Source: Bacteroidales bacterium
GTDB lineage: Bacteria; Bacteroidota; Bacteroidia; Bacteroidales; UBA932
Assembly: GCA_024398105.1 (NCBI GenBank)
Contig: JAKSJP010000002.1
Location: 1-64,000 of the forward strand
Direction: 5' to 3'
DNA length: 64,000 nt
Position numbers and translations under genes: made by a program. The notes under the pieces are model-generated. The model was not told the DNA's origin, ran no database searches, and saw only the letters and a program-made list of their open reading frames with translations. Numbering within the stretch: the first letter of the stretch is position 1; each line of letters starts with the position of its first letter. Positions 1-64,000 of the stretch are shown in pieces.

Positions 1-43
1 GTCGCGGTTGCTCGCCGCAGTGCCGTCGTTTCCGTTGGGATTG

Positions 44-74
44 CAAAGGTACGAACTTTTCTTTTCCTTCCAAA
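44..74 (-). promoter_or_regulatory. Bacteroidota promoter reading out of the window
   Basis: On the minus strand TTTG (74-71), a 19-bp spacer and TACCTTTG (51-44) match the Bacteroidota -33/-7 consensus exactly. It points left, so its gene starts just beyond base 1. About 40 transcribed bases are visible and contain no recognisable gene. Confidence 0.7.
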
Positions 75-151
75 CCTTTTTCAAAATATTTTTCACTTTT
101 TGCTCGTCTCCTCCCTCAAAACACCCCGCAACTTACTAATTGTCATAATTT

Positions 152-190
152 TAAACAAAAATCCCCCGAAATGTAAATTCCGAGGGATTT
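152..190 (-). terminator. Rho-independent terminator after groL
   Basis: On the minus strand a stem of about 12 pairs (178-190 against 159-170, with G:U pairs) is followed by a T-rich run. It lies 24 bases past the groL stop codon and closes the groESL operon. Confidence 0.75.
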
Positions 191-213
191 CTATATTAAA
201 ACTTTTTAGTCTA

Positions 214-1851
<1,638 letters not shown>

Positions 1852-1872
1852 TTAATAAGTACAGAACACTGA

Positions 1873-2139
1873 TTAGAGAATTGCCAGAATGTCTGACTGA
1901 CGTACGATAAGAAGCTTCTTGCCGTCGACTGTCACCTCTGTTCCGGCGTACTTGCCGTAGAGGACCTCGTCGCCGACCTTCACCTCCATAGGCTCGTCTG
2001 CCTTACCGGGACCTGCTGCAAGGACGACGCCCTGCTGTGGTTTCTCCTTTGCTGTATCAGGGATAAACAATCCCGAAGCTGTCTTTGTCTCGGCCTCTCT
2101 TGGCTCGAGAACGACTCTGTCTGCTAATGGTCTGATCAT
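1873..2139 (-). CDS. groS: Co-chaperonin GroES (10 kDa)
   Basis: Lid of the GroEL chamber. The 88 residues are a little shorter than the 95-97 of Proteobacteria. The start [10 protein letters not shown] and the mobile loop (about residues 16-34, [11 protein letters not shown], which docks on GroEL) are clear, as is the [14 protein letters not shown] segment of the beta-barrel. First gene of the groESL operon, with an untranslated leader that may exceed 60 bases. Confidence 0.98.
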
Positions 2140-2209
2140 GATATTTATGATTTTTTATGTTTTTATCTTTTATGTCCATGCTACCCTGACGGGTACGCCA
2201 GTACCTAGA

Positions 2210-2225
2210 ATCAACTGCCGTGCCA
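2210..2225 (-). promoter_or_regulatory. Sigma-54-like -24/-12 element upstream of groS
   Basis: Minus-strand TGGCAC (2225-2220), GGCAG, then TTGAT (2214-2210) matches the sigma-54 consensus TGGCAC-N5-TTGCW except for one base. Initiation would fall near 2200, about 60 bases before the groS start. rpoN is present in this window (55847-57262). No TAnnTTTG box is obvious in this leader. This is a motif match only. Confidence 0.35.
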
Positions 2226-2237
2226 TCGCCCGGCGAC

Positions 2238-2275
2238 TGACAATTTGTCACCGGCCAAGGCCGGCGACCTAGGTC
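2238..2275. other. Cluster of three consecutive palindromes
   Basis: TGACAA-T-TTGTCA (2238-2250), CCGGCC-AA-GGCCGG (2251-2264) and GACCTAGGTC (2266-2275) lie end to end between groS and the Hsp15-like gene. None is followed by a T-run, so a simple terminator is not evident. They may be operators for groS or structured 3' RNA of the upstream gene. Confidence 0.5.
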
Positions 2276-2307
2276 AGAGGTGTCGCGTCAGTCGTCAAAA
2301 ACGAGGG

Positions 2308-2757
2308 CTACAAAGAGTCCTCGTCTGTAATTCCGAAACGGAATGCGATATCGTCCGGGATATCCTCTGCAGACGCGTCGAGATTGTCCCAGATTATGTC
2401 CATGTCCCTTCGATCCTTCTTGGTCGGTCGACCCATGCCTCGGTCCCTCTTGAGGAAGAAAGTCTCGATAGGAGCACGGAGCTTGTCAAGTTCTGCCTGA
2501 GAGGTCTGGTTCTCGGCATAGTCAGGCACCAGCTTGGCACCGACACGATGCTCAAGAAGAGCCTTTACCTTATATATATATTGAACCGAACCTTTCCTGA
2601 TCTCCAGGACATCCCCGACCTTGACCAGTTTCGATGGTTTCGCAGGGGTCCCGTTATGTCTTACCTTGTTGCCCTTGCAGGCATCTGTCGCCTCCGTGCG
2701 GGTCTTGAACACACGGATGGCCCAGAGGTATTTGTCAAGTCTTGCTGTATCTGCCAT
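2308..2757 (-). CDS. S4-domain RNA-binding protein, Hsp15 family
   Basis: Small S4-domain protein of the HslR/Hsp15 type, which binds stalled 50S-nascent chain complexes. The S4 motif fills roughly residues 3-60 (RLDKYLWAIRVFKTRTEA, then GDVLEIRKG). The C-terminus has the family signature GMGRPTKKDRRDMD. The ATG at 2757 is preferred over an upstream in-frame TTG at 2769 because the family starts near this Met and the TTG would overlap the preceding gene. It begins 2 bases after the stop of the ManA-like gene, so the two are probably co-transcribed. Confidence 0.88.
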   Translation of the reverse strand: MADTARLDKYLWAIRVFKTRTEATDACKGNKVRHNGTPAKPSKLVKVGDVLEIRKGSVQYIYKVKALLEHRVGAKLVPDYAENQTSQAELDKLRAPIETFFLKRDRGMGRPTKKDRRDMDIIWDNLDASAEDIPDDIAFRFGITDEDSL

Positions 2758-2759
2758 TT

Positions 2760-3782
2760 CTAGTTCCAAAGCTTATTATGGCTGCCCTCTTCCTCATCGT
2801 CCTCGCGCGCCGGTCTCTGAGGCTCTTCCTCTTCTCTTTCGATCTTGCCGCCAGTCACTTCGATAAGGACTGCGGAAACCGCGTTCGGCACAAGATAGAA
2901 CTCAGGGTTCTCGGCAGGTACAAGTGCGGTCTCTCCTGCCGACAGGATCAGGCTCTCCATATATTTCTGTCCGTTCTCCTTCACCGCAGGAGTCTGGATC
3001 GAGATCGATCCTGACACACAGTAGTAGACTGAGAATCCGCCGTTGTCGCCGCTGTTGATGCGTACCGGCTCGGTAAGGTCGATCCTGGTCGCCACGAACT
3101 GCTGGGACACAACGAACTTCGTCGCATCCGTAAGAGCAGGAAGTTCAGCCTTCATGTTCACGAAATCAAATGCCTCCTCAAGGAAAAGTTCCTGATTGTC
3201 AGCATCTTTGCCCCAGTTGAATATCCTGAGGTCAAGGTCAGAGGACTCTGAGACCTCGACGATTGTGACACCCTTGTCCGCACAATGTACAGTTCCAGGC
3301 TTGATCAGATAGCAGTCGCCTTTCCTGACAGGCACCTCGTTGAGGCTGTCAGCGATGCTGCCGTCGAGGCACGCACCGTAGAACTCGCCTGCCGTCAGGT
3401 CCCTGCGGAATCCGAGGTATAACTTTGCGTCGGCCGTCGCCTCTGCCACATACCATATCTTGAGCTTTCCGAGCGAATCATATCTCTCTCCTGCGATCTC
3501 GTCGTCAGGACACACGAGCAGCGGCTGACGTGAAGTCACCTTCAGCTGCTTGACCTGGACAGGAAACTGCCTGCCGTAGAAGTAGTATATGTCATCCCCG
3601 ACTATACGGTCGAGGTAGGTTTCCATGATCTCGCTGATCGTATTGCCCTCCAGAAGGCCACGACGGACGGTCGAATCGCGGAACCCAAGGTCCGAGAGCT
3701 TCCATGATTCCGTACCCCAGGCCGTCTGGTCGTCGACGCTGTCAAGCGAGAACGGATATATCCTTATTTCTTTCTCTTCCAT
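2760..3782 (-). CDS. ManA-like type I phosphomannose isomerase homologue, zinc site degraded
   Basis: A double-cupin protein related to class I mannose-6-phosphate isomerase. The N-terminal WG motif, PDDE (92-95), PGTVH (162-166) and the stretch SDLDLRIFNWG correspond to family motifs. The canonical QVHPDDE reads LVCPDDE here (Gln to Leu89, His to Cys91), and the metal Glu of GKTECW is Lys108 in GKLKIW. Only His166 of the four zinc ligands remains. Length (340) is close to the short bacterial ManA. The acidic tail (EREEEEP...EDDEEEG) is unusual. From the lost ligands I infer a non-catalytic sugar-phosphate binding or regulatory role. It is upstream of and adjacent to the Hsp15-like gene. Confidence 0.75.
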   Translation of the reverse strand: MEEKEIRIYPFSLDSVDDQTAWGTESWKLSDLGFRDSTVRRGLLEGNTISEIMETYLDRIVGDDIYYFYGRQFPVQVKQLKVTSRQPLLVCPDDEIAGERYDSLGKLKIWYVAEATADAKLYLGFRRDLTAGEFYGACLDGSIADSLNEVPVRKGDCYLIKPGTVHCADKGVTIVEVSESSDLDLRIFNWGKDADNQELFLEEAFDFVNMKAELPALTDATKFVVSQQFVATRIDLTEPVRINSGDNGGFSVYYCVSGSISIQTPAVKENGQKYMESLILSAGETALVPAENPEFYLVPNAVSAVLIEVTGGKIEREEEEPQRPAREDDEEEGSHNKLWN

Positions 3783-3906
3783 CTGAATTTCAATGTCTAG
3801 ACTGCAAATCTAACAAAAAAATCAGCGGGGCTGGGTTCGAATGTGGCAAGAAATCAGTATTTTTACTCATTGTCAGAAAAATTCAGTATACTAATCCATA
3901 ATCATC

Positions 3907-6900
3907 ATGAAAAAGTACTTTTTCGGATCAACCGTGGCGGGTGTCATCCTGCTTTCGGTACTTGCATGCAATGGAATCGTAGGTTCGAAGATGGCCCGTC
4001 CGGAAGGACCTTGTGACATCTACGAGGCAGACGGTACACCTTGTGCCACCGCGCACAGTACGACCCGTGCTCTCTATGCTTCCTACGACGGACCTCTCTA
4101 CCAGGTCATGCGTCAGTCTGACGGCAAGACCCTTGACATCAAGGTCGTACCTGCCTCAGCCGAGGATCCGGGCGGATATGCAGATGCTGCCGCTCAGGAC
4201 GAGTTCTGTAAGGACACCTATTGCTGGGTGACCATCATCTACGACCAGTCGCCTTACGGGAACCATCTCTACCAGGCTCCACGCGGAGGCTTCAGCGGAC
4301 CTGCGATGGGTGGCTACAACAACGTCCCTGTAGCTGACTGGGCTCCGATCAACCTCATGGGACACAAGGTCTATGGCCTCTTCGTCGCACCAGGCATGGG
4401 CATGCGTCTCAACGATCCTAAGGGAACCGCTGTAGACGACCAGGCCGAAGGCCAGTACTGGGTCATCAACGGTCTGCACTACAACTCAGGCTGCTGTTTT
4501 GACTACGGCAACGCCGAGACCGACAGCCGCGACGACGGCGACGGTACCATGGAGACCACATACTTCGGTGTCTCACGTGGATGGTACTATGGCGAGGACA
4601 ACGGTCCTTGGATCATGACCGACCAGGAGAACAATCTCGTAGGTTGTGTGAATGACGACCCTAACGACAAGTTCTGCGAAGGACTCAATGCTGTTTCATG
4701 GCGTTTCGTCACTGCGACCGCGGACGGAGAGCCTCACCACTGGCGTTCTATGGGTGGTGACGCGCAGCAGGGCGAGCTCAAGGTATACTACGACGGCGGA
4801 CGTATCAGGAACGACCGCAACAGCTACGACCCTATGCGTAAGCAGGGCGCCATCCTTCTCGGTAACGGCGGCGACAACAGCAACGGCTCAGCCGGTACCT
4901 TCTACGAGGGTGCGATGACAGTTGCCGGAACATTCCCTTCAAAGGAGACACAGCAGAAGATCCAGGCGAATGTCGTCGCTGCGCAGTACAAGGTGGCTAC
5001 ACTCGAGCTCTTCCCTTCTCTTGAGGACGGACGTCCATCAAACGTACAGTCATACGCTCCAGGTCAGACCAGGAAGGCAAGCGTGAAGTTCGTGAACAAC
5101 ACAGACCAGGCTATCTCCGGCCTCAAGCTCTCTGTCAAGGCTCCTAAGGGCTGGAAGGCATCTGCCGCACAGACTATCGCCTACGCAGTCGAGCCGGGAC
5201 AGACAGTCGTAGCCGAGTTCGACGTGACTTCAGGTTCAACATCTTTCAACGGAGACCTCGTAGCCGAGGCTACATTCAACGGTCAGAAGGAGGTCGGACA
5301 TCTCAAGGTCAGGAACACCGCTCCTGTCAAGATCAATGAGTTCAGCATCACTGACGCCTTCATCGAGCTCTACAACGACAGCGACAAGGCAGTCGATCTT
5401 TCAGGATGGACTGTCAGACAGCACCAGGCAAACATCCCTTACTTCTCAGACATCAAGGTTCCTGCAGGCACCAAGCTCGCACCTAAGGCATACTATCTCC
5501 TCGGCATGGCAAACTCAGGCCTCGCAGTCGACGCAGCCAAGGGCGACAGCAAGATCTATGTCAGAAGCGTCGAGGGAATCAGCGAAGGTGATGAGATCAT
5601 CATCGACGGAGAAAAGGCTACGGTCAAGGCTGTCACAAAGCCTGCTCCGGCGCCTGTACCTACAGATCCGATGACTGCATTCAGACGCAGAGGCGTCGCT
5701 CCTGGAACTCCTACGACAATCTGGCAGCCACTTCCTGGCGGTCACGGAGTTGAGTATCCAGCCGGCATCACCAGCATCCCTGTGACTTCGACCGACAACT
5801 TCAAGGTCGGACAGAAGATGGCTCTCGGATACGGTACCACAAAGCCTGCAGTCTCTAACGTGATGGAGAAATACGAGGTCGTGACAGTGACTGCTGTCGG
5901 CAAGCCTGGAACCCAGGGCTACCTCTCGATGGATGCCAAGCCAGGTGACACGAACATCAAGCTTTCTTCGACAGAGAACATCTCGGTAGGTGACAAGATC
6001 CGTCTTGACATCGATTCAGAGGGACATGGAATCGAGACCGTCACCGTCACGAAGGTCGGTACTCCTTCAGTCCGCAACACCCTCAACGGTCCGCTCAAGC
6101 CAGGTGAGGACCCAGGCACAGGCGTCGACATCGAGCCTGCTCTCAAGTACAACCATGCTTCGAACATGCCTTACAGCGTTGCCGGAACCGGTATCAGCTT
6201 CGAACCTGCCACAAAGTATGCCCACTACAGCAACGAGCCTGCACTCGCACTCGTATACGAGATCGAGCTCACCGGCGCTCTTTCGGCAGCCCATCCTATC
6301 GATGCTGCCGTCGTCGACGTCAAGTCACAGGCCGGCTATCAGGGCGCAGCAGCCGCTGATCTTCTCTTCGGTGGTCCGGCTCTCGGCCAGGGCGGTGGAA
6401 ACATCTCACTCCGTGACGCCAAGGGCAACATTGCAGACGCAGTCAACTATGGTCTCGTGACAGACCCATGGCTCGGCGAAGGCTACCAGGCCGATTCAGG
6501 CGAGGACGTACCTGGCAACTATGCGACTACTCCATATGTGACAGCAAGAGGCTTCGGCGCGACTACACCTGCAGTCATGGCAGCCCTCAGCGCAGGACGT
6601 TATCCTGACGGCGCTGACAAGGACGACAACAGATTCGACTTCTCGATCCAGACATCAAGCAGCCTCGCAGCCGCTGTCGCCCAGGGAAGCGACAACATCA
6701 AGGTCGCAAGCGTCAGAGGATTCAAGGAAGGTTCTTCTATCGTGATCGGTTCAGGCGCGTCTGTACAGGTATCCAGGATCGTGAAGGTCGGAACTCCTGG
6801 TGCGACCCAGACTCTCAAGGGAGCAGGTGCAGGCACCAAGGTTCTCGAGGTCGTAAGCGCCCAGGGATTCGTCGCAGGTCAGGAAGTCCTCGTCGGTGAC

Positions 6901-7122
6901 GAGACCGCGACAGTAGCTTCAGTCGTAGTACCTCGCGGCTGGGGACGCCCTGTCGGACCTAACCAGCTCATCCTCCAGGCTCCTCTGAAGAAATCACATC
7001 CTGTTTCCGAGGCTGTCGCAGGTACAGGTATCACAATCGCAGACCCAGCCAAGGCAGCTTACGCAGCAGGTTCTCCTGTAGCATCAAGCCTCCCTACACC
7101 TGGAAGTGCAAACATCTATTAG
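3907..7122 (+). CDS. GH54 alpha-L-arabinofuranosidase lipoprotein with NEW3 and lamin-tail domains
   Basis: Likely releases arabinofuranose from arabinan or arabinoxylan at the cell surface or in the periplasm. A signal peptide ends in a lipobox (LSVLA-C21). Residues about 33-360 closely match fungal AbfB (GH54): GPCDIYEADGTPC, the vicinal Cys196-Cys197, nucleophile candidate Glu241 in TDQENN and acid/base candidate Asp323 in GGDNSNG. A NEW3-type beta domain follows (about 372-465), then a lamin-tail fold beginning VKINEFSITDAFIELYN and closing with PTPGSAN at the C-terminus. The lamin-tail part is interrupted by several copies of a module shaped like GDxxIxVxSxxxxxxGDxIxID...TVxxVGTPG. The fungal arabinose-binding CBM42 is absent. 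At 1071 residues it is about twice a fungal AbfB. Confidence 0.88.
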   Translation: MKKYFFGSTVAGVILLSVLACNGIVGSKMARPEGPCDIYEADGTPCATAHSTTRALYASYDGPLYQVMRQSDGKTLDIKVVPASAEDPGGYADAAAQDEFCKDTYCWVTIIYDQSPYGNHLYQAPRGGFSGPAMGGYNNVPVADWAPINLMGHKVYGLFVAPGMGMRLNDPKGTAVDDQAEGQYWVINGLHYNSGCCFDYGNAETDSRDDGDGTMETTYFGVSRGWYYGEDNGPWIMTDQENNLVGCVNDDPNDKFCEGLNAVSWRFVTATADGEPHHWRSMGGDAQQGELKVYYDGGRIRNDRNSYDPMRKQGAILLGNGGDNSNGSAGTFYEGAMTVAGTFPSKETQQKIQANVVAAQYKVATLELFPSLEDGRPSNVQSYAPGQTRKASVKFVNNTDQAISGLKLSVKAPKGWKASAAQTIAYAVEPGQTVVAEFDVTSGSTSFNGDLVAEATFNGQKEVGHLKVRNTAPVKINEFSITDAFIELYNDSDKAVDLSGWTVRQHQANIPYFSDIKVPAGTKLAPKAYYLLGMANSGLAVDAAKGDSKIYVRSVEGISEGDEIIIDGEKATVKAVTKPAPAPVPTDPMTAFRRRGVAPGTPTTIWQPLPGGHGVEYPAGITSIPVTSTDNFKVGQKMALGYGTTKPAVSNVMEKYEVVTVTAVGKPGTQGYLSMDAKPGDTNIKLSSTENISVGDKIRLDIDSEGHGIETVTVTKVGTPSVRNTLNGPLKPGEDPGTGVDIEPALKYNHASNMPYSVAGTGISFEPATKYAHYSNEPALALVYEIELTGALSAAHPIDAAVVDVKSQAGYQGAAAADLLFGGPALGQGGGNISLRDAKGNIADAVNYGLVTDPWLGEGYQADSGEDVPGNYATTPYVTARGFGATTPAVMAALSAGRYPDGADKDDNRFDFSIQTSSSLAAAVAQGSDNIKVASVRGFKEGSSIVIGSGASVQVSRIVKVGTPGATQTLKGAGAGTKVLEVVSAQGFVAGQEVLVGDETATVASVVVPRGWGRPVGPNQLILQAPLKKSHPVSEAVAGTGITIADPAKAAYAAGSPVASSLPTPGSANIY

Positions 7123-7136
7123 TCAATAGACAATAC

Positions 7137-8273
7137 ATGACTCTCCGTAGATTCAAGACCATCGCGCTGCCGATCTATGCAGCCTGCCTCGGGCTCGGCA
7201 TCTATATGCTGGTCCACTCCCTCACAGGCGCAGGCCTGGTGGGATGCGGCACAGGAAGCGGATGCGACAGCGTGATGGGGAGTCTATGGGCCTACATAGC
7301 AGGAGCGCTCCCGGTAAGTGCACCGGCAGTGGTGGCATACCTTCTCCTGCTTATCTGCATCCTTTTCCTCAGTGACAGGAAGGACAAGGAGTCAGAAGAA
7401 CTCAATGGAATAATATGGACCATGATGCTCATGCTCGGCGGCGCCATCGTCGGGGTGGCATTGTGGTTCAGTTATCTCCAGATCGCAGTGCTGCACCAGT
7501 TCTGCAAGTACTGCATACTCACACATCTGCTCGGATGTGCAGGCGCCGCCGTCATCGCGGTCGCTGCCCCGAAGCGCCAGGCAGTCAGATACGGTACCAT
7601 GGTACCGGGCCTTGCCGCCGCTGCCCTTCTTGCCGCCGTCCAGGTCTGGACCATGCCGTCGATAGTCTATGACGACGGCCGTACAGGCGCTCTTCTTCCG
7701 TCTTTCGCTCCGGAAGAACTGCCTTCCGTCGGACCTGCCGACGCCCCTCACGAGATCAGGCTGATGTTCGATTTCCAGTGCAACCATTGCCGCGCTCTCC
7801 ACAAGATCCTGCCAGAAGTCGTAGAGAAGACCGGCGGCGACATACGTTTCCAGCTCTGTCCTGTATCGCTCAGCAACGAGTGCAACCCTTACGTTCCGCA
7901 CGGAGGAATCGACTCATTCAGAGGATCCTGCACGATGGCGAAGCTCGGCCTCGCAGTCTGGTACTCATTCCCGGAAAAATATCCGCAGGTCGAGGAATAT
8001 CTGCTCGGAAGCGGCGACGTCAACCATATCATCCCGCCTGAGGAAGCCCGCAGACATATAGCCTCCATAGTTGGCGAGACTCAGCTGGAAACAGCCCTTC
8101 AGGACGAAAGGATCCAGGCCTGTCTTGCGAAGTCCTACGAACTGTTCGGCCGGACATCGTCCTCATCAAAAAGCGGAATCCCACGACTCATCTACGATCA
8201 GAGCTGGCTGGTCCCTGAGACTGACTCCGCCGACGACCTGATTTCCGTAATCTACTCTATCCTGATTCAGTAA
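7137..8273 (+). CDS. VKOR-thioredoxin fusion (disulfide-forming membrane protein)
   Basis: Oxidises cysteines of exported proteins, replacing the DsbA/DsbB pair. The N-terminal half is a vitamin K epoxide reductase-like membrane domain with the loop cysteines Cys37 and Cys43, the conserved Ser49 and the quinone-side CXXC (FCKYC, Cys123/Cys126). About five hydrophobic segments are visible. After a linker (about 185-205) comes a DsbA/thioredoxin-like domain with active site CNHC (215-218) and a later cis-Pro candidate in SGIPRLIYD. It starts 14 bases after the GH54 gene, which is rich in cysteines, so a partnership is plausible but inferred. Confidence 0.88.
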   Translation: MTLRRFKTIALPIYAACLGLGIYMLVHSLTGAGLVGCGTGSGCDSVMGSLWAYIAGALPVSAPAVVAYLLLLICILFLSDRKDKESEELNGIIWTMMLMLGGAIVGVALWFSYLQIAVLHQFCKYCILTHLLGCAGAAVIAVAAPKRQAVRYGTMVPGLAAAALLAAVQVWTMPSIVYDDGRTGALLPSFAPEELPSVGPADAPHEIRLMFDFQCNHCRALHKILPEVVEKTGGDIRFQLCPVSLSNECNPYVPHGGIDSFRGSCTMAKLGLAVWYSFPEKYPQVEEYLLGSGDVNHIIPPEEARRHIASIVGETQLETALQDERIQACLAKSYELFGRTSSSSKSGIPRLIYDQSWLVPETDSADDLISVIYSILIQ

Positions 8274-8282
8274 AAATTATGG

Positions 8283-8290
8283 TATCTTTG
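8283..8290 (+). promoter_or_regulatory. -7 box upstream of the lipid kinase gene
   Basis: TATCTTTG matches the Bacteroidota -7 consensus and lies 22 bases before the start codon at 8312. A clear -33 TTTG at the right distance is not visible. Confidence 0.5.
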
Positions 8291-8311
8291 TCTCTCTGAT
8301 TCACACAGGAG

Positions 8312-9199
8312 ATGGAAAAGATACTCTTCATAGTCAACCCTATCGCGGGAGGAAAGGACAAGAAAGCCATACTTGAAAAGGTAACCGGCGCCCTTGACCG
8401 TGACCGCTTCTCCTATGAGATACGATATACCGAGTACGCCGGCCATGCCTGCACGATCGCAGAAGAGGCCGACGCCGACATAGTCGTAGCCATAGGTGGC
8501 GACGGGACCCAGAACGAGGTTGCCCGAGGACTTGTCGGAAGCGGGAAGAGGATGGGCATCATCCCATGCGGAAGCGGCGACGGACTGGCTCTCCATCTCG
8601 GGGTCAGCCGCGATCCTTCGAAAGCCGCCCGTACGATCTGCGAAGGGAAGACCGTCGTGATTGACCATGGTACCGTGAACGGCCGTCCGTTCTTCTGCAC
8701 GACCGGCATGGGAATAGACGCGCTCGTCAGCTGGAAATTCGCCAATGCGGGCTCAAGAGGTCTGAAGACCTACATCTGGGAGAGCGTGAAGACATGGTTC
8801 GGATTCAGGCCCGACAACTACAGGATCACCATAGACGGACAGGAATGTTGGAACGGATCGGCGACCCTCGTGACTGTCGGAAACGCCAACCAATGGGGCA
8901 ACAATGCGAAGATCACACCTCTGGCTTCTGTCAAGGACGGTCTGCTCAGCGTGACGATAGTCAGGCCCTTCCACACATGGGCATTCCCAGGGCTCCTCAT
9001 CCGTCTGATGAGCGGTACAGCCCACAAGAGCCGCTACACGACCTGCCTGGAAGGCAAGGAAATCAGAATCTTGAGGGAACAGCAGGGACCTGTCCATTTC
9101 GACGGGGATCCTTACAGTGAAGGAAAATCAATAGAAATCAAGGTCGTGCCTCAGGCACTCAAGGTAATCGTTCCTGCGACAAGTGTCGACAGGATATAA
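8312..9199 (+). CDS. Diacylglycerol kinase family lipid kinase (YegS/DagK type)
   Basis: Phosphorylates a lipid such as diacylglycerol at the membrane. The start MEKILFIVNPIAGGK and the nucleotide loop VAIGGDGTQNEVARGL (about residues 57-72) are diagnostic, as is the later IIPCGSGDGLALHLG. The length of 295 is normal. It precedes an LtaS-type phosphoglycerol transferase by 18 bases. Such transferases release diacylglycerol, so recycling by this kinase fits, though this link is inference. Confidence 0.9.
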   Translation: MEKILFIVNPIAGGKDKKAILEKVTGALDRDRFSYEIRYTEYAGHACTIAEEADADIVVAIGGDGTQNEVARGLVGSGKRMGIIPCGSGDGLALHLGVSRDPSKAARTICEGKTVVIDHGTVNGRPFFCTTGMGIDALVSWKFANAGSRGLKTYIWESVKTWFGFRPDNYRITIDGQECWNGSATLVTVGNANQWGNNAKITPLASVKDGLLSVTIVRPFHTWAFPGLLIRLMSGTAHKSRYTTCLEGKEIRILREQQGPVHFDGDPYSEGKSIEIKVVPQALKVIVPATSVDRI

Positions 9200-9217
9200 C
9201 AACCCAAAGCTTAATTT

Positions 9218-11287
9218 ATGGAAAGGAAGAGAGTCGCCGACTGGTTCGGCTTCTATGCGCCCCGCTACTGCGCGCTTACAGTCATTTCAGGAGTGATCAT
9301 CAGGATCATCCTCCTGCTGATGCCTATGACCGAGATCAATTTCGGATTCTTTCAGTTCATCAGGCTGTTCGTGCTTGGTGCCGTCAATGACATCGCTTTC
9401 TCAGCGATCGGAGTCATCCCTGCATTCATTCTCTACAGCGGAATGGCTGACAGGAAGTATGAGAAGCCTTGGTGCTGGATAATCGACGCCCTGCTCGGTG
9501 CGCTCACATTCTATGTCGTATGTTTCAATGACATCACCGACGAGTACGGTTCAGTCGTCCCTACCCTCGCCAATGCGCTGTTGCTCCTTCTTCTTGTCTG
9601 CTTCAACATCAAGCTTTTCCTCCCGAAGGTACGCCCGAACTGGAGGAAGGCCACGATCTACGGTACCATGGTCATGTACGCCCTCTTTGTCGTACTGCTC
9701 AACATAATCGGAGAACCTGTCTTCTGGGACGAGTTCGGAGTCAGGTACAATTTCATCGCCGTGGACTATCTGGTCTATACCAATGAGGTGATCGGAAACA
9801 TCGTGGAGTCCTATCCTATGGTGCCTGTCACCCTCGGAGTGCTCGGCGGCGCCGCGCTCATAGTGTGGCTGATGTGTCTTGGCCGCGATGTGGCTCAGTC
9901 GGGTATAGAAAGCGGGAAGAAATGGCTCATGCATCTTGCACTTGTCTGTGTCTGCGCCCTCGCCGGCACGGCATGGCTCCACTGGGGCTACAGGAACCTG
10001 ACCACCAAGGACATGTTCCTCACCCAGCTGCAGGAGAACGGCGACTGGGATTTCGTCGAGGCGTTCATGAGCAACGAGCTGGACTACAGCCAGTTCTACC
10101 CTCTGATCCCGGAAGCTGAGGCAGATGCGATACAGAAAGAAATGTGCCATCAGGACGCCGACGGCATCCAGCACATCAGTGACTCGACCGCAGTACAGAA
10201 GAAGAACATCGTGCTGATAACGGTCGAGAGCCTGAGCGCATCTTTCCTCAGCGCATACGGAGAGACCAGAGGAATAACGCCTAATCTCGACAGGATACTT
10301 GAAGAGAGTCTCTGCTTCGACAATCTTTTCGCGACAGGAAACAGGACGGTGCGAGGTCTCGAAGCCGTGACCCTCTGCATCCCGCCAAGTTCTGGAGAGT
10401 CGATCGTGAAGCGTCCCGACAACGGAGGTCTGTTCACCACCGGCGGAGTGCTCCGCGACAATGGATACAGCACTACTTACATCTACGGAGGCGACAGCTA
10501 CTTCGACAACATGAGAGCCTTTTTCGGCGGGAACGGATATGACATCCATGACAAGGGCAGCTATGACAAGAACCAGATGCTTTTCGACAACATCTGGGGA
10601 ACATGCGACGAGGATTCATACCGCGAAGCACTTGCACTTCTCGACGGAAAGTCAGAGAGCGGACAGCCATTCTTCGCCCATATCATGACGATCAGCAACC
10701 ATCGTCCTTACACCTATCCGGAAGGACGTATCGAATATGAGGGTAATCCTATGAGCCGTGCCGCGGCTGTCAAATATACCGACTACGCCATCGGCAAGTT
10801 CCTCGAGGATGCCAGGACAAAGCCTTGGTTCGACAATACGGTCTTCGTGATCATGGCAGACCACTGCGCTTCCAGTGCAGGAAAGACCAGCCTGCCGCTC
10901 GAGGGTTACCATATTCCTGCGATGATCTATGCCCCAGGTTTCGTCGAGCCTCAGCACGTATCGAAGGTCTGCTCGCAGATCGACGTAATGCCTACCCTCT
11001 TCAGTCTCCTTGGATTCAGCTACGATTCGCAGTTCTACGGCCAGGACATCCTTGCCGACGACTTCAAGGAGAGAGCGTTCATGGCTACTTACCAGGACCT
11101 TGGATACTACAGCGACGGCATACTTACCGTCCTCTCACCTGTAAGGCAGGTACGCCAGTACAAGGTCACTCCGAACGGAGACTGGACATGGACAGAAGAG
11201 CAGACAGAAAAGCCTGAGCAGGCTGTCTCAACCATTGCTCAGGCTCTGTATCAGAAAGCGAATCTCGCTTTCTCTAAGAATAAGTGA
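9218..11287 (+). CDS. LTA synthase family sulfatase/phosphoglycerol transferase
   Basis: Membrane enzyme with about five N-terminal transmembrane segments (residues 1-255) and a large extracytoplasmic sulfatase-fold domain. Metal ligand Glu337 lies in ITVESLSA, the Thr nucleophile is at about 377 in TGNRTVRG, and ADHC near the end supplies the Asp/His pair. The family transfers phosphoglycerol or phosphoethanolamine groups to envelope glycans or lipids. In a Gram-negative bacterium there is no lipoteichoic acid, so the substrate cannot be deduced. It follows the lipid kinase directly. Confidence 0.88.
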   Translation: MERKRVADWFGFYAPRYCALTVISGVIIRIILLLMPMTEINFGFFQFIRLFVLGAVNDIAFSAIGVIPAFILYSGMADRKYEKPWCWIIDALLGALTFYVVCFNDITDEYGSVVPTLANALLLLLLVCFNIKLFLPKVRPNWRKATIYGTMVMYALFVVLLNIIGEPVFWDEFGVRYNFIAVDYLVYTNEVIGNIVESYPMVPVTLGVLGGAALIVWLMCLGRDVAQSGIESGKKWLMHLALVCVCALAGTAWLHWGYRNLTTKDMFLTQLQENGDWDFVEAFMSNELDYSQFYPLIPEAEADAIQKEMCHQDADGIQHISDSTAVQKKNIVLITVESLSASFLSAYGETRGITPNLDRILEESLCFDNLFATGNRTVRGLEAVTLCIPPSSGESIVKRPDNGGLFTTGGVLRDNGYSTTYIYGGDSYFDNMRAFFGGNGYDIHDKGSYDKNQMLFDNIWGTCDEDSYREALALLDGKSESGQPFFAHIMTISNHRPYTYPEGRIEYEGNPMSRAAAVKYTDYAIGKFLEDARTKPWFDNTVFVIMADHCASSAGKTSLPLEGYHIPAMIYAPGFVEPQHVSKVCSQIDVMPTLFSLLGFSYDSQFYGQDILADDFKERAFMATYQDLGYYSDGILTVLSPVRQVRQYKVTPNGDWTWTEEQTEKPEQAVSTIAQALYQKANLAFSKNK

Positions 11288-11292
11288 TAATC

Positions 11293-12669
11293 TTACTTGA
11301 AGGTTACCCAGTCAACGTCGATGCGGCTACCGTTTGTCATAGCTACATAGAGGTTGTGCATACCTGTAGGATATGAGTCAAGGACTGCCTTGACATCCTG
11401 CCAGCCTTCTGCACCACCGACATTGATGGTTCCGAGGAGCTGTCCCTCAGGTGAGTCAACTCTTACCTCGAGGGTACCACCTGCGAGAGAGTGGATACGT
11501 GCCTGAACTGCGTTGCACTTCTCCTTACCGAAGTCAACTCTGTCGTATCTTGCCCAGAATGCGCCCTTGTCCTGATGTGAGTTAGAGAAGATGACCTTCC
11601 AGCCATCGAATGGACGGTCAGCGTTGAGATAAGCGATCTCGACGTTGCGGCACTCCATAAGCTCAGAGTAGCGGTCGATCTGGATGACATCTGTTGCCTT
11701 TGTGACACCTACACCACGCTTGGTAGGAGTGATGAGCTGGATTGTTCCATCAGGATTGAAGTGAAGCTCGTCAATACATACTGAACGGTTCTTGTCGAAC
11801 TTTGGTGAGTAGTCGTTGTGGTGATAGAAGAAATACCACTTGCCCTGGAAGTTGATGACTGAGTGATGGTTTGTCCAGCAAGAATACTCCTCGCCGTCCT
11901 GCTCCATGATCTTGCCGATGAACTTGTATGGTCCGAGTGGCTTGTCAGCCATAGCGTATGCGATACACTCACGCTTGTCGTCAACCCATGGGAATGTATA
12001 ATAGTACTTACCGTTTGCCTTGAAAAGGAATGGACCTTCCTCCTGACCACGATGAGGGAGGATTGCAGATACATTGTAAGGCTCACCTACAACTGAAAGC
12101 ATATCGTCGCTGAGCTGCTGAACCTGGAGGCCACGTCCCTGCCATGCGAGGTAAGCCTTTCCGTCGTCGTCAATGAAGCAGCAAGGGTCGATACCACCGA
12201 TGCCTGGCATTGGCTTCTCCTCAGGAATGAATGGACCGTAAGGATTCTCAGAGATAGCTACACCGATACCGTTGCCTGCGAATCTCTGGCCTGGCTGTGG
12301 CTTCTGGCCTGCAGGGAAATAGAAATAGTACTTTCCGTTCTTGTAGTTACAGTCTGGAGCCCACATGCTGTAGCCTGTAGGATTCACCCATGGAACTGAC
12401 TTCTGGTCTACGATCACGCCGTGGTCAACCCAGTCAACGAGGTTGTCTGATGAGTACACATGGTAGTCAGCCATACAGAACCAGTCCTTACGTGCATAGT
12501 CTGCAGGTGCAGGGATGTCGTGTGATGGATAGAGATAGACCCTGCCGTTGAAAACGTGAGCAGAAGGGTCTGCTGTGAACGCGTCCCTGATGATAGGGTT
12601 CTGCGCTGAGAGCGACACAGATGCTGTAAGCATGAGCGCCGCTGCCATTACTGAATTGATTGTCTTCAT
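11293..12669 (-). CDS. Secreted GH43 glycosidase with CBM6
   Basis: A five-bladed propeller glycosidase acting on arabinose- or xylose-containing polysaccharides. The signal peptide ends around SLSAQ (residue 23). The three GH43 catalytic carboxylates are visible: base Asp34 (TADPSAHVF), pKa-tuning Asp161 (GGIDPCCF) and acid Glu211 (QEEGPFLF). The C-terminal about 130 residues form a CBM6-type beta-sandwich ending RIDVDWVTFK. It is the last gene of a possible minus-strand operon after the epimerase (78 bp gap). Exact specificity cannot be read from sequence. Confidence 0.9.
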   Translation of the reverse strand: MKTINSVMAAALMLTASVSLSAQNPIIRDAFTADPSAHVFNGRVYLYPSHDIPAPADYARKDWFCMADYHVYSSDNLVDWVDHGVIVDQKSVPWVNPTGYSMWAPDCNYKNGKYYFYFPAGQKPQPGQRFAGNGIGVAISENPYGPFIPEEKPMPGIGGIDPCCFIDDDGKAYLAWQGRGLQVQQLSDDMLSVVGEPYNVSAILPHRGQEEGPFLFKANGKYYYTFPWVDDKRECIAYAMADKPLGPYKFIGKIMEQDGEEYSCWTNHHSVINFQGKWYFFYHHNDYSPKFDKNRSVCIDELHFNPDGTIQLITPTKRGVGVTKATDVIQIDRYSELMECRNVEIAYLNADRPFDGWKVIFSNSHQDKGAFWARYDRVDFGKEKCNAVQARIHSLAGGTLEVRVDSPEGQLLGTINVGGAEGWQDVKAVLDSYPTGMHNLYVAMTNGSRIDVDWVTFK

Positions 12670-12747
12670 AAATATTGATTTGGTTTATTTAGCTTGTAGT
12701 GAGTGCAAATCCGTGCTAATTTACAAATAATTATGGTAACTCCTAAA

Positions 12748-14004
12748 CTACTTTACAGAGAATCTGTAGATTACAGTATGGCTGTATATCTCGCCTGGAC
12801 GGAGCACTCCGCACTCACCTGGGAACTCAGGATGGTTAGGTGTGTCAGGATAGAGCTGTGACTCCATAGCGATTCCTGCACGGTTTCCGGTATAGAGCTG
12901 AAGGCCTGGCTGGTCATTGAGGACTTCCATATAACGACCTGACTCAGGAGCATAGAGAGAAGCTACAGGCTCGATTGCGCCCGCTGCTGTATGGTTGAGG
13001 CAGAAGTTCATGTCGTAGTTGCGTACCATTCCTTCAGGAAGCGGCTGCTGCTGAGGCATCTGAGGGCGTGCTGCAGGAGCACCTCCCTGAGGAGCGCCCT
13101 GAGGACGACCGGCTGCCTGTGCGTTACCTGGCCTGCCGGCTCCTGGAGCACCCGCTCCTGGCCTTGGACCGCCGAAGCCACCCATAGGCATTGCAGGAGC
13201 TGCGACCTGACGGTCTCCGAGCTTCACAGGTTTGCGGAGGTCGAACTCAGTTCCGGCGACCGGAAGGAGCTTGCCTGTAGGGATAAGGCCTGCATCCACC
13301 TCTGTGATGTTGTCAGCATTGATCTGAAGCACATGGGTGAGGATCTGAGGATCTGCGAAACCGTTGAGGTTGAAATACACATGGTGTGAGAGGTTGCAGA
13401 CGGTAGGCTTGTCAGAAGCTGCCTTGAAATCGATTGACACGCCATTGTCAGGAGTGACTGAGAATGTCATGAGAGCCTTCATGTTTCCAGGGAATCCGTC
13501 AAGACCGTCAGCAAGGTCGATGCTCATCACCACTGCATTCTCAGTGACTGAGACTACGTCGAACACACTGTGGTCAAAACCCTTTGCACCACCATGGAGA
13601 ATATGCTGTCCATTGTTCTTGGTAAGCTCGTACTTCTGTCCGTCAAGAGTGAACGAAGCATTTCCGATACGGTTTGCGAAACGTCCGAGAGCAGCACCGC
13701 AAGGATTCATGCTGAAGCCTTTGTACTGGTCGATATTGTCGTTATGACCTACTACGTTGTCATAGTTGCCATCCTTGTCAGGAGCATAGATACCGACGAT
13801 GTAGCCGGCATAGTTTGTAACCTGTGCGGTGATGGTTCCGTTGGTGATAGTGTAGAGAGAGACTTTCTTGCCATCGATCTCTGTCTCGAATGCAGATGGG
13901 TCAAGAAGGTTTCCAGGTGCCTTTGTCTGCGCCTTTGCTGAAACGCCGCAGAGAAGTGCCATTGCACATACTAGTGCGGACTTAAGGATTCCGGTTGTTT
14001 TCAT
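12748..14004 (-). CDS. Secreted aldose 1-epimerase with a Gly/Pro-rich insertion
   Basis: Interconverts alpha and beta anomers of aldoses. A signal peptide (about residues 1-25, ending SAKAQ) places it in the periplasm. Catalytic residues are present: His207/His208 in LSHHVYFNL and Glu381 in AMESQLYPDTPN. Residues 270-325 are a low-complexity Gly/Pro/Ala/Gln stretch (for example GAGAPGAG, PQGAPQGG) placed just before the conserved RNYDMNFCL, where the family normally has a short loop. The reading frame is uninterrupted. It lies between the peptidase and GH43 genes. I use no symbol because several galM paralogues are common. Confidence 0.9.
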   Translation of the reverse strand: MKTTGILKSALVCAMALLCGVSAKAQTKAPGNLLDPSAFETEIDGKKVSLYTITNGTITAQVTNYAGYIVGIYAPDKDGNYDNVVGHNDNIDQYKGFSMNPCGAALGRFANRIGNASFTLDGQKYELTKNNGQHILHGGAKGFDHSVFDVVSVTENAVVMSIDLADGLDGFPGNMKALMTFSVTPDNGVSIDFKAASDKPTVCNLSHHVYFNLNGFADPQILTHVLQINADNITEVDAGLIPTGKLLPVAGTEFDLRKPVKLGDRQVAAPAMPMGGFGGPRPGAGAPGAGRPGNAQAAGRPQGAPQGGAPAARPQMPQQQPLPEGMVRNYDMNFCLNHTAAGAIEPVASLYAPESGRYMEVLNDQPGLQLYTGNRAGIAMESQLYPDTPNHPEFPGECGVLRPGEIYSHTVIYRFSVK

Positions 14005-14031
14005 GATTATGATTCAGTTGTTGTTCATTTT

Positions 14032-16362
14032 CTATCTTGCTCCGGCAGGAAGATGCTCAGTCCAGTACTTGAGCATGGTCTGATAGAGATGGTATGTGGT
14101 ATTTGCTCTTTCTGAGATGCCATGGGTCCTCATCGGATATGCCATCATCGAGAACATCTTATTCTGGCGGATAAGCTCGTTGACGAGCATCTCGCAGCTC
14201 TGGTAGTGGACATTGTCGTCACCGGTACCATGGACAAGGAAAAGATTTCCCTTGAGCCCGGATGCGAAGTTGATGGCGGAACCGTTATGGTAGCCTTCAG
14301 GATTGGTCTGAGGAAGGCCCTGATATCTTTCCTGATAGATCGTGTCGTAGAGGTAGTGCGAGTAGACACCTGCGACTGCGATGCCTGTGTTGTAGATCTC
14401 CGGATGCTTGAACATGAGAAGCGCGGTCGAAGAGCCGCCACCGCTCCATCCCCAGACACCGATCCTCTCAGGATCCACGAAGTCGAACATCTCCTCGATC
14501 TTGAGGACGGCCTTTGCGTGGTCCTCGATCGCCACGTCACCTACCTTGCCGTAGATGCACTTGCGCCACTCACGGCCACGATAGTTATGTGTTCCGCGAG
14601 GATCGACGCTCATCACGATATAGCCGCAGTCATTGAGGACTCGGTTGTAGAGGTCTGTAGTCCATGAGTTCGTGACGGTCGACGAAGCCGGCTCGCCATA
14701 GATGTTGAAGATTACAGGATACTTCTTCGATGGATCGAAATTGCGTGGCTTGAGCATCCAGCCGTCGAGCTCGATGTAGCCAAGGTCCACCTTGAAATAC
14801 TCGCGGTAGTTGAATCCCCATGCATCGAACTGAGCCTTGATGTCAGAACCGTCCGTATAAGTCTCGACGGTCTTGTGGTCAGGAAGTGTTATGAGCTCTG
14901 ACTGAGTAGGGGTCGAGGTGTTGCTGAAGCTGTGGACAGCGTACCTGCAGTCCTCTGAGAGTGAATAGCTGTGTGTTCCGACATAGCCCGCAGGAGTGAT
15001 TCTCTCGTCCTTGCCCTTTCCGTCAAGACGGCTGCGGTAGAGATAGCTCTCGGTAGCATTGTCCGGAGACGCCATGTAATAGACATAGCCTCCCTTCACG
15101 TCGATGCGCAGGATACGCATGACATCGAACGCGCCCTTGGTGATGAGTGTCTCGCTCTTGCCGTCGCGTGACATACGGTAGAGATGGAGCCATCCATCCT
15201 TCTCGCTGGTCCAGGTGAAATACCTGTTCCTGTCCATCCAGACGATATTGTCATGGATGTCGAGGAATGCGTCGTCGTGGTCGGTAAGGAAGTTGTCAAG
15301 GTCCATGGTGACCGCATCACCGTAGTACACCGTATTGGTGTTCTGGAGACGGTTCAGCTGCTGGATCATGACGATTCCGGTACCGCTGTCCGGAACGAAG
15401 TCCATACGTGCGATGTAATTGTTGCGAGGATCGCCAGGGACGTCGAACCACCTGGTAGCACCGTCTGCGACCTCGACTACTCCGACCTTCACTGAACTGT
15501 TTGTAGTTCCTGCCTTAGGATAAGGGAACGGAACAGTGAACGAGTAGACTGAATCGATGTTGTTGATGATGTTGAATACACCTGTACCTTCGGTGTCAGA
15601 ACGCCAGAATGCGATTCGTCTGCTGTCAGGGCTCCAGCGGAAGCCGTCACGGCAGTCGAGTTCCTCCTCGTACACCCAGTCGAAGGTACCATTGACAATG
15701 ACATCGTCGCCATCCTTGGTAAGAGGAGTGATCTTGCCGGTCCCGAGATCCTCGACATAGATATTGTTATAGTAGACGTATGCGGCCTTCTCCCCGTCAG
15801 GAGAAAGCTTGGCGAACATCAGGCGCGACTCGTCGAAGCCCTTTCCGAGTTGTCTGAGCGAATTGTCCTTGAGATTGAGCACCCAGTAGTCACCGCGTGT
15901 GTTGCGGCGCCATACTCTTCTGGAATTCGTGAAGATCAGAAGTTTCGTACGGTCTGAAGACCACTCATACTCCTCGATTGAAAGAGGAAGGGTCTTCCCC
16001 TGAGGCACAAGCTGCTCAGCCTTTACCAGCACGGTCTTCTTTCCTGTCTTGATATCGTTCGACACAAGATCCCTTCCATTGACCACCACGCTGCGGGATG
16101 CACCGCCAGAGACAGCTGTAGGCTGGTTGTCATCCACGGCAGAGCCCGCTTCAAGGGATCTCTGGCTTGAGGACTCGAAAGTATCATAGGAGCTGCCTGT
16201 CGTCCAGTTGATGACAGGAGCTCTCCTGCCCCCTGTGAATGGCAGCTTGACATAGACATCTTCCAGAGTAAGCTTGCGGTTCTGAAGATCCTGTGCCACG
16301 ATAGTCGTAGCAGAAAGCGAGATCGCAAGTAATGCGAGAATTATTTTTTTAGAATTCATCAT
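14032..16362 (-). CDS. DPP IV-type S9 peptidase
   Basis: Removes dipeptides from peptide N-termini in the periplasm. A signal peptide ends near TTIVAQ. The beta-propeller holds the Glu-Glu motif (DWVYEEEL) that anchors the substrate amino group. The C-terminal hydrolase has Ser640 in GWSGGG, Asp715 in HGTGDDNVH and His747 in RTHGIS, with the spacing of human DPP4. The residue after the catalytic Ser is Gly rather than the usual Tyr of GWSYGG. Two in-frame Met codons (16362 and 16359) are equivalent as starts. It is first in the minus-strand cluster leading to the epimerase (27 bp gap). Confidence 0.9.
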   Translation of the reverse strand: MMNSKKIILALLAISLSATTIVAQDLQNRKLTLEDVYVKLPFTGGRRAPVINWTTGSSYDTFESSSQRSLEAGSAVDDNQPTAVSGGASRSVVVNGRDLVSNDIKTGKKTVLVKAEQLVPQGKTLPLSIEEYEWSSDRTKLLIFTNSRRVWRRNTRGDYWVLNLKDNSLRQLGKGFDESRLMFAKLSPDGEKAAYVYYNNIYVEDLGTGKITPLTKDGDDVIVNGTFDWVYEEELDCRDGFRWSPDSRRIAFWRSDTEGTGVFNIINNIDSVYSFTVPFPYPKAGTTNSSVKVGVVEVADGATRWFDVPGDPRNNYIARMDFVPDSGTGIVMIQQLNRLQNTNTVYYGDAVTMDLDNFLTDHDDAFLDIHDNIVWMDRNRYFTWTSEKDGWLHLYRMSRDGKSETLITKGAFDVMRILRIDVKGGYVYYMASPDNATESYLYRSRLDGKGKDERITPAGYVGTHSYSLSEDCRYAVHSFSNTSTPTQSELITLPDHKTVETYTDGSDIKAQFDAWGFNYREYFKVDLGYIELDGWMLKPRNFDPSKKYPVIFNIYGEPASSTVTNSWTTDLYNRVLNDCGYIVMSVDPRGTHNYRGREWRKCIYGKVGDVAIEDHAKAVLKIEEMFDFVDPERIGVWGWSGGGSSTALLMFKHPEIYNTGIAVAGVYSHYLYDTIYQERYQGLPQTNPEGYHNGSAINFASGLKGNLFLVHGTGDDNVHYQSCEMLVNELIRQNKMFSMMAYPMRTHGISERANTTYHLYQTMLKYWTEHLPAGAR

Positions 16363-16381
16363 CGTATGATAGTGTTACCAA

Positions 16382-16414
16382 TTTGCTAATTTAATAAAAA
16401 AGATAGTATTTTTG
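16382..16414 (+). promoter_or_regulatory. Promoter of the nicotinamidase-like/IIC operon
   Basis: TTTG (16382-16385), a 21-bp gap and TATTTTTG (16407-16414). The predicted start near 16420 rules out translation from an ATG at 16412 and supports the ATG at 16448. Confidence 0.65.
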
Positions 16415-16447
16415 TGCACCTATTATAATAGACCTATCAACAAGGAA

Positions 16448-17098
16448 ATGAAAAAGTTTTTAGTGTGTGGCGCTCTCGCAGCGCTTGCCTTTGTATCATG
16501 CAAGACAAACAGCAGCAACACAGCTGCAGAAGTATCTGTAGAACCAAAGTCAAAGGTTCTTGTAGTAGTTGATGTCCAGAGAGATTTCTTCGACCCTTCA
16601 GGCTCGCTCTATGTATCAGGCAGTGAGGAACTTCCTGCAAAGATCGCAGCTATCGCAGCTGACTACGATGCAGTAGTGTTCACTCTTGACTGGCATCCTG
16701 CTGACCACTGCTCATTCGCAGCTCAGGGTGGTATCTGGCCTTCACATTGCGTCGCTTACACCCAGGGTGCAGGTATCGCAGACGAATTCTCCGCAGTCCT
16801 CACAAGAGGTGCATCCGATGTCCAGATCTTCCTCAAGGGAACCGAGCAGGACAAGGAGCAGTACGGTGCATTCGAGGACCTCAGCGGCTATCCTGTCATC
16901 AAGGCGTGGTTCGAGAACGCTGAAAGCATCGACGTATGCGGTATCGCAGGTGACTACTGCGTAAAGGAGAGCACAAACAACATCCTCAACTTTGCAGCAG
17001 CAGAGAAGGTCAGCGTAATCACTGACTGCGTAAGAAGCATCGACGACGGCTCTACCCTCGAGGCATTCATCGCCGAGAAGGGCCTTTCAAGAAAGTAA
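16448..17098 (+). CDS. Isochorismatase-family hydrolase, nicotinamidase-like, exported lipoprotein
   Basis: A cysteine hydrolase resembling PncA, which converts nicotinamide to nicotinate. The triad Asp42 (DVQRDFF), Lys130 (IFLKGTEQ) and Cys171 (AGDYCVKES) is complete, and the metal ligands Asp81/His83 (DWHPADH) and His100 (WPSHC) are present. Unlike normal cytoplasmic PncA it starts with a lipoprotein signal peptide (lipobox FVS-C18). The start at 16448 is chosen because a promoter overlaps the upstream ATG. The next gene, a IIC-like membrane protein, begins 3 bases after the stop, so the two form an operon. Substrate assignment to nicotinamide is inference from motifs. Confidence 0.85.
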   Translation: MKKFLVCGALAALAFVSCKTNSSNTAAEVSVEPKSKVLVVVDVQRDFFDPSGSLYVSGSEELPAKIAAIAADYDAVVFTLDWHPADHCSFAAQGGIWPSHCVAYTQGAGIADEFSAVLTRGASDVQIFLKGTEQDKEQYGAFEDLSGYPVIKAWFENAESIDVCGIAGDYCVKESTNNILNFAAAEKVSVITDCVRSIDDGSTLEAFIAEKGLSRK

Positions 17099-17101
17099 TC
17101 C

Positions 17102-18166
17102 ATGGGATCATTCAAGTCCTTCCTTGCACGCAAGGACGTCGTGGTATCACTTAAGAGGTATGGAATCGACGCTATGTCAGCAATGGCACAGGGTCTTTTC
17201 TGTACCCTTCTTGTAGGTACTATACTCAACACTCTCGGAACCCAGTTCCACATAGGTTTCCTGACCAGCGCGGTCGTTACCGTAGGCGACAAGGGATACA
17301 CCATCGGAGCACTTGCCTCCGCGATGGTAGGCCCTGCGATGGCTGTGGCTATCGGATACGCCCTGAAAGCACCTGCCATGGTACTGTTCACGCTCGTGCC
17401 TGTAGGCTATGCGACGAACATACTCGGAGGTGCAGGCGGCCCGTTCGCCGTCTATGTGGTATCTATCCTTGCCGCCGAGGCCGGAAAGATGGTGAGCAAG
17501 GAGACAAAGGTCGACATCCTGGTCACACCTATCGTGACACTTCTCGTCGGTATCGGCATCGCTTACCTCATCGCAGCGCCTATCGGAAGTGCCGCCAACT
17601 GGATCGGCAACCTCATCATGTGGGCGACGGAGCTTCATCCGTTCATCATGGGAATCTGCGTAGCTGTACTGGTGGGAATCACTCTCACCCTCCCTATCTC
17701 ATCTGCAGCCATATGTGCAGGACTTGGCCTTACCGGCCTCGCAGGAGGTGCGGCGCTGGCCGGATGCTGCGCGCAGATGGTCGGATTCGCAGTGCTGAGC
17801 TTCAAGGAGAACCGCTGGGGCGGAATAGTCAGCCAGGGTCTCGGAACCAGCATGCTCCAGATGGGCAACATCATCAGGAATCCAAAGATCTGGGTGGCCC
17901 CTATCGTGGCGAGCGCTGTCGCAGGCCCAGTCGCTACCTGCATCTTCCATCTTGAGATGAACGGCGCTGCCGTCAATTCCGGAATGGGAACATGCGGACT
18001 CTGCGGCCCTATTGGTGTATGGACAGGATGGACTGATCCAAGCGCATTCGACTGGATCGGACTCGGACTGGTCAGCATCATTCTCCCTGCCGTCCTCTGC
18101 TGGGCGATGGGAATCGTCCTTCGAAAGATCGGATGGATCGGAGAAGGCGACCTCAAGCTGAATTAA
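17102..18166 (+). CDS. PTS IIC-like membrane protein
   Basis: A polytopic membrane protein of about ten hydrophobic segments resembling the PTS EIIC-like family (PfoR-related), with Gly/Ala-rich helices and conserved stretches such as PISSAAICAGLGLTGLAGGAALAGCCAQM and GNIIRNPKIW. No EI, HPr, IIA or IIB gene is in the window, and PTS systems are uncommon in Bacteroidales, so phosphorylating sugar uptake is unlikely. Its tight coupling to the exported nicotinamidase-like lipoprotein suggests transport of a product of that enzyme; this is inference. Confidence 0.75.
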   Translation: MGSFKSFLARKDVVVSLKRYGIDAMSAMAQGLFCTLLVGTILNTLGTQFHIGFLTSAVVTVGDKGYTIGALASAMVGPAMAVAIGYALKAPAMVLFTLVPVGYATNILGGAGGPFAVYVVSILAAEAGKMVSKETKVDILVTPIVTLLVGIGIAYLIAAPIGSAANWIGNLIMWATELHPFIMGICVAVLVGITLTLPISSAAICAGLGLTGLAGGAALAGCCAQMVGFAVLSFKENRWGGIVSQGLGTSMLQMGNIIRNPKIWVAPIVASAVAGPVATCIFHLEMNGAAVNSGMGTCGLCGPIGVWTGWTDPSAFDWIGLGLVSIILPAVLCWAMGIVLRKIGWIGEGDLKLN

Positions 18167-18197
18167 AAAAAGCTGGGCCTCAAGGTCCAGCTTTTTT
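18166..18197. terminator. Bidirectional terminator between convergent genes
   Basis: An A-tract, GCTGGgCC, TCAA loop, GGtCCAGC and a T-tract form a hairpin flanked by A6 and T6, usable from both strands. It closes the IIC-like gene and the minus-strand cupin gene. Confidence 0.85.
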
Positions 18198-18202
18198 AAT
18201 GC

Positions 18203-18532
18203 CTACTGATCAGGGACTGCCGCGTAGAACTCGAGCGGGCCGTCGCTTGTATTGACAAGGCTGTGCCTATGTCCCTTAGGGCAATAAGCACACTGACCTT
18301 TCGAGATAGGAGAAGGGACTCCGTCGTCGATGAGAGTGCCCTCTCCGTCAACCACGAAAAGAATCTCGCAGTTTACATCGTGGAGATGCTCTCCGATGCT
18401 TGCGCCAGGAAGGAGGATTCCGCGGAGGATACGGTTCGTTCCGTCCCAGAACATCCTGGTTGTCATTTCTTTCTCGCCACCCTTGAAATTAGGAATGACG
18501 GTGGCCTCCATTGTGTTGAAATCGATTATCAT
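18203..18532 (-). CDS. Small single-cupin protein
   Basis: 109-residue cupin whose metal site is intact: His-x-His in EHLHDVNCE with Glu following, and the second His in KGHRHSLVN. Substrate unknown; the family covers small-molecule binding and isomerase functions. The ATG at 18532 is preferred over an in-frame TTG two codons earlier. Downstream of the DUF1294 gene on the same strand (21 bp gap). Confidence 0.8.
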   Translation of the reverse strand: MIIDFNTMEATVIPNFKGGEKEMTTRMFWDGTNRILRGILLPGASIGEHLHDVNCEILFVVDGEGTLIDDGVPSPISKGQCAYCPKGHRHSLVNTSDGPLEFYAAVPDQ

Positions 18533-18553
18533 TGTCAATAATATTAATTCTTA

Positions 18554-18838
18554 CTAAAGTCCCATCGTAAGGATGAGCAGGATCGCAACCTGTAGGATCA
18601 GAAGAACCGGAACTGTAAGGTTGAACTTCAGCTTGCGGGTCTTATGGTTGAACACGACCATCCCAAGCAGCGCTCCTGCCGAGCCCCCGATAGCGGCAAG
18701 GCCGATAAGGGTTGACTCAGGAATACGTCTGCGTCCCTTCTTTGCGCAGTATTTGTCCCATCCGAAAGCCACGAATGCCGCTACGTTGGCGAGGACGAGC
18801 CATATTTTCAGAATAAGATAGACCTGTGGTACACTCAT
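18554..18838 (-). CDS. DUF1294 membrane protein
   Basis: 94 residues with three hydrophobic segments. The pattern AFGWDKYCAKKGRRRIPESTLIGLA, followed by GGSAGALLGM and NHKTRK, is typical of DUF1294. Function unknown. Lies 5 bases after the DUF1460 gene, so likely co-transcribed. Confidence 0.85.
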   Translation of the reverse strand: MSVPQVYLILKIWLVLANVAAFVAFGWDKYCAKKGRRRIPESTLIGLAAIGGSAGALLGMVVFNHKTRKLKFNLTVPVLLILQVAILLILTMGL

Positions 18839-18843
18839 AGTAA

Positions 18844-19755
18844 TCAGTTAAGTTTAATTACTCTTACTCCTGTCCTGGCATATTCGGCAAGAGTCTTCTG
18901 TTCTATTACAACTTTCATGCTCTTCGTAGAGGCATGTATGAAATGCATCTTTCCGTCTTCAGCGGTGCAGGCAATGCCCACATGGGTTATGTCAAGACCG
19001 CCTACCGTCGATACGAATGCAAGAATGTCGCCATCCTTGATCCGGCCGGCCACCTTCGGATCCGAGAGAAGCTCCTGGGATACCGAATGATAAGGACCAT
19101 GGTTGGTCAGCATACGTTCCGTACGCGCTATCTCCTCGCGTGAGTGCGCGCTGTTCCTGAGCTGCCTGTATGAGTCAGGATGAGTGCTCATGAAACTGAA
19201 CTTCTGGGATATCGGCGAGCCAAGCTCGGCCGTCACCTCCGTGAAGATGCCATTGGCCTCTCCCTGGAGTATCCACTCTGAAGTATAGTGGAGTCTGGAT
19301 GTATAGCCGTCCACTTTCCCGTCCCTGTATCGGAGATTCTGGACATTGCGGCAGAAAAGCTCGTACGAAGGTTCCGCAGCCCGCGGGCTGCTTCCCTGGA
19401 CTATCTCGAGGCCCTTGAAGGTCATGGCAAGTGCGACTGCGGTCTCGACGAACAGGATGCAGTCGGTCTTGTCGAGGAATATCTGCAGCCTTTCAGGTTC
19501 GACCTCAAGGGTAGATGCGACATAGGGAGTTCCCTCCATGGACCTGGCTACCTCAAGCACCAGGCCACCGAGCGGCAGGTCAAGGCGGTCGGTCACGGTA
19601 CCATGGACCTTGTCGAATATAGCCCTGTTAGTCTTGTCCTGGTCCGTCTGGGCATGGACGGGGCCGATCCGCATCGCTAAAATGCAGAGAACCAGGAGAA
19701 GGCGGGTCACTTTTACCGGAATTCTGGTGCCCGGAATGCCATTTTTAAGGTCCAT
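18844..19755 (-). CDS. DUF1460 secreted amidase-like protein
   Basis: Belongs to the DUF1460 family, NlpC/P60-like enzymes described as N-acetylmuramoyl-L-alanine amidases in Bacteroides. It has an N-terminal hydrophobic export signal (about residues 15-36, ending HAQ), TPYVASTLE, the probable catalytic Cys in LDKTDCILFVE, and a His-containing GLDITHVGIAC near the C-terminus. Likely acts on muropeptides in the periplasm. First gene of the three-gene minus-strand group with DUF1294 and the cupin. Confidence 0.82.
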   Translation of the reverse strand: MDLKNGIPGTRIPVKVTRLLLVLCILAMRIGPVHAQTDQDKTNRAIFDKVHGTVTDRLDLPLGGLVLEVARSMEGTPYVASTLEVEPERLQIFLDKTDCILFVETAVALAMTFKGLEIVQGSSPRAAEPSYELFCRNVQNLRYRDGKVDGYTSRLHYTSEWILQGEANGIFTEVTAELGSPISQKFSFMSTHPDSYRQLRNSAHSREEIARTERMLTNHGPYHSVSQELLSDPKVAGRIKDGDILAFVSTVGGLDITHVGIACTAEDGKMHFIHASTKSMKVVIEQKTLAEYARTGVRVIKLN

Positions 19756-19822
19756 TTGTGTCTATTTTATTCAAATATAGCAATTCATACCGAAAAATCC
19801 CCGTTTCATCGACTCGGATTTT

Positions 19823-19850
19823 TCTGTTCAGAATCCTTGATATATCTTTG
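19823..19850 (+). promoter_or_regulatory. Promoter of small RNA copy 1
   Basis: TATCTTTG (19843-19850) is a consensus -7 box. A T-rich -33 region precedes it. The sequence TTCAGAATCCTTGA between them is the same in copy 2. Confidence 0.65.
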
Positions 19851-19856
19851 CACTAC

Positions 19857-19945
19857 TGAAAGATTAAACAAGAGTTAGCACCTAAAGTTACCTAAAAACT
19901 ATTCAACGATTGAAGCCAGAGTTTCCCACTCTGGCTTTCATCATT
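19857..19945 (+). ncRNA. Putative small RNA, copy 1
   Basis: Predicted transcript of about 90 nt starting 6-7 bases after the -7 box. It contains a possibly single-stranded part with two ACCTAAA-like motifs (GCACCTAAAG and TTACCTAAAA), a small hairpin TTCAA-CGA-TTGAA (19902-19914), and a 9-bp hairpin AAGCCAGAG/CTCTGGCTT (19913-19921, 19929-19937) followed by TTTCATCATT as terminator. I do not recognise the RNA family. Absence of any conserved start codon argues against a peptide. Confidence 0.6.
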
Positions 19946-20004
19946 CTAAAACGGCAAAAATGGAATTCATGCCGAAAAATCCCCGTTTCATCGACTATGA
20001 TTTT

Positions 20005-20032
20005 TTTGTTCAGAATCCTTGACATATCTTTG
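20005..20032 (+). promoter_or_regulatory. Promoter of small RNA copy 2
   Basis: TTTG (20005-20008) and TATCTTTG (20025-20032). The spacing of 16 bp is shorter than the usual 19-21 bp. Confidence 0.65.
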
Positions 20033-20038
20033 CACCAC

Positions 20039-20127
20039 TGAAAGATTAAACAAGAGTTAGCACCTAAACGCAACCTAGAACTATTCAACGAATGAAGCCA
20101 GAGTTTCCCACTCTGGCTTTCGTCATT
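20039..20127 (+). ncRNA. Putative small RNA, copy 2
   Basis: Same layout as copy 1. The CACCTAAA motif and the whole terminator stem (20095-20103 with 20111-20119) are unchanged. Differences cluster in the interval between the CACCTAAA motif and the second hairpin: CGCAACCTAGAA in place of GTTACCTAAAA, and the small hairpin reads TTCA-ACGAA-TGAA with one pair fewer. Confidence 0.6.
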
Positions 20128-20154
20128 CTTGGAGGCAGAGAGACTGGCATATAC

Positions 20155-20184
20155 AAAAAAAAGCCGAAGCAATTGCTTCGGCCT
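20155..20184 (-). terminator. Terminator after tRNA-Asn
   Basis: Minus strand: GCCGAAGC, AATT loop, GCTTCGGC, then eight T residues. It lies directly downstream of the tRNA 3' end. Confidence 0.9.
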
Positions 20185-20189
20185 TGGAG

Positions 20190-20263
20190 CTCCTCAAGTA
20201 GGACTTGAACCTACGACCCCCTGATTAACAGTCAGGTGCTCTAACCAACTGAGCTATTGAGGA
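20190..20263 (-). tRNA. tRNA-Asn (anticodon GTT)
   Basis: Seven-pair acceptor stem TCCTCAA/TTGAGGA, D-arm with AGCTCAGTTGGTTAGAGC, anticodon loop CTGTTAA and T-loop TTCAAGT are all visible on the minus strand. CCA is not encoded. Confidence 0.95.
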
Positions 20264-20304
20264 ATTTTTGCTGTTTTTTCAGCCCCAAATGTTGTTCGGG
20301 ATTG

Positions 20305-20335
20305 CAAAGGTACGATAAAAAGGTATAACTCCAAA
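20305..20335 (-). promoter_or_regulatory. Promoter of tRNA-Asn
   Basis: Minus strand TTTG (20335-20332), 19-bp spacer, TACCTTTG (20312-20305): a perfect Bacteroidota promoter upstream of the tRNA. Confidence 0.8.
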
Positions 20336-20380
20336 TTTTTTTTGCATTTTTTTGAGGCTTTAATTTTACACATTTTTTTC

Positions 20381-20388
20381 TACCTTTG
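20381..20388 (+). promoter_or_regulatory. -7 box of the HU-like gene
   Basis: TACCTTTG lies 20 bases before the start codon at 20409. The T-rich upstream region has no clean -33 TTTG at 19-21 bp. Confidence 0.6.
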
Positions 20389-20408
20389 CGTAAGTAACCA
20401 TTCTCGTC

Positions 20409-21353
20409 ATGGATATCGATCTTCTGTCAAAAATGATCAAGGAATTGATTATGGACACCGATGAAGTCTCACTTCCCGGTGTCGGCACTTTTGTCGCCGA
20501 GATTGTCCCTTCGACCTTCTCCGACAAGGGTTACACCATCAATCCCCCATACAGACGCCTGTCTTTCAGACAGAGGCAGACAGAAGAAGACACTATGCTG
20601 GCCGATTTCTATGCCAGCAGCAACAATCTCGACAAAGCCAGCGCCGGACTGATCATCAACGATTTCCTCCGCGAGCTCAAGGATGTCCTTCAGGAAAAGA
20701 AGACAATAATCTTCCCTGGACTCGGACGACTCAGGGCGACAAGGGAGAACAACTTCTTCTTCGTTGCCGACGAAGACCTTGACATCTACCCTGCAGGCTT
20801 CGGTCTTGAGTCAGTTTCCCTCAAGACCCACGAAGAGACTCCGGAAGCCGTCGCCGCCGCGATCTCCAGCCTCAAGGACATAATGGACAAGCCCGAGACC
20901 ATGGTACCTTCCTCAACCGCAGAACCTCCGGTCGAGGAGCCGGTTGTCGTCGAGGAGGTAACTCCTGTCGTAGCAGAAGAGCCGGCGACAGTTGTCGAAG
21001 AGCCAGCCATGCCAGAAGAGCCGGTTGTAGTCGAGGTAGAGGTCGCTGCTGTTGTTGAAGAACCGGTCATCGAAGAAGCAGATCCAGTCGAGGTAGAAGA
21101 GCCGGTTGTACCGGAAGAGCCGGCAGAGGAACCCCGCAAGAGCCCTCTTGAAGAGGCTGAGTACTACGTAAACCCGGACCACAGATACCATAGCAGCATC
21201 CAGACGGGAAAGAACATCCTTAGAATCGTGCTTTGGGCAGTAGCTGCAGTTGCTGCACTTCTGATCCTGTTCGTCCTTCTGGCGCACATTGCACCAGATC
21301 TCATCGACAGAATCCTCTACACCAAGGAAGAGCTGGAAATCCTCAGGTACTAG
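20409..21353 (+). CDS. HU-CCDC81-type DNA-binding-fold membrane protein
   Basis: The N-terminal about 130 residues form two HU-like halves (VSLPGVGTFVAE and TIIFPGLGRLRA), as in the HU-CCDC81 proteins found in Bacteroidota. A linker of about 80 residues (about 163-245) is built from acidic Val/Pro/Glu repeats such as EEPVVVEE. A single transmembrane helix (about 273-295, LRIVLWAVAAVAALLILFVLL) sits near the C-terminus, followed by a short tail. The related proteins usually end in a SPOR domain; this one stops before it. Probably envelope-associated at the division site or nucleoid, which is inference. Confidence 0.78.
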   Translation: MDIDLLSKMIKELIMDTDEVSLPGVGTFVAEIVPSTFSDKGYTINPPYRRLSFRQRQTEEDTMLADFYASSNNLDKASAGLIINDFLRELKDVLQEKKTIIFPGLGRLRATRENNFFFVADEDLDIYPAGFGLESVSLKTHEETPEAVAAAISSLKDIMDKPETMVPSSTAEPPVEEPVVVEEVTPVVAEEPATVVEEPAMPEEPVVVEVEVAAVVEEPVIEEADPVEVEEPVVPEEPAEEPRKSPLEEAEYYVNPDHRYHSSIQTGKNILRIVLWAVAAVAALLILFVLLAHIAPDLIDRILYTKEELEILRY

Positions 21354-21377
21354 ATTCACAGATCATATAGACTGACC

Positions 21378-21410
21378 AGGCCCGGGTGCATGATTTATGC
21401 ACCCGGGCCT
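21378..21410. terminator. Strong bidirectional hairpin between convergent genes
   Basis: A perfect 14-bp stem AGGCCCGGGTGCAT/ATGCACCCGGGCCT with a 5-base loop separates the HU-like gene from the M23 peptidase gene. The stem can extend through TGAC/GTCA with one bulge. No long T-run follows. Confidence 0.75.
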
Positions 21411-21428
21411 GTCAGATACTTCCAACCC

Positions 21429-22523
21429 CTACTTTACTCTGAGGTTACGGCCGATCTTGAGGACAGTCCTTGTCGTAAGACCCGGATTCAGGCGGCAGAT
21501 CGCATTGACGGTCGTGCCGTTACGCTTAGCGATAGTAGAGAGGGTATCTCCGCTGCGGACCTTGTAGTACTTGGCCGCTGCGGCCTCCTTTGCAGCCTTT
21601 TCCTCTGCAGCCTTCTTGACGGCAGCGAGAGAATCTGCGACTGCATAGTCCCTCTCATCGCCGAGGAGGATATCCTCTTCCTCGTCGTCAGACTCAGGGA
21701 CATACTTGCTGTTGGCATTGAGATATTTCTTCCTTAAGACAAACAGACGGTGGCGAAGCGTACCTGACTCGAAATCGATCAGCCACTGAGGATCGAACGC
21801 ATAGCCCTGATAGCGGGTCTCGAAATGGAGATGCGGTCCGGTTGAACGTCCGGTAGAGCCTCCAAGGCCGATCACCTGTCCGGCATCTACCCAGTCCCCT
21901 ACCTCGACATTCCTCTTAGAAAGATGTCCGTAATAGGTCTCGAGACCGTTCTCGTGACGGATGATCACGAGGTTGCCATAGCCCGTATAGTACTTCGAAA
22001 GACGGACCTTTCCGGAGAAGGCGGCGAAGACAGGCTCGCCGGTCTTGAGCGGAAGGTCGACACCCTGATGGCGACGACGGTGCCTGTATCCGAAAGGAGA
22101 GTACACCTTGGTCTGGTAAGGGCACTTGTATTCTCCGAGGTCATCCACGATCCAGAGCTTGATGCTCTCAGGGATGTCCTCGAGCTTTGTGGTATATGGC
22201 ACGGCACGTTCAGAGCTCCAGTCCTCGTTGAAGACAGACTGGCTCATGATGGTCTGGGGATCCCTGTAGTACTTCCAGCTGAAGTCTTCGAACAGGATGA
22301 GCATCACTCCCGGAGTATTGGTCTCGATCGTATCAAGGGCATTGGCGACAGTAGCATCCAGGGACTTCATAGGCTTGAGCTGAGGTCTCGGGATGATCAG
22401 TTCAGCGTCCTTGACGCTCCTGATAGTAGATTCCGAGCCGCCGCCCGTGTTTTCCTGGGCCATAGCAGTGCTGAGCGATATTACCGACAGTATCGTAGAA
22501 TAAAGGAGATATCTGAATTTCAT
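21429..22523 (-). CDS. M23 endopeptidase with C-terminal LysM
   Basis: A secreted peptidoglycan hydrolase. The start at 22523 (MKFRYLLYS) gives a clean signal peptide ending AMAQ; a longer frame to 22808 merely overlaps the upstream gene. The LytM domain has an intact zinc site: HQGVD (HxxxD) and GPHLHFE (HxH). After an Ala/Glu/Lys-rich segment a LysM domain (YYKVRSGDTLSTIAKRNG) forms the C-terminus and binds glycan. The stop of pgm lies 1 base upstream, so it is the last gene of the ruvX-def-pgm-M23 operon. Confidence 0.92.
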   Translation of the reverse strand: MKFRYLLYSTILSVISLSTAMAQENTGGGSESTIRSVKDAELIIPRPQLKPMKSLDATVANALDTIETNTPGVMLILFEDFSWKYYRDPQTIMSQSVFNEDWSSERAVPYTTKLEDIPESIKLWIVDDLGEYKCPYQTKVYSPFGYRHRRRHQGVDLPLKTGEPVFAAFSGKVRLSKYYTGYGNLVIIRHENGLETYYGHLSKRNVEVGDWVDAGQVIGLGGSTGRSTGPHLHFETRYQGYAFDPQWLIDFESGTLRHRLFVLRKKYLNANSKYVPESDDEEEDILLGDERDYAVADSLAAVKKAAEEKAAKEAAAAKYYKVRSGDTLSTIAKRNGTTVNAICRLNPGLTTRTVLKIGRNLRVK

Positions 22524-22524
22524 C

Positions 22525-23883
22525 TTAGAGTTTCGCGTCAAATTTTGTAAAGAGGATTTCCTTGACCTCGGCAATCTTCTTCTCAAGAAGTTCTCGTGAG
22601 CTCGCTTCACAGAGGAAGCGAAGGTAAGGTTCAGTATTTGAAGGCCTGATGTTGAACCACCAGTCCTTGAAGTCGAGACGATAGCCGTCGAAGTCCATAT
22701 AGGACTGCGGCTCCTCCTGGGCAGAATAGAAGTCGCGTACTGCATCCATCGCTCCCTTCTTGTCATCAAGGCGGAAGTTGATCTCGCCCGAGTTCTCATA
22801 TCTTGCAATCCTGGCGATCATCTGGCTGAATGTCACGCCCTCCTTCTTCATCTTGGCTACGACCCTCATCACAAGAAGCGATGCGAGAAGTCCGCTGTCA
22901 GAATAGAAGAAGTCACGGAAATAGTAGTGGCCTGCAAGTTCACCGCCCCAGATGCCGTCGATCTCGCGAAGCTTGAGAGCCGCGTTTGCACGGCCGACCT
23001 TCCATGTATGGACATCACATCCCTTCGGCTCAAGATATTCAGCCACGGCCTTTGAGCAACGGATCTCCTGGAGCACATTGCCCTTGAGGCCCTTCTCATC
23101 GATGAAGTAATGGCCGAGGAGCGCGATGATAAGGTCCGGAGCAACGAATTCGCCCTTCTCGTCGACGAACATCACCCTGTCGGCATCGCCGTCGAAGATA
23201 ACTCCTGCGTCCGCACCGATCTCCTTGACCTTGTTCTCAAGAGGTACGACGTTGTCATGGATGAGAGGATTAGGCTCATGGTTAGGAAAACGGCCGTCTA
23301 TCTCGTCGAAAAGGTACTCCGGCATGTCGCCATAGAGTTTCTTCGCGAGCAGGCATGCCATGCCGTTCGAAAGGTCCATGGCAACCTTGACGCCAGTGAA
23401 ATCAGGCTTGAATCCAAGAAGGAAACTGAGGTAGTCGTCCTTGACATCCATCTCGTGGACCTGGCCCTTCTTCTCTGCCTTAGGCATAGCTTTCCCTTCC
23501 TCGATCCATTTCTGGATCTCGCCGAGTCCGGTGTCGAGTCCTACAGGAAGAGCATTCTCCCTTGAGACCTTCATTCCGTTGTACTCAGGTGGATTGTGCG
23601 ATGCCGTGATCTGGACAGAAGCCTTGAAACCGTAGTTCGCTGTACCGAAGTACACCATAGGTGTAGAGCTGAGGCCGATGTCGTATGCATCAGCACCGGC
23701 ATCGGTGATGCCTTCGATCAGCCAGTCATGGATCTCCTGCGAAGAGACACGGCAGTCACGGCCGACAAGTACCTTGTCCGCGCCGAGAAGCTCAGGGATG
23801 AAGTATCCTACCTTATAGGCGGTCTCCTTGTCGAAATCTTTGTTGTAGACTCCGCGGATGTCGTATGCGTGAAAGGCTCCCAT
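22525..23883 (-). CDS. Phosphomannomutase/phosphoglucomutase
   Basis: Converts hexose 6-phosphate to hexose 1-phosphate for nucleotide-sugar synthesis. The 452-residue frame from ATG 23883 begins MGAFHAYDIRGVYNKDF. The phosphoserine loop TASHNPPEYNGMK, metal loop DGDADRVMFVD and sugar loop GELAGHYYF are all present, as is the C-terminal phosphate loop RPSNTEPYLRF. A longer frame to 23976 is rejected because it overlaps def. It starts 1 base from the def stop codon. Confidence 0.93.
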   Translation of the reverse strand: MGAFHAYDIRGVYNKDFDKETAYKVGYFIPELLGADKVLVGRDCRVSSQEIHDWLIEGITDAGADAYDIGLSSTPMVYFGTANYGFKASVQITASHNPPEYNGMKVSRENALPVGLDTGLGEIQKWIEEGKAMPKAEKKGQVHEMDVKDDYLSFLLGFKPDFTGVKVAMDLSNGMACLLAKKLYGDMPEYLFDEIDGRFPNHEPNPLIHDNVVPLENKVKEIGADAGVIFDGDADRVMFVDEKGEFVAPDLIIALLGHYFIDEKGLKGNVLQEIRCSKAVAEYLEPKGCDVHTWKVGRANAALKLREIDGIWGGELAGHYYFRDFFYSDSGLLASLLVMRVVAKMKKEGVTFSQMIARIARYENSGEINFRLDDKKGAMDAVRDFYSAQEEPQSYMDFDGYRLDFKDWWFNIRPSNTEPYLRFLCEASSRELLEKKIAEVKEILFTKFDAKL

Positions 23884-23884
23884 A

Positions 23885-24439
23885 TTACTTGATTTTCGAG
23901 TTGTAATGGGTGCGCGCCATTCCCTGAGAGATACGGAGAAGCTTCTTTGCGATGATCTTCTTACGGATAGGAGCAACGAGATCTACGAACATGGTACCTT
24001 CGAGATGGGACAGTTCGTGCTGCACCATCCTGCATCCGAACCTGTCGAATGTCTCTGTGACCTTCTGAAGATTCTCGTCATAGTACTCCACTGTCATCGA
24101 TACAGGCCTGTCGACATCGGCATAGATGCCAGGGATGCTGAGGCAGCCCTCGTTGTAGGTACATGTCTCCTCGCTCTGCGAGAGGATCACCGGATTGATG
24201 AGCACCCTCCTGAAGTCTGCGAGGTAGTCATAGACATCTGCCATGCCTGTACCGTCCACGATGACGATTTTCTTGCTTACGCCGATCTGAGGTGCGGCAA
24301 GACCGACTCCTTCGGAGTTGACAAGAGTCTCCTTGAGGTCGGTTATAAGCTTTGCGATATATTCCTTGTCATTGAGGTCCAGATCCTCGGCTTTCTGCCT
24401 GAGGACTTCTGATCCGTATAGATAAATTGGCTGAATCAT
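23885..24439 (-). CDS. def: Peptide deformylase
   Basis: Removes the formyl group from new proteins. The 184-residue frame starts at ATG 24439 (MIQPIYLYGSEVLR). The three family motifs are clear: GVGLAAPQIG, EGCLSIPG with the metal Cys, and QHELSHLEG with the HExxH metal site. The upstream extension to 24523 lies over the ruvX end and is not used. Cytoplasmic. Confidence 0.97.
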   Translation of the reverse strand: MIQPIYLYGSEVLRQKAEDLDLNDKEYIAKLITDLKETLVNSEGVGLAAPQIGVSKKIVIVDGTGMADVYDYLADFRRVLINPVILSQSEETCTYNEGCLSIPGIYADVDRPVSMTVEYYDENLQKVTETFDRFGCRMVQHELSHLEGTMFVDLVAPIRKKIIAKKLLRISQGMARTHYNSKIK

Positions 24440-24446
24440 AATAGTG

Positions 24447-24944
24447 TCATCTTTTCTTTCTCGAAACCTTGCGCGAACGCGAATCGGGAACAGGGATATC
24501 AAAAGCCGCAAAAGATGTGCCACCCACCGGTCCGTTGGAACGGTCCAGCCAGCTCTGAAGAATGATAGCGGCGCTGATCTTGTCGACAGAGTTCTTGTCC
24601 TTGCGGTCAGAAGCCTTCATTCCGCCGTCGATCATCGCCCTATGGGCAAGCACCGAGGTGAAACGCTCGTCCTCCAGCGTGACCGGGATGTCCGGGAACG
24701 CCTTCGCCAGCTGCTTGAGGAAAACATCTACGTCCTTTGCTGCCTCAGAAGGGGTATTGTCCATATTTTTCGGATAACCCACCACGAAACGAACTATCGT
24801 CTCGTTCTGAGCATAATTTTTGATAGTTTCTATTATCTTTGTAGAATGTACGGTATCCAGAGCTGAGGCGAAAATGCCAAGCGGGTCGCTGACCGCGAGG
24901 CCTGTCCTCTTCCTGCCGTAATCTATGCCGATAATCCTGTCCAT
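24447..24944 (-). CDS. ruvX: RuvX/YqgF RNase H-fold nuclease
   Basis: Putative Holliday-junction resolvase, also linked to pre-16S rRNA processing in other bacteria. 165 residues. Catalytic motifs GIDYGRKRTGLAVSD at the N-terminus, LEDERFTS in the middle and the C-terminal Asp in SVDKISAAIILQSWL are conserved. First gene of the operon ruvX-def-pgm-M23 (7 bp to def). A TAACTTTG box (24956-24949, minus) ends only 5 bases before the ATG, so the mRNA may be leaderless. Confidence 0.93.
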   Translation of the reverse strand: MDRIIGIDYGRKRTGLAVSDPLGIFASALDTVHSTKIIETIKNYAQNETIVRFVVGYPKNMDNTPSEAAKDVDVFLKQLAKAFPDIPVTLEDERFTSVLAHRAMIDGGMKASDRKDKNSVDKISAAIILQSWLDRSNGPVGGTSFAAFDIPVPDSRSRKVSRKKR

Positions 24945-24981
24945 TCGGCAAAGTTAGCAAAAAATAATCAGGAATTCAGTA

Positions 24982-25842
24982 ATGGCGAGACAGAACAGAC
25001 AGTCAAAAGAACCAAGAGTAAAGAAGTTCAGAGTGACCTTGGCAGACGACAACACCCACAGACAGCTGAGTGTCGTCAAGTTCACCAGATGGAGCTTCTT
25101 CACTACCGTCATATCAATAGTTTTGCTTATCCTCATAGCCGTGATGGCAGCTGTCGCGCTGACACCTCTGAAGACATACATCCCTGGTTACTCTCCTACC
25201 GAAGGCAGGAGAAACTCAGACCAGACCGCCATGAGGATCGACTCCCTCAACAACGTGATCGCAAGATGGGAGTTCTACTCTGAAAACATACGCAGAGTGC
25301 TCGACGGCGACGATCCTGTAAAGATCGACAGCATCGTCAAGAGCTACACACCTGCGAGAGATACCATGGACGCGGCAGCGTTCCATGTCCGCGACTCGCT
25401 CCTCCGCCAGAAGGTCCTCGATGCCGAGCAGTTCAGCGTCAGCAGCACTTCGCAGGCAAGGGCCCTCCCTCTCGAAGGACAGCACTTCTTCACTCCTCTG
25501 AAGGGCGTAGTGTCAGAGAAGTACGACAAGGTCCTCCACCCATACATCGAGATCTCCGCACCAGCCAACTCTGTAGTGATGTCCGTCCTCGACGGCACCG
25601 TCATCAGCGCAGACTGGAGTGACGAACATGAATATACGATCATGGTACAGCACAGGGACGACATCCTTTCAATCTACCGCAGGAACCAGAAGCTCCTCCA
25701 TAAGGTAGGCGACAGGATCAAGGCCGGAACACCTATCGCGCTCGTCGGCAGTTCGGAAGCATCGACAGCGGACGAACACCTCCGGTTCGAGCTCTGGCAC
25801 AACGGAGATACAGTCAACCCAACAGATTTCATCAGTTTCTAG
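24982..25842 (+). CDS. M23-family membrane protein with degenerate active site
   Basis: A bitopic membrane protein (one transmembrane helix about residues 40-60) with a coiled-coil-like middle and a C-terminal LytM fold. The zinc ligands are mostly lost: HxGxD reads H186-PYI-E190, HxH reads HLR (266-268) and the YxHL His is replaced in IYRRNQ. Such degenerate LytM proteins (EnvC/NlpD-like) activate amidases rather than cut peptidoglycan; this role is inferred. It begins the operon M23-dxr-rseP-DUF4837, with 3 bases to dxr. Confidence 0.85.
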   Translation: MARQNRQSKEPRVKKFRVTLADDNTHRQLSVVKFTRWSFFTTVISIVLLILIAVMAAVALTPLKTYIPGYSPTEGRRNSDQTAMRIDSLNNVIARWEFYSENIRRVLDGDDPVKIDSIVKSYTPARDTMDAAAFHVRDSLLRQKVLDAEQFSVSSTSQARALPLEGQHFFTPLKGVVSEKYDKVLHPYIEISAPANSVVMSVLDGTVISADWSDEHEYTIMVQHRDDILSIYRRNQKLLHKVGDRIKAGTPIALVGSSEASTADEHLRFELWHNGDTVNPTDFISF

Positions 25843-25845
25843 GAC

Positions 25846-27012
25846 ATGGAAAAAAGAAGACTGGCCATTCTCGGCTCGACAGGATCGATAGGAAAGCAGG
25901 CTCTTGACGTAGTCAGTCAGCACAGCGACCTTTTCCAGGTCGAGCTCCTTTCAGCCAACAACAGCGCAGAGCTGCTTATCGAGCAGGCCATAAAATATGA
26001 CGTCAACAGCGTAGTCATCTGCAATGAAGACAGGTACAAGGAAGTCGCAGACGCTCTCCAGCCGCACGGGATCAAGGTATTCTGCGGAATGGAGTCCGCA
26101 TGCGAGCTTGTTTGCGGAGACAATATCGACATGGTCCTCACCGCCCTTGTAGGATTCTGCGGACTCAGGCCTACCATCGCGGCCATCAACGCAGGCAAGC
26201 CTATCGCCCTCGCCAACAAGGAGACCCTTGTGGCCGGCGGAAGCATAGTCATGGAACTTGCAAGGGAGAAGCAGGTTCCTATCCTTCCTGTAGACTCTGA
26301 GCACTCAGCAATCTTCCAGTGCCTGATGGGAGCAGCCGGCAACAGGATCAGCAAGATCCACCTCACCGCCTCGGGAGGTCCTTTCAGGACATGGACCAGG
26401 GAACAGATGGCTGGTGCGACCCGCAGCGACGCGCTCAAGCATCCTCAGTGGAACATGGGAGCAAAGATCACCATCGATTCAGCCACCATGATGAACAAGG
26501 GATTCGAGATGATCGAGGCAAGATGGCTGTTCGACACAAAGCCTTCCGACATCGAGATCGTTGTGCACCCTCAGTCCATCATCCACTCCATGGTAGAGTT
26601 CGAGGACGGAGCCGTGATAGCCCAGATGGGCCACCCTGACATGAGAGAGCCTATCCAGTTCGCCCTTTCATTCCCTGAGAGACTCAGCCTCAACAACCGC
26701 AAGCTCAATTTCGCGGAGCTTGGCAGCCTGACATTCGAGAAGCCTGACTTCGAGAAGTTCCCATGCCTGCAGCTGGCTTTCGACGCAATCGCAAAGGGAG
26801 GAAACATACCATGCGCGATGAACGCAGCCAACGAGGCCGCGGTAGCCGCATTCCTCCATGACCGCATCAGCTATTTCCAGATCGGAGAGGTTGTCGGCAA
26901 GATCATGGACAGCACCCCGTTCCTCGCCAAACCGACAGTCGAGGACATCCTCGAGACTAACGACGAAAGCTATGTAAAGGCCGGCGAACTGATCGCAAGC
27001 CATTCCAGATAG
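25846..27012 (+). CDS. dxr: 1-deoxy-D-xylulose 5-phosphate reductoisomerase
   Basis: Second step of the MEP isoprenoid pathway: NADPH-dependent rearrangement of DXP to MEP. 388 residues. GSTGSIGKQALDV is the NADPH-binding loop, ANKETLVAGG and DSEHSAIFQ supply substrate and metal residues, and SGGPFR lies in the flexible loop. Located between an M23 protein and rseP, a common Bacteroidota arrangement. Its product pathway leads to undecaprenyl phosphate via uppS, also in the window. Confidence 0.97.
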   Translation: MEKRRLAILGSTGSIGKQALDVVSQHSDLFQVELLSANNSAELLIEQAIKYDVNSVVICNEDRYKEVADALQPHGIKVFCGMESACELVCGDNIDMVLTALVGFCGLRPTIAAINAGKPIALANKETLVAGGSIVMELAREKQVPILPVDSEHSAIFQCLMGAAGNRISKIHLTASGGPFRTWTREQMAGATRSDALKHPQWNMGAKITIDSATMMNKGFEMIEARWLFDTKPSDIEIVVHPQSIIHSMVEFEDGAVIAQMGHPDMREPIQFALSFPERLSLNNRKLNFAELGSLTFEKPDFEKFPCLQLAFDAIAKGGNIPCAMNAANEAAVAAFLHDRISYFQIGEVVGKIMDSTPFLAKPTVEDILETNDESYVKAGELIASHSR

Positions 27013-27027
27013 CACCATAGACATTAA

Positions 27028-28365
27028 ATGACTGCACTTATAAAGATAATACAGGTAATCCTGGCACTGTCCGTGCTGATCGTGTTCCACGAACTCGGTC
27101 ACTTCACCTTCGCGCGCCTGTTCAGGATAAAGGTCGACAAGTTCTTCCTTTTCTTCGACGCCGGTGACTTCAGGCTGCTCAGCACAAAGCAAGGATGGTT
27201 CTCAAGACTTTTCCCTAAGCTCAAGGACAAGGAGACAGAATATGGCATCGGCTGGCTTCCTCTCGGAGGCTATTGCAAGATCAACGGAATGATCGACGAA
27301 TCGATGGACAGCGAGTTCCTCAAGCATGAGCCTCAGCCATGGGAGTTCAGGACGAAGCCGGCATGGCAGAGACTTCTGGTCATGGCAGGTGGCGTCATGT
27401 ACAACTTCATATTCGCGATTCTTCTCTACATCACGATACTGGGAATATGGGGAGAGACCTACCTCAGCAACGAGCAGAGCCAGATCTATGTCAGCGAGCT
27501 CGCCTACGACATGGGATTCCGCAACGGAGACCGCATACTCAGGCTTGACGACTATGTACCGGACGACTTCTCCACCCTTCAGGCAGACCTTGCACGCAGG
27601 CAGGTCCGTCAGGCTGTCGTCCTCCGCGGAAGCGACACCCTTACTATCTATCTCGACCAGAGCAGGATCCCGGAGATTCTCAACACCCCAAACATGTTCC
27701 AGGTCGCAGTTCCTTTCGTAGTGGAAGAGATCCCGGAGACTTCGCCGAACTACGGCTGCGGTCTTGTCAAGGGCGACCGTATAGTGGAAGTCTGCGGGCA
27801 AGCGATCAGCTTCGTACAGGAAAGCCGTGACATACTTTCAGGGCACAGAGGTGAGACCGTCCCTATCGTAGCGATGAGAGGAGCTGACAGCCTTGCCATG
27901 ACGATGACGGTCGACACCACAGGCGTGGCAGGCATCTATGCCCAGATTCCTGGAATCACAAAGAAGGACTATGGGATGGTCGAAGCCATACCGGCAGGAT
28001 TGAAGATGACCTTCTCCACCATAGGAGGATATCTCCAGGACCTGAAGATGGTGGCCACACCGAGCACAGGAGCATACAAGTCGGTAGGAAGCTTCGTCGC
28101 GATCGGACAGGCGTTCCCTTCCGTATGGGACTGGTTCAGCTTCCTTCAGATGCTTGCCATCCTCTCGATCATGCTTGGCGTGATGAACCTCATCCCTATC
28201 CCGGGTCTTGACGGAGGACACATATTGTTCACCATCTACGAGATGGTGACCGGACGCAAGCCGAGCGACAAGTTCCTCGCCGTAGCCCAGATGATAGGAT
28301 TCGTGCTTTTGCTCGCGCTGATGTTCCTGGCGTTCGGCAACGACATAGGAAGGCTGATGCGCTAG
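27028..28365 (+). CDS. rseP: RIP metalloprotease RseP
   Basis: Site-2 intramembrane zinc protease. The N-terminal helix holds the HExxH motif as HELGH (residues 21-25), and the C-terminal part has NLIPIPGLDGG with the third ligand Asp. A PDZ domain is present in the middle (GLVKGDRIVEVCGQ). At 445 residues with about four transmembrane segments it fits the family. Its anti-sigma or signal-peptide substrates are not evident here. 15 bp downstream of dxr. Confidence 0.95.
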   Translation: MTALIKIIQVILALSVLIVFHELGHFTFARLFRIKVDKFFLFFDAGDFRLLSTKQGWFSRLFPKLKDKETEYGIGWLPLGGYCKINGMIDESMDSEFLKHEPQPWEFRTKPAWQRLLVMAGGVMYNFIFAILLYITILGIWGETYLSNEQSQIYVSELAYDMGFRNGDRILRLDDYVPDDFSTLQADLARRQVRQAVVLRGSDTLTIYLDQSRIPEILNTPNMFQVAVPFVVEEIPETSPNYGCGLVKGDRIVEVCGQAISFVQESRDILSGHRGETVPIVAMRGADSLAMTMTVDTTGVAGIYAQIPGITKKDYGMVEAIPAGLKMTFSTIGGYLQDLKMVATPSTGAYKSVGSFVAIGQAFPSVWDWFSFLQMLAILSIMLGVMNLIPIPGLDGGHILFTIYEMVTGRKPSDKFLAVAQMIGFVLLLALMFLAFGNDIGRLMR

Positions 28366-28417
28366 GAGGGAGCCCTCTTACCATGGACATGATACTTGAA
28401 CAAAACAACAAAACAAT

Positions 28418-29425
28418 ATGAAAAAGATCTTCACATATCTCGCAGCTGCACTTACCATGATCATGGCGACTGGCTGTTTCAGCAGCACTGAAGCCCTTCT
28501 GCCGAACATCAGCGGCAAGGCCGGCGAAGTGATAATCGCGATGGACAGGGAGAACTGGGAAGGCGACCTTGGAGCAGCCGTGCGCGACCTCCTCGGAGGC
28601 GACTGTCCATATCTTGTACAGAAGGAGCCTCTCTTCTCGCTCGTGAACGTATCCCCTACCGGATTCTCCGACCTCTTCAAGGTCCACAGGAACATCGTCT
28701 TCTTCGACGTCAACAGCAACGTGCAGAATCCCGGAGTATCATACAAGTCTGATATCTGGGCCCGCCCGCAGTGCTTCATCCAGATCTCAGCAAACGATCC
28801 CGAAAGCATGCTCAAGCTCTTCAACGAGAACAGCCAGAACATTGCCAACGCTATCGAGCAGGCAGAGCGCGACAGGATCATATCCAACGCCAAGCACTAT
28901 CCTGAGGTTGGAGTAGCAGACGCTGTACGCGAGATGGTAGGCGGTTCACCTTCATTCCCTTCCGGCTACAAGCTCAAGAAGAAGACCGAGGACTTCATCT
29001 GGATCGCAGATGACAAGCAGTACTCGATCCAGGGCATCTTCATCTACAAGTACCCTGCTGCCGAGAATGACAACTTCTCAGAGGAGGCCATCGTATCGCA
29101 CAGGAACCGTTTCCTTGAGGCAAACGTACCTGGAATGTTCGAGAACACATGGATGACGACAAGTACATTCATCACCCCTAGCGTAGAGTTCATGAAGTTC
29201 AGAAGCCGCCAGTTCGCCCAGGCAAGAGGCTTCTGGGAGGTACAGAACGACTTCATGGGAGGTCCATTCGTATCTCACTCCTTCTACAGCCCTGACGGCA
29301 AGGAAATCGTTGTCGTAGAGGGATGGGTCTACGCACCTAAGTATGACAAGAGGCAGTACCTCAGACAGGTTGAAGCCATTGTCTACTCATTTGAATGGGA
29401 CGAGAAGAACAAGAGCGCAGAGTAA
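28418..29425 (+). CDS. DUF4837 lipoprotein
   Basis: A 335-residue lipoprotein (lipobox MATG-C20) of the Bacteroidota-specific DUF4837 family. It has a motif-rich C-terminal half (for example ITPSVEFMKFRSRQFAQARGFWEV). Function unknown. It follows rseP after 52 bp, the usual placement in the phylum. A hairpin CGGAGCA/TGCTCCG follows the stop (29426-29444). Confidence 0.88.
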   Translation: MKKIFTYLAAALTMIMATGCFSSTEALLPNISGKAGEVIIAMDRENWEGDLGAAVRDLLGGDCPYLVQKEPLFSLVNVSPTGFSDLFKVHRNIVFFDVNSNVQNPGVSYKSDIWARPQCFIQISANDPESMLKLFNENSQNIANAIEQAERDRIISNAKHYPEVGVADAVREMVGGSPSFPSGYKLKKKTEDFIWIADDKQYSIQGIFIYKYPAAENDNFSEEAIVSHRNRFLEANVPGMFENTWMTTSTFITPSVEFMKFRSRQFAQARGFWEVQNDFMGGPFVSHSFYSPDGKEIVVVEGWVYAPKYDKRQYLRQVEAIVYSFEWDEKNKSAE

Positions 29426-29475
29426 CGGAGCAGCAAGTGCTCCGGGCAATATGAGAAACAAAGAGACAAAAATAT

Positions 29476-29506
29476 TTTGAGGTCTCAAATTATTTACATA
29501 CCTTTG
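29476..29506 (+). promoter_or_regulatory. Promoter of tRNA-Glu/rpsT
   Basis: TTTG (29476-29479), 19-bp spacer, TACCTTTG (29499-29506): full Bacteroidota consensus about 40 bases before the tRNA. Confidence 0.8.
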
Positions 29507-29545
29507 CAATCCTTATTGGAGTATTCGTGCTCGATAAGTTCGGAC

Positions 29546-29617
29546 GGTGGGTTCGTATAACGGTTAGTACCCGGGATTTTCATTCCCGTAATAGGAGTTC
29601 GATTCTCCTACCCACTA
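29546..29617 (+). tRNA. tRNA-Glu (anticodon TTC)
   Basis: Acceptor GGTGGGT pairs with ACCCACT (first pair G:T), D-arm GTA/TAC, anticodon stem CGGGA/TCCCG with loop TTTTCAT, T-arm AGGAG-TTCGATT-CTCCT. CCA is not encoded. It is 24 bases before rpsT with no terminator between, so tRNA and mRNA share a transcript. Confidence 0.93.
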
Positions 29618-29641
29618 CTAGAAAATAAAAAAAATAGAATT

Positions 29642-29896
29642 ATGGCAAATCATGCATCTGCAGAGAAGTGCATTCGCCAGAGCGAAAGGCACAGATTGCA
29701 TAACAAGTATTATGCAAAGACAACACGAAACGCTATCCGCGCGATAAGGAACACAACTGACAAGGCAGCAGCCCAGGAGAATGCTCCAAAGGTATACGCT
29801 ATGATCGACAAGCTTGCTAAGATCGGTGTAATCCACAAGAACAAGGCAGCAAACCTTAAGAGCGGTATCGCAGTTTACATCAACAAGCTCGCGTAA
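29642..29896 (+). CDS. rpsT: 30S ribosomal protein S20
   Basis: Binds 16S rRNA in the small subunit. 84 residues, strongly basic. The start [21 protein letters not shown] and the end [23 protein letters not shown] match the family. Transcribed from the tRNA-Glu promoter; followed by a terminator at 29916-29944. Confidence 0.97.
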
Positions 29897-29915
29897 ACGT
29901 TTCAAGGAAATACGG

Positions 29916-29944
29916 AAAGAGTTGCGTAAGCAGCTCTTTTTCTT
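29916..29944 (+). terminator. Terminator after rpsT
   Basis: AAAGAGTTGC, GTAA loop, GCAGCTCTTT then a T-rich run. One G:U pair in the stem. Confidence 0.85.
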
Positions 29945-29977
29945 TTGAGGGGAATTCCCGCAAGCCCCGCAAAGTAT

Positions 29978-30050
29978 CGGGATGTAGCGCAGTTGGTAGC
30001 GCACTACGTTCGGGACGTAGGGGTCGTCCGTTCGAGTCGGATCATCCCGA
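29978..30050 (+). tRNA. tRNA-Pro (anticodon CGG)
   Basis: Acceptor CGGGATG/CATCCCG, D-arm GCGCAGTTGGTAGCGC, anticodon arm CTACG-TTCGGGA-CGTAG, T-loop TTCGAGT. No own promoter box is visible between the rpsT terminator and the tRNA, so it may depend on read-through. Confidence 0.95.
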
Positions 30051-30053
30051 CAA

Positions 30054-30090
30054 AGAAAAAGGTCAGCAGTTTTGCTGACCTTTTTTCTTG
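30054..30090 (+). terminator. Terminator after tRNA-Pro
   Basis: AAGGTCAGCA, short loop, TGCTGACCTT and six or more T residues. Confidence 0.92.
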
Positions 30091-30135
30091 TCGGGAAATA
30101 CCCGAATCTCTTTTATTGGGGTGTACCCGATTCTT

Positions 30136-31377
30136 TTAGAATGTGTACTTAGCCATGAGCTGGAGACGGTTGTTGGCAACCCAGTGGAGGTTCTCTGTTG
30201 CGAGACCCTTCACGAGCTTGGTACCATACTCCACACCGGTAAGCTCATACTCAAGACCGAACTGCACCTTTCCAAGATTGTAGAGGACAGCTGGGCTGAT
30301 ACGGTACATCTGAGTCATGTTAGAGTAGCTGTTCTTGCTGAAGTAGAGAGCAGATACCTCGTCCTTTGTACCGAAGTTCTTGACATAGCCACCGAAGAGG
30401 ACGCCCTGTACCTTCTTACCATACTTGAGGCTTACCCATGTCGATGAGTTGCTTGTAGCGCTGTACTCCCATGAACCGTCTGTGTTGATGGCTGATACAC
30501 CATATCCACCGTTGAGGCAGAGATGGTCACCACCCTGTGCGAAGGCTGTCTTGGCCTTGATGCTGAAGAGGTCCTTTGTGTACTGTGCGTATGCGAAGAA
30601 TATAGGAGTTGTGATCCTGTCGTTCACCTTGACAGCGCCGGCAGAATATACGCCTTTGGCGGTATTGTATGCCCTTGGCTTGATAGAAAGCACGTCAGCA
30701 CCGATCCTTCCGAGGAAACCGCCCTGCTTGTAGCTGAGACCGAGATAGATCTCAGGGGTCATACCGAATCTCATATAATCTGCGCTTGAGCCGTTAGGAC
30801 CGCAAGATGTGTACTGCATCTGCCATACTGCTGCACCTGTGAGGGTGAGAGCATCTGAGAGCTTCACGTCAGCAGAAGCGAGCGGAGTACGTGAGAATGG
30901 TCCGAATGGAGCACCTGTGTTGAGAGAGATGACATCAGGCATGTCTGCTGCCATAGGATGCCAAGCCTGACCGATCTTGATAGACCAGTCATTCTTTGCC
31001 ATGGTCATATAGGCCTGACGGAGACGGAACTGAGCAGTACCGGTCACGCCAGAGACGCCTGAATAGAAGTCAGCCTCGATCTTTGCTCCGATAGTCCAGT
31101 CCTCGATCTTGTATCCAGTGACGTCAAGTCCGAGACGGGATGTAAGTGAAGCGAATCTGAGAGTGCTTATTGCATATGGATCAGTGTCATCTGCCGCACC
31201 ATAGTTCGGGTTGTCATAAGGGAGGTAATAGAAGAAATCCTCAGTACCTGACTTTCCCTCATGTGAATCATATGTGACATAGTTTCTGATGAAACCATAC
31301 CACTTGTACTCCTGGGCCGAAAGAACGGTTGCAGGAAGTATGAGCGCAGCGATTGCTGCAAAAAAGGTCTTTTTCAT
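30136..31377 (-). CDS. Outer-membrane beta-barrel porin-like protein
   Basis: 413 residues from ATG 31377. The signal peptide ends VLSAQ and the C-terminus is an aromatic-ending strand (LMAKYTF), as in outer-membrane barrels. Alternating amphipathic strands run throughout (for example FRLRQAYMTMAKNDWSIKIGQAW). It resembles porin-type proteins of Bacteroidota, but I cannot give a substrate. The SLC13 dicarboxylate transporter lies 61 bp upstream on the same strand, so it may admit organic acids; this is inference. A longer frame to 31485 overlaps that transporter and is rejected. Confidence 0.8.
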   Translation of the reverse strand: MKKTFFAAIAALILPATVLSAQEYKWYGFIRNYVTYDSHEGKSGTEDFFYYLPYDNPNYGAADDTDPYAISTLRFASLTSRLGLDVTGYKIEDWTIGAKIEADFYSGVSGVTGTAQFRLRQAYMTMAKNDWSIKIGQAWHPMAADMPDVISLNTGAPFGPFSRTPLASADVKLSDALTLTGAAVWQMQYTSCGPNGSSADYMRFGMTPEIYLGLSYKQGGFLGRIGADVLSIKPRAYNTAKGVYSAGAVKVNDRITTPIFFAYAQYTKDLFSIKAKTAFAQGGDHLCLNGGYGVSAINTDGSWEYSATSNSSTWVSLKYGKKVQGVLFGGYVKNFGTKDEVSALYFSKNSYSNMTQMYRISPAVLYNLGKVQFGLEYELTGVEYGTKLVKGLATENLHWVANNRLQLMAKYTF

Positions 31378-31393
31378 ACACGTAGAAAATATA

Positions 31394-31422
31394 GCTGCCA
31401 CCCCCTGAAGAGGGATGGCAGC
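31394..31422 (-). terminator. Hairpin between the SLC13 transporter and porin genes
   Basis: GCTGCCAtCCC pairs with GGG(GG)TGGCAGC on the minus strand, followed by only a weak T-rich stretch. It may attenuate rather than end transcription into the porin gene. Confidence 0.5.
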
Positions 31423-31438
31423 CTTGTTATACTGTTTG

Positions 31439-32899
31439 TTATGCGAATGGGAAGATCTTGGTAAGCCAGAAGAAGGCGAACACAAGACCGATCACACCGA
31501 TCACGCTACCGACCTTGAGCATATCCTTGGTATTGATGAGACCAGTAGAGAATGCGATGGCATTAGGAGGTGTAGAGATAGGCATGAGCATAGCGAGTGA
31601 AGCGCAGGTTGCTACGAAGCACACCATGGCCTTGGTACCACCGAAGCTTGCGAAAGCCGGGTTGGAAGCAAGACCCTGTGAGACGTAGAGAAGGATAGGG
31701 ATGAGAAGCGCTGCAGTCGCAGAGTTGCTGATGAAGTTTGAAAGGAGGTAGCATACGAGACCTGCTACGACGAACACGAGAATGATTGACATGTCGCCGA
31801 ATGGGATGGCGTTCACGAGTGCTGCACCGAGACCGGTACCACCCTTGCTGATGTCAAGCATAGCGTAACCGAGTGCGAAACCTCCGGCAACGAGCCAGAG
31901 CACGCTCCAGTCGATCTGCTTGATGTCTTCCTTGTCGAAACAGCCTGTACATACGAAGACTGCGAGAGGTACTAGAGCGACTACGTTAGAGCTTACATGG
32001 TGGAGCTGCTCGGTAGCCCAGAGAAGGATTGTACATGCGAATGTGATCCACACTACATAGGTCTTCCAAGTGGTTGGCTTGTCATTCTCAGGGATGTTCA
32101 CCTCAAGCTTCTTTGTTGAGAATGGGAACATGAACTGGAGGACGAACCAAGCTACGACGATCATGATCACTACGAATGGCATCATGTGGATAGCCCACTC
32201 ACCGAATGAGATGCCCATACCGATGGTCTCGAGGTTTGAGACCGCTGTTCCGTTAGGAGGAGTACCGATTGTTGTACCGATACCACCGATGTTCGCAGAC
32301 ACAGGGATTGAGAGCGCGAGCGCGATCTTACCCTTGTCACCCTCAGGGAAAGTAGCAAGTACAGGAGCAAGGAATGCAAGCATCATAGCTGCAGTCGCGG
32401 TGTTGCTCATGAACATTGAGAATACTGCGATCACTGAGAGGAAGCCGAGGAGCACCATCTTAGGGTTTGTTCCGAAAGGCTTGAGGAGTGCTTTTGCAAG
32501 TGTTACGTCAAGACCATACTTCTGAGCCATGATAGCAAGGCAGAATCCGCCGAGGAAGAGCATGACTACAGGATCTGCGAATGCAGACATGAGCTTGGTG
32601 TAAGCCATTGTTCCCTCAAGTGCGTTGCCGCTGGCATCTACCATAAGGAAACCAAGTCCCTTGTTTGAGAGGATGAGGAGTGAGAGGACAATGACTGCGA
32701 CTGATGTGGTCCAGCTTGGGATGATCTCAAAGATCCACATGAGTGCAGCGAAGACAAAGAGCGCGATGGTACGCTGCTGAAGAACGGTAAGTCCGTCAAT
32801 GCCGAAGAAGCTTGTAGGGACTACCATGATGAGTATTGTGAGGATCAGCACGATTGGCAGAAGCACACAATACTTCATGTTGAGTTTGTTAGTTGACAT
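31439..32899 (-). CDS. SLC13/DASS family sodium-coupled anion transporter
   Basis: Imports di- or tricarboxylates (or sulfate) with sodium across the inner membrane. 486 residues and about eleven hydrophobic segments. The two inverted-repeat signature loops are present: MSNTATAAMM (first SNT) and ISNSATAALLIP (second SNS/T). Likely partner of the porin gene downstream. Substrate range cannot be decided from these motifs. Confidence 0.9.
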   Translation of the reverse strand: MSTNKLNMKYCVLLPIVLILTILIMVVPTSFFGIDGLTVLQQRTIALFVFAALMWIFEIIPSWTTSVAVIVLSLLILSNKGLGFLMVDASGNALEGTMAYTKLMSAFADPVVMLFLGGFCLAIMAQKYGLDVTLAKALLKPFGTNPKMVLLGFLSVIAVFSMFMSNTATAAMMLAFLAPVLATFPEGDKGKIALALSIPVSANIGGIGTTIGTPPNGTAVSNLETIGMGISFGEWAIHMMPFVVIMIVVAWFVLQFMFPFSTKKLEVNIPENDKPTTWKTYVVWITFACTILLWATEQLHHVSSNVVALVPLAVFVCTGCFDKEDIKQIDWSVLWLVAGGFALGYAMLDISKGGTGLGAALVNAIPFGDMSIILVFVVAGLVCYLLSNFISNSATAALLIPILLYVSQGLASNPAFASFGGTKAMVCFVATCASLAMLMPISTPPNAIAFSTGLINTKDMLKVGSVIGVIGLVFAFFWLTKIFPFA

Positions 32900-32974
32900 A
32901 ATTATTTAGTTTGTACTTTATACTCAAATTACAGCCTGCAAATTTACAATGAATATTTGTAAAAGGGGCAAAAA

Positions 32975-33002
32975 GAGAGGACAACCTTGACGGCCGTCCT
33001 CC
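32975..33002 (-). terminator. Terminator after gdhA
   Basis: Minus strand GAGGAC ... GTCCTC stem with an inner CC/GG pair, followed by TCTTTTTG. Lies about 50 bases past the gdhA stop. Confidence 0.6.
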
Positions 33003-33047
33003 CCTTTAATCGTTTAAATATATGTATTTCCGGAGTGATCCTGAAGG

Positions 33048-34391
33048 TTAGATCGTTCCCTGCTCAAGCATAGCCTGTGCGACCTTCATGAAGCCGGCGA
33101 TATTCGCACCCTTCACATAATCCACATGGCCGTCCGGCTGTGTACCGAAAGCGACACACTGCTCATGGATGCTCTGCATGATGAAGTGGAGCTTGTCATC
33201 GACTTCCTGTGCAGACCAGCTGATATGGCCCGCGTTCTGGGTCATCTCAAGACCTGATGTAGCGACACCACCGGCATTCACCGCTTTGCCTGGAGCGAAG
33301 AGTACGCCGTTGTTCTGGAAATAGCGTATTGCCTCCGGCTGGCAGCCCATGTTCGACACCTCGCAGCAGCACCAGCAGCCATTTGCGACGAGTTCCTTTG
33401 CATCGTCCTCGCTGAGCTCGTTCTGGAACGCGCATGGAAGTGCGATGTCGCAAGGAATGCTCCACGCCTTCTTTCCTGCAACGAACTTTGCCTTCTCTGG
33501 ATACCTGGCAGCCATATCCTCAACCATGTTACGGTTGGAAGCACGCATCACGAGCATATAGTCGATCATCTCAGGAGTGATGCCGTCCGGAATATGGCAG
33601 ACTCCGTCAGGTCCAGAGATGGCGACTACCCTGGCGCCTAGCTGGGTAGCCTTGATCGCCGCGCCCCACGCCACGTTGCCGAAGCCTGAGAGGGCGACCT
33701 TCTTGCCCTCGATAGACCTGCCGGCCTTGTCGAGTACATGGTGGACGAAATAGAGGGCTCCGAATCCGGTGGCCTCCGGACGAAGGATAGATCCGCCCCA
33801 TGTGCCGCCCTTTCCAGTAAGGACACCTGTATTGTACTGGCGCGCAAGCTTCTTGTACATTCCGTAGAGATAGCCGATCTCACGGCTGCCTACGCCAACG
33901 TCTCCTGCCGGGATGTCCTGGTCAGGGCCTATGCAGTTCCATAGCTCAAGCATGAACGCCTGGCAGAAACGCATGATCTCATCATCGGACTTTCCAACTG
34001 GATCAAAGTCAGAACCTCCCTTAGCTCCACCCATAGGCAGAGTCGTGAGGGCATTCTTGAAAGTCTGTTCGAAGCCGAGGAACTTGAGCATCGAAGGTGT
34101 CACCGCCCTATGGAAGCGGAGTCCTCCCTTATATGGACCGATAGCGCTGTTGAACTGGATACGGTAGCCGATGTTGGTCTGCACCTCATTCCTGTCATCA
34201 AGCCATGTCACACGGAATGTAAAGATACGGTCCGGTTCGACTATACGTTCGACGATCTTCGCCTTCTCGAACTCAGGATGCTGATTGTAGACTTCCTCGA
34301 TGGATTCAAGGACCTCCTGTACGGCCTGAAGATACTCCTTCTCGCCAGGATACTTGGCCTGGAGCTTCGCCATGATAGTTTCTGTTTTCAT
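33048..34391 (-). CDS. gdhA: NADP-type glutamate dehydrogenase
   Basis: Makes glutamate from 2-oxoglutarate and ammonium. At 447 residues it is the hexameric small type. The catalytic and substrate region PMGGAKGGSDFDPVGKSD, the RFCQAFM helix and the nucleotide fold VALSGFGNVAWGAA are present. NADP preference is inferred from the family, not read from one residue. Single-gene unit with its own terminator. Confidence 0.95.
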   Translation of the reverse strand: MKTETIMAKLQAKYPGEKEYLQAVQEVLESIEEVYNQHPEFEKAKIVERIVEPDRIFTFRVTWLDDRNEVQTNIGYRIQFNSAIGPYKGGLRFHRAVTPSMLKFLGFEQTFKNALTTLPMGGAKGGSDFDPVGKSDDEIMRFCQAFMLELWNCIGPDQDIPAGDVGVGSREIGYLYGMYKKLARQYNTGVLTGKGGTWGGSILRPEATGFGALYFVHHVLDKAGRSIEGKKVALSGFGNVAWGAAIKATQLGARVVAISGPDGVCHIPDGITPEMIDYMLVMRASNRNMVEDMAARYPEKAKFVAGKKAWSIPCDIALPCAFQNELSEDDAKELVANGCWCCCEVSNMGCQPEAIRYFQNNGVLFAPGKAVNAGGVATSGLEMTQNAGHISWSAQEVDDKLHFIMQSIHEQCVAFGTQPDGHVDYVKGANIAGFMKVAQAMLEQGTI

Positions 34392-34532
34392 CAGATAAAC
34401 GGTGGTTATTTAATTAGTGTAACGTTAGTATCGTTTTAGTCTGACAAATTTACAAAGAAATTCAAAGTTTGAATAATAATTTTAAATAAATTACACCAAT
34501 GGAATAAAAAACCATTAGAAGAAACACAAATA

Positions 34533-34557
34533 AAGGCGGCCCCTCAAGGGACCGCCT
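34533..34557 (-). terminator. Terminator of the nadK-uppS-bamA-ompH operon
   Basis: Minus strand AGGCGGtCCC, TTGA loop, GGGgCCGCCT followed by TTATTTG, 25 bases past the ompH stop. Confidence 0.8.
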
Positions 34558-34581
34558 CCATCTATTCTGTTGACTGTCAGA

Positions 34582-35148
34582 TTACTGCTGAGCTGCCTGA
34601 GCTGCTGCCATAAGCTCTGCCTGAAGAGACTCAAGTGTCCTGCCGTCAGGAATGTTGAGAGCCTTGCGGGCTGCAGGGGTAAGATCGGTGCTCATAGCAT
34701 CATTGATGAAGAGCATTGACTGCTGCTCGAAAACGTAGATGTAGCCACCGTCCTTAGCAAGCTTGTTGACTGTGTCAAGAGCCTTCTGCTGGATAGGAGC
34801 CATAAGGGCATTCTGTGCCTCCTGAAGTTCAACTGATGCAGTGTTCTGGAACTCCTGGATTCTTGCCTGGATCTCGGTAAGCTCCTTCTCCTTGCTCTCC
34901 TTGATGGCGGCTGTCCAGGTCGAAGCCTTCTGCTGGTACTGAGAGTACTTTGTCTGGAACTCGTCGATCATGCTCTGATATGTCTCCTCGAACTCCTGGC
35001 TCTGAGCGTTCATCTGAGCTCTTGCCTGATCTGCCTCTGGCATAAGCTGTACGAGTTCAGTGAAGTTTACATGAGCGAACTTGAGATTCTGTGCTGATGC
35101 AGAGAACGAAACGATTGCCGCTGCGGCAATAACAAGTAACTTTTTCAT
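34582..35148 (-). CDS. OmpH/Skp family periplasmic chaperone
   Basis: 188 residues. Signal peptide ends SFSASAQ. A long Gln/Glu/Ala-rich coiled coil (about residues 40-120) forms the tentacles that hold unfolded outer-membrane proteins. It lies 69 bp downstream of bamA, matching its role in delivering barrels to the BAM complex. A second OmpH-like protein, a lipoprotein, is encoded at 40254-40871. Confidence 0.92.
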   Translation of the reverse strand: MKKLLVIAAAAIVSFSASAQNLKFAHVNFTELVQLMPEADQARAQMNAQSQEFEETYQSMIDEFQTKYSQYQQKASTWTAAIKESKEKELTEIQARIQEFQNTASVELQEAQNALMAPIQQKALDTVNKLAKDGGYIYVFEQQSMLFINDAMSTDLTPAARKALNIPDGRTLESLQAELMAAAQAAQQ

Positions 35149-35217
35149 ATTCTTTCTTTTTTATTATTTGTCAAATAAAACTGCCCTGAAGTCTGTCCAA
35201 TCAAATAGCGTGCCTTT

Positions 35218-37806
35218 CTAGAATTCCTGTCCGATAAGGAAGTGGAACTGGCTGCCTCCGTTGATCTTGTCATCAAAGCCATAACCCCAGTCAAGACCGA
35301 GCAGACCGATCATAGGAAGGAAGATCCTGACACCGACACCGGCTGATCTCTTGACATGGAACGGATTGAAATTCTTGATGTCAGACCAGCAGTTACCAGC
35401 CTCAAGGAATGCGAGTGCGAAGATGGTAGACTGTGTCTGGAGCATCAGAGGATATCTGAGTTCGACAGTGAACTTGTCATAGACATTACCCGCATAAGCC
35501 ATACCGTTCGAGTTGTACTGAGAGAAGACGGTAGGTGTAAGAGAGTAGTTCTCGTAACCCCTGAGCGAGATGACCTCTGTACCGTAGGTGTTGTATCCGG
35601 TCATACCGTCACCACCGACCTGGAATCCCTCGAATGGAGAATAGCCCCATTTCCTGTTATAGTATCCAAGATATCCGAACTGGACTCTGGTATGGAGCAC
35701 GAGGTCTCCGAGGAGTCTCTGGTAGAAGTTACCCTTGAAGCTCCACTTGTGATACTCGATCCACTTGTATCTGTCCTGTGCCGACCATCTGTCATAGTTG
35801 ACGTCCCTGTAGTCATCGACGGCTACCTTGTTGCCTTGCGCATCGATATCATGCTTCCTGAACAATGAATAAGGAGGAGTGACTGACAGGGAGAACGAGA
35901 GGTCCTGGCCCTGACGAGGGAAAATCTGCTGGTCGGTAGAATTTCTCGAAAGTCCGAGAGTATAGCTGAGGTTGTTTGCGATACCGTCGTCAAAGATGAA
36001 GTAGTTCGCATACCAGTTGGTCAGCTTATAAGTCTGCCAGCTGAGCTGGTTGTAGAGCACGAAGTAGTTGTCAGGCCACTTGAGTCGCTTGCCAAGTCCT
36101 GCAGAGAATCCATAGACCTCCATCTGGCGGTCGTTGTTGAGAATGTTCCATGCAAGGTATGAGTTGGTCTGTCTGGTATAATAGGCAGAGAGACTGAGCG
36201 AAGTAGGTTCCTTTCCGAAGAGCCACGGTTCAGCGAAGCTTGCAGAGAGTGCGGTATAGTAGGTACCGCTGGTCTGGAAACGGAATGCAAGGTTCTGGGC
36301 ATCTCCCAGAGGCACAGGTCTCCATGCGCTCTTGTCGAGGATTCTTCTGGTAGAGAAGTTGTTGAAGCTTACGCCGGCGGTAGCCACGAAGGTCTTGCCG
36401 CCCCAACCGCCTGAGAGCTCAAGCTGGCTGGATGGCTTCTCTGTCACGTTATAGATGATATCGACAGTATTGTCTGCCTGGTTTGGCATGATGGAATATC
36501 CGCCAGGACCGGAGATGGACTCAGGGTCGAACTGGCCGAGCGATGCGATCTCTCGGATGGATCTCTCGAAGTCAGTCTGGCTGAAGAGATAGCCTGGCTT
36601 GGTGAACACCTGACGTCTTACGACGCGCTCGTTGGTAAGGTCGTTACCATTGATGATGATGTTGTTGAGGGTAGCAGGCTTGCCTTCCACGATACGCATC
36701 TCGACATCGACTGAATCCGCCTCGATATTGAGCTCGACCGGCTGGACATTGAAGAAAAGGTATCCGTTGTCACGGTAGACCTTGGAGACATCGAGTTCAT
36801 TCTGCTTGCCGCCGCCTGTGAGGCGCTTCTGCATGGTCACAACGTCATAGACATCACCCTTATGGATCTGAAGGATAGAGCTGAGCTGGTCCGCATCATA
36901 GACTGAGTTACCTGTCCATGTGATGTTCCTGAAATAGTACTTGCGTCCCTTGTCGACCTCGAGATCGATGCCGAGTCTGCCCTTTTCCTTGTCCACATAG
37001 TAGATGGAATCCTTCACGAGCCTTGCATCACGGTAGCCGGCCTCGTTGTAGGCCTCGATGAGAGCCTTCTTGTCGTTAGGGTATTCCTTCTCGCTGAATT
37101 TCTTGCTATGGAAGAAGTTGTATGCCTTGTGGGACTTTGTCTTCTTCATCGACTTGGCGAGCTTGTATTCGCTGATATCATCTCCTTTGCCGAGGAAGTT
37201 GATGTCCCTGATCCTTACCTTGTCACCTCTGTCTACGACGAATGTGACACGGATCGCGTTCTTGACGATTGAATCCTTCTGGACCTCAGCGTGGACATCC
37301 GCGTTCATGAAGCCCTTTTCCTTATAGAATCTCTTTATGATGTCCGCGGTAGTCTTCTCCACGTACTCTGAGAACTCACCGCCTCGACGAAGATTCGTCC
37401 TTTCCTGGATATCCTTCTTTTCAGAAGTCTTGATACCTGAGTAGTTCCACTGCGATACTCGAGGCCTTTCCACGATATTGATCTTGAGCCATACGCTGTC
37501 GCGCTGCGAAGAAAGGGAATCCACTGCGATCGAGACATCCTGGAAGTATCTCTGCTGCCAGAGTCTGTTCACAATGGCAGAAACCTGATCGCCCGGAATG
37601 GCGATCTGCATGCCCTCGTTGAGTCCTGCAAGCTGGAGGATCTGGTCACGGCCGAGGTAGGTGTTACCATGGACCTTGACGCCTCCGAGGATGAATTCCT
37701 TAGGGTTGTTATAGTCTACTTCGTATGTCTGGGACTGACTCTGCGCAGAAGCTGCCGCTCCCATGAGCGACATCACCACTGCACATAATATCATTCTAAA
37801 CCTCAT
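35218..37806 (-). CDS. bamA: Outer-membrane assembly factor BamA
   Basis: Inserts beta-barrels into the outer membrane. 862 residues: signal peptide (1-21), five POTRA domains (about 30-460) and a C-terminal 16-strand barrel with the lid-loop motif VRIF in GVGVRIFLPMIGLLG and a final Phe (FLIGQEF). Operon nadK-uppS-bamA-ompH. A TATATTTG box (minus, 37833-37826) in the gap after uppS could give bamA an additional promoter. bamD is also in the window (44631-45560). Confidence 0.96.
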   Translation of the reverse strand: MRFRMILCAVVMSLMGAAASAQSQSQTYEVDYNNPKEFILGGVKVHGNTYLGRDQILQLAGLNEGMQIAIPGDQVSAIVNRLWQQRYFQDVSIAVDSLSSQRDSVWLKINIVERPRVSQWNYSGIKTSEKKDIQERTNLRRGGEFSEYVEKTTADIIKRFYKEKGFMNADVHAEVQKDSIVKNAIRVTFVVDRGDKVRIRDINFLGKGDDISEYKLAKSMKKTKSHKAYNFFHSKKFSEKEYPNDKKALIEAYNEAGYRDARLVKDSIYYVDKEKGRLGIDLEVDKGRKYYFRNITWTGNSVYDADQLSSILQIHKGDVYDVVTMQKRLTGGGKQNELDVSKVYRDNGYLFFNVQPVELNIEADSVDVEMRIVEGKPATLNNIIINGNDLTNERVVRRQVFTKPGYLFSQTDFERSIREIASLGQFDPESISGPGGYSIMPNQADNTVDIIYNVTEKPSSQLELSGGWGGKTFVATAGVSFNNFSTRRILDKSAWRPVPLGDAQNLAFRFQTSGTYYTALSASFAEPWLFGKEPTSLSLSAYYTRQTNSYLAWNILNNDRQMEVYGFSAGLGKRLKWPDNYFVLYNQLSWQTYKLTNWYANYFIFDDGIANNLSYTLGLSRNSTDQQIFPRQGQDLSFSLSVTPPYSLFRKHDIDAQGNKVAVDDYRDVNYDRWSAQDRYKWIEYHKWSFKGNFYQRLLGDLVLHTRVQFGYLGYYNRKWGYSPFEGFQVGGDGMTGYNTYGTEVISLRGYENYSLTPTVFSQYNSNGMAYAGNVYDKFTVELRYPLMLQTQSTIFALAFLEAGNCWSDIKNFNPFHVKRSAGVGVRIFLPMIGLLGLDWGYGFDDKINGGSQFHFLIGQEF

Positions 37807-37837
37807 CTGTCTCTGATTAATCTTGCAAATATAGCAA

Positions 37838-38536
37838 TTATTTCACTTTACCATACCTTCTATCCCTCGCAGCATAGCTTTCGAGAGCCTTCTTGAACTC
37901 ATCTTTCCTGAAATCAGGCCAGAGAACCTCGGTGAAATAGAACTCAGAATAGGCTCCCTGCCAGAGAAGATAGTTGCTGATCCTCTGTTCCCCGGATGTG
38001 CGGATGATAAGGTCCGGATCCGGAATGCCGTCCGTCACAAGGTACGAGCTGAAATCCTCCATGGTCATCGAATCGATGTCGTCCGGATGCTCCGCAGCCA
38101 TACGCTTTGCCGCCTGGAGGATATCCCACTTGCCGCTATAGCTGAGGAAAATGATCATGGTAAGTCTCTCGTTGCCTGCAGTCATCTCCTCCAAAGCGGT
38201 GATAGACTCGTTGAGAAGCGGCGCAAGCCTTGCCCTGTTGCCAAGCACCCTGAAACGTACCCCGTTCTTCATGAGTGTCTCGACCTCGTCGCCGATAGCC
38301 TTCTGCATAAGCTGCATGAGATAGCTGACCTCGGATTCAGGACGGTTCCAGTTCTCTTCCGAGAACGCATAGAGCGACAGGTATTTCACACCATGCTCCA
38401 CGCATGCCTCTGTCACGGCACGCACGCTGTCGACGCCGTTGAGGTGTCCGAACACACGTTCCTTGCCTCTTTCCTTGGCCCAACGGCCGTTGCCATCCAT
38501 GATGATGGATATATGCTGAGGTATCTTGCTTTCCAT
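37838..38536 (-). CDS. uppS: Isoprenyl transferase (undecaprenyl diphosphate synthase)
   Basis: cis-prenyltransferase making the C55 lipid carrier for peptidoglycan and glycans. 232 residues. SIIMDGNGRWAKERG holds the catalytic Asp and the diphosphate-binding residues; LSLYAFSEENWNRP and DLIIRTSGEQRISNYLLWQ are the other conserved regions. Its start overlaps the nadK stop by one base (TAATG), implying translational coupling. Confidence 0.97.
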   Translation of the reverse strand: MESKIPQHISIIMDGNGRWAKERGKERVFGHLNGVDSVRAVTEACVEHGVKYLSLYAFSEENWNRPESEVSYLMQLMQKAIGDEVETLMKNGVRFRVLGNRARLAPLLNESITALEEMTAGNERLTMIIFLSYSGKWDILQAAKRMAAEHPDDIDSMTMEDFSSYLVTDGIPDPDLIIRTSGEQRISNYLLWQGAYSEFYFTEVLWPDFRKDEFKKALESYAARDRRYGKVK

Positions 38537-39363
38537 TAGTTCTCTGTATTTCTGATGTCTTCTCCCCAGAAGAGCTTGCTTGTAAGTGCCTTGACGAACT
38601 CCGACTTGGCGAGACGGATTCGTTTAAGCGAAAACTGTGCCACTTGGACGTCGACCTTCCAGTCCGTGTCTATCTCTACGCTCTGGTTGTCGACATTGAG
38701 GATCGCCTTGTCTTCGCGGGCGGAGAACGAGATGGATATCTTCGCGTCTTCAGGGACCACGAGAGGTCGGACGTTGAGGTTGTGCGGAGCGATAGGGGTA
38801 ATTATCAAGACCTTCGAATCAGGCATGCAGATAGGGCCTCCGGCACTGAGAGAGTACGCTGTGGAGCCCGATGCCGTCGCGACGAGAAGACCGTCTGCCC
38901 AGTAGGTAGGGAGAGATTCGCCATTGACCGTCACGCGTATGCCGAGCACGGCCATTCCCTTCCTGTGGATAGACACCTCGTTCACCGCATATGGCATGAG
39001 ACCGACGTCGACGAGGGAATCCAGGCCGGTGACAGATGCGCTCAGCATGGTCCTGTGCTCGACCGAGAAGTCTCCGCGCACCAGGGCCGGGACGACCGAT
39101 TCCGGGCTGTTCTCCGAAAGGAAACCGAGCCTGCCGAGATTGACTCCGAGGATAGGGACTCCAAGGTCTGCCACGAACTGGGCGGCCTGCAGGAAGGTGC
39201 CGTCTCCACCGACGCCGAGCACAAGGTCGGTACCGGCACGCAGGTCAGATTTCGAGTTGAGGAAATATGCCTCGTACGACTCCCTCTCAATCTGTCCAAG
39301 AAGTGCCAGGAATCTCTCGTCCCCCTTCAACGCCTCGTTCTTGATGACAATTCCTATCTTCAT
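38536..39363 (-). CDS. nadK: NAD kinase
   Basis: Phosphorylates NAD to NADP. 275 residues. GGDGTFLQAAQ is the NAD-kinase signature with the catalytic Asp, and the second conserved block reads TASGSTAYSLSAGGPI. First gene of the nadK-uppS-bamA-ompH operon. Divergent from pdxJ, with an AT-rich 108-bp gap between them. Confidence 0.96.
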   Translation of the reverse strand: MKIGIVIKNEALKGDERFLALLGQIERESYEAYFLNSKSDLRAGTDLVLGVGGDGTFLQAAQFVADLGVPILGVNLGRLGFLSENSPESVVPALVRGDFSVEHRTMLSASVTGLDSLVDVGLMPYAVNEVSIHRKGMAVLGIRVTVNGESLPTYWADGLLVATASGSTAYSLSAGGPICMPDSKVLIITPIAPHNLNVRPLVVPEDAKISISFSAREDKAILNVDNQSVEIDTDWKVDVQVAQFSLKRIRLAKSEFVKALTSKLFWGEDIRNTEN

Positions 39364-39415
39364 AAAGTCGGTTTACCCTTTGATTTTCCTTAAAGAGTCC
39401 AAAATTAGCACATAA

Positions 39416-39449
39416 TTTGTTAATTATGTATAATTATATATAATTTTGT
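39416..39449 (+). promoter_or_regulatory. Promoter of pdxJ
   Basis: TTTG (39416-39419) and TAATTTTG (39442-39449), spacing 22 bp, in a very AT-rich stretch 23 bases before the pdxJ start. Confidence 0.55.
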
Positions 39450-39471
39450 TCCGATAAAACGAAATGTAGCT

Positions 39472-40191
39472 ATGACAAGACTAAGCGTAAACATAAACAA
39501 GATAGCCACCGTCCGAAACGCAAGAGGCGGCAACATGCCGGACGTCCAGAAAGCCGCGCAGGACTGTGAGATATTTGGCGCAGAAGGAATTACCGTCCAC
39601 CCAAGACCGGACGAAAGACATATCAGATACTCAGACGTAAGACTCCTCAAGCCGCTCGTAAAGACCGAGTTCAACATCGAGGGAAACCCTATCCCTTCGT
39701 TCGTGGACCTCGTCACTGAAGTCATCCCTCACCAGGTGACCCTCGTCCCTGACGCAGAGGATGCCATCACCTCGAATGCCGGCTGGGACACGATAAGGAA
39801 CAGGGATTTCCTCACAGAGATGTGCAAGGAATTCAAGTCCAAGGGAATCAGGACCTCGATCTTCATCGACCCGGATCCTAGGATGGCAGAAGGAGCCGCA
39901 GCATGTGGTGCAGACAGAGTGGAGCTCTACACAGCCGGCTATGCTGCCGACTACCCTTCCGGACCCGAAAGAGCGATCGCCAGCTACCTTGAGGCTGCGA
40001 AGGCTGCCAAGGAATGCGGCCTCGGACTTAACGCAGGCCATGACCTGAGCCTTGAGAACCTCGAGTATTTCATCAGGACCATTCCATGGACTGACGAGGT
40101 ATCCATCGGTCACGCGATCATCTGCGACGCCCTTTACATGGGCCTGGAGAAAACTATCCAGGCATACCTTGAGAAGATCAGGATTTTTTAG
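39472..40191 (+). CDS. pdxJ: Pyridoxine 5'-phosphate synthase
   Basis: Condenses 1-deoxyxylulose 5-phosphate with aminoacetone 3-phosphate to make pyridoxine phosphate. 239 residues in a TIM barrel: LSVNINKIATVRNARGG at the start, GITVHPRPDERHI with the catalytic His, and AGHDLSLENLEYF near the end. Its product feeds PLP enzymes such as MetY, encoded in this window. Confidence 0.97.
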   Translation: MTRLSVNINKIATVRNARGGNMPDVQKAAQDCEIFGAEGITVHPRPDERHIRYSDVRLLKPLVKTEFNIEGNPIPSFVDLVTEVIPHQVTLVPDAEDAITSNAGWDTIRNRDFLTEMCKEFKSKGIRTSIFIDPDPRMAEGAAACGADRVELYTAGYAADYPSGPERAIASYLEAAKAAKECGLGLNAGHDLSLENLEYFIRTIPWTDEVSIGHAIICDALYMGLEKTIQAYLEKIRIF

Positions 40192-40199
40192 TATTTTTG
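40169..40199 (+). promoter_or_regulatory. Promoter of the OmpH-like lipoprotein gene
   Basis: TTG (40169-40171), 20-bp gap, TATTTTTG (40192-40199). It overlaps the 3' end of pdxJ. Confidence 0.6.
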
Positions 40200-40253
40200 C
40201 ACTTTATCCAGGCAATCGACCAGAAAACAAGAAAACAAAAAAAATAAACAACA

Positions 40254-40871
40254 ATGAAAAAGACATCACTCATTCTCAGCGCCTTCGCTCTCGTAGTCGC
40301 TGCATTCGGTTTCCAGTCATGCAACAACGCAGGAGCAGGTGCGCCGGCAGCAAGCGAGACAAGCACAGCCGCAGCTACTAAGGGCGCCATCGTTTATTTC
40401 AACCTTGACAAGGTCCTCAGCGAGTACGACATGGCCAACGAGCTCCGTTCTGCAGTGGAGTCAAAGGTTGCCAACATCAACCAGGAGGTTACCCGCAGAG
40501 GCAACAAGCTCCAGAGCGATGTAAACGCATTCCAGGACAAGATCAACAAGGGTCTCATCACCCGTTCAGTAGCTGAAGTACAGAGCCAGAAGCTCAGCGA
40601 CCAGCAGGCTGAGTTCCAGAACTATGCTCTCCAGAAGGAGCAGGAGATCAACGAGGAGCAGGCTGTCATGATGAACCAGCTCGCAGACGCGATCAACACC
40701 TACATCCAGAAGCTCAACGAGGAGAAGCAGTATGCTCTCGTCCTCACCACCCAGGGTGACATCCTCTCAGCTCCTGTAGTAGCAGGCGACGCTTCACTCG
40801 ACATCACAGATGCAGTCATCGCCGGTCTCAACGAGGAGTACGTAAAGACAAAGGCCAGCCAGAACAAGTAG
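40254..40871 (+). CDS. OmpH/Skp-like lipoprotein
   Basis: 205 residues with a lipoprotein signal (FGFQS-C23), a short Ala/Ser/Thr linker and then an OmpH-type fold: AIVYFNLDKVLSEYDMANELRS followed by a long coiled coil rich in Gln and Glu (about 70-160). It differs from the soluble ompH product at 34582-35148 by its membrane anchor. It is followed 24 bp later by a LysM receptor-like protein on the same strand, so the pair may be co-expressed. Confidence 0.87.
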   Translation: MKKTSLILSAFALVVAAFGFQSCNNAGAGAPAASETSTAAATKGAIVYFNLDKVLSEYDMANELRSAVESKVANINQEVTRRGNKLQSDVNAFQDKINKGLITRSVAEVQSQKLSDQQAEFQNYALQKEQEINEEQAVMMNQLADAINTYIQKLNEEKQYALVLTTQGDILSAPVVAGDASLDITDAVIAGLNEEYVKTKASQNK

Positions 40872-40895
40872 TTTCCGGCACAATCGGATTGAACA

Positions 40896-42578
40896 ATGAG
40901 AAGAGTACTGACTATTCTTGCCGCTATGGTCTGCCTGGCTTCCGGAATGGTTGCCAATGCGCAGGACCAGGCCTACACCCAGACCCCTGTCACAGTGTCG
41001 AAGGAGAAGATCCGCGACAATGACGGCAAGGTGTATTATTCCCACGTAGTGCAGGATAGGCAGACTCTTTTCTCCATAGCCAAGGCCTACGGCGTCACCG
41101 TGAATGACATCTACGACGCCAACAAGGACCTTGACCTCAGGAACCTCGGACTCAAGAAGAACTCCATCCTCAGGATCCCTGCCACAGGAACACCTCAGAC
41201 AGAGGCGGCGGCAGCTCCAGCCAAGCCTGCCGAGCAGACAAAGACTGCCGAGAAGCCTATGGACGGAGGAGTCATCACCCATGTGGTGAAATGGTACGAG
41301 GACATCGAGGACATCGCTGCCAAGTACAAGGTTTCCGTAGAATCCATCCTCCAGGCAAACGGTCTGAAGAGCAGGAAGCTCAAGAGCAGGCAGGTCCTCA
41401 GGATCCCTGCAGACGAGAAGATCGAGAAGGAAGGAACAGCACCGGCAGAGCCGGACCAGGTAACACCGGAGACCCAGGTAGCGGATGCGGAGCCGCAGGA
41501 GCACACCTCCATCCTTGAGGACATCGCGAACTTCTTCACCAGGAAGAGCACCGTCAATGCAGTCCTGATGCTGCCTCTCAACGCCAGCGGCACTCCAAAC
41601 AGCACGAACATGGACATGTACTGCGGATTCCTGATGGGAGTCAGGGACCTCGGGGAGAAAGGCATCAGCACGAACCTCAGCGTCTATGACGTCGCTAACG
41701 GCACGATTCCGGTGACAGCTTCAAAGCTCGAGGAGACCGACGTCGTGATCGGACCGATTGCCGTACCGGACCTCCAGAAAGTGCTCGCCATCGGTTCAGA
41801 CACCCCTGTAGTCTCGCCGCTTGACCAGAAGGCGGAGAGCCTTGTGGACGGCCATGCGAACTTCATCCAGTCCCCTGCCTCATACAATGTACAGTACGAG
41901 GATCTCTGCAAATGGATCAAGTCTGACTTCAAGCCAGGAGACAAGGTGATCGTCATCTCTGAGAAAGGAGCGAAGAACACAAGCATCAACGCAAGTGTCA
42001 CCTCGTATCTCAACTCACTCGGTGTCAGCTTCACTCCATACTCATACAGCATTCTCCAGGGACGTGGCGTGACCGACGCACTTACACAAATCGTCAGCAA
42101 AGGTACCAACAGGTTCGTAATCGCTTCAGACAGCGAGGCTTTCGTCAATGACGCAGTGCGCAACCTCAGCCAGCTCAAGTTCCGCAAGCACGACGTGGTG
42201 CTCTACAGCTCATCAAGGATCAGGTCGTTCAACACCATCGACGCCGAGAACTTCCACGCAGTCAACCTGCATGCGTCGCTCTCCTACTACATCGACTACG
42301 ACGATCCTGAAGTCAAGAGATTCCTCCTTGAGTACAGAGCTCTCTACAACACCGAGCCTACACGCTTCGCATTCCAGGGCTACGACCTTGCGAAGTACTT
42401 CATCGGAGCAGTCGCCGAGTACGGAAACAAGTGGCAGAAAGCGCTGACAAGGCGCGATGCTGAAGCCCTTCTGCAGAACACATTCTTCTTTGCTGAGCAG
42501 GAAGACGGAGGTCTTGTGAACCAGGGTATCAGAAGAGTGGTCTACGACGCAGACTTCAGTATCAGAAGCGTCAATTAA
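40896..42578 (+). CDS. LysM protein with periplasmic-binding-type domain
   Basis: 560 residues: signal peptide ending VANAQ, LysM domain 1 (about 48-93, SHVVQDRQTLFSIAKAYGV), LysM domain 2 (about 130-172, HVVKWYEDIEDIAAKYKV), an acidic Pro/Glu linker and a type I periplasmic-binding fold (about 210-555). No ABC transporter is nearby, so it may be a peptidoglycan-bound sensor or a LpoA-like regulator; this is inference. Its stop codon overlaps that of recN on the other strand (shared TTAA, 42575-42578). Confidence 0.83.
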   Translation: MRRVLTILAAMVCLASGMVANAQDQAYTQTPVTVSKEKIRDNDGKVYYSHVVQDRQTLFSIAKAYGVTVNDIYDANKDLDLRNLGLKKNSILRIPATGTPQTEAAAAPAKPAEQTKTAEKPMDGGVITHVVKWYEDIEDIAAKYKVSVESILQANGLKSRKLKSRQVLRIPADEKIEKEGTAPAEPDQVTPETQVADAEPQEHTSILEDIANFFTRKSTVNAVLMLPLNASGTPNSTNMDMYCGFLMGVRDLGEKGISTNLSVYDVANGTIPVTASKLEETDVVIGPIAVPDLQKVLAIGSDTPVVSPLDQKAESLVDGHANFIQSPASYNVQYEDLCKWIKSDFKPGDKVIVISEKGAKNTSINASVTSYLNSLGVSFTPYSYSILQGRGVTDALTQIVSKGTNRFVIASDSEAFVNDAVRNLSQLKFRKHDVVLYSSSRIRSFNTIDAENFHAVNLHASLSYYIDYDDPEVKRFLLEYRALYNTEPTRFAFQGYDLAKYFIGAVAEYGNKWQKALTRRDAEALLQNTFFFAEQEDGGLVNQGIRRVVYDADFSIRSVN

Positions 42579-44236
42579 CTGATAAGAGATTTTGCATTTG
42601 CTATGGCCTCCGGTGTGATGACCGAGCCACTGAGCATCCTTGCAAGTTCCATTACGCGGTCATCGCCAGAAAGCTGGCTGATGGCCGTTGTTGCTTTTCC
42701 GTCCTGAGCGACGGTCTTCGACACAAGATAATGGGCATCGCCCTTCGCAGCCACCTGTGGAAGGTGAGTAATGGCAAATACCTGCATGTCCGCGCCCATG
42801 CTGCAGATCATCGAGCCCATCTTGTCAGCCACGCTGCCTGAGACACCGGTATCGATCTCGTCGAACACCATGGTAGGCATCTTGGTATATCTTGCCATCA
42901 TAGCCTTGAGGCAAAGCATGATACGCGACATCTCACCGCCTGAGGCGCACTTCGAGACGTCGACCGGATTGCGGCCCGAAGCCGAGAAGAGGAATGTGAT
43001 CCCGTCCTTGCCGCTTGCCGACACTTCAGCTTCGGACAGGACGACCTGGAAGACTGCCTGCTCCATCTCGAGCGAACGTACAGAGTCCTGGATGGCGGCA
43101 GAGAACGGTACCATGGACCTAGACCTGGATTCATGGAGCTTTCCAGCCACCTTGTCGAGTTCGGCACGGTCCTCGGCTATGAGCTTTTCGAGATCATGGT
43201 ACCTTTCCTCGAGGGCCTCGCTTCCAGTCACGAGTCCGGCAAGACGGTCGCGTTCGGCGATCAGGGACCTGACGTCCGAGCAGCCGAACTTCCTCATCAG
43301 TTCATAGAGCAGGGACATACGCGACTCGACCTTCTCAAGTCTGTCCGGTGCGACGTCGACAGTCGAGGATATCGTCTGGATCTCAGAGAGGACGTCGTCA
43401 AGCTCGAGACGCGATGACTCGACCCTTGATGCTATCTGTGAAGCGCCTTCGACATACTTTCCTGCGCGCTCGAGGAATCTGGCGACATCCTTGAGCATAG
43501 AGTCAAGAGGACGCCTTTCGTCATCCTGAGGTGAAAGGATATCTTCGGCTTCGAAGAGATTCTGACGGATCTCCTCTGCATTCGCAAGCCTCTTCTGCTC
43601 TGCCTCCAGTTCTTCCAGCTCGCCTTCGACGAGCTTAGCCTGGTCAAGCTGACGGAATCTGGCTTCATTGTATTCGCTCTGCTGGGCTATCGCGTCTATC
43701 CGTGTCTTAAGATCGGAAAGTTCGCGTTCCCTGGAGTTCAGTCTTGTGAAGCACTCACGGCAGTTCTCGAGAAGCGCCGCGTTCCCTGCATAGTGGTCCA
43801 GCATTGAAAGCTGGTACGCCTTGTTGCTGAGAAGCAGGGTCTGGTGCTGGGAATGGATGTCGATAAGATGTGAGGATATCCTTGAGAGGACTCCCACCTG
43901 GACCGGCTCGTCATTGATGAATGAACGGGATCTGCCGCTTCGGTTGAGGACCCTGCGGACGACAAGGTTGCCGCCATCCCATTCAAGCCCTTCCTCCTCG
44001 ACTGCTGCGCGTACGCTGTCGTCGTCCATCTCGAACTCAGCCTCGACGACACAAGTGTCGCCGGACTCTCCTACCATGGATGCGTCCGCCTTAGAACCGA
44101 GGACAAGGGAAACAGCTCCAAGCAGAATCGACTTACCGGCGCCGGTCTGTCCGGTAATAATGCTAAGACCCGCCGGAAAATTGATTTCCAGCGAGTCTAT
44201 AAGTACAAAATTCTTTACCTGAAGCGATTTCAGCAT
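42575..44236 (-). CDS. recN: DNA repair protein RecN
   Basis: SMC-like ATPase acting in double-strand break repair. 553 residues. The Walker A motif is GQTGAGKS, followed by ILLGAVSLVLGSKAD; coiled-coil arms fill the middle. The ABC signature is CASGGEMSRIMLCLKAMM, and Walker B is PTMVFDEIDTGVSG. Last gene in the run trxB-bamD-rpoZ-recN, 6 bp after rpoZ. Confidence 0.95.
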   Translation of the reverse strand: MLKSLQVKNFVLIDSLEINFPAGLSIITGQTGAGKSILLGAVSLVLGSKADASMVGESGDTCVVEAEFEMDDDSVRAAVEEEGLEWDGGNLVVRRVLNRSGRSRSFINDEPVQVGVLSRISSHLIDIHSQHQTLLLSNKAYQLSMLDHYAGNAALLENCRECFTRLNSRERELSDLKTRIDAIAQQSEYNEARFRQLDQAKLVEGELEELEAEQKRLANAEEIRQNLFEAEDILSPQDDERRPLDSMLKDVARFLERAGKYVEGASQIASRVESSRLELDDVLSEIQTISSTVDVAPDRLEKVESRMSLLYELMRKFGCSDVRSLIAERDRLAGLVTGSEALEERYHDLEKLIAEDRAELDKVAGKLHESRSRSMVPFSAAIQDSVRSLEMEQAVFQVVLSEAEVSASGKDGITFLFSASGRNPVDVSKCASGGEMSRIMLCLKAMMARYTKMPTMVFDEIDTGVSGSVADKMGSMICSMGADMQVFAITHLPQVAAKGDAHYLVSKTVAQDGKATTAISQLSGDDRVMELARMLSGSVITPEAIANAKSLIS

Positions 44237-44242
44237 ACGGAG

Positions 44243-44563
44243 TTACTCGTCTTCGTGCTTTGCAGTACGATAGGTGAGCTCGCCCTCAAGGAACTCCTCT
44301 ACAGCCACGAGGCTTGGCTTTGGCTGTCTCTCGTAATACTTTGAGATCTCGATCTGCTCTCTGTTCTCGAACATCTCCTCCATTGTATCACGCTCGTTCT
44401 TGAAGTCCTCGAGCTTCTTTGTAAGCTCCTTCTTCTCTGCTGCAGCAATCTGGTTTGCTCTCTTGTAGAGGATGGCTACAGTCTCATAGATGTTGCCTGT
44501 AGGCTCTGCAAGGTTCTTGATATCACGAGTGATCGTGTTTGTAGGTACTTTCTTCTTATCCAT
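44243..44563 (-). CDS. rpoZ: RNA polymerase omega subunit (Bacteroidota type)
   Basis: 106 residues. NTITRDIKNLAEPTGNIYETVAILYKRANQI matches the Rpb6/omega fold, and FENREQIEISKYYERQPKPSLVAVEEFLEGEL is the conserved Bacteroidota C-terminus. Helps assemble core polymerase. Located between bamD and recN, as in other Bacteroidota. Confidence 0.88.
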   Translation of the reverse strand: MDKKKVPTNTITRDIKNLAEPTGNIYETVAILYKRANQIAAAEKKELTKKLEDFKNERDTMEEMFENREQIEISKYYERQPKPSLVAVEEFLEGELTYRTAKHEDE

Positions 44564-44630
44564 ATTTCTAAATTCTTTGCCTTTACACTAATAGATACGA
44601 ACGCTATGAAGTGCAGGTTTCAAAATATTT

Positions 44631-45560
44631 CTAGTTGTCTTCAGACTTCTTTGCCTTCTTGCCGGAGTTCTGTCTCTCCGATCTGAAAAGTGCCTTGTCC
44701 TCGGCTCTTCTCTCCTTGTCAAACTCCTTTGTATTCTGGTTCACAAGCTCATCGGATCCTGAATAGCGGCCAAGAGCCTTCTGTGATTTCGCATAGAGCA
44801 CATCAAGTTCCTTGCGGTATGGAGACTCCGGTATCTCGCTGACGAAGTTGAGATAGTCATCCATGAACACGAGATAGCGTTCCTTCTGCTTTGACTGGAC
44901 GCTCAGGGATGCATATTTATATGAAGACTTGGCGATATAATAGAGGATATCCTCACGGAAGATATTCTCAGCGTCGTCCTTGAGTACGTTCCTGAACGCT
45001 ACTCGCGACGCCTGATAGTCCTCCATCCTGAAATAGAGCTTCGCATTCTCGTAGGCCTTCCTGTCCAGACGGGCACCGAGATCGCTGAGCATTGCAGAAC
45101 AGTCACTGAGATGGTCATTGAGAGGGAATTCCTTGAGATACTCGCCGATCACATTGATACAGTTGTAGGTAGGAGTCTGGTCAAGCTCGTAGCGCAAGGT
45201 CTGGCGGTAGAGACAGTCGATCCTGAGGAAACGTGCCTCCTCTGCGAACGGGCTGCGCGGGAAGTTTGTAGTGAACTTTTCGAAATTCGTCTCTGCTGTA
45301 TAGTAATCCTTGAAGCGGTAGTTGCTCAGTCCCCAGTAATACTGTACGGTGTCGTCCCTCATGGTACCGTTGGTGATCATCGAGAGCGACTCGAAGATAG
45401 CTGCGGACTTTGTATACTTGCCCTGGTTGAAATAGTCGAACGCCGCCTTGTACTTCAGGTCAGGATCAGTGCTTGACATCACTGCATCGTACTGTGACTT
45501 GCAGGACACAGCAGCGAGTATTGCTAGAGCAGCCGCAGCCGCCATTCTAAGTATCTTCAT
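44631..45560 (-). CDS. bamD: Outer-membrane assembly lipoprotein BamD
   Basis: Lipoprotein of the BAM complex built of TPR-like helical repeats. The start ATG 45560 gives a lipobox (LAAVS-C20); a longer frame to 45614 overlaps trxB and has no signal. 309 residues. YKAAFDYFNQGKYTKSAAIFESL and FRFKDYYTAETNFEKFTTNFPRSPFAEEARF are the typical first repeats. The C-terminal tail is Lys/Glu-rich. It starts 2 bases after the trxB stop. Confidence 0.9.
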   Translation of the reverse strand: MKILRMAAAAALAILAAVSCKSQYDAVMSSTDPDLKYKAAFDYFNQGKYTKSAAIFESLSMITNGTMRDDTVQYYWGLSNYRFKDYYTAETNFEKFTTNFPRSPFAEEARFLRIDCLYRQTLRYELDQTPTYNCINVIGEYLKEFPLNDHLSDCSAMLSDLGARLDRKAYENAKLYFRMEDYQASRVAFRNVLKDDAENIFREDILYYIAKSSYKYASLSVQSKQKERYLVFMDDYLNFVSEIPESPYRKELDVLYAKSQKALGRYSGSDELVNQNTKEFDKERRAEDKALFRSERQNSGKKAKKSEDN

Positions 45561-45562
45561 CT

Positions 45563-46495
45563 CTATTCGTTGTTTTCTAAAAGGAACTTCTCCACATCGA
45601 GGGCAGCACGGCATCCGGAAGCGGCGGCTGTGATGGCCTGGCGATAGTGAGGATCCTGTACATCACCGGCAGCGAACACGCCCTCCACATTGGTCTTCGA
45701 GCTGGTTCCGTCGGTTATGATATATCCATTCTCATCAGTATTGACCCATTCCTTGACAAGGTCTGAGTTCGGATGGTGTCCGATGCCAAGGAAGAAGCCG
45801 TCGATCATGATATCAAAAACCTTACCATCATTTGCGACGAGCCTTGCACCGGTCACACCGTTCATGTCGCCGAGTATCTCCTGGGTGTTGCAGCCCCAGA
45901 GGATCTCGATGTTCGGAGTGTTCATGACCCTCTCCTGCATGGCCTTCGAAGCGCGGAGGACATCTCTTCTGACGATCATGTAGACCTTGCTGCAAAGGTT
46001 TGCGAGGTAGGTCGCCTCTTCGCAGGCAGTATCGCCGCCTCCTACTACAGCGACAGTCTTCTTCCTGTAGAAGAATCCGTCACAGGTAGCGCAGGCAGAG
46101 ACTCCGAGACCTCTGAACTTCTGCTCTGAAGGAAGACCGAGGTATTTTGCTATGGCTCCTGTCGCCACGATTACTGAGCTGGCAAGTATCTCATTGCCTT
46201 TGTCATCCACAGCGAGGAACGGACGGGAAGAAAGATCTATGCTCTTGATCCTTCCGCGTCTGATGTCCGCACCGAAGCGCATGGCCTGCTTCTTCATCGC
46301 ATCCATAAGCATGTTGGCATCGACTCCTTCGGAGAAGCCTGGGTAGTTCTCCACGATAGTAGTGGTGGTGAGCTGTCCGCCCGGTTCCATACCTTCGTAC
46401 ACAACCGGAGAAAGAGATGCTCTTGATGAGTAGATAGCCGCAGTATAGCCCGCCGGGCCTGAGCCTATGATGAGAGTTCTGACGTTTTCTGCCAT
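45563..46495 (-). CDS. trxB: Thioredoxin-disulfide reductase
   Basis: FAD enzyme that reduces thioredoxin with NADPH. 310 residues. GSGPAGYTAAIY is the FAD site, CATC (in SACATCDGFFYR) the redox pair, VVGGGDTACEEATYL the NADPH site and GVFAAGDVQDPHYRQ the C-terminal FAD motif. Divergent from a Fur relative with back-to-back promoter boxes. Head of the run trxB-bamD-rpoZ-recN. Confidence 0.97.
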   Translation of the reverse strand: MAENVRTLIIGSGPAGYTAAIYSSRASLSPVVYEGMEPGGQLTTTTIVENYPGFSEGVDANMLMDAMKKQAMRFGADIRRGRIKSIDLSSRPFLAVDDKGNEILASSVIVATGAIAKYLGLPSEQKFRGLGVSACATCDGFFYRKKTVAVVGGGDTACEEATYLANLCSKVYMIVRRDVLRASKAMQERVMNTPNIEILWGCNTQEILGDMNGVTGARLVANDGKVFDIMIDGFFLGIGHHPNSDLVKEWVNTDENGYIITDGTSSKTNVEGVFAAGDVQDPHYRQAITAAASGCRAALDVEKFLLENNE

Positions 46496-46513
46496 AATAA
46501 CAATATAAGATTA

Positions 46514-46521
46514 CAAATATA
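46514..46521 (-). promoter_or_regulatory. -7 box of trxB
   Basis: Minus strand TATATTTG, 18 bases before the trxB start. TTTG on the same strand at 46547-46544 could be its -33 element (22-bp gap). Confidence 0.55.
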
Positions 46522-46532
46522 GCATTTTTAAT

Positions 46533-46540
46533 TATATTTG
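46533..46540 (+). promoter_or_regulatory. -7 box of the Fur-family gene
   Basis: Plus-strand TATATTTG, 37 bases before the fur-like start. It lies only 11 bp from the trxB -7 box, so the two promoters overlap. Confidence 0.55.
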
Positions 46541-46577
46541 CACCAAACGAGTACATCACAAAAACACTGTCACGGCA

Positions 46578-47045
46578 ATGCAGACCAAAGTTCCGCACCC
46601 TCTGGACATAGAAGAATTCAAGGCTATGCTGAAAAGGCAGAAGCTGAAGGCGACACCTCAGAGGCTTGCCGTCCACGAGGCCATGACAAGCCTGGAGCAT
46701 GCCAGCGCGGACATGGTCGCCCAGCACATCGGGAATAACAGCAGCGTGGCAGTGACGGTGGCTTCGGTCTACAACATCCTGACAAGCCTGGCCGACCTGG
46801 GCATCTATACCCGCAGGATGAGCTCGAACAACAAGATGTACTTCGACGTCAACAACTTCATACACGCACATCTCTACGACACCGTCAACAACAGTTACAA
46901 GAACATCCTCGACGAAGAACTGACAGCCCTGGTCAGCGAAAAACTCAGCAGGAAGAAGTTCAAAGGGTTCAAGGTGGACGGGATCGACATCCAGATACTC
47001 TGCCACCCGACCAGGAGAGGAAGAAAATCATCAAAGACAGAATAG
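46578..47045 (+). CDS. Fur-family transcriptional regulator without the usual zinc motif
   Basis: 155 residues. The N-terminal winged helix is clear (KLKATPQRLAVHEAM, then VASVYNILTSLADLGI). The region that normally reads HHHFxCxxC is FIHAHLYDTVNNSYKN here: His96 and His98 remain but both CxxC pairs are absent, and only Cys142 is left near the end. The regulatory metal or redox input is therefore unclear. The divergent trxB suggests an oxidative-stress regulator of PerR type; this is inference. Confidence 0.85.
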   Translation: MQTKVPHPLDIEEFKAMLKRQKLKATPQRLAVHEAMTSLEHASADMVAQHIGNNSSVAVTVASVYNILTSLADLGIYTRRMSSNNKMYFDVNNFIHAHLYDTVNNSYKNILDEELTALVSEKLSRKKFKGFKVDGIDIQILCHPTRRGRKSSKTE

Positions 47046-47047
47046 AC

Positions 47048-47755
47048 ATGAAAAGGATACTCACATACGCAGTCGCAGTGACGCTGGCAGCGGTCTCTGC
47101 GATATCTTGCTCCAAGGAAAAATACGATTTTCCTATAGCCTTCGCCATCCAGACCACCGGTTCAGTCTCCGGAGACACATTCACGGAGGACAACGGGACG
47201 GTCTACAGCATCACAGAGGTCCTCAAGGGAGTGGAAGTGTCCGACATGGACAGGGCACTCGCCTGCTTCGACATCCTGAAAAAGACAGGAGACAAGAGCT
47301 ACAGCATCAGGCTGCTCTCCCTGTACAAGCCGCTCTGCAAGGATAAGCTGGACCTCAGCAAGGCATCTGAGGAAGAGCTCGCCTATGATCCCGTGATGCT
47401 CGAAGAAGGTTGGATATCAGGAGGTTATATAAACCTCCGCTTCTTACTGTCACATATCAAGGATTCCGAGACGGTCCATCTTATCAACCTGGTCTACGAT
47501 GACACCCAGCCTGCCGATACCCTGAGGTTCACCCTGAGACACAACGGCTATGGCGAGGGTTTCGCCCACGAAGGCGACAGGAGCAATTTTACAGAATCCG
47601 CAGGTTTCGCATGCTTCAATGTCAGCGGGATGGTACCTGAGGGGATGGAGAGCATCCCGGTGAAGATCACGGCCCCATGGTATGAGACAGTCGGAGAAGA
47701 CGTGCGCACTGGAGATACCATAGACCTGGTGACCCGTGGCGTGCTGAAGAGATAG
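47048..47755 (+). CDS. NigD-like lipoprotein
   Basis: 235 residues with a lipobox (VSAIS-C21). The layout (N-terminal OB-like domain with TEDNGTVYSI, then the C-terminal beta domain with GGYINLRF, VHLINLVYDD and LRFTLRHNGYGE) resembles NigD-like lipoproteins of Bacteroidota. Function unknown. It starts 2 bases after the Fur-family stop codon, so both are one transcript. Confidence 0.72.
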   Translation: MKRILTYAVAVTLAAVSAISCSKEKYDFPIAFAIQTTGSVSGDTFTEDNGTVYSITEVLKGVEVSDMDRALACFDILKKTGDKSYSIRLLSLYKPLCKDKLDLSKASEEELAYDPVMLEEGWISGGYINLRFLLSHIKDSETVHLINLVYDDTQPADTLRFTLRHNGYGEGFAHEGDRSNFTESAGFACFNVSGMVPEGMESIPVKITAPWYETVGEDVRTGDTIDLVTRGVLKR

Positions 47756-47791
47756 GCCCTGGAGGCCTCGGGACAAGCCCGTCAGGATGAT

Positions 47792-47830
47792 AAAAAAAAG
47801 AAAGAGACCGGCGTTGCCGATCTCTTTTTT
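47792..47830. terminator. Bidirectional terminator between the NigD-like gene and tRNA-His
   Basis: AAAGAGA-C-CGGC, GTT loop, GCCG-A-TCTCTTT with one C/A mismatch, flanked by A8 and T6. Confidence 0.85.
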
Positions 47831-47838
47831 CAACATGG

Positions 47839-47912
47839 GGTGCGAGATGGGGCTCGAACCCACGACACTCGGAACCACAATCCGATGCTCTACCAACTGA
47901 ACTACTCGCACC
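47839..47912 (-). tRNA. tRNA-His (anticodon GTG)
   Basis: Minus strand acceptor GTGCGAG/CTCGCAC with the histidine-specific extra G-1 (47912) opposite C73, anticodon loop ATTGTGG, T-loop TTCGAGC. A TATATTTG box (47933-47926) precedes it. CCA is not encoded. Confidence 0.94.
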
Positions 47913-47925
47913 ATGTTCGGGACTG

Positions 47926-47933
47926 CAAATATA
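47926..47933 (-). promoter_or_regulatory. -7 box of tRNA-His
   Basis: TATATTTG on the minus strand, 14 bases before the tRNA 5' end. Confidence 0.6.
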
Positions 47934-48101
47934 CGCAATTTTTTTACCCGTGAAAACTTTTGCCCGAAATTTTTGAAAAGTTGCTATAAAATCAACTATT
48001 CAGGCCTCCATAATTAGGTGAAATAGGAATAATTATTTAGATTTGTATGATTTTGGGGAAAAGTCCCGAATGGATTGAAATAAAACAACAAAACATATAG
48101 A

Positions 48102-49883
48102 ATGGCACGCGAAATCAAATTTTCTCTCGTATACCGAGACATGTGGCAGTCATCAGGTAAGTATGTACCTAGAGTAGACCAGCTTGTAGAGGTCGCTCCG
48201 GCTATCATCGACATGGGCTGCTTCGACAGAGTTGAAACCAACGGTGGAGCCTTCGAGCAGGTAAACCTCCTCTTCGGCGAGAACCCTAATGTCGCAGTTC
48301 GCGAGTGGACAGCTCCTTTCCACAAGGTAGGTATCGAGACACATATGCTTGAGAGAGGTCTCAATGCACTTCGCATGAACCCTGTACCAGCTGACGTAAG
48401 AGAGCTCATGTACAAGGTGAAGAAGAAGCAGGGAACAGACATCGCAAGATCTTTCTGCGGACTCAACGACCACAGGAACCTCAAGCTTTCAGTAGAGTAC
48501 GCAAAGAAGGGCGGAATGACCTCACAGGTGGCACTCTCAATCACCAACTCACCTGTCCACACAGTAGAGTACTACATGGGCATCGTCGACAAGGTGGCTG
48601 AGTACGGCTGCGACGAGATCTGTCTCAAGGACATGGCAGGTATCGGCCGTCCTACATTCCTCGCTCAGCTCACAGCCCAGATCAAGAAGAAGTATCCTCA
48701 CCTCAAGGTACAGTACCATGGACACACAGGCCCTGGTTTCTCTCCAGCTTCAATGCTCGAGGTCGCACGTGCAGGCGCAGACTACCTCGACGTAGCTGTC
48801 GAGCCGCTCTCATGGGGTAAGGTCCATCCGGACGTGATCACCATCCGCGAGATGATGAAGGCAGACGGTTTCCAGGTGAAGGACCTCAACATGGATGCAT
48901 ATATGGAGGTAAGACGTCTCACCCAGAAGTTCATGGATGACTTCCTCGGATATTGGATCAACCCTTCAAACGCAAAGATGACCTCACTCCTCGTAGGTTG
49001 CGGTCTTCCAGGCGGTATGATGGGTTCAATGATGGCCGACCTCAAGGGCTTCCAGGGCGCGATCAACGCAACCCAGAGAGCTAATGGCAAGCCAGAGATG
49101 AGCCTCGACACCCTCATGGTGAAGCTCTTCCAGGAGGTTGAGTATGTATGGCCACGCCTCGGTTACCCACCACTCGTGACCCCATTCAGCCAGTACGTGA
49201 AGAACACCGCTCTCATGAACGTGCTCGACACACTCAAGGGCAAGCCAAGATTCTCAAGCATCGACAAGGATACATGGGGAATGATTCTCGGAAAGACCGG
49301 TAAGCTCCCAGGAGAACTTGCTCCTGAGATCGTAGAGCTTGCTAAGGCCAAGGGCCTTGAATTCTACACAGGCGACCCACAGGCACCATATCCAAACGAG
49401 CTTCCTAAGTTCCAGCAGATGATGAAGGAAGAAGGCTGGGACGAGGGCCAGGATCAGGAAGAGCTCTTCGAGTTCGCTATGCACGAGCGTCAGTATCGTG
49501 ACTACAAGAGCGGCATCGCAAAGCAGCGCTTCAACACTGAGCTCGAGGACCTCAAGAAGAAGGCAGGCGCACCTATCACAATCGTAAGACCAGTGGTCGA
49601 GATGCCTGAGTTCGATGTGAAGGCCTACGCAGAGAAGTACCCTAAGGCAACTCCTGTACAGGTTCCTGCAAAGGGTAAGCTCCTCTGGCAGATCGACGTT
49701 GACGACAAGTCAACTGCACCGATCGTAGGTACAGAAGTAAAGGCTGGACAGCCTGCAGGCTACGTCCAGACATCATATGGTATGGAAGAGATCATGCCGG
49801 CAGTCGACGGCCGCTTCGTAGCAGTCATCGGCAAGCAGGGCAAGGATGTCGTGAAGGGCGAGATCGTAGGTTTCATCCAGTAA
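48102..49883 (+). CDS. OadA/PycB-like carboxyltransferase lacking the biotin lysine
   Basis: 593 residues. The N-terminal carboxyltransferase TIM barrel has VYRDMWQSS (catalytic Asp), CLKDMAGIGRP with the metal Lys, and YHGHTGPG with the His-x-His pair. A conserved carboxylase helical domain follows. The C-terminal about 75 residues have a biotinyl-lipoyl shape (GTEVKAGQPAGYV and PAVDGRFVAVIGKQG), but where the family has EAMKM the sequence reads QTSYG, with Tyr559 in the Lys position. Self-biotinylation is thus not possible as written. No biotin carboxylase or OadB gene is in the window. It may use a separate carrier protein or have another acyl chemistry. Confidence 0.82.
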   Translation: MAREIKFSLVYRDMWQSSGKYVPRVDQLVEVAPAIIDMGCFDRVETNGGAFEQVNLLFGENPNVAVREWTAPFHKVGIETHMLERGLNALRMNPVPADVRELMYKVKKKQGTDIARSFCGLNDHRNLKLSVEYAKKGGMTSQVALSITNSPVHTVEYYMGIVDKVAEYGCDEICLKDMAGIGRPTFLAQLTAQIKKKYPHLKVQYHGHTGPGFSPASMLEVARAGADYLDVAVEPLSWGKVHPDVITIREMMKADGFQVKDLNMDAYMEVRRLTQKFMDDFLGYWINPSNAKMTSLLVGCGLPGGMMGSMMADLKGFQGAINATQRANGKPEMSLDTLMVKLFQEVEYVWPRLGYPPLVTPFSQYVKNTALMNVLDTLKGKPRFSSIDKDTWGMILGKTGKLPGELAPEIVELAKAKGLEFYTGDPQAPYPNELPKFQQMMKEEGWDEGQDQEELFEFAMHERQYRDYKSGIAKQRFNTELEDLKKKAGAPITIVRPVVEMPEFDVKAYAEKYPKATPVQVPAKGKLLWQIDVDDKSTAPIVGTEVKAGQPAGYVQTSYGMEEIMPAVDGRFVAVIGKQGKDVVKGEIVGFIQ

Positions 49884-49909
49884 TCCCGCACACATACTTC
49901 AAAGTCTTG

Positions 49910-49942
49910 AGCACAGCTACAGGTTAAGTCCGTAGCTGTGCT
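49910..49942. terminator. Bidirectional terminator overlapping the lrp stop codon
   Basis: Perfect 11-bp stem AGCACAGCTAC/GTAGCTGTGCT with an 11-base loop. The lrp stop (49917-49919) and its last codons lie inside the hairpin. Confidence 0.75.
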
Positions 49943-50378
49943 TTATTTCATCCATGACGAAGCATGACTGGACAGAGCCGAGGCTTTCAATCTTTCCAAG
50001 CACATTGATCAGGAAATACTGATATGTCTTCATGTCCGATGCATGGATCTTCAGAAGGTAGTCGAACTCTCCTGATATATTGTAGCACTCCGCCACTTCC
50101 TTGATATCGCGTACGCGCGCGACGAAATCCTTAGCGATGTCAGTGTTCATCTTGCTCAGCTTCACACTGCAGAACACCACAAAGCCCTGCCCGAGCTTCT
50201 CAGCATTGAGGACAGCCACATATTTTGATATATAGCCTTCCCTCTCGAGGCGTTTCACTCTCTCAAAGACCGGAGTAGTCGACAGGTTCACCCTGGATGC
50301 CAGGTCCTTGACCGTCAGTCTTGCATTCTCCTGCAGAAGAGAAAGGATCTGCAGATCCGTCTTGTCCAATTGTTCCAT
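49917..50378 (-). CDS. Lrp/AsnC family transcriptional regulator
   Basis: 153 residues. N-terminal helix-turn-helix (LDKTDLQILSLLQENARLTVKDLASRVNLSTTPVFERVKRLEREGYI), then the RAM ligand-binding domain (VVFCSVKL, DYLLKIHASDMKTYQYFL). Such proteins sense amino acids. It is divergent from metY, so methionine or sulfur amino-acid control is likely; this is inference. A 12-bp direct repeat in the shared upstream region could be its operator. Confidence 0.92.
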   Translation of the reverse strand: MEQLDKTDLQILSLLQENARLTVKDLASRVNLSTTPVFERVKRLEREGYISKYVAVLNAEKLGQGFVVFCSVKLSKMNTDIAKDFVARVRDIKEVAECYNISGEFDYLLKIHASDMKTYQYFLINVLGKIESLGSVQSCFVMDEIKHSYGLNL

Positions 50379-50425
50379 AGAAATATTTTCTTCCAGAGGG
50401 CCTCCAGCGACCTATCTTCATTACA

Positions 50426-50498
50426 TTTATTCTACCACAATTCAAATTTAAGAATTATTTTCCATATTAATATATTTCATTGTCTGTTTATTCTACCA
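50426..50498. promoter_or_regulatory. 12-bp direct repeat in the lrp-metY intergenic region
   Basis: TTTATTCTACCA occurs exactly at 50426-50437 and 50487-50498, 61 bp apart. The second copy lies between the -33 and -7 boxes of the metY promoter, a position where bound protein would block polymerase. Confidence 0.5.
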
Positions 50499-50510
50499 TA
50501 CATAACTTTG
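50480..50510 (+). promoter_or_regulatory. Promoter of metY
   Basis: TTG (50480-50482), 20-bp gap and TAACTTTG (50503-50510). Transcription would begin near 50515, about 38 bases before the metY ATG. Confidence 0.65.
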
Positions 50511-50552
50511 CAAAGAACAAACAAACCAAGAATAATAAAAACAGACAATATT

Positions 50553-51842
50553 ATGAGTACCAGAAATTACCGCTTCGAGACACTTCAGCTCCATGTAGGA
50601 CAGGAAAACGCAGATCCAGCAACCGACGCAAGAGCAGTTCCTATCTATCAGACTACATCATATGTATTCCGTAACTCACAGCACGCAGCAGACCGATTCG
50701 GCCTCCGCGACGCAGGAAACATCTACGGACGTCTCACCAACTCCACACAGGGAGTGTTCGAGGACAGGGTCGCAGCTCTTGAAGGCGGCGTAGCTGGACT
50801 CGCAGTTGCCTCAGGTGCAGCAGCCATCACTTACGCTCTCCAGAACGTGGCTCAGAACGGCGACCATATCGTCGCAGCGAACAACCTCTATGGCGGAACC
50901 TACAACCTCCTCGAGCACACCCTCTCGACACAGGGCATCGAGACCAGCATCGTGGACCCATCCGATTTCGAGGCAGTAGAGGCAGCCATCAGACCGAACA
51001 CCAAAGCCGTCATCATCGAGACCTTCGGAAACCCTAATGCAAGCGTCACCGACATTGACAGGATCTCCGAGATCGCACACAGGCACAACACCATCCTGAT
51101 CGTCGACAACACGTTCGGAACTCCGTTCCTCATCCGCCCTATCGAGCACGGAGCAGACGTAGTCGTACATTCCGCTACCAAGTTCATCGGCGGCCATGGA
51201 AGCAGTCTCGGCGGAGTCATCGTCGATGCAGGACGATTCGACTGGAAGGCCAATGCCGACAAGTATCCGACCCTTGGAAAGCCTGATCCAAGCTACCATG
51301 GTGCCGTATTCGCAGACGTCGCCGGTGCAGCGGCGTACGTAACCCGAATCAGGGCCGTCATCCTCCGCGACACAGGCGCAGCAATCTCTCCTTTCAACGC
51401 ATGGATACTTCTCCAGGGCCTTGAGACACTGAGCCTCCGCGTAGAGCGTCACGCCTACAACACAGCCAAGGTTGTCGAATTCCTCTCAAAGCACCCGAAG
51501 GTCGCAAAAGTAAACCATCCATCGCTTGAGAGCCATCCTGACCACGAGCTTTACACAAAGCTTTTCCCTGACGGAGGCGGTTCTATCTTCACTATCGAGA
51601 TCAAGGGCGGACAGGAAGAAGCATTCAGATTCATCGACTCACTCGAGATTTTCTCACTTCTGGCCAATGTAGCCGACGTGAAATCCCTCGTGATCCATCC
51701 TAAAACCACGACCCACTCCCAGCTGAGCGCTGAGGAGGCTTCAGAGCAGGGCATCTATGACAGCACCATCAGACTGTCCATCGGCACCGAGCACATAGAC
51801 GACATCATCTATGACCTCGACCAGGCCCTGAGCAACATCTAG
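50553..51842 (+). CDS. O-acetylhomoserine sulfhydrylase (MetY-type)
   Basis: PLP enzyme forming homocysteine from O-acetylhomoserine and sulfide. 429 residues from ATG 50553 (MSTRNYRFETLQLHVGQ). Motifs: VPIYQTTSYVFRN, GTYNLLEHTL, IVDNTFGTPFLI with the PLP-contact Asp, and HSATKFIGGHGSSLGG with the PLP Lys. Its length fits MetY (about 430) better than MetB/MetZ (about 390). The predicted promoter lies inside the upstream part of a longer frame that begins at 50370, ruling out that start. Confidence 0.93.
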   Translation: MSTRNYRFETLQLHVGQENADPATDARAVPIYQTTSYVFRNSQHAADRFGLRDAGNIYGRLTNSTQGVFEDRVAALEGGVAGLAVASGAAAITYALQNVAQNGDHIVAANNLYGGTYNLLEHTLSTQGIETSIVDPSDFEAVEAAIRPNTKAVIIETFGNPNASVTDIDRISEIAHRHNTILIVDNTFGTPFLIRPIEHGADVVVHSATKFIGGHGSSLGGVIVDAGRFDWKANADKYPTLGKPDPSYHGAVFADVAGAAAYVTRIRAVILRDTGAAISPFNAWILLQGLETLSLRVERHAYNTAKVVEFLSKHPKVAKVNHPSLESHPDHELYTKLFPDGGGSIFTIEIKGGQEEAFRFIDSLEIFSLLANVADVKSLVIHPKTTTHSQLSAEEASEQGIYDSTIRLSIGTEHIDDIIYDLDQALSNI

Positions 51843-51871
51843 ACTGGACACATTCCAGCGATGTCTGAATA

Positions 51872-51898
51872 TAGCCGGCAGAAATGCCGGCTTTTTAT
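51872..51898 (+). terminator. Terminator after metY
   Basis: AGCCGGCA, GAAA tetraloop, TGCCGGCT and a T-run. Confidence 0.92.
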
Positions 51899-51906
51899 TA
51901 TATTTG
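51899..51906 (+). promoter_or_regulatory. -7 box of the HAD phosphatase gene
   Basis: TATATTTG directly after the metY terminator, 33 bases before the next start codon. Its -33 region would lie in the terminator stem. Confidence 0.5.
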
Positions 51907-51939
51907 CATCGGCATCCAAATAACACGGCCACTTAAGTA

Positions 51940-52812
51940 ATGAAAGAACTGACACAGGAACAGAAAGACAAGCTCAGCAAGGTGAAATACCTGGCACTTG
52001 ACATGGACGGAACCATCTATCTGGGCAGCAAGCTGTTTCCATTCACTCTCAAGTTCCTCGAAGACATAGGGAACGCTGGCATCGGACACTCATTCCTCAC
52101 GAACAACCCGACCAGATCAGTAGCAGCCTATATAAAGAAGCTCAAAGGACTTGGCATACAGGCGAACGAAGGTAACATGTACACGACCTCGCTCGCTGCC
52201 ATCGACTATATCAAGGAGCAGTATCCAGACGCGAAGAGGCTCTTCATGCTCGGAACCCCAAGCATGATCGAGCAGTTCCGCAAAGCGGGATTCGAGGAGT
52301 GCGCCGACGATCCGGACGACGTACCAGACGCACTTGTAGTGGCATTCGACACCACCCTCGCCTACCCTAGGCTCTGCCGCGCGGCGTGGTGGGCATCCCA
52401 GGGCATCCCTTACGTGGCGACAAATCCTGACAGGGTATGTCCTACCGACCAGAGGACGGTGCTGGTGGACTGCGGCTCTTTGCAGAAGTGCATCGAGCAT
52501 GCCACCGGACGCAAGCCGGACATCGTGCTTGGCAAGCCGGACCCTACGATGCTCCAGGGCATAATGCACAAGCACGGTCTGAAGCCGGAAGAGATTGCCA
52601 TGGTCGGAGACAGGATCTACACCGACACGGCGATGGCGCATAACGCAGGAGCGGTCGGAGTGCTGGTGCTTTCAGGCGAGACGACTCTCGAGACTGCGCA
52701 GAAAGTAGCCGAAGACGCACGCACGAACCCGGCTCCGGAGTTCTTCCCTCCTGACTTCGTAGTAGAAAATGTAGCGGAACTTGCAGAAATGCTGATCGCA
52801 AGCCGCCGATAA
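51940..52812 (+). CDS. HAD-IIA phosphatase (NagD/AraL type)
   Basis: 290 residues. Catalytic loop LALDMDGTIYLG with nucleophile and acid Asp, LTNNPTRS for phosphate binding, the large C2 cap (about 85-190), the lysine in VLGKPDPTML and the metal loop MVGDRIYTDTAMA. Acts on small phosphorylated metabolites; the exact substrate is unknown. Confidence 0.92.
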   Translation: MKELTQEQKDKLSKVKYLALDMDGTIYLGSKLFPFTLKFLEDIGNAGIGHSFLTNNPTRSVAAYIKKLKGLGIQANEGNMYTTSLAAIDYIKEQYPDAKRLFMLGTPSMIEQFRKAGFEECADDPDDVPDALVVAFDTTLAYPRLCRAAWWASQGIPYVATNPDRVCPTDQRTVLVDCGSLQKCIEHATGRKPDIVLGKPDPTMLQGIMHKHGLKPEEIAMVGDRIYTDTAMAHNAGAVGVLVLSGETTLETAQKVAEDARTNPAPEFFPPDFVVENVAELAEMLIASRR

Positions 52813-52841
52813 GTCATTACAGACCAGATAATTAAAGAATT

Positions 52842-52869
52842 AGCCGTTTCTTTTCACAAGGAAACGGCT
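52842..52869 (+). terminator. Hairpin after the HAD phosphatase gene
   Basis: AGCCGTTTC/GAAACGGCT, 9-bp stem with a 10-base loop. No strong T-run. It lies 22 bases before radC. Confidence 0.55.
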
Positions 52870-52890
52870 ATTCTGTCCTAACTTGCGTCC

Positions 52891-53595
52891 ATGAAGATCA
52901 TGGAATTAGGAATTGACGAGCGTCCTGTAGAGAGGTTGCTCGAGAAAGGGGCTGACGCGCTCAGCAATGTCGAGATACTCGCCGTCCTGCTTCGCAGCGG
53001 GACCACCGGCCTCAATGCCATGGACGTAGCAAGGCTTGCCCTGAGCCACGCAGAAGGTTCGCTTGTCAAGCTGTCTTCCATGTCCGCGGACAAGCTCCGG
53101 GAAATACCCGGCATAGGTCCGAAGAAAGCCGCAAGCCTCAGCGCATCCTTCGAGCTGGCCCGCCGCTTCGCCGTAGAAGGGACTGGCGTCGAGAAGAAGG
53201 CTCTGACCGGTCCGGAGATGGTCTACAGGACCATGTTGCCACGGCTCAAAGGCCTTCCCCACGAGGAGTGCTGGGTCATCTACCTCAACAGGGCCAACTA
53301 CATCATAGGGAAGGAAATGATGACCAGGGGCGGTTTCTCCAGCACCACGATAGACGTCCGTATGTTCGTGCTCAAGGCTATGGAAAAGAAGGCATGCGGA
53401 ATCATCGTGGTCCACAACCATCCGTCAGGGAATCCAAGGCCGGGCGATGCGGACATAAGCCAGACCAAGCTCCTTAAGGATGCCCTTTCTCCTATGGGCA
53501 TCGATCTCCTTGACCACATCATCGTCTGTGACGACTGTTATTTCAGCTTCGCAGACGAGAGAATTGCAACAAATAGCATAGATTCAACTATTTGA
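52891..53595 (+). CDS. radC: RadC-family JAB-domain protein
   Basis: 234 residues. N-terminal helix-hairpin-helix (LREIPGIGPKKAASLSASFEL) and a C-terminal JAB/MPN metal site with HNHPSGNPRPGDAD (His175, His177, Asp188). The usual Ser of SxxD is Gly185. Despite its name a DNA repair role is not established. Alternative start at the next Met, 9 bases in. Confidence 0.93.
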   Translation: MKIMELGIDERPVERLLEKGADALSNVEILAVLLRSGTTGLNAMDVARLALSHAEGSLVKLSSMSADKLREIPGIGPKKAASLSASFELARRFAVEGTGVEKKALTGPEMVYRTMLPRLKGLPHEECWVIYLNRANYIIGKEMMTRGGFSSTTIDVRMFVLKAMEKKACGIIVVHNHPSGNPRPGDADISQTKLLKDALSPMGIDLLDHIIVCDDCYFSFADERIATNSIDSTI

Positions 53596-53621
53596 CAAAA
53601 AAAAGATTCTTCATAAATTTG
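53591..53621 (+). promoter_or_regulatory. Promoter of upp
   Basis: TTTG (53591-53594), exactly 19 bp, TAAATTTG (53614-53621). It overlaps the radC stop codon and lies 26 bases before the upp start. Confidence 0.8.
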
Positions 53622-53647
53622 CTTTTTGGAGAAAAACCTAGGCAATT

Positions 53648-54298
53648 ATGAGAGTCATCAATCTTGGAGAGCAGAACTCTATTCTGAACAACTATATCGA
53701 GCAGATCCGCGACAAGGTTATTCAGAAAGACAGGGTACGCTTCCGCAGCAATCTTGAAAGAATCGGAAACATCTTCGGCTACGAACTCAGCAAAGTGCTT
53801 GACTATACACGCAAGGAAGTCCAGACTCCCCTCGGCATAGCAAGCCTCAACGTATGCAGTTCCGACCTTGTAATCGCCACGATCCTCCGCGCCGGAATTC
53901 CGCTCCACAAGGGAATCCTCGACTGCTTTGACCATGCCGACTCAGCATTCATCGCAGCATACAGGAAATACGGCAAGGGTGACTCCTACCAGATCAATGT
54001 CGAATACGCGACAGCTACCAGACTCGACGGAAGAGTCCTTGTACTTGCCGACACAATGCTGGCCACCGGAGCATCCATCGAAGTGACGCTTGACAAGATC
54101 TGCGACGAGCAGAAGCCGTCACACATCCACCTTATCTGCCCTATCGCAAGCGCATACGCAGTCGAGTACCTCCAGAAGAGGTACGGCGACGAGGTCACAC
54201 TCTGGACAGCCGCCATTGACGAGGAGCTGACCAGCCACTCCTACATCGTGCCTGGACTAGGAGACGCAGGCGACCTTGCCTACGGCGAGAAACTCTGA
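53648..54298 (+). CDS. upp: Uracil phosphoribosyltransferase
   Basis: Salvages uracil to UMP with PRPP. 216 residues; conserved ATILRAGIPLHKG near residue 80, the PRPP loop VLVLADTMLATGASI and the uracil-binding C-terminal YIVPGLGDAGDLAYG are all present. Own promoter. Next gene starts 51 bp later. Confidence 0.95.
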   Translation: MRVINLGEQNSILNNYIEQIRDKVIQKDRVRFRSNLERIGNIFGYELSKVLDYTRKEVQTPLGIASLNVCSSDLVIATILRAGIPLHKGILDCFDHADSAFIAAYRKYGKGDSYQINVEYATATRLDGRVLVLADTMLATGASIEVTLDKICDEQKPSHIHLICPIASAYAVEYLQKRYGDEVTLWTAAIDEELTSHSYIVPGLGDAGDLAYGEKL

Positions 54299-54349
54299 CA
54301 ACAACATCTACCGACGGACTCTTATTAATCTTTCAATATCCCCACGACT

Positions 54350-55783
54350 ATGGCGAAAATCACTAAAGACCTTCAAGAAGACTTTGCAAGGAACTGGATC
54401 ATCCTGCTGCTTGACCTCAGTATTTCCGGAGTTGCATCACTCGTGGCCATCCTCCTCATGAGATGGATGTCTGAGCCGTTCTTCGGTTTCCAGAAATTCA
54501 CCCTCATCTGGTTGATGGTATCAATCATCGCGTCCTTCATCGGATTCTACCTGATGAAGACGTACAGGATTGTCATACGATATTCAAGTCTCACGGCAGT
54601 ATCCAAGCTCACGAACGCGACCCTGATCAAGGAAAGCATACTTGGCCTGGGCATCCTTCTGGGATTCATCGGAAACGGACTGGTGAGAGTAGACATCACC
54701 ACCATCGTCCTTGACGCCCTCTTCTCAGTATTCTTCCTCATCATCGTGAGAGTCGTCATGATCCAGGCCCTCAACACCCTTTCGACATCGGTAGAGGACG
54801 AGATCGGAAAGGTCAGGGTAATGGTCTATGGTACCAGCAACAAGTCCATCGCCGTGCTCACCCGCCTGAGCGTATCGCAGCATTACGATGTGATCGGCAT
54901 CCTCTCGGACAAGCCGGAGCAGGCCGGTCAGATCATCCAGGACAAGAAAGTATTCACATATCAGACCCAGGAAGAGCTCGACGAGCTCCGCAGGAGACAC
55001 GGAATCGAGTGCATACTCTTCGCCGACTCATCAGACCAGGCTGCAATCAACCATGACCTTATCGACCAGTGCCTCGCGCTCGGAATCCATGTGCTCAACG
55101 CTCCGAAGATCGAGGATGCGAAGTACGGCAACATGTCGAAGGAGGCAGTCCAGGAGATTTCACGCGACGTGGAGTACATCACCGACGGTATGACCAGCTT
55201 CGGAAAGAACATGAAGAGAATAGTGGACTGCGCCATCTCAGGTGCCTGCCTCATCGTATTCTCGCCTCTTTTCCTCATCGTCTATATCGCGATCAAGATG
55301 GAGGACCATGGTCCAGCTATCTACAAGCAGGAAAGAATCGGCCGTTTCGGACGTCCTTTCTATATCTATAAGTTCCGCTCGATGAGAACCGACGCCGAGG
55401 CAATGGGACCTGCACTCTATGCCGGAGAAGAGGATCCTCGCCTGACAAAGGTCGGCAGGTTCATCCGTGCGCACCATCTCGACGAGCTTCCTCAGCTCTT
55501 CAATGTGTTCGTGGGCGACATGGCGTTCATCGGCTGGAGACCGGAGAGAAAGTTCTATATCGACCAGATCATGGAGAGAGACCCTCGTTACTATTATCTC
55601 TACCAGATCCGCCCAGGTGTCACCTCATACGCCACACTCTACAACGGCTACACCGACACCATCGAGAAGATGCTCAAGCGTCTGGAATACGACCTCCACT
55701 ACCTCAGGCATCGTTCATGGCTGTTTGACATCAGGATTCTCGGCATGACCTTCATGAGCATCGTCTTCGGAAAGAAGTTCTAG
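54350..55783 (+). CDS. Undecaprenyl-phosphate sugar-1-phosphate transferase (WbaP/WcaJ type)
   Basis: Starts synthesis of a surface glycan by loading the first sugar phosphate on undecaprenyl phosphate. 477 residues: about four N-terminal transmembrane helices (16-140), a nucleotide-binding-like middle domain (VMVYGTSNKSIAVL), a fifth hydrophobic segment and the C-terminal catalytic bacterial sugar transferase domain (AIYKQERIGRFGRPFYIYKFRSMR; LDELPQLFNVFVGDMAFIGWRPE). The usual GPRPE reads GWRPE. No other glycan-assembly genes surround it, so it may serve a remote locus. Confidence 0.92.
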   Translation: MAKITKDLQEDFARNWIILLLDLSISGVASLVAILLMRWMSEPFFGFQKFTLIWLMVSIIASFIGFYLMKTYRIVIRYSSLTAVSKLTNATLIKESILGLGILLGFIGNGLVRVDITTIVLDALFSVFFLIIVRVVMIQALNTLSTSVEDEIGKVRVMVYGTSNKSIAVLTRLSVSQHYDVIGILSDKPEQAGQIIQDKKVFTYQTQEELDELRRRHGIECILFADSSDQAAINHDLIDQCLALGIHVLNAPKIEDAKYGNMSKEAVQEISRDVEYITDGMTSFGKNMKRIVDCAISGACLIVFSPLFLIVYIAIKMEDHGPAIYKQERIGRFGRPFYIYKFRSMRTDAEAMGPALYAGEEDPRLTKVGRFIRAHHLDELPQLFNVFVGDMAFIGWRPERKFYIDQIMERDPRYYYLYQIRPGVTSYATLYNGYTDTIEKMLKRLEYDLHYLRHRSWLFDIRILGMTFMSIVFGKKF

Positions 55784-55797
55784 GTCACAGCTGACCA

Positions 55798-55838
55798 ATA
55801 CAGAAAAGACCAGCCTCGATGGCTGGTCTTTTCTGTAT
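55798..55838. terminator. Bidirectional terminator, 18-bp perfect stem
   Basis: 55798-55815 pairs perfectly with 55821-55838 around a 5-base loop TCGAT. The stem's A- and T-rich outer half serves both directions, between the sugar transferase and rpoN. Confidence 0.9.
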
Positions 55839-55846
55839 CCATGGAC

Positions 55847-57262
55847 CTAAAGCTCCTTGCGAAGGCGGGCCTTGGCGATGCCGAGCTGGTCACGGTATTT
55901 GGCGATAGTCCTTCGTGCGACCTTGTAGCCTCGCTTCTCCATCTCCGTGACGAGCTGGTCGTCGGTCAGAGGCTTGTGCTTGTTCTCATTGTCGACGCAT
56001 TCCTGGAGGACCTTCTTGAGCTCGCGTGTCGACACCTCCTCTCCGTCCTGGTTCTCAAGACCTTCCGAGAAGAAATACTTGAGAGGGAATATTCCGAAAT
56101 GGGTCTCGATATACTTGCTGTTCACTACTCGCGAGATAGTCGAGATGTCGAAGTGGGTGATCTCGGCGATATCCTTGAGCACCATAGGGCGAAGATGCGT
56201 CTCGTCACCATCCATGAAATATTCATGCTGATAGTCAACGATTGCCTGCATTGTGCTCTGGAGCGTGTTATGGCGCTGCTTCAGTGCCTCCACGAACCAC
56301 TTCGCAGAATCCATCTTCTGCTTCACGAATACCTCGGCCTCTTTCTTTTCCCTGTCGGTCGAGCCCTTGTCCATAAGCATCTCCGCGTACTTCTTGTTCA
56401 CCCTGATCTCAGGGATCGAGAACCTAGGCATCGAAAGCCTGAGCTCTCCGTCAAGAAGTTCAAGGAGGAAGTCCGGAATTATCTGCTGAGCCTGGTCATC
56501 GTATGAATCGTCGACCTGACCGCCTGGAGACGGATTGAGCTTGACGATCTTGGCCATGGCGGCACGCATCTCGTCCTCTGAAAGGCCGAGCTTTGACATT
56601 ATCTTATGGAAGTGCTTGTTGGCGAACTCCTGGAAATAGTCTGTAAGTATCTTTATCGCATTCTTGACCTCCGGGCTCTGCTGCATCAGCTCAAGCTGGA
56701 TGAGAAGGCATTCTCTCAGGTCACGCGCACCGACACCGGCCGGCTCGAATTCCTGGATGACGAAAAGAAGTTCCTCGAGTTCTTCTGCGTCCGTCTCGAT
56801 GTTTGCCCTGAACGCAAGGTCGTCGACAAGGCTCTCAAGATCTCTTCTGAGATAGCCGTCATCGTCGAGGCTTCCGATAAGGAATGCTGCGATCTGCCTC
56901 TGGCGCTCGTTCAGATTCCTGAATCCAAGCTGCTCCATGAGGCTCTGGGTGAAGCTCTGCTTGACAGAGAAGGTATTGTACTCAGGACGTTCGTCCTTGC
57001 CGTAGTTGTTTACCTTGAGCTTGTAAGATGGGATAGGATCGTCTTCGTTGATCTCAGAGAGCGAGACATCTCTTGGTGTATCGTCATCTCCCCCGTCCTC
57101 GCTTCTCTCGGAAGGGCCGTCGTCAAGCACCGGATTCTCCTCAAGTTCCTTACGGATACGCTGTTCCAGCTCCTGGACCGGCAGCTCTATGAGCTTTATG
57201 GTCTGGATCTGAAGTGGCGACAGCTTCTGCTGCTGCTTGAGTCCTAATTCCTGTTTGATCAT
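55847..57262 (-). CDS. rpoN: RNA polymerase sigma-54 factor
   Basis: 471 residues. Region I is Gln/Leu-rich (LKQQQKLSPLQIQTIKLIELPVQELEQRIRKELEENPVL), an acidic region II follows, and the core-binding and DNA-binding domains include the RpoN box ARRTIAKYRDQLGIA close to the C-terminus. It requires AAA+ activators, none of which is in the window. Candidate target: the element at 2210-2225 upstream of groS. Confidence 0.96.
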   Translation of the reverse strand: MIKQELGLKQQQKLSPLQIQTIKLIELPVQELEQRIRKELEENPVLDDGPSERSEDGGDDDTPRDVSLSEINEDDPIPSYKLKVNNYGKDERPEYNTFSVKQSFTQSLMEQLGFRNLNERQRQIAAFLIGSLDDDGYLRRDLESLVDDLAFRANIETDAEELEELLFVIQEFEPAGVGARDLRECLLIQLELMQQSPEVKNAIKILTDYFQEFANKHFHKIMSKLGLSEDEMRAAMAKIVKLNPSPGGQVDDSYDDQAQQIIPDFLLELLDGELRLSMPRFSIPEIRVNKKYAEMLMDKGSTDREKKEAEVFVKQKMDSAKWFVEALKQRHNTLQSTMQAIVDYQHEYFMDGDETHLRPMVLKDIAEITHFDISTISRVVNSKYIETHFGIFPLKYFFSEGLENQDGEEVSTRELKKVLQECVDNENKHKPLTDDQLVTEMEKRGYKVARRTIAKYRDQLGIAKARLRKEL

Positions 57263-57288
57263 CTTACTGTTTCTTTACTCTTGACGAC

Positions 57289-57852
57289 CTATTTCTTTAC
57301 TCGCTTGACGACAGTGATGGTATCTGCCACGAAGGAATGCTTCCTGTCTGCCACAGGGTAATTGATGTTCTCCTTGACGATGAAAGCTGAAGGGAACTCG
57401 CCCTTGATCCTCTCAAGAAGTTCCATCGCCTCGCTCTTGGTCCTGAGGTCGCCGACGGTGACCTTGAAATACGGGCTCTGGAAGCTACGGTAGGCCGCGA
57501 TGCCTGGATGTCCGGCGCAGAAGCGTGCGAGAGTAGCCTCTGAGGCATTTCTTGCACTCTGGCTGTTGTCAAAGAAAATCCTGACCCTGTAGCCGCTGAT
57601 GGTCCTTGAAGGATTCGAAGCGACCTGCTTCTTGAGAGCGTCCACGATGGCCTGCGACTGGTACACCTTGACATCCGCCCTGTCACCCTTTGACCTGGAC
57701 GGCATGAGGTTCATGATATTCTTGCCATAGAGTGTCGAGTCTACGGCAGCTGCCTGACGGTATACGACCGAATCAGCGGTCTGTACGTTCTGGGCTCTGA
57801 GGGCAAAAGCCGAGAGCAGCATGAACAATGCTATTGCGGTAATTCTTCTCAT
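57289..57852 (-). CDS. Secreted SPOR-domain protein
   Basis: 187 residues with a signal peptide ending LRAQ. The C-terminal about 80 residues resemble a SPOR domain, which binds glycan strands lacking side peptides at septa: SGYRVRIFFDNSQSARNASEA ... FKVTVGDLRTKSEAMELLERIK. The N-terminal part is not recognised. Upstream of rpoN on the same strand (26 bp gap). Confidence 0.8.
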   Translation of the reverse strand: MRRITAIALFMLLSAFALRAQNVQTADSVVYRQAAAVDSTLYGKNIMNLMPSRSKGDRADVKVYQSQAIVDALKKQVASNPSRTISGYRVRIFFDNSQSARNASEATLARFCAGHPGIAAYRSFQSPYFKVTVGDLRTKSEAMELLERIKGEFPSAFIVKENINYPVADRKHSFVADTITVVKRVKK

Positions 57853-57882
57853 CTAAGTCAGTCTTCCAATAAAGCTTCTTTA

Positions 57883-58344
57883 CTAGTCTTCCAATAAATC
57901 CTTGATAGGTATATCCTTGAAGGTAAATCCCTTAGCCACTCCGCTCTTCAGCCTGATCTTGGCATGGATGTCTGTCGTGAACTCTTCTATATCGAAGTTG
58001 TTCGCCAAGGAGAGCACCTGCATGAGCGAAACGCCCGACGCCAATGTAGCGACACAGTCAAGCGGATAGACAGCGCAGGTCTTCGCGCTTACGGTAATAG
58101 GTTCTGCACTGTAGTTCACATACTCCACTCCATTGCGGTAGACGACTCCTTCGATGTCCTCCAGACCGAACTGGAGAGCAGGATTGTCAACCTCCAGAAG
58201 GAGCTTGGCACTGATTCCACGGAGTCCCACAAGGGATACTGAGTCGAGGGCACAGGACTTGAGTTCTATCTGCGAGATCTTTGAACATCCCGTCAGAAGG
58301 ACCATCACGAGGGCCGCTGCTATGGCTGCAATTCTATTACGCAT
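57883..58344 (-). CDS. LEA14-like (LEA type 2) lipoprotein
   Basis: 153 residues from ATG 58344 with lipobox LLTG-C20. The body has an LEA14-like beta-sandwich pattern (LLLEVDNPALQFGLEDIEGVVYRNG, then a second half with IHAKIRLKSGVAKG). Such proteins bind the envelope or hydrophobic ligands; role unknown. An in-frame TTG at 58353 overlaps its own -7 box and is not used. Same strand as the SPOR gene (30 bp gap). Confidence 0.78.
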   Translation of the reverse strand: MRNRIAAIAAALVMVLLTGCSKISQIELKSCALDSVSLVGLRGISAKLLLEVDNPALQFGLEDIEGVVYRNGVEYVNYSAEPITVSAKTCAVYPLDCVATLASGVSLMQVLSLANNFDIEEFTTDIHAKIRLKSGVAKGFTFKDIPIKDLLED

Positions 58345-58350
58345 AATACG

Positions 58351-58358
58351 CAAAGATA
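58351..58358 (-). promoter_or_regulatory. -7 box of the LEA14-like gene
   Basis: Minus strand TATCTTTG ends 6 bases before the ATG at 58344, leaving almost no leader. Confidence 0.5.
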
Positions 58359-58388
58359 TGAAAAAATAATAGATTCGTTAAAATATCC

Positions 58389-58396
58389 TATCTTTG
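58389..58396 (+). promoter_or_regulatory. -7 box of miaB
   Basis: TATCTTTG, 17 bases before the ATG at 58414 and 47 before the ATG at 58444. No clean -33 TTTG. Confidence 0.55.
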
Positions 58397-58413
58397 CAGA
58401 GCAGACCGAAGCA

Positions 58414-59772
58414 ATGGTCGTGCCAAAACAAGAAAACACTTATATGAGCGCAGGAAAACTATATATCGAGACCTATGGATGTCAGATGAACGTCAATGAC
58501 ACCGAGGTCATCTTCTCTATCCTCGGCAAGGAAGGATATGAACGCACTGAATCAATGGAAGAGGCTGACGTGATCCTTGCCAACACCTGTTCAGTAAGAG
58601 ACAACGCAGAGCAGAGGATCTGGGGCAGGATCGAGCAGTTCAACCTCGCCAAGAAGGCAAAGCCTTCGGTCATCATCGGAATCGTAGGATGTATGGCAGA
58701 GAGGCTCAAGGAAGACCTTCTTGACAGCCACAAGGTAGATCTCGTGGCAGGTCCTGACGCCTACCGCACTCTTCCTGAGCTCGTAGCGGCAGCGAAGCCT
58801 GGCAACCCGCAGATAAACGTGATGCTCTCCAGAGAAGAGACCTATGGAGACATCACTCCTGTCAGGATCGACAAGAACGGAGTATCCGCATTCATCTCGA
58901 TCATGCGTGGATGCAACAATGTATGTTCATACTGTGTGGTACCATATACCCGAGGCGCAGAAAGAAGCCGCGACCCTCACACCATCGTACGCGAGGCATG
59001 CGACGTCTTCAGCAGAGGCTACAAGGAAGTCACCCTTCTGGGACAGAACGTAGACTCCTATTTCTGGAAGAGCGAGGAAGGCAACGTCAACTTCGCAGCG
59101 CTTCTCAGGATGGTTGCCGAAGTCAGCCCTGAGCTGCGCGTAAGATTCTCGACATCAAATCCTCAGGACATCAGCGACGAGGTCATCGAGACAATGGCGG
59201 CCTACGAGAACATCTGCAAGCACATCCATCTTCCTGTTCAGTCAGGAAGTGACGTGATGCTCGAGAAGATGCGCAGAAGATACAGCCGTGAGTGGTACCT
59301 TTCAAGGGTCGCAAAGATCAGGGAAGTCCTCCCTGGCTGCGGACTCACCACCGACGTGATCGCCGGATTCTGCGGCGAGACGGAGCAGGACCACCAGGAC
59401 ACTCTCTCCCTCTTCGAGGAGGTATGCTTCGACTCCGCATTCATGTTCTATTACTCTGAGAGACCTGGCACCCTTGCGGCAAAGAAGTACAAGGACGACA
59501 TCGACATCGAGACCAAGACACGCCGTCTCAACGAGATCATCGCCCTCCAGGGCAAGTGCTCCCTCAAGAGCTACCAGGGCGAGGTCGGCAAGACCTTCAA
59601 GGTTCTCGTCGAAGGCCCTTCGAAGAAGAGCGCAGACGAGCTCTGCGGCCGTGCATCCAACAACAAGATGTGCGTCTTCCCTGACAAGGTCCACAAGGCC
59701 GGCGACTATGTGACCGTCAAGGTCCTTTCAGCCACCTCCGCCACCCTCCTCTGCGAGCTGGTCGAGGCATAG
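58414..59772 (+). CDS. miaB: tRNA methylthiotransferase MiaB
   Basis: Radical-SAM enzyme that adds the methylthio group to i6A37 of tRNAs. 452 residues. N-terminal MTTase domain with cysteines in ETYGCQMN, ANTCSVRDNA and GIVGCMAERL; radical-SAM cluster GCNNVCSYCVVPYTRG; C-terminal TRAM domain (about 385-448). The ATG at 58444 (MSAGKLYIETYGC) is nearer the usual family start, while the one at 58414 adds ten residues; the sequence does not decide. Motifs fit MiaB rather than MtaB or RimO. Confidence 0.93.
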   Translation: MVVPKQENTYMSAGKLYIETYGCQMNVNDTEVIFSILGKEGYERTESMEEADVILANTCSVRDNAEQRIWGRIEQFNLAKKAKPSVIIGIVGCMAERLKEDLLDSHKVDLVAGPDAYRTLPELVAAAKPGNPQINVMLSREETYGDITPVRIDKNGVSAFISIMRGCNNVCSYCVVPYTRGAERSRDPHTIVREACDVFSRGYKEVTLLGQNVDSYFWKSEEGNVNFAALLRMVAEVSPELRVRFSTSNPQDISDEVIETMAAYENICKHIHLPVQSGSDVMLEKMRRRYSREWYLSRVAKIREVLPGCGLTTDVIAGFCGETEQDHQDTLSLFEEVCFDSAFMFYYSERPGTLAAKKYKDDIDIETKTRRLNEIIALQGKCSLKSYQGEVGKTFKVLVEGPSKKSADELCGRASNNKMCVFPDKVHKAGDYVTVKVLSATSATLLCELVEA

Positions 59773-59883
59773 GGGACAGCCAGGAGCAGACTAGTCAGGA
59801 CAGGCTGGCAAGAAGCAGACTGACAAGCGGCAGATTTGCTCGGACAGATTTGCCTCCTGACCCATAAGCCATACACTAGACAT

Positions 59884-60126
59884 CCCACCTACGTCATTTT
59901 TGAAGATTTATGCCCTAGGTGGCCCTCCCATATTCCCACCTACGCCATTTTCACCGGAATCTGACATAGGTGGGATTCTTTTTTGACCACCTACATCACT
60001 TTTGCCTTTTTTTGCCCTAGGTGGGACTCCCATATTCCCACCTACGTCATTTTTGACCGGATTTGACTTTGGTGGGATTCTATTTTGCCCACCTACATCA
60101 CTTTTGGCGGAATCTGGCCTAGGTGG
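59884..60126 (+). repeat. Left REP array: five palindromic units with 50-52 bp period
   Basis: Units begin at 59884, 59935, 59987, 60037 and 60088. Each is about 39-41 bases: left arm CCCACCTACrTCA (or CGCCA), variable centre, right arm TGnCnTAGGTGG(G). Arms pair over about 10 of 12 positions. Two spacer types alternate: CTCCCATATT and ATTCTnTTTTG. The array lies 384 bp before the RAYT gene, with the units in plus orientation. Confidence 0.85.
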
Positions 60127-60509
60127 AAAGCCATTTTTTACAAGCCACCAATGAGCCCCTTCATGTCGGCACCAAGCTCGTCGAATTGGCTTCCGGCGGC
60201 CCAGCTTGGTACCATGATCATCAGACCAGCAACCGACACAACAGATTGGCACATTGCCCACCAAATCAGCGACCGGCCAGCCATAGTCAGAAAGCAATGA
60301 GGCTTTCAGCCGAGTAAAGAATTATTTGACCTAGGTCAAGCAGGGAGCCTTACCTGGTAAAGAAATCAGTTTACCAGTAAAGAATCATGCAGGCTCGGTA
60401 AAAATTCCTGAATTCATTCGTCCATGAGCCGGAGTCTTAAAACGGCTTCTCATTCACAATTCATATATTCAGCCACCAAAACAATCATGAACATCAGTCG
60501 AAAACAATC
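60127..60509. other. Non-coding stretch between left REP array and RAYT gene
   Basis: No convincing gene. It contains a perfect 14-bp palindrome TTGACCTAGGTCAA (60326-60339) and an inverted repeat CTGGTAAA-N8-TTTACCAG (60354-60377). A reading frame on the minus strand (to 60297) runs into the repeats and shows no recognisable domain. Confidence 0.6.
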
Positions 60510-61439
60510 ATGAAATATTACCATTTCTGCACCGAAGGTCTGAAAAGAGGTGTGATCTTCAGAGATGATGAAGACTTCATCGTCGGAATGAACTATGTCG
60601 CAATAACGGCAAGGGAATGCAATCTCGTAATTCTGGCGTTCTGCCTCATGTCCAACCACTGGCACTTTGTCGTATGGGGAAACCTGGACGACATCGCCAG
60701 ATTCAACACGATGCTTAAGAGGAGGATTTCCATGTGGCTGCACCAGAAATATGGTGTCAACCACTACCTGAAGAACCAGGCGACCTCAGTCAAGGAAGTC
60801 GAAAACGTTGACTATCTAAGGAAAGTCATCGGCTACGTACTAAGGAATCCTGTCGTCGCAGGCATCAACTGCACGATCGAGAGCTACCGCTGGAGCAGCG
60901 GCGGCTGTTACTTCAACCAGCCGTCGACGTCGGACGTCAGAGACGGTCACATGACAGCCTCCGAAGGGGACGAGAGGCGCACCGAAGGCCCTATCATCCT
61001 GACAGAAAAGACAAAAGGTGTCATGACAGATAGAGCAAAAGGTATCATCTGCAAGACAAACAGCAATGCAAGAAAAGGGTTCATGCCTGACGTCCATGGG
61101 ATGATTCATCCTGTACAATATATTGACCGCGAGGCTGTCATGGGCATATTCAGAACAGCTAAATCATTTATTTACAACGTAATGGCCTTCAAGTCTTTTG
61201 ACATGGACCTCGAGTTGGAGAACGGTCTCGCGAAGAAAATCACCATGGATGACAGCAAACTCCTGAAAGTCGCCGACAGCATCTGTCTGCAGGAATTCAA
61301 TGTCAAATCGACGGAAATGCTCCCGACAAAAGACAGATGCCGGATCGCCGTGATGCTGCGAAAACAATACGGAGCGTCGGACAAGCAGATTTCCCGGATT
61401 CTGGACATTGACCCAGAAGTGGTCGGTTACATCAGATAA
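60510..61439 (+). mobile_element. REP-associated tyrosine transposase (RAYT, Y1/HUH family)
   Basis: 309-residue single-strand transposase of the IS200/IS605-related RAYT group. HUH motif: His50 and His52 in MSNHWHFVVWG. The catalytic Tyr candidate is Tyr109 in IGYVLRNPVVAG, followed by the family's ESYRWSSGG. The C-terminal about 70 residues form a helical domain with a helix-turn-helix look (GASDKQISRILDIDPEVVGYI). Frame intact, so probably functional. It lies between two oppositely oriented palindrome arrays, the hallmark of RAYT-REP systems. No IS ends or target duplications are evident. Confidence 0.88.
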
Positions 61440-61534
61440 CAAGGCCAGCCATGTCAAAATAGTTGTGTCAGAACAGATGTGTCTGATGGCTTGATCGACA
61501 GATCGGAGAGGCATGACTGGCTTTGGTCACCGTT

Positions 61535-61852
61535 CCCACCTATGGCATTTTCGGCAGAAAGTGACGTAGGTGGGAGCAGGAAGTGACCACCTAGGGCAGA
61601 AATGGTCGAAAATGACGTAGGTGGGAGCATGGAACGACCACCTAGGGCAGAAACAGGCGAATGTGACGTAGGTGGGAACATGGAACGACCACCTAGGGCA
61701 GAAACAGGCGGAAAGTGACGTAGGTGGGAGCATGGGGCCGCATGATGATGGGGACGGGACCGAGAAGCAGGAATCAAGAGCCAGGAGCCAAGGGCCAGGG
61801 AACATGGAACGACCACCTAGGGCAGAAACAGGCGGAAAGTGACGTAGGTGGG
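61535..61852 (-). repeat. Right REP array: five units, inverted relative to the left array
   Basis: Units begin at 61535, 61587, 61638, 61689 and 61813. Four have period 51-52 bp; the fifth is displaced by a 124-bp duplication. Read on the minus strand they match the left units (CCCACCTACGTCA ... TGCCCTAGGTGG). Units 4 and 5 are identical over 40 bases. Confidence 0.85.
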
Positions 61853-61932
61853 AGCATGGGGCCGCATGATGATGGGGACGGGACCGAGATGCAGGAACCA
61901 AGAGCCAGGAGCCAGGAGCCAAGGGCCAGGGA
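61678..61932 (+). repeat. 124-bp tandem duplication containing one REP unit
   Basis: 61678-61801 is repeated from 61802. The copies differ by two substitutions (GAAGC/GATGC and AATC/AACC), and the second has a 7-bp insertion from an extra CCAGGAG-like repeat. Their high identity suggests a recent event. Confidence 0.85.
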
Positions 61933-62110
61933 ACAGGGAACAGAAGCCAGGGGTCAAGGAATAGGGATCGAGAGGCTAGGGGCCGCTGGACCAGGGCCAG
62001 AAGGCCACTGCAGAGGGGCCGGGAGAGGTGGGAGATGGGGGAAATGGCGGGACGGAAAAAGATTGTGGAAAAAAATGGAAAAGTGTGGAAGAAAATGGAA
62101 AATTTCTTCC
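61853..62110 (+). repeat. Purine-rich low-complexity tract with short GAGCCAG repeats
   Basis: The plus strand is strongly G/A-rich, with degenerate repeats such as GAGCCAGGAGCCAG and GGGAACAGGGAACAG, grading into GGAAAA-rich sequence before the mraZ promoter. No gene is supported here. Confidence 0.65.
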
Positions 62111-62118
62111 TATCTTTG
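62111..62118 (+). promoter_or_regulatory. -7 box of the mraZ operon
   Basis: TATCTTTG, 30 bases before the mraZ start. Probable promoter of the division/cell-wall cluster. No clear MraZ repeat operator (GGGA-type direct repeats) was recognised downstream of it. Confidence 0.6.
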
Positions 62119-62148
62119 TGGCTAGCGTGAAAGTTTATTGAACAGATT

Positions 62149-62601
62149 ATGGTCACATTCATCGGAAAGGCAACTGCAAAGGTGGACGACAAGGGAAGAA
62201 TGGTATTCCCTTCGTTGTTCAAGGCTGCTATGCCCGAAGATGAACCGATGACCTTCGTGATACATAAAGACATCTATTCTGACTGTCTTGAGATGTACAC
62301 CCTAGCCGAATGGCAGAGGCAGAGCGAGGCTGTAAAGGCCAAGCTCGACCTGCTCAATGAGAAACACGCCGGGTTCTGGAGAAGATACATGTATGACAGA
62401 GCTATGGTGACACCTGATCCGAAGCTCGGCCGTATTTCTATCCCGGCAGAACTTCTCGAAAAGATTGGTGTAACTAAAGAGGTGGTGTTCCTTGGCGGCG
62501 ACTATAAGATCGAAATCTGGGCAAAGGACAGATTCGAATCGCAGATTATTTCTGAAGAAGAATACAGATCGATGGCCGAAGAACTCTCTCAGTTGAGATA
62601 G
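62149..62601 (+). CDS. mraZ: Division/cell-wall cluster regulator MraZ
   Basis: 150 residues with two SpoVT/AbrB-like halves. The first has DDKGRMVFPSLFKAAM (about residues 14-30), the second PKLGRISIPAELLEKIGV (about 88-105). Forms ring-shaped DNA-binding oligomers that repress its own operon. First gene of mraZ-rsmH-ftsL. Confidence 0.93.
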   Translation: MVTFIGKATAKVDDKGRMVFPSLFKAAMPEDEPMTFVIHKDIYSDCLEMYTLAEWQRQSEAVKAKLDLLNEKHAGFWRRYMYDRAMVTPDPKLGRISIPAELLEKIGVTKEVVFLGGDYKIEIWAKDRFESQIISEEEYRSMAEELSQLR

Positions 62602-62610
62602 GAGGTCGTC

Positions 62611-63609
62611 ATGTCAGAATATCATACTTCCGTACTGCTTGACGAAAGCGTTTCAGCTCTCGTTACCAATCCATCAGGAACATACATTGATGCCACATTC
62701 GGAGGCGGTGGTCACACCGCTGAGATTCTTTCACGCTTAAACGAAAGCGGTAGGGTCATTGCCTTCGATCGTGACAATGACGCTATAGGCAACCGCATCG
62801 ACGACCCTCGTCTGACGCTGGTCCACAACAATTTCCGCTTCATCCACAACTATGTGATGCTGGACGCCCACAGGAAGGCGGCTGAAAAAGCAGACGACAC
62901 GAAGGCGGCAGAAGGCAGCACCGACGGCATGGACGAAGGTACCATGGACCCGTTCATGGCAAAGGTTGACGGAGTCCTTGCCGACCTCGGGGTGTCATCG
63001 CACCAGTTCGACACTGCGGAGAGAGGATTCTCGTTCAGGTACGACTCCCCTCTCGACATGAGGATGGACACGGGCGCCGACATGACGGCCGCGGATGTGG
63101 TGAACAGCTACGAGGTCGAGGAGCTCGAGAAGATTCTCAAGGTCTACGGAGAGGTCGAGAACGCACGCAAGGTCGCTCAGCTGATCGCGAAGGCAAGGAG
63201 CGAGAGCCCTCTCGCCACCACCGGTGACCTTGACAAGGCACTAGCGCCTGTGCTCCCGAAGTTCGCGGAGCACAAGTACCTCGCGAAGGTCTACCAGGCC
63301 CTGCGCATCGAGGTCAACCAGGAGATGCGCTCCCTCGAGAAGTTCCTCGAAGGGACGGCGGCATCCATCAAGGAAGGCGGAAGGCTGGTGGTCATCACCT
63401 ACCATTCCCTCGAGGACAGGATGGTGAAGAACTTCATCAAGGCGGGAAACATCGACGGAAAGGAAGAGAAGGACGTCTACGGACGCTCGCACACTCCTTT
63501 CTCGGCAGTGAACCGCAAGCCCATCCTCCCTACGGAGGAAGAGATCGCGGCGAACACCAGGGCCCGCAGCGCCAAGCTCAGGGTCGCAGAAAGGAACGGC
63601 GAGGAATAG
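62611..63609 (+). CDS. rsmH: 16S rRNA (cytosine-1402-N4) methyltransferase RsmH
   Basis: 332 residues. Start HTSVLLDESVSAL, SAM loop YIDATFGGGGHTAEIL, LADLGVSSHQFD and VITYHSLEDRMVKNF are diagnostic. A charged insertion (about residues 88-112, rich in Ala, Asp, Glu and Gly) precedes VDGVLADLGVSS and makes the protein about 20 residues longer than usual. It contains a copy of the repeated 10-mer GGTACCATGG. 9 bp after mraZ. Confidence 0.95.
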   Translation: MSEYHTSVLLDESVSALVTNPSGTYIDATFGGGGHTAEILSRLNESGRVIAFDRDNDAIGNRIDDPRLTLVHNNFRFIHNYVMLDAHRKAAEKADDTKAAEGSTDGMDEGTMDPFMAKVDGVLADLGVSSHQFDTAERGFSFRYDSPLDMRMDTGADMTAADVVNSYEVEELEKILKVYGEVENARKVAQLIAKARSESPLATTGDLDKALAPVLPKFAEHKYLAKVYQALRIEVNQEMRSLEKFLEGTAASIKEGGRLVVITYHSLEDRMVKNFIKAGNIDGKEEKDVYGRSHTPFSAVNRKPILPTEEEIAANTRARSAKLRVAERNGEE

Positions 63610-63658
63610 GACGTAAGGAATAACAGAAACTCAGGTATAGAAAAACGACCAGACAGAT

Positions 63659-64000
63659 ATGGCAAGCATGAAGAGAATATGGGAGGCGGTCCGCAACGGA
63701 GCGAATGCGATAGTTCATGGAGAACTGTTGCTTAGGCTGAGGGTGGACAGGTACTTCATGCATATTCTTTACACATTCCTGCTCATGTGGCTGGTCATCC
63801 TGCTCGACATGAGGGTCGAGAAGACCATGGCGAAGGTAGAGAAGAACAAGGAGACTTTGAGCGAGATGAAGATCTACCATGCACAGAAGACCGTGCAGAT
63901 GGTCAGCCTCAACAGGATAAGCACCGTCCAGAGCATGCTCGAGGAAAAAGGTTCAGATGTCACACTTCCGGAGAAACCGGCAATCAAGATAAAGAAGTAA
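63659..64000 (+). CDS. ftsL: FtsL-like cell-division membrane protein
   Basis: 113 residues ending with a stop at the last base of the window. Short basic N-terminus, one transmembrane helix (about 33-50, FMHILYTFLLMWLVILLD) and a periplasmic coiled coil, the FtsL/DivIC shape. Assignment rests on this topology and the position after mraZ-rsmH. In the divisome FtsL bridges FtsQ/FtsB and FtsW/FtsI. Confidence 0.8.
   Translation: MASMKRIWEAVRNGANAIVHGELLLRLRVDRYFMHILYTFLLMWLVILLDMRVEKTMAKVEKNKETLSEMKIYHAQKTVQMVSLNRISTVQSMLEEKGSDVTLPEKPAIKIKK

Follow-up and report, generated by a model that had tools for sequence, protein, structure and literature searches.

A REPtron-like locus of a divergent Bacteroidales RAYT clade, in which unit length goes with the protein lineage

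Do a transposase gene and the palindrome arrays on either side of it form one system, and what might the protein do to those palindromes? The question is raised by a locus in the window, by which we mean the whole stretch of DNA that was analysed, 64,000 nucleotides of a Bacteroidales bacterium (GCA_024398105.1, contig JAKSJP010000002.1). A first-pass annotation, made from the letters alone, had placed an intact HUH/Y1 transposase gene at 60510-61439 between five palindromic units on each side. Both points were borne out: the 309-aa frame is intact, with H50, H52 and Y109 present, and ten units were counted, of which the nine that match CCACCTA-N24/25-TAGGTGG exactly compare with none in 100 dinucleotide-preserving shuffles. 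The features of the locus are collected in Table 1.

Table 1. Features of the RAYT locus and its neighbourhood in the window.
Feature	Position	Strand	Basis
Upstream neighbour, UPF0004/radical SAM/TRAM protein	58414..59772	+	profile search
Left array (five units of 38 nt with 13-nt spacers, repeating every 51 bp)	59885..60126	+	motif and spacing, shuffle control
RAYT-like Y1/HUH gene, 309 aa	60510..61439	+	HUH = NHWH (H50, H52), Tyr Y109 in YVLRNP, profile matches
Residues 274-301 near the C-terminus, weakly similar to a helix-turn-helix	61329..61412	+	HTH_23, E 0.21
Right array, four units, 51-bp period, inverted relative to left array	61536..61727	-	motif, spacing, flank alignment, shuffle control
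124-bp tandem duplication carrying last right unit	61674..61921	.	copies 61674-61797 / 61798-61921, 97% identity
Fifth right unit, within the 124-bp tandem duplication	61813..61851	-	repeat comparison, spacing
Downstream neighbour mraZ	62149..62601	+	profile search
MraW-family gene after mraZ	62611-63609		profile search

The left units follow the pattern CCACCTA-NNN-CA-N14-TG-NNN-TAGGTGG and start at 59885, 59936, 59987, 60038 and 60089, a step of exactly 51 bp; the fourth has one arm mismatch, TTGGTGG. The right units start at 61536, 61587, 61638 and 61689, also 51 bp apart, and the fifth (61813) lies 124 bp beyond the fourth, so that the annotated 51-bp spacing applies to five left and four right units and breaks at the last one through the duplication. 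The annotated wording CCACCTACrTCA was right for four of the five left units; the second reads CGCCA, and a leading C is absent in the third. That the two arrays face opposite ways was confirmed, the flanks aligning with a score of 85 inverted against 35 direct. A CRISPR-like array was ruled out because the spacers repeat within most arrays of the family and are not unique. A single GACCTAGGTC palindrome, the arm of the family that belongs to a RAYT on contig C23 of the same genome, lies at 60328-60337 between left array and gene, and the DNA around and past the fifth right unit, ahead of mraZ (61738-62040), is purine-rich and looks to be of low complexity.

Across the genome, a 13-nt spacer completes each unit. 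The spacer is constant or nearly so inside most arrays and differs between arrays, which points to tandem copying in place as the probable source of the arrays; in the window’s left array the spacer varies. Consecutive units were 51 bp apart in 40 of 41 cases, the exception being the 124-bp duplication, with no skipped 51-bp steps inside arrays, and most units of an array have the same orientation. The CA/TG was identical in every comparison of 12 array consensuses, and other inner positions agreed in 35-80%; the identity of the arms is partly built in, as the search for units went by the arms and tolerated one mismatch in each. The NNN triplets of the two halves were fully complementary in none of 51 units (7.6 expected), and their three positions were paired in 19, 6 and 10 units against 24, 23 and 24 expected, counts that include units of the same array, which are not independent. 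Per array consensus the figure was 0/12 against 2.0 expected (P 0.09), three array pairs among the 12 being probably one array each. In the TCGGCAC family of the same genome, 28 of 29 units have a C following TCGGCACG on one side and not on the other. The E. coli REPs require a mismatched bulge for single-strand activity, for which several base combinations seem possible according to the relevant part of PMC8266576. A stem that is polar in this way would let a strand-specific enzyme tell a REP from its reverse complement. Single-strand folds of six unit and inter-unit stretches were modest (z -1.3 to -5.1). The window palindrome has no GTAG foot, its stem starting directly with CCACCTA/TAGGTGG; in GACGTAGGTGG GTAG lies inside the stem and is present in some halves only, and the arms of the TCGGCAC and GACCTAGGTC families have none.

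Is the protein a RAYT? Its profile scores are low: PF01797 gave E 1.4e-4 and 22.5 bits (gathering cut-off 23), and NF047646, the NCBIfam model for REP-associated tyrosine transposases, gave E 4.5e-7 and 29.9 bits (cut-off 80). NF047646 matched none of nine RAYT-like genes of the same genome above its cut-off, and matched 27 of 27 aligned clade members at E 0.1 or better. H50, H52, Y109 and N113 are invariant in those 27 aligned rows (the window protein and its relatives), as are the HUH and Tyr residues in an alignment of 74; in the wider set, NG, NS or NC often stands in place of NP, and the regular expression Y..(.)NP matched 47 of 119. Homology to RAYTs is clear from the 27 matches despite the sub-cut-off scores. 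The C-terminal extension, in which Q293 is invariant and R296 nearly so in clade alignments, may hold a DNA-binding helix-turn-helix, for which the HTH_23 match is weak. A search of solved structures with A1 gave no matches.

The upstream neighbour, which we take to be MiaB-like, and mraZ lie about 250 bp apart without a RAYT between them in G071, and mraZ was inside the fetched flank at only two of 29 loci. As to an empty-site comparison, the nearest searched congener is only 77% identical at miaB, too distant for its intergenic DNA to be aligned. In another congener (G148) a different RAYT, of 29.5% identity, lies on the upstream side of miaB.

Are the palindromes private to this gene? The genome (G000; 2.43 Mb in 48 contigs, 91.8% complete) holds 48 exact window-family units, and a reversed-pattern control gave none. 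The same pattern was absent from 60 other genomes of the genus, in which the control pattern matched once (G026). The annotation’s claim of an own palindrome with dispersed intergenic copies was thus upheld; the only genome found to hold the family is the one that has the cognate gene, so the outcomes that the annotation had listed against its own reading, such as units confined to genomes lacking any RAYT homologue, did not occur. When one mismatch per arm was permitted, 53 units were found in the fetched stretches. Ten arrays lie away from the window locus; the contig-end pairs C29/C36, C37/C43 and C40/C46 have like spacers, each pair being probably a single array split by assembly, which leaves about seven independent dispersed arrays. 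Contig ends of this assembly (C29, C36, C37, C40, C43, C46 and C28) fall in or beside arrays, so that copy numbers taken from it are probably underestimates. The arrays are intergenic, with a gene 3' end on the visible side in 11 of 12 (45-419 nt away) and convergent genes around three of the six with both sides visible, a placement not far from chance level. Unit polarity relative to neighbouring genes was mixed, which counts against an RNA element; as to a replication-strand bias of polarity, GC skew was weak (-0.051 to 0.042 in 15 stretches).

The window gene is one of ten RAYT-like genes in its genome, the others being at most 32% identical to it. Each of the four tested has a dispersed family of its own; the three other families, whose counts include copies beside the gene, comprise 29 units (TCGGCAC), 32 pairs (GACCTAGGTC) and 6 units (CCTGTAG). 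The GACCTAGGTC pairs form 13 neighbouring couples, every one 84 bp apart, besides two solitary pairs and four at 28-bp spacing beside the gene. A small open frame (L056, 3484-3837) lies ahead of the GACCTAGGTC-family RAYT on C23, within direct array repeats, and C16:38437-38555 and C28:20960-21078 share the inner sequences of a GACCTAGGTC array, reverse-complemented between the two contigs, either by duplication or as an assembly repeat. Elsewhere in the genus, arrays of a CATGTGG family occur in G049 (29) and G033 (7), and RAYTs of both genomes carry CATGTGG; one match each in G008, G010 and G012 looks like coding DNA, and G017, with a RAYT whose word is shifted to CACATGG, contains no CATGTGG units. 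When TCGGCAC was searched blind in 120 further congeners, a single genome, G117, proved to have an array (13 units); G003 had one isolated match, a level that the reversed control also reached, with a single match in each of five genomes. The RAYT enclosed by the G117 array has as its best match among 192 RAYTs the TCGGCAC RAYT of the window’s genome, at 49%; the next-best, L104 (47%) and L136 (46%), both have other arm words.

Do other RAYTs of the clade have matching palindromes on their two sides? Of 61 genomes of the genus, 52 have homologues at E 0.001 or better, a single genome holding as many as 18. Relatives among 80 loci came from Candidatus Cryptobacteroides, Coprenecus and Merdivivens, which supports a Bacteroidales origin. 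A scan of genome contigs with the window protein as single query found no relatives, and plasmids and phages gave one weak match each. From a flank set of 192 distinct RAYT genes, 181 were used for arm words and 183 for flank alignment. Of 181 RAYTs, 75 had a palindromic arm word common to both 600-nt flanks, as had 238 of 28837 mismatched flank pairs; for 8-mer arm words the counts were 64/181 and 24/28837, and with one RAYT per 50%-identity cluster 19/53 and 1/2688. The remaining 106 of 181 had no common arm word within 600 nt in this strict test. The short Bacteroidales RAYTs (L285-L302, 177-202 aa) also have flanks with common palindromic arm words, in 13 of 18, and the flanks of L302, L285 and L300 are direct repeats.

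Matching flanks are thus common, and in the long-RAYT clade of Bacteroidales direct flanks are the rule and inverted ones the exception. Flank alignment exceeded its null (99% level 18, from 397 mismatched pairs of which the largest scored 83) for 126 of 183 RAYTs, 101 of them direct, 14 inverted and 11 ambiguous; at L005 the two flanks are 94% identical over 178 nt. No similar flanks were found for 57 of 183, including two of the ten RAYTs of the window’s genome (L053, L054), where six of the others are direct and two, the window gene and one on C31, inverted. With 101 direct against 14 inverted, the window locus belongs to a minority of its clade. In the first description of RAYTs, as given by Nunvar et al. 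in their account of flanking REPs (PMC2817692), these were always inverted, a rule that fails in the Bacteroidales long clade.

How closely do palindromes follow their proteins? Of the RAYT pairs that are at least 80% identical, 7 of 9 have arm words in common. The count falls to 1 of 7 at 70-80%, 1 of 21 at 60-70%, none of 103 at 50-60% and none of 213 at 40-50%; below 40% it is 18 of 2728, about background. The G117 RAYT, at 49% and with the word TCGGCAC, is an exception to the rarity of arm sharing below 60%. Among syntenic orthologues of 65-75% identity, some keep the arm word and others have a different one.

Unit length behaves differently from the arms. A period was obtained for 51 of 192 genes, for 14 of the 51 from a single repeat step: 21 lie at 50-53, 19 at 71-75 and 6 at 83-86 bp, and others at 24, 28, 62, 66 and 99. 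When one gene was taken per 60% cluster (40 clusters, after two hand edits), the class means were 51.66 (sd 0.72, 16 clusters), 72.5 (sd 0.85, 14) and 84.43 bp (sd 1.05, 7), plus 62, 66 and 99. On the RAYT tree of 50 rows unit-length class changed 9 times, against 23.1 times after shuffling (0/200); in 39 rows with practically all-different arm words (similar in 1 of 741 pairs) it changed 8 times against 18.1 (0/200). Because the class follows the tree while the arm words differ, unit length goes with the protein lineage and not with palindrome sequence. It is not a host trait, since G000 alone carries periods of 51, 66, 72-73, 84 and 99. The regular 51-bp spacing, which the first-pass annotation took as the system’s own form, holds at the window and is, more broadly, one class of lineage-specific unit lengths. 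This lineage-bound unit length is the surprising part, and it is directly testable; our searches of open-licence papers gave no report of lineage-specific unit lengths, of direct flanks as a rule, or of REP arrays in Cryptobacteroides.

Measured in turns of 10.5 bp, the three class means come close to 5, 7 and 8 (p 0.013). Jittering each cluster as a test of helical phase gave 0/20000, though the clusters share ancestry; the best single helical period was broad (10.5-11.2), and an autocorrelation phase test gave p 0.001-0.005 overall and 0.26 without the 50-54 class. Spacing of units by whole helical turns is accordingly suggestive. A negative correlation of two arm distances was discarded as evidence, as it follows from any fixed period. 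One might propose that RAYTs of this clade act as molecular rulers, their assembly setting unit length to whole turns (about 5, 7 or 8), a length inherited in the lineage while the palindrome is freely replaced; we put this forward tentatively, as a reading that is rather doubtful as it stands. If true, the geometry of these bacterial DNA repeats would be independent of sequence and inherited through a protein.

Where does the window protein stand among RAYTs? Clade proteins have about 280-320 aa and a C-terminal extension and occur as several paralogues. In an HUH-core tree of 97 rows, built on few columns and rooted at the midpoint, a branch (93/85; present in 96% of bootstrap trees) sets the 72 long proteins apart from 18 short Bacteroidales rows, E. 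coli RayT and six rows whose label, subclass-2.1-like, goes by length, motif and similarity alone. Opposite E. coli W94, in the GTAG-reading region, the window protein has K. Of the 72 long rows 4 have an aromatic in that column, three of these from the window’s own genome (L059-L061), as against all 18 short rows, always as F, and 6 of 6 2.1-like rows. The E. coli residues Q95 and R104 are rarely kept in short rows either (Q in 3 of 18, R in 1 of 18), so only the aromatic separates the groups. A loss of W/F-[EQ] specific to the long clade was considered and dropped, W[EQ] being found in 9 of 190 long rows but also in only 1 of 20 others. Among the matches listed for 197 genomes of the order, near whole-profile ones were confined to G000 and one congener; in the other 27 matching genomes matches were mostly N-terminal, with open frames mostly of 190-250 aa, and full-length relatives are present in records of Coprenecus, Merdivivens and Muribaculum.

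The genes of the clade are under purifying selection (dN/dS 0.04-0.30, with a median of 0.12 for the 27 pairs that are at least 80% identical). Most RAYTs that are at least 78% identical keep a syntenic neighbour. Among the 25 pairs at 86% or above, the best such neighbour reaches 77% or higher in all but one, where it reaches 67%; several more distant RAYT pairs, of 64-72%, lie beside a neighbour that is 80-98% identical. Comparison with the best neighbour, not the mean, suggests that RAYTs may evolve faster than their neighbours, the closest pairs showing no lag. Rapid evolution is also described for the RAYTs treated in PMC2817692. In another Bacteroidales genome (L303; G254 C278) two near-identical 232-aa subclass-2.1-like Y1 genes lie close together.

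What, then, does the RAYT do? We think it likely that a REPtron-like RAYT recognizes its private polar stem, helps to copy units and sets unit length. The protein would recognize the palindrome as a polar, mismatched stem, made of CCACCTA, an unpaired triplet, CA/TG and a 14-nt loop, and Tyr109 would nick and rejoin it as a single strand, which would help to copy units into new intergenic places. Within a place, arrays would arise by tandem copying, either RAYT-driven or by slippage, and the protein would set the unit length, 51 bp here, probably through binding of its subunits to neighbouring sites. An unlikely alternative is a domesticated DNA-binding protein that binds the arrays as double-stranded sites on one face of the helix and moves no DNA, with a role in chromosome structure, supercoiling or gene ends, the arrays growing by ordinary slippage. 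It would account for unit lengths of 51.7, 72.5 and 84.4 bp near whole turns (p 0.013), for a conserved spacing around a largely free inner sequence, for the weak C-terminal helix-turn-helix and for the lost W94 aromatic (68 of 72 long rows); the synteny of most RAYTs at 78% identity or more likewise means that the gene stays put. It sits poorly with the invariance of HUH and Tyr in both alignments and with units dispersed to unlinked sites, and the earlier period measure loses its signal (p 0.26) without the 50-54 class. The units are moreover polar and mismatched, and in PMC8266576, where it deals with E. coli REPs, single-strand activity needs the mismatched bulge.

Mobility of the whole array-gene-array segment is a quite improbable reading. 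The segment would be an IS200-like single-strand transposon, and the dispersed arrays would be solo remnants left by recombination between direct flanks. The two ends of IS608 are hairpins in the same orientation, and so are the flanks of 101 of the 126 RAYTs with matching flanks; also in favour are the long flank match of L005 and the RAYT-free miaB-mraZ interval of G071. Yet each RAYT of the window’s genome is single, the best paralogue of the window gene reaching 32%, the closest RAYT pairs keep their syntenic neighbours, and the window’s own arrays are inverted. That intergenic tandem repeats or transcript-end hairpins lie near RAYT genes by coincidence is very improbable: the intergenic position of the arrays, mostly by gene 3' ends, is often expected by chance, but the flank-matching and genome-specificity controls, the tracking of the protein tree by unit length and the mixed polarity relative to neighbouring genes speak against it. 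The clade supplies dozens of natural protein/palindrome pairs in which arm sequence and unit length vary separately, so that recognition (residues versus arms) and geometry (51, 72 or 84 bp) can be separated by comparison and in vitro. Loss of the conserved aromatic of the GTAG region did not end the association with palindromes.

Among known systems, IS200/IS605 elements such as IS608 share the Y1/HUH chemistry; the clade genes are single-copy and mostly syntenic, and near-identical gene copies at different places, the mark of mobility in that family, were not found among them. Subclass 2.6 of TnpAY1 (RAYT group 5) is, in the portion of PMC6006769 that treats it, mostly from Bacteroidetes, with atypical palindromes lacking GT[AG]G that have genome copies, and its proteins average 179 aa with WQ and YIH[QN]NP. 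The window protein, in contrast, has 309 aa, YVLRNP and no WQ, and falls outside it; our label 2.6 for the short Bacteroidales rows goes by length and Y motif only, because the strict W or Q is not kept in them. Subclass 2.1 (TIRYTs and TIRtrons, RAYT group 1) consists, as outlined in sections of PMC3733652 and PMC6006769, of long proteins with C-terminal Bac_DnaA_C or HTH-like domains and with terminal inverted repeats, often GGGGWSAS, some repeat families being dispersed or self-complementary; the passages of PMC6006769 on this subclass give it as without REP-like sequences. The window protein is likewise long, and its C-terminus may be HTH-like (HTH_23 at E 0.21); membership in 2.1 was dropped, the six 2.1-like rows lying outside the long group on the HUH-core tree.

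REPtrons (TnpAREP/RAYT groups 2 and 3, subclasses 2.2 and 2.5) come closest, with the traits that parts of PMC2817692, PMC3116915, PMC6006769 and PMC8266576 give for REPs, REPINs and BIMEs. Like the window locus they have an HUH/Y1 gene with its own flanking palindromes, and like the clade they have several RAYTs per genome, each with its own dispersed extragenic family, syntenic fast-evolving genes, and tandem, regularly spaced clusters. RAYT/REP co-evolution, several private families per genome and tandem REPIN clusters were known already from the portions of these four papers that deal with them, and the dissemination mechanism of REPs is called poorly understood in PMC8266576, at the place where it takes it up. 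BIMEs share the regular tandem spacing, but they alternate, whereas window-family units mostly point one way. Unlike REPtrons, the window’s clade lacks the GTAG foot, has mostly lost the W94 aromatic and carries a C-terminal extension; its flanks are mostly direct and its unit-length classes are tied to protein lineage. The first-pass annotation’s RAYT-REP system in a Bacteroidales form therefore stands for the RAYT-like gene and its own palindrome, and needs amending in that, lying outside the canonical rows, without the aromatic and with the extension, the system is not just a copy of the Gammaproteobacterial one with a different palindrome. Likewise, its "self-contained REP-generating locus" fits the gene, the private palindrome and the dispersed copies, and "generating" is what we infer. 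In sum, the window protein has the motifs of RAYT/TnpAREP (class 2 TnpAY1; NHWH, YVLRNP), its gene lies between palindromes of its own that also occur scattered in extragenic places, as in REPtrons, and on these sequence features the locus is a real REPtron-like system, of a kind general in a divergent Bacteroidales RAYT clade.
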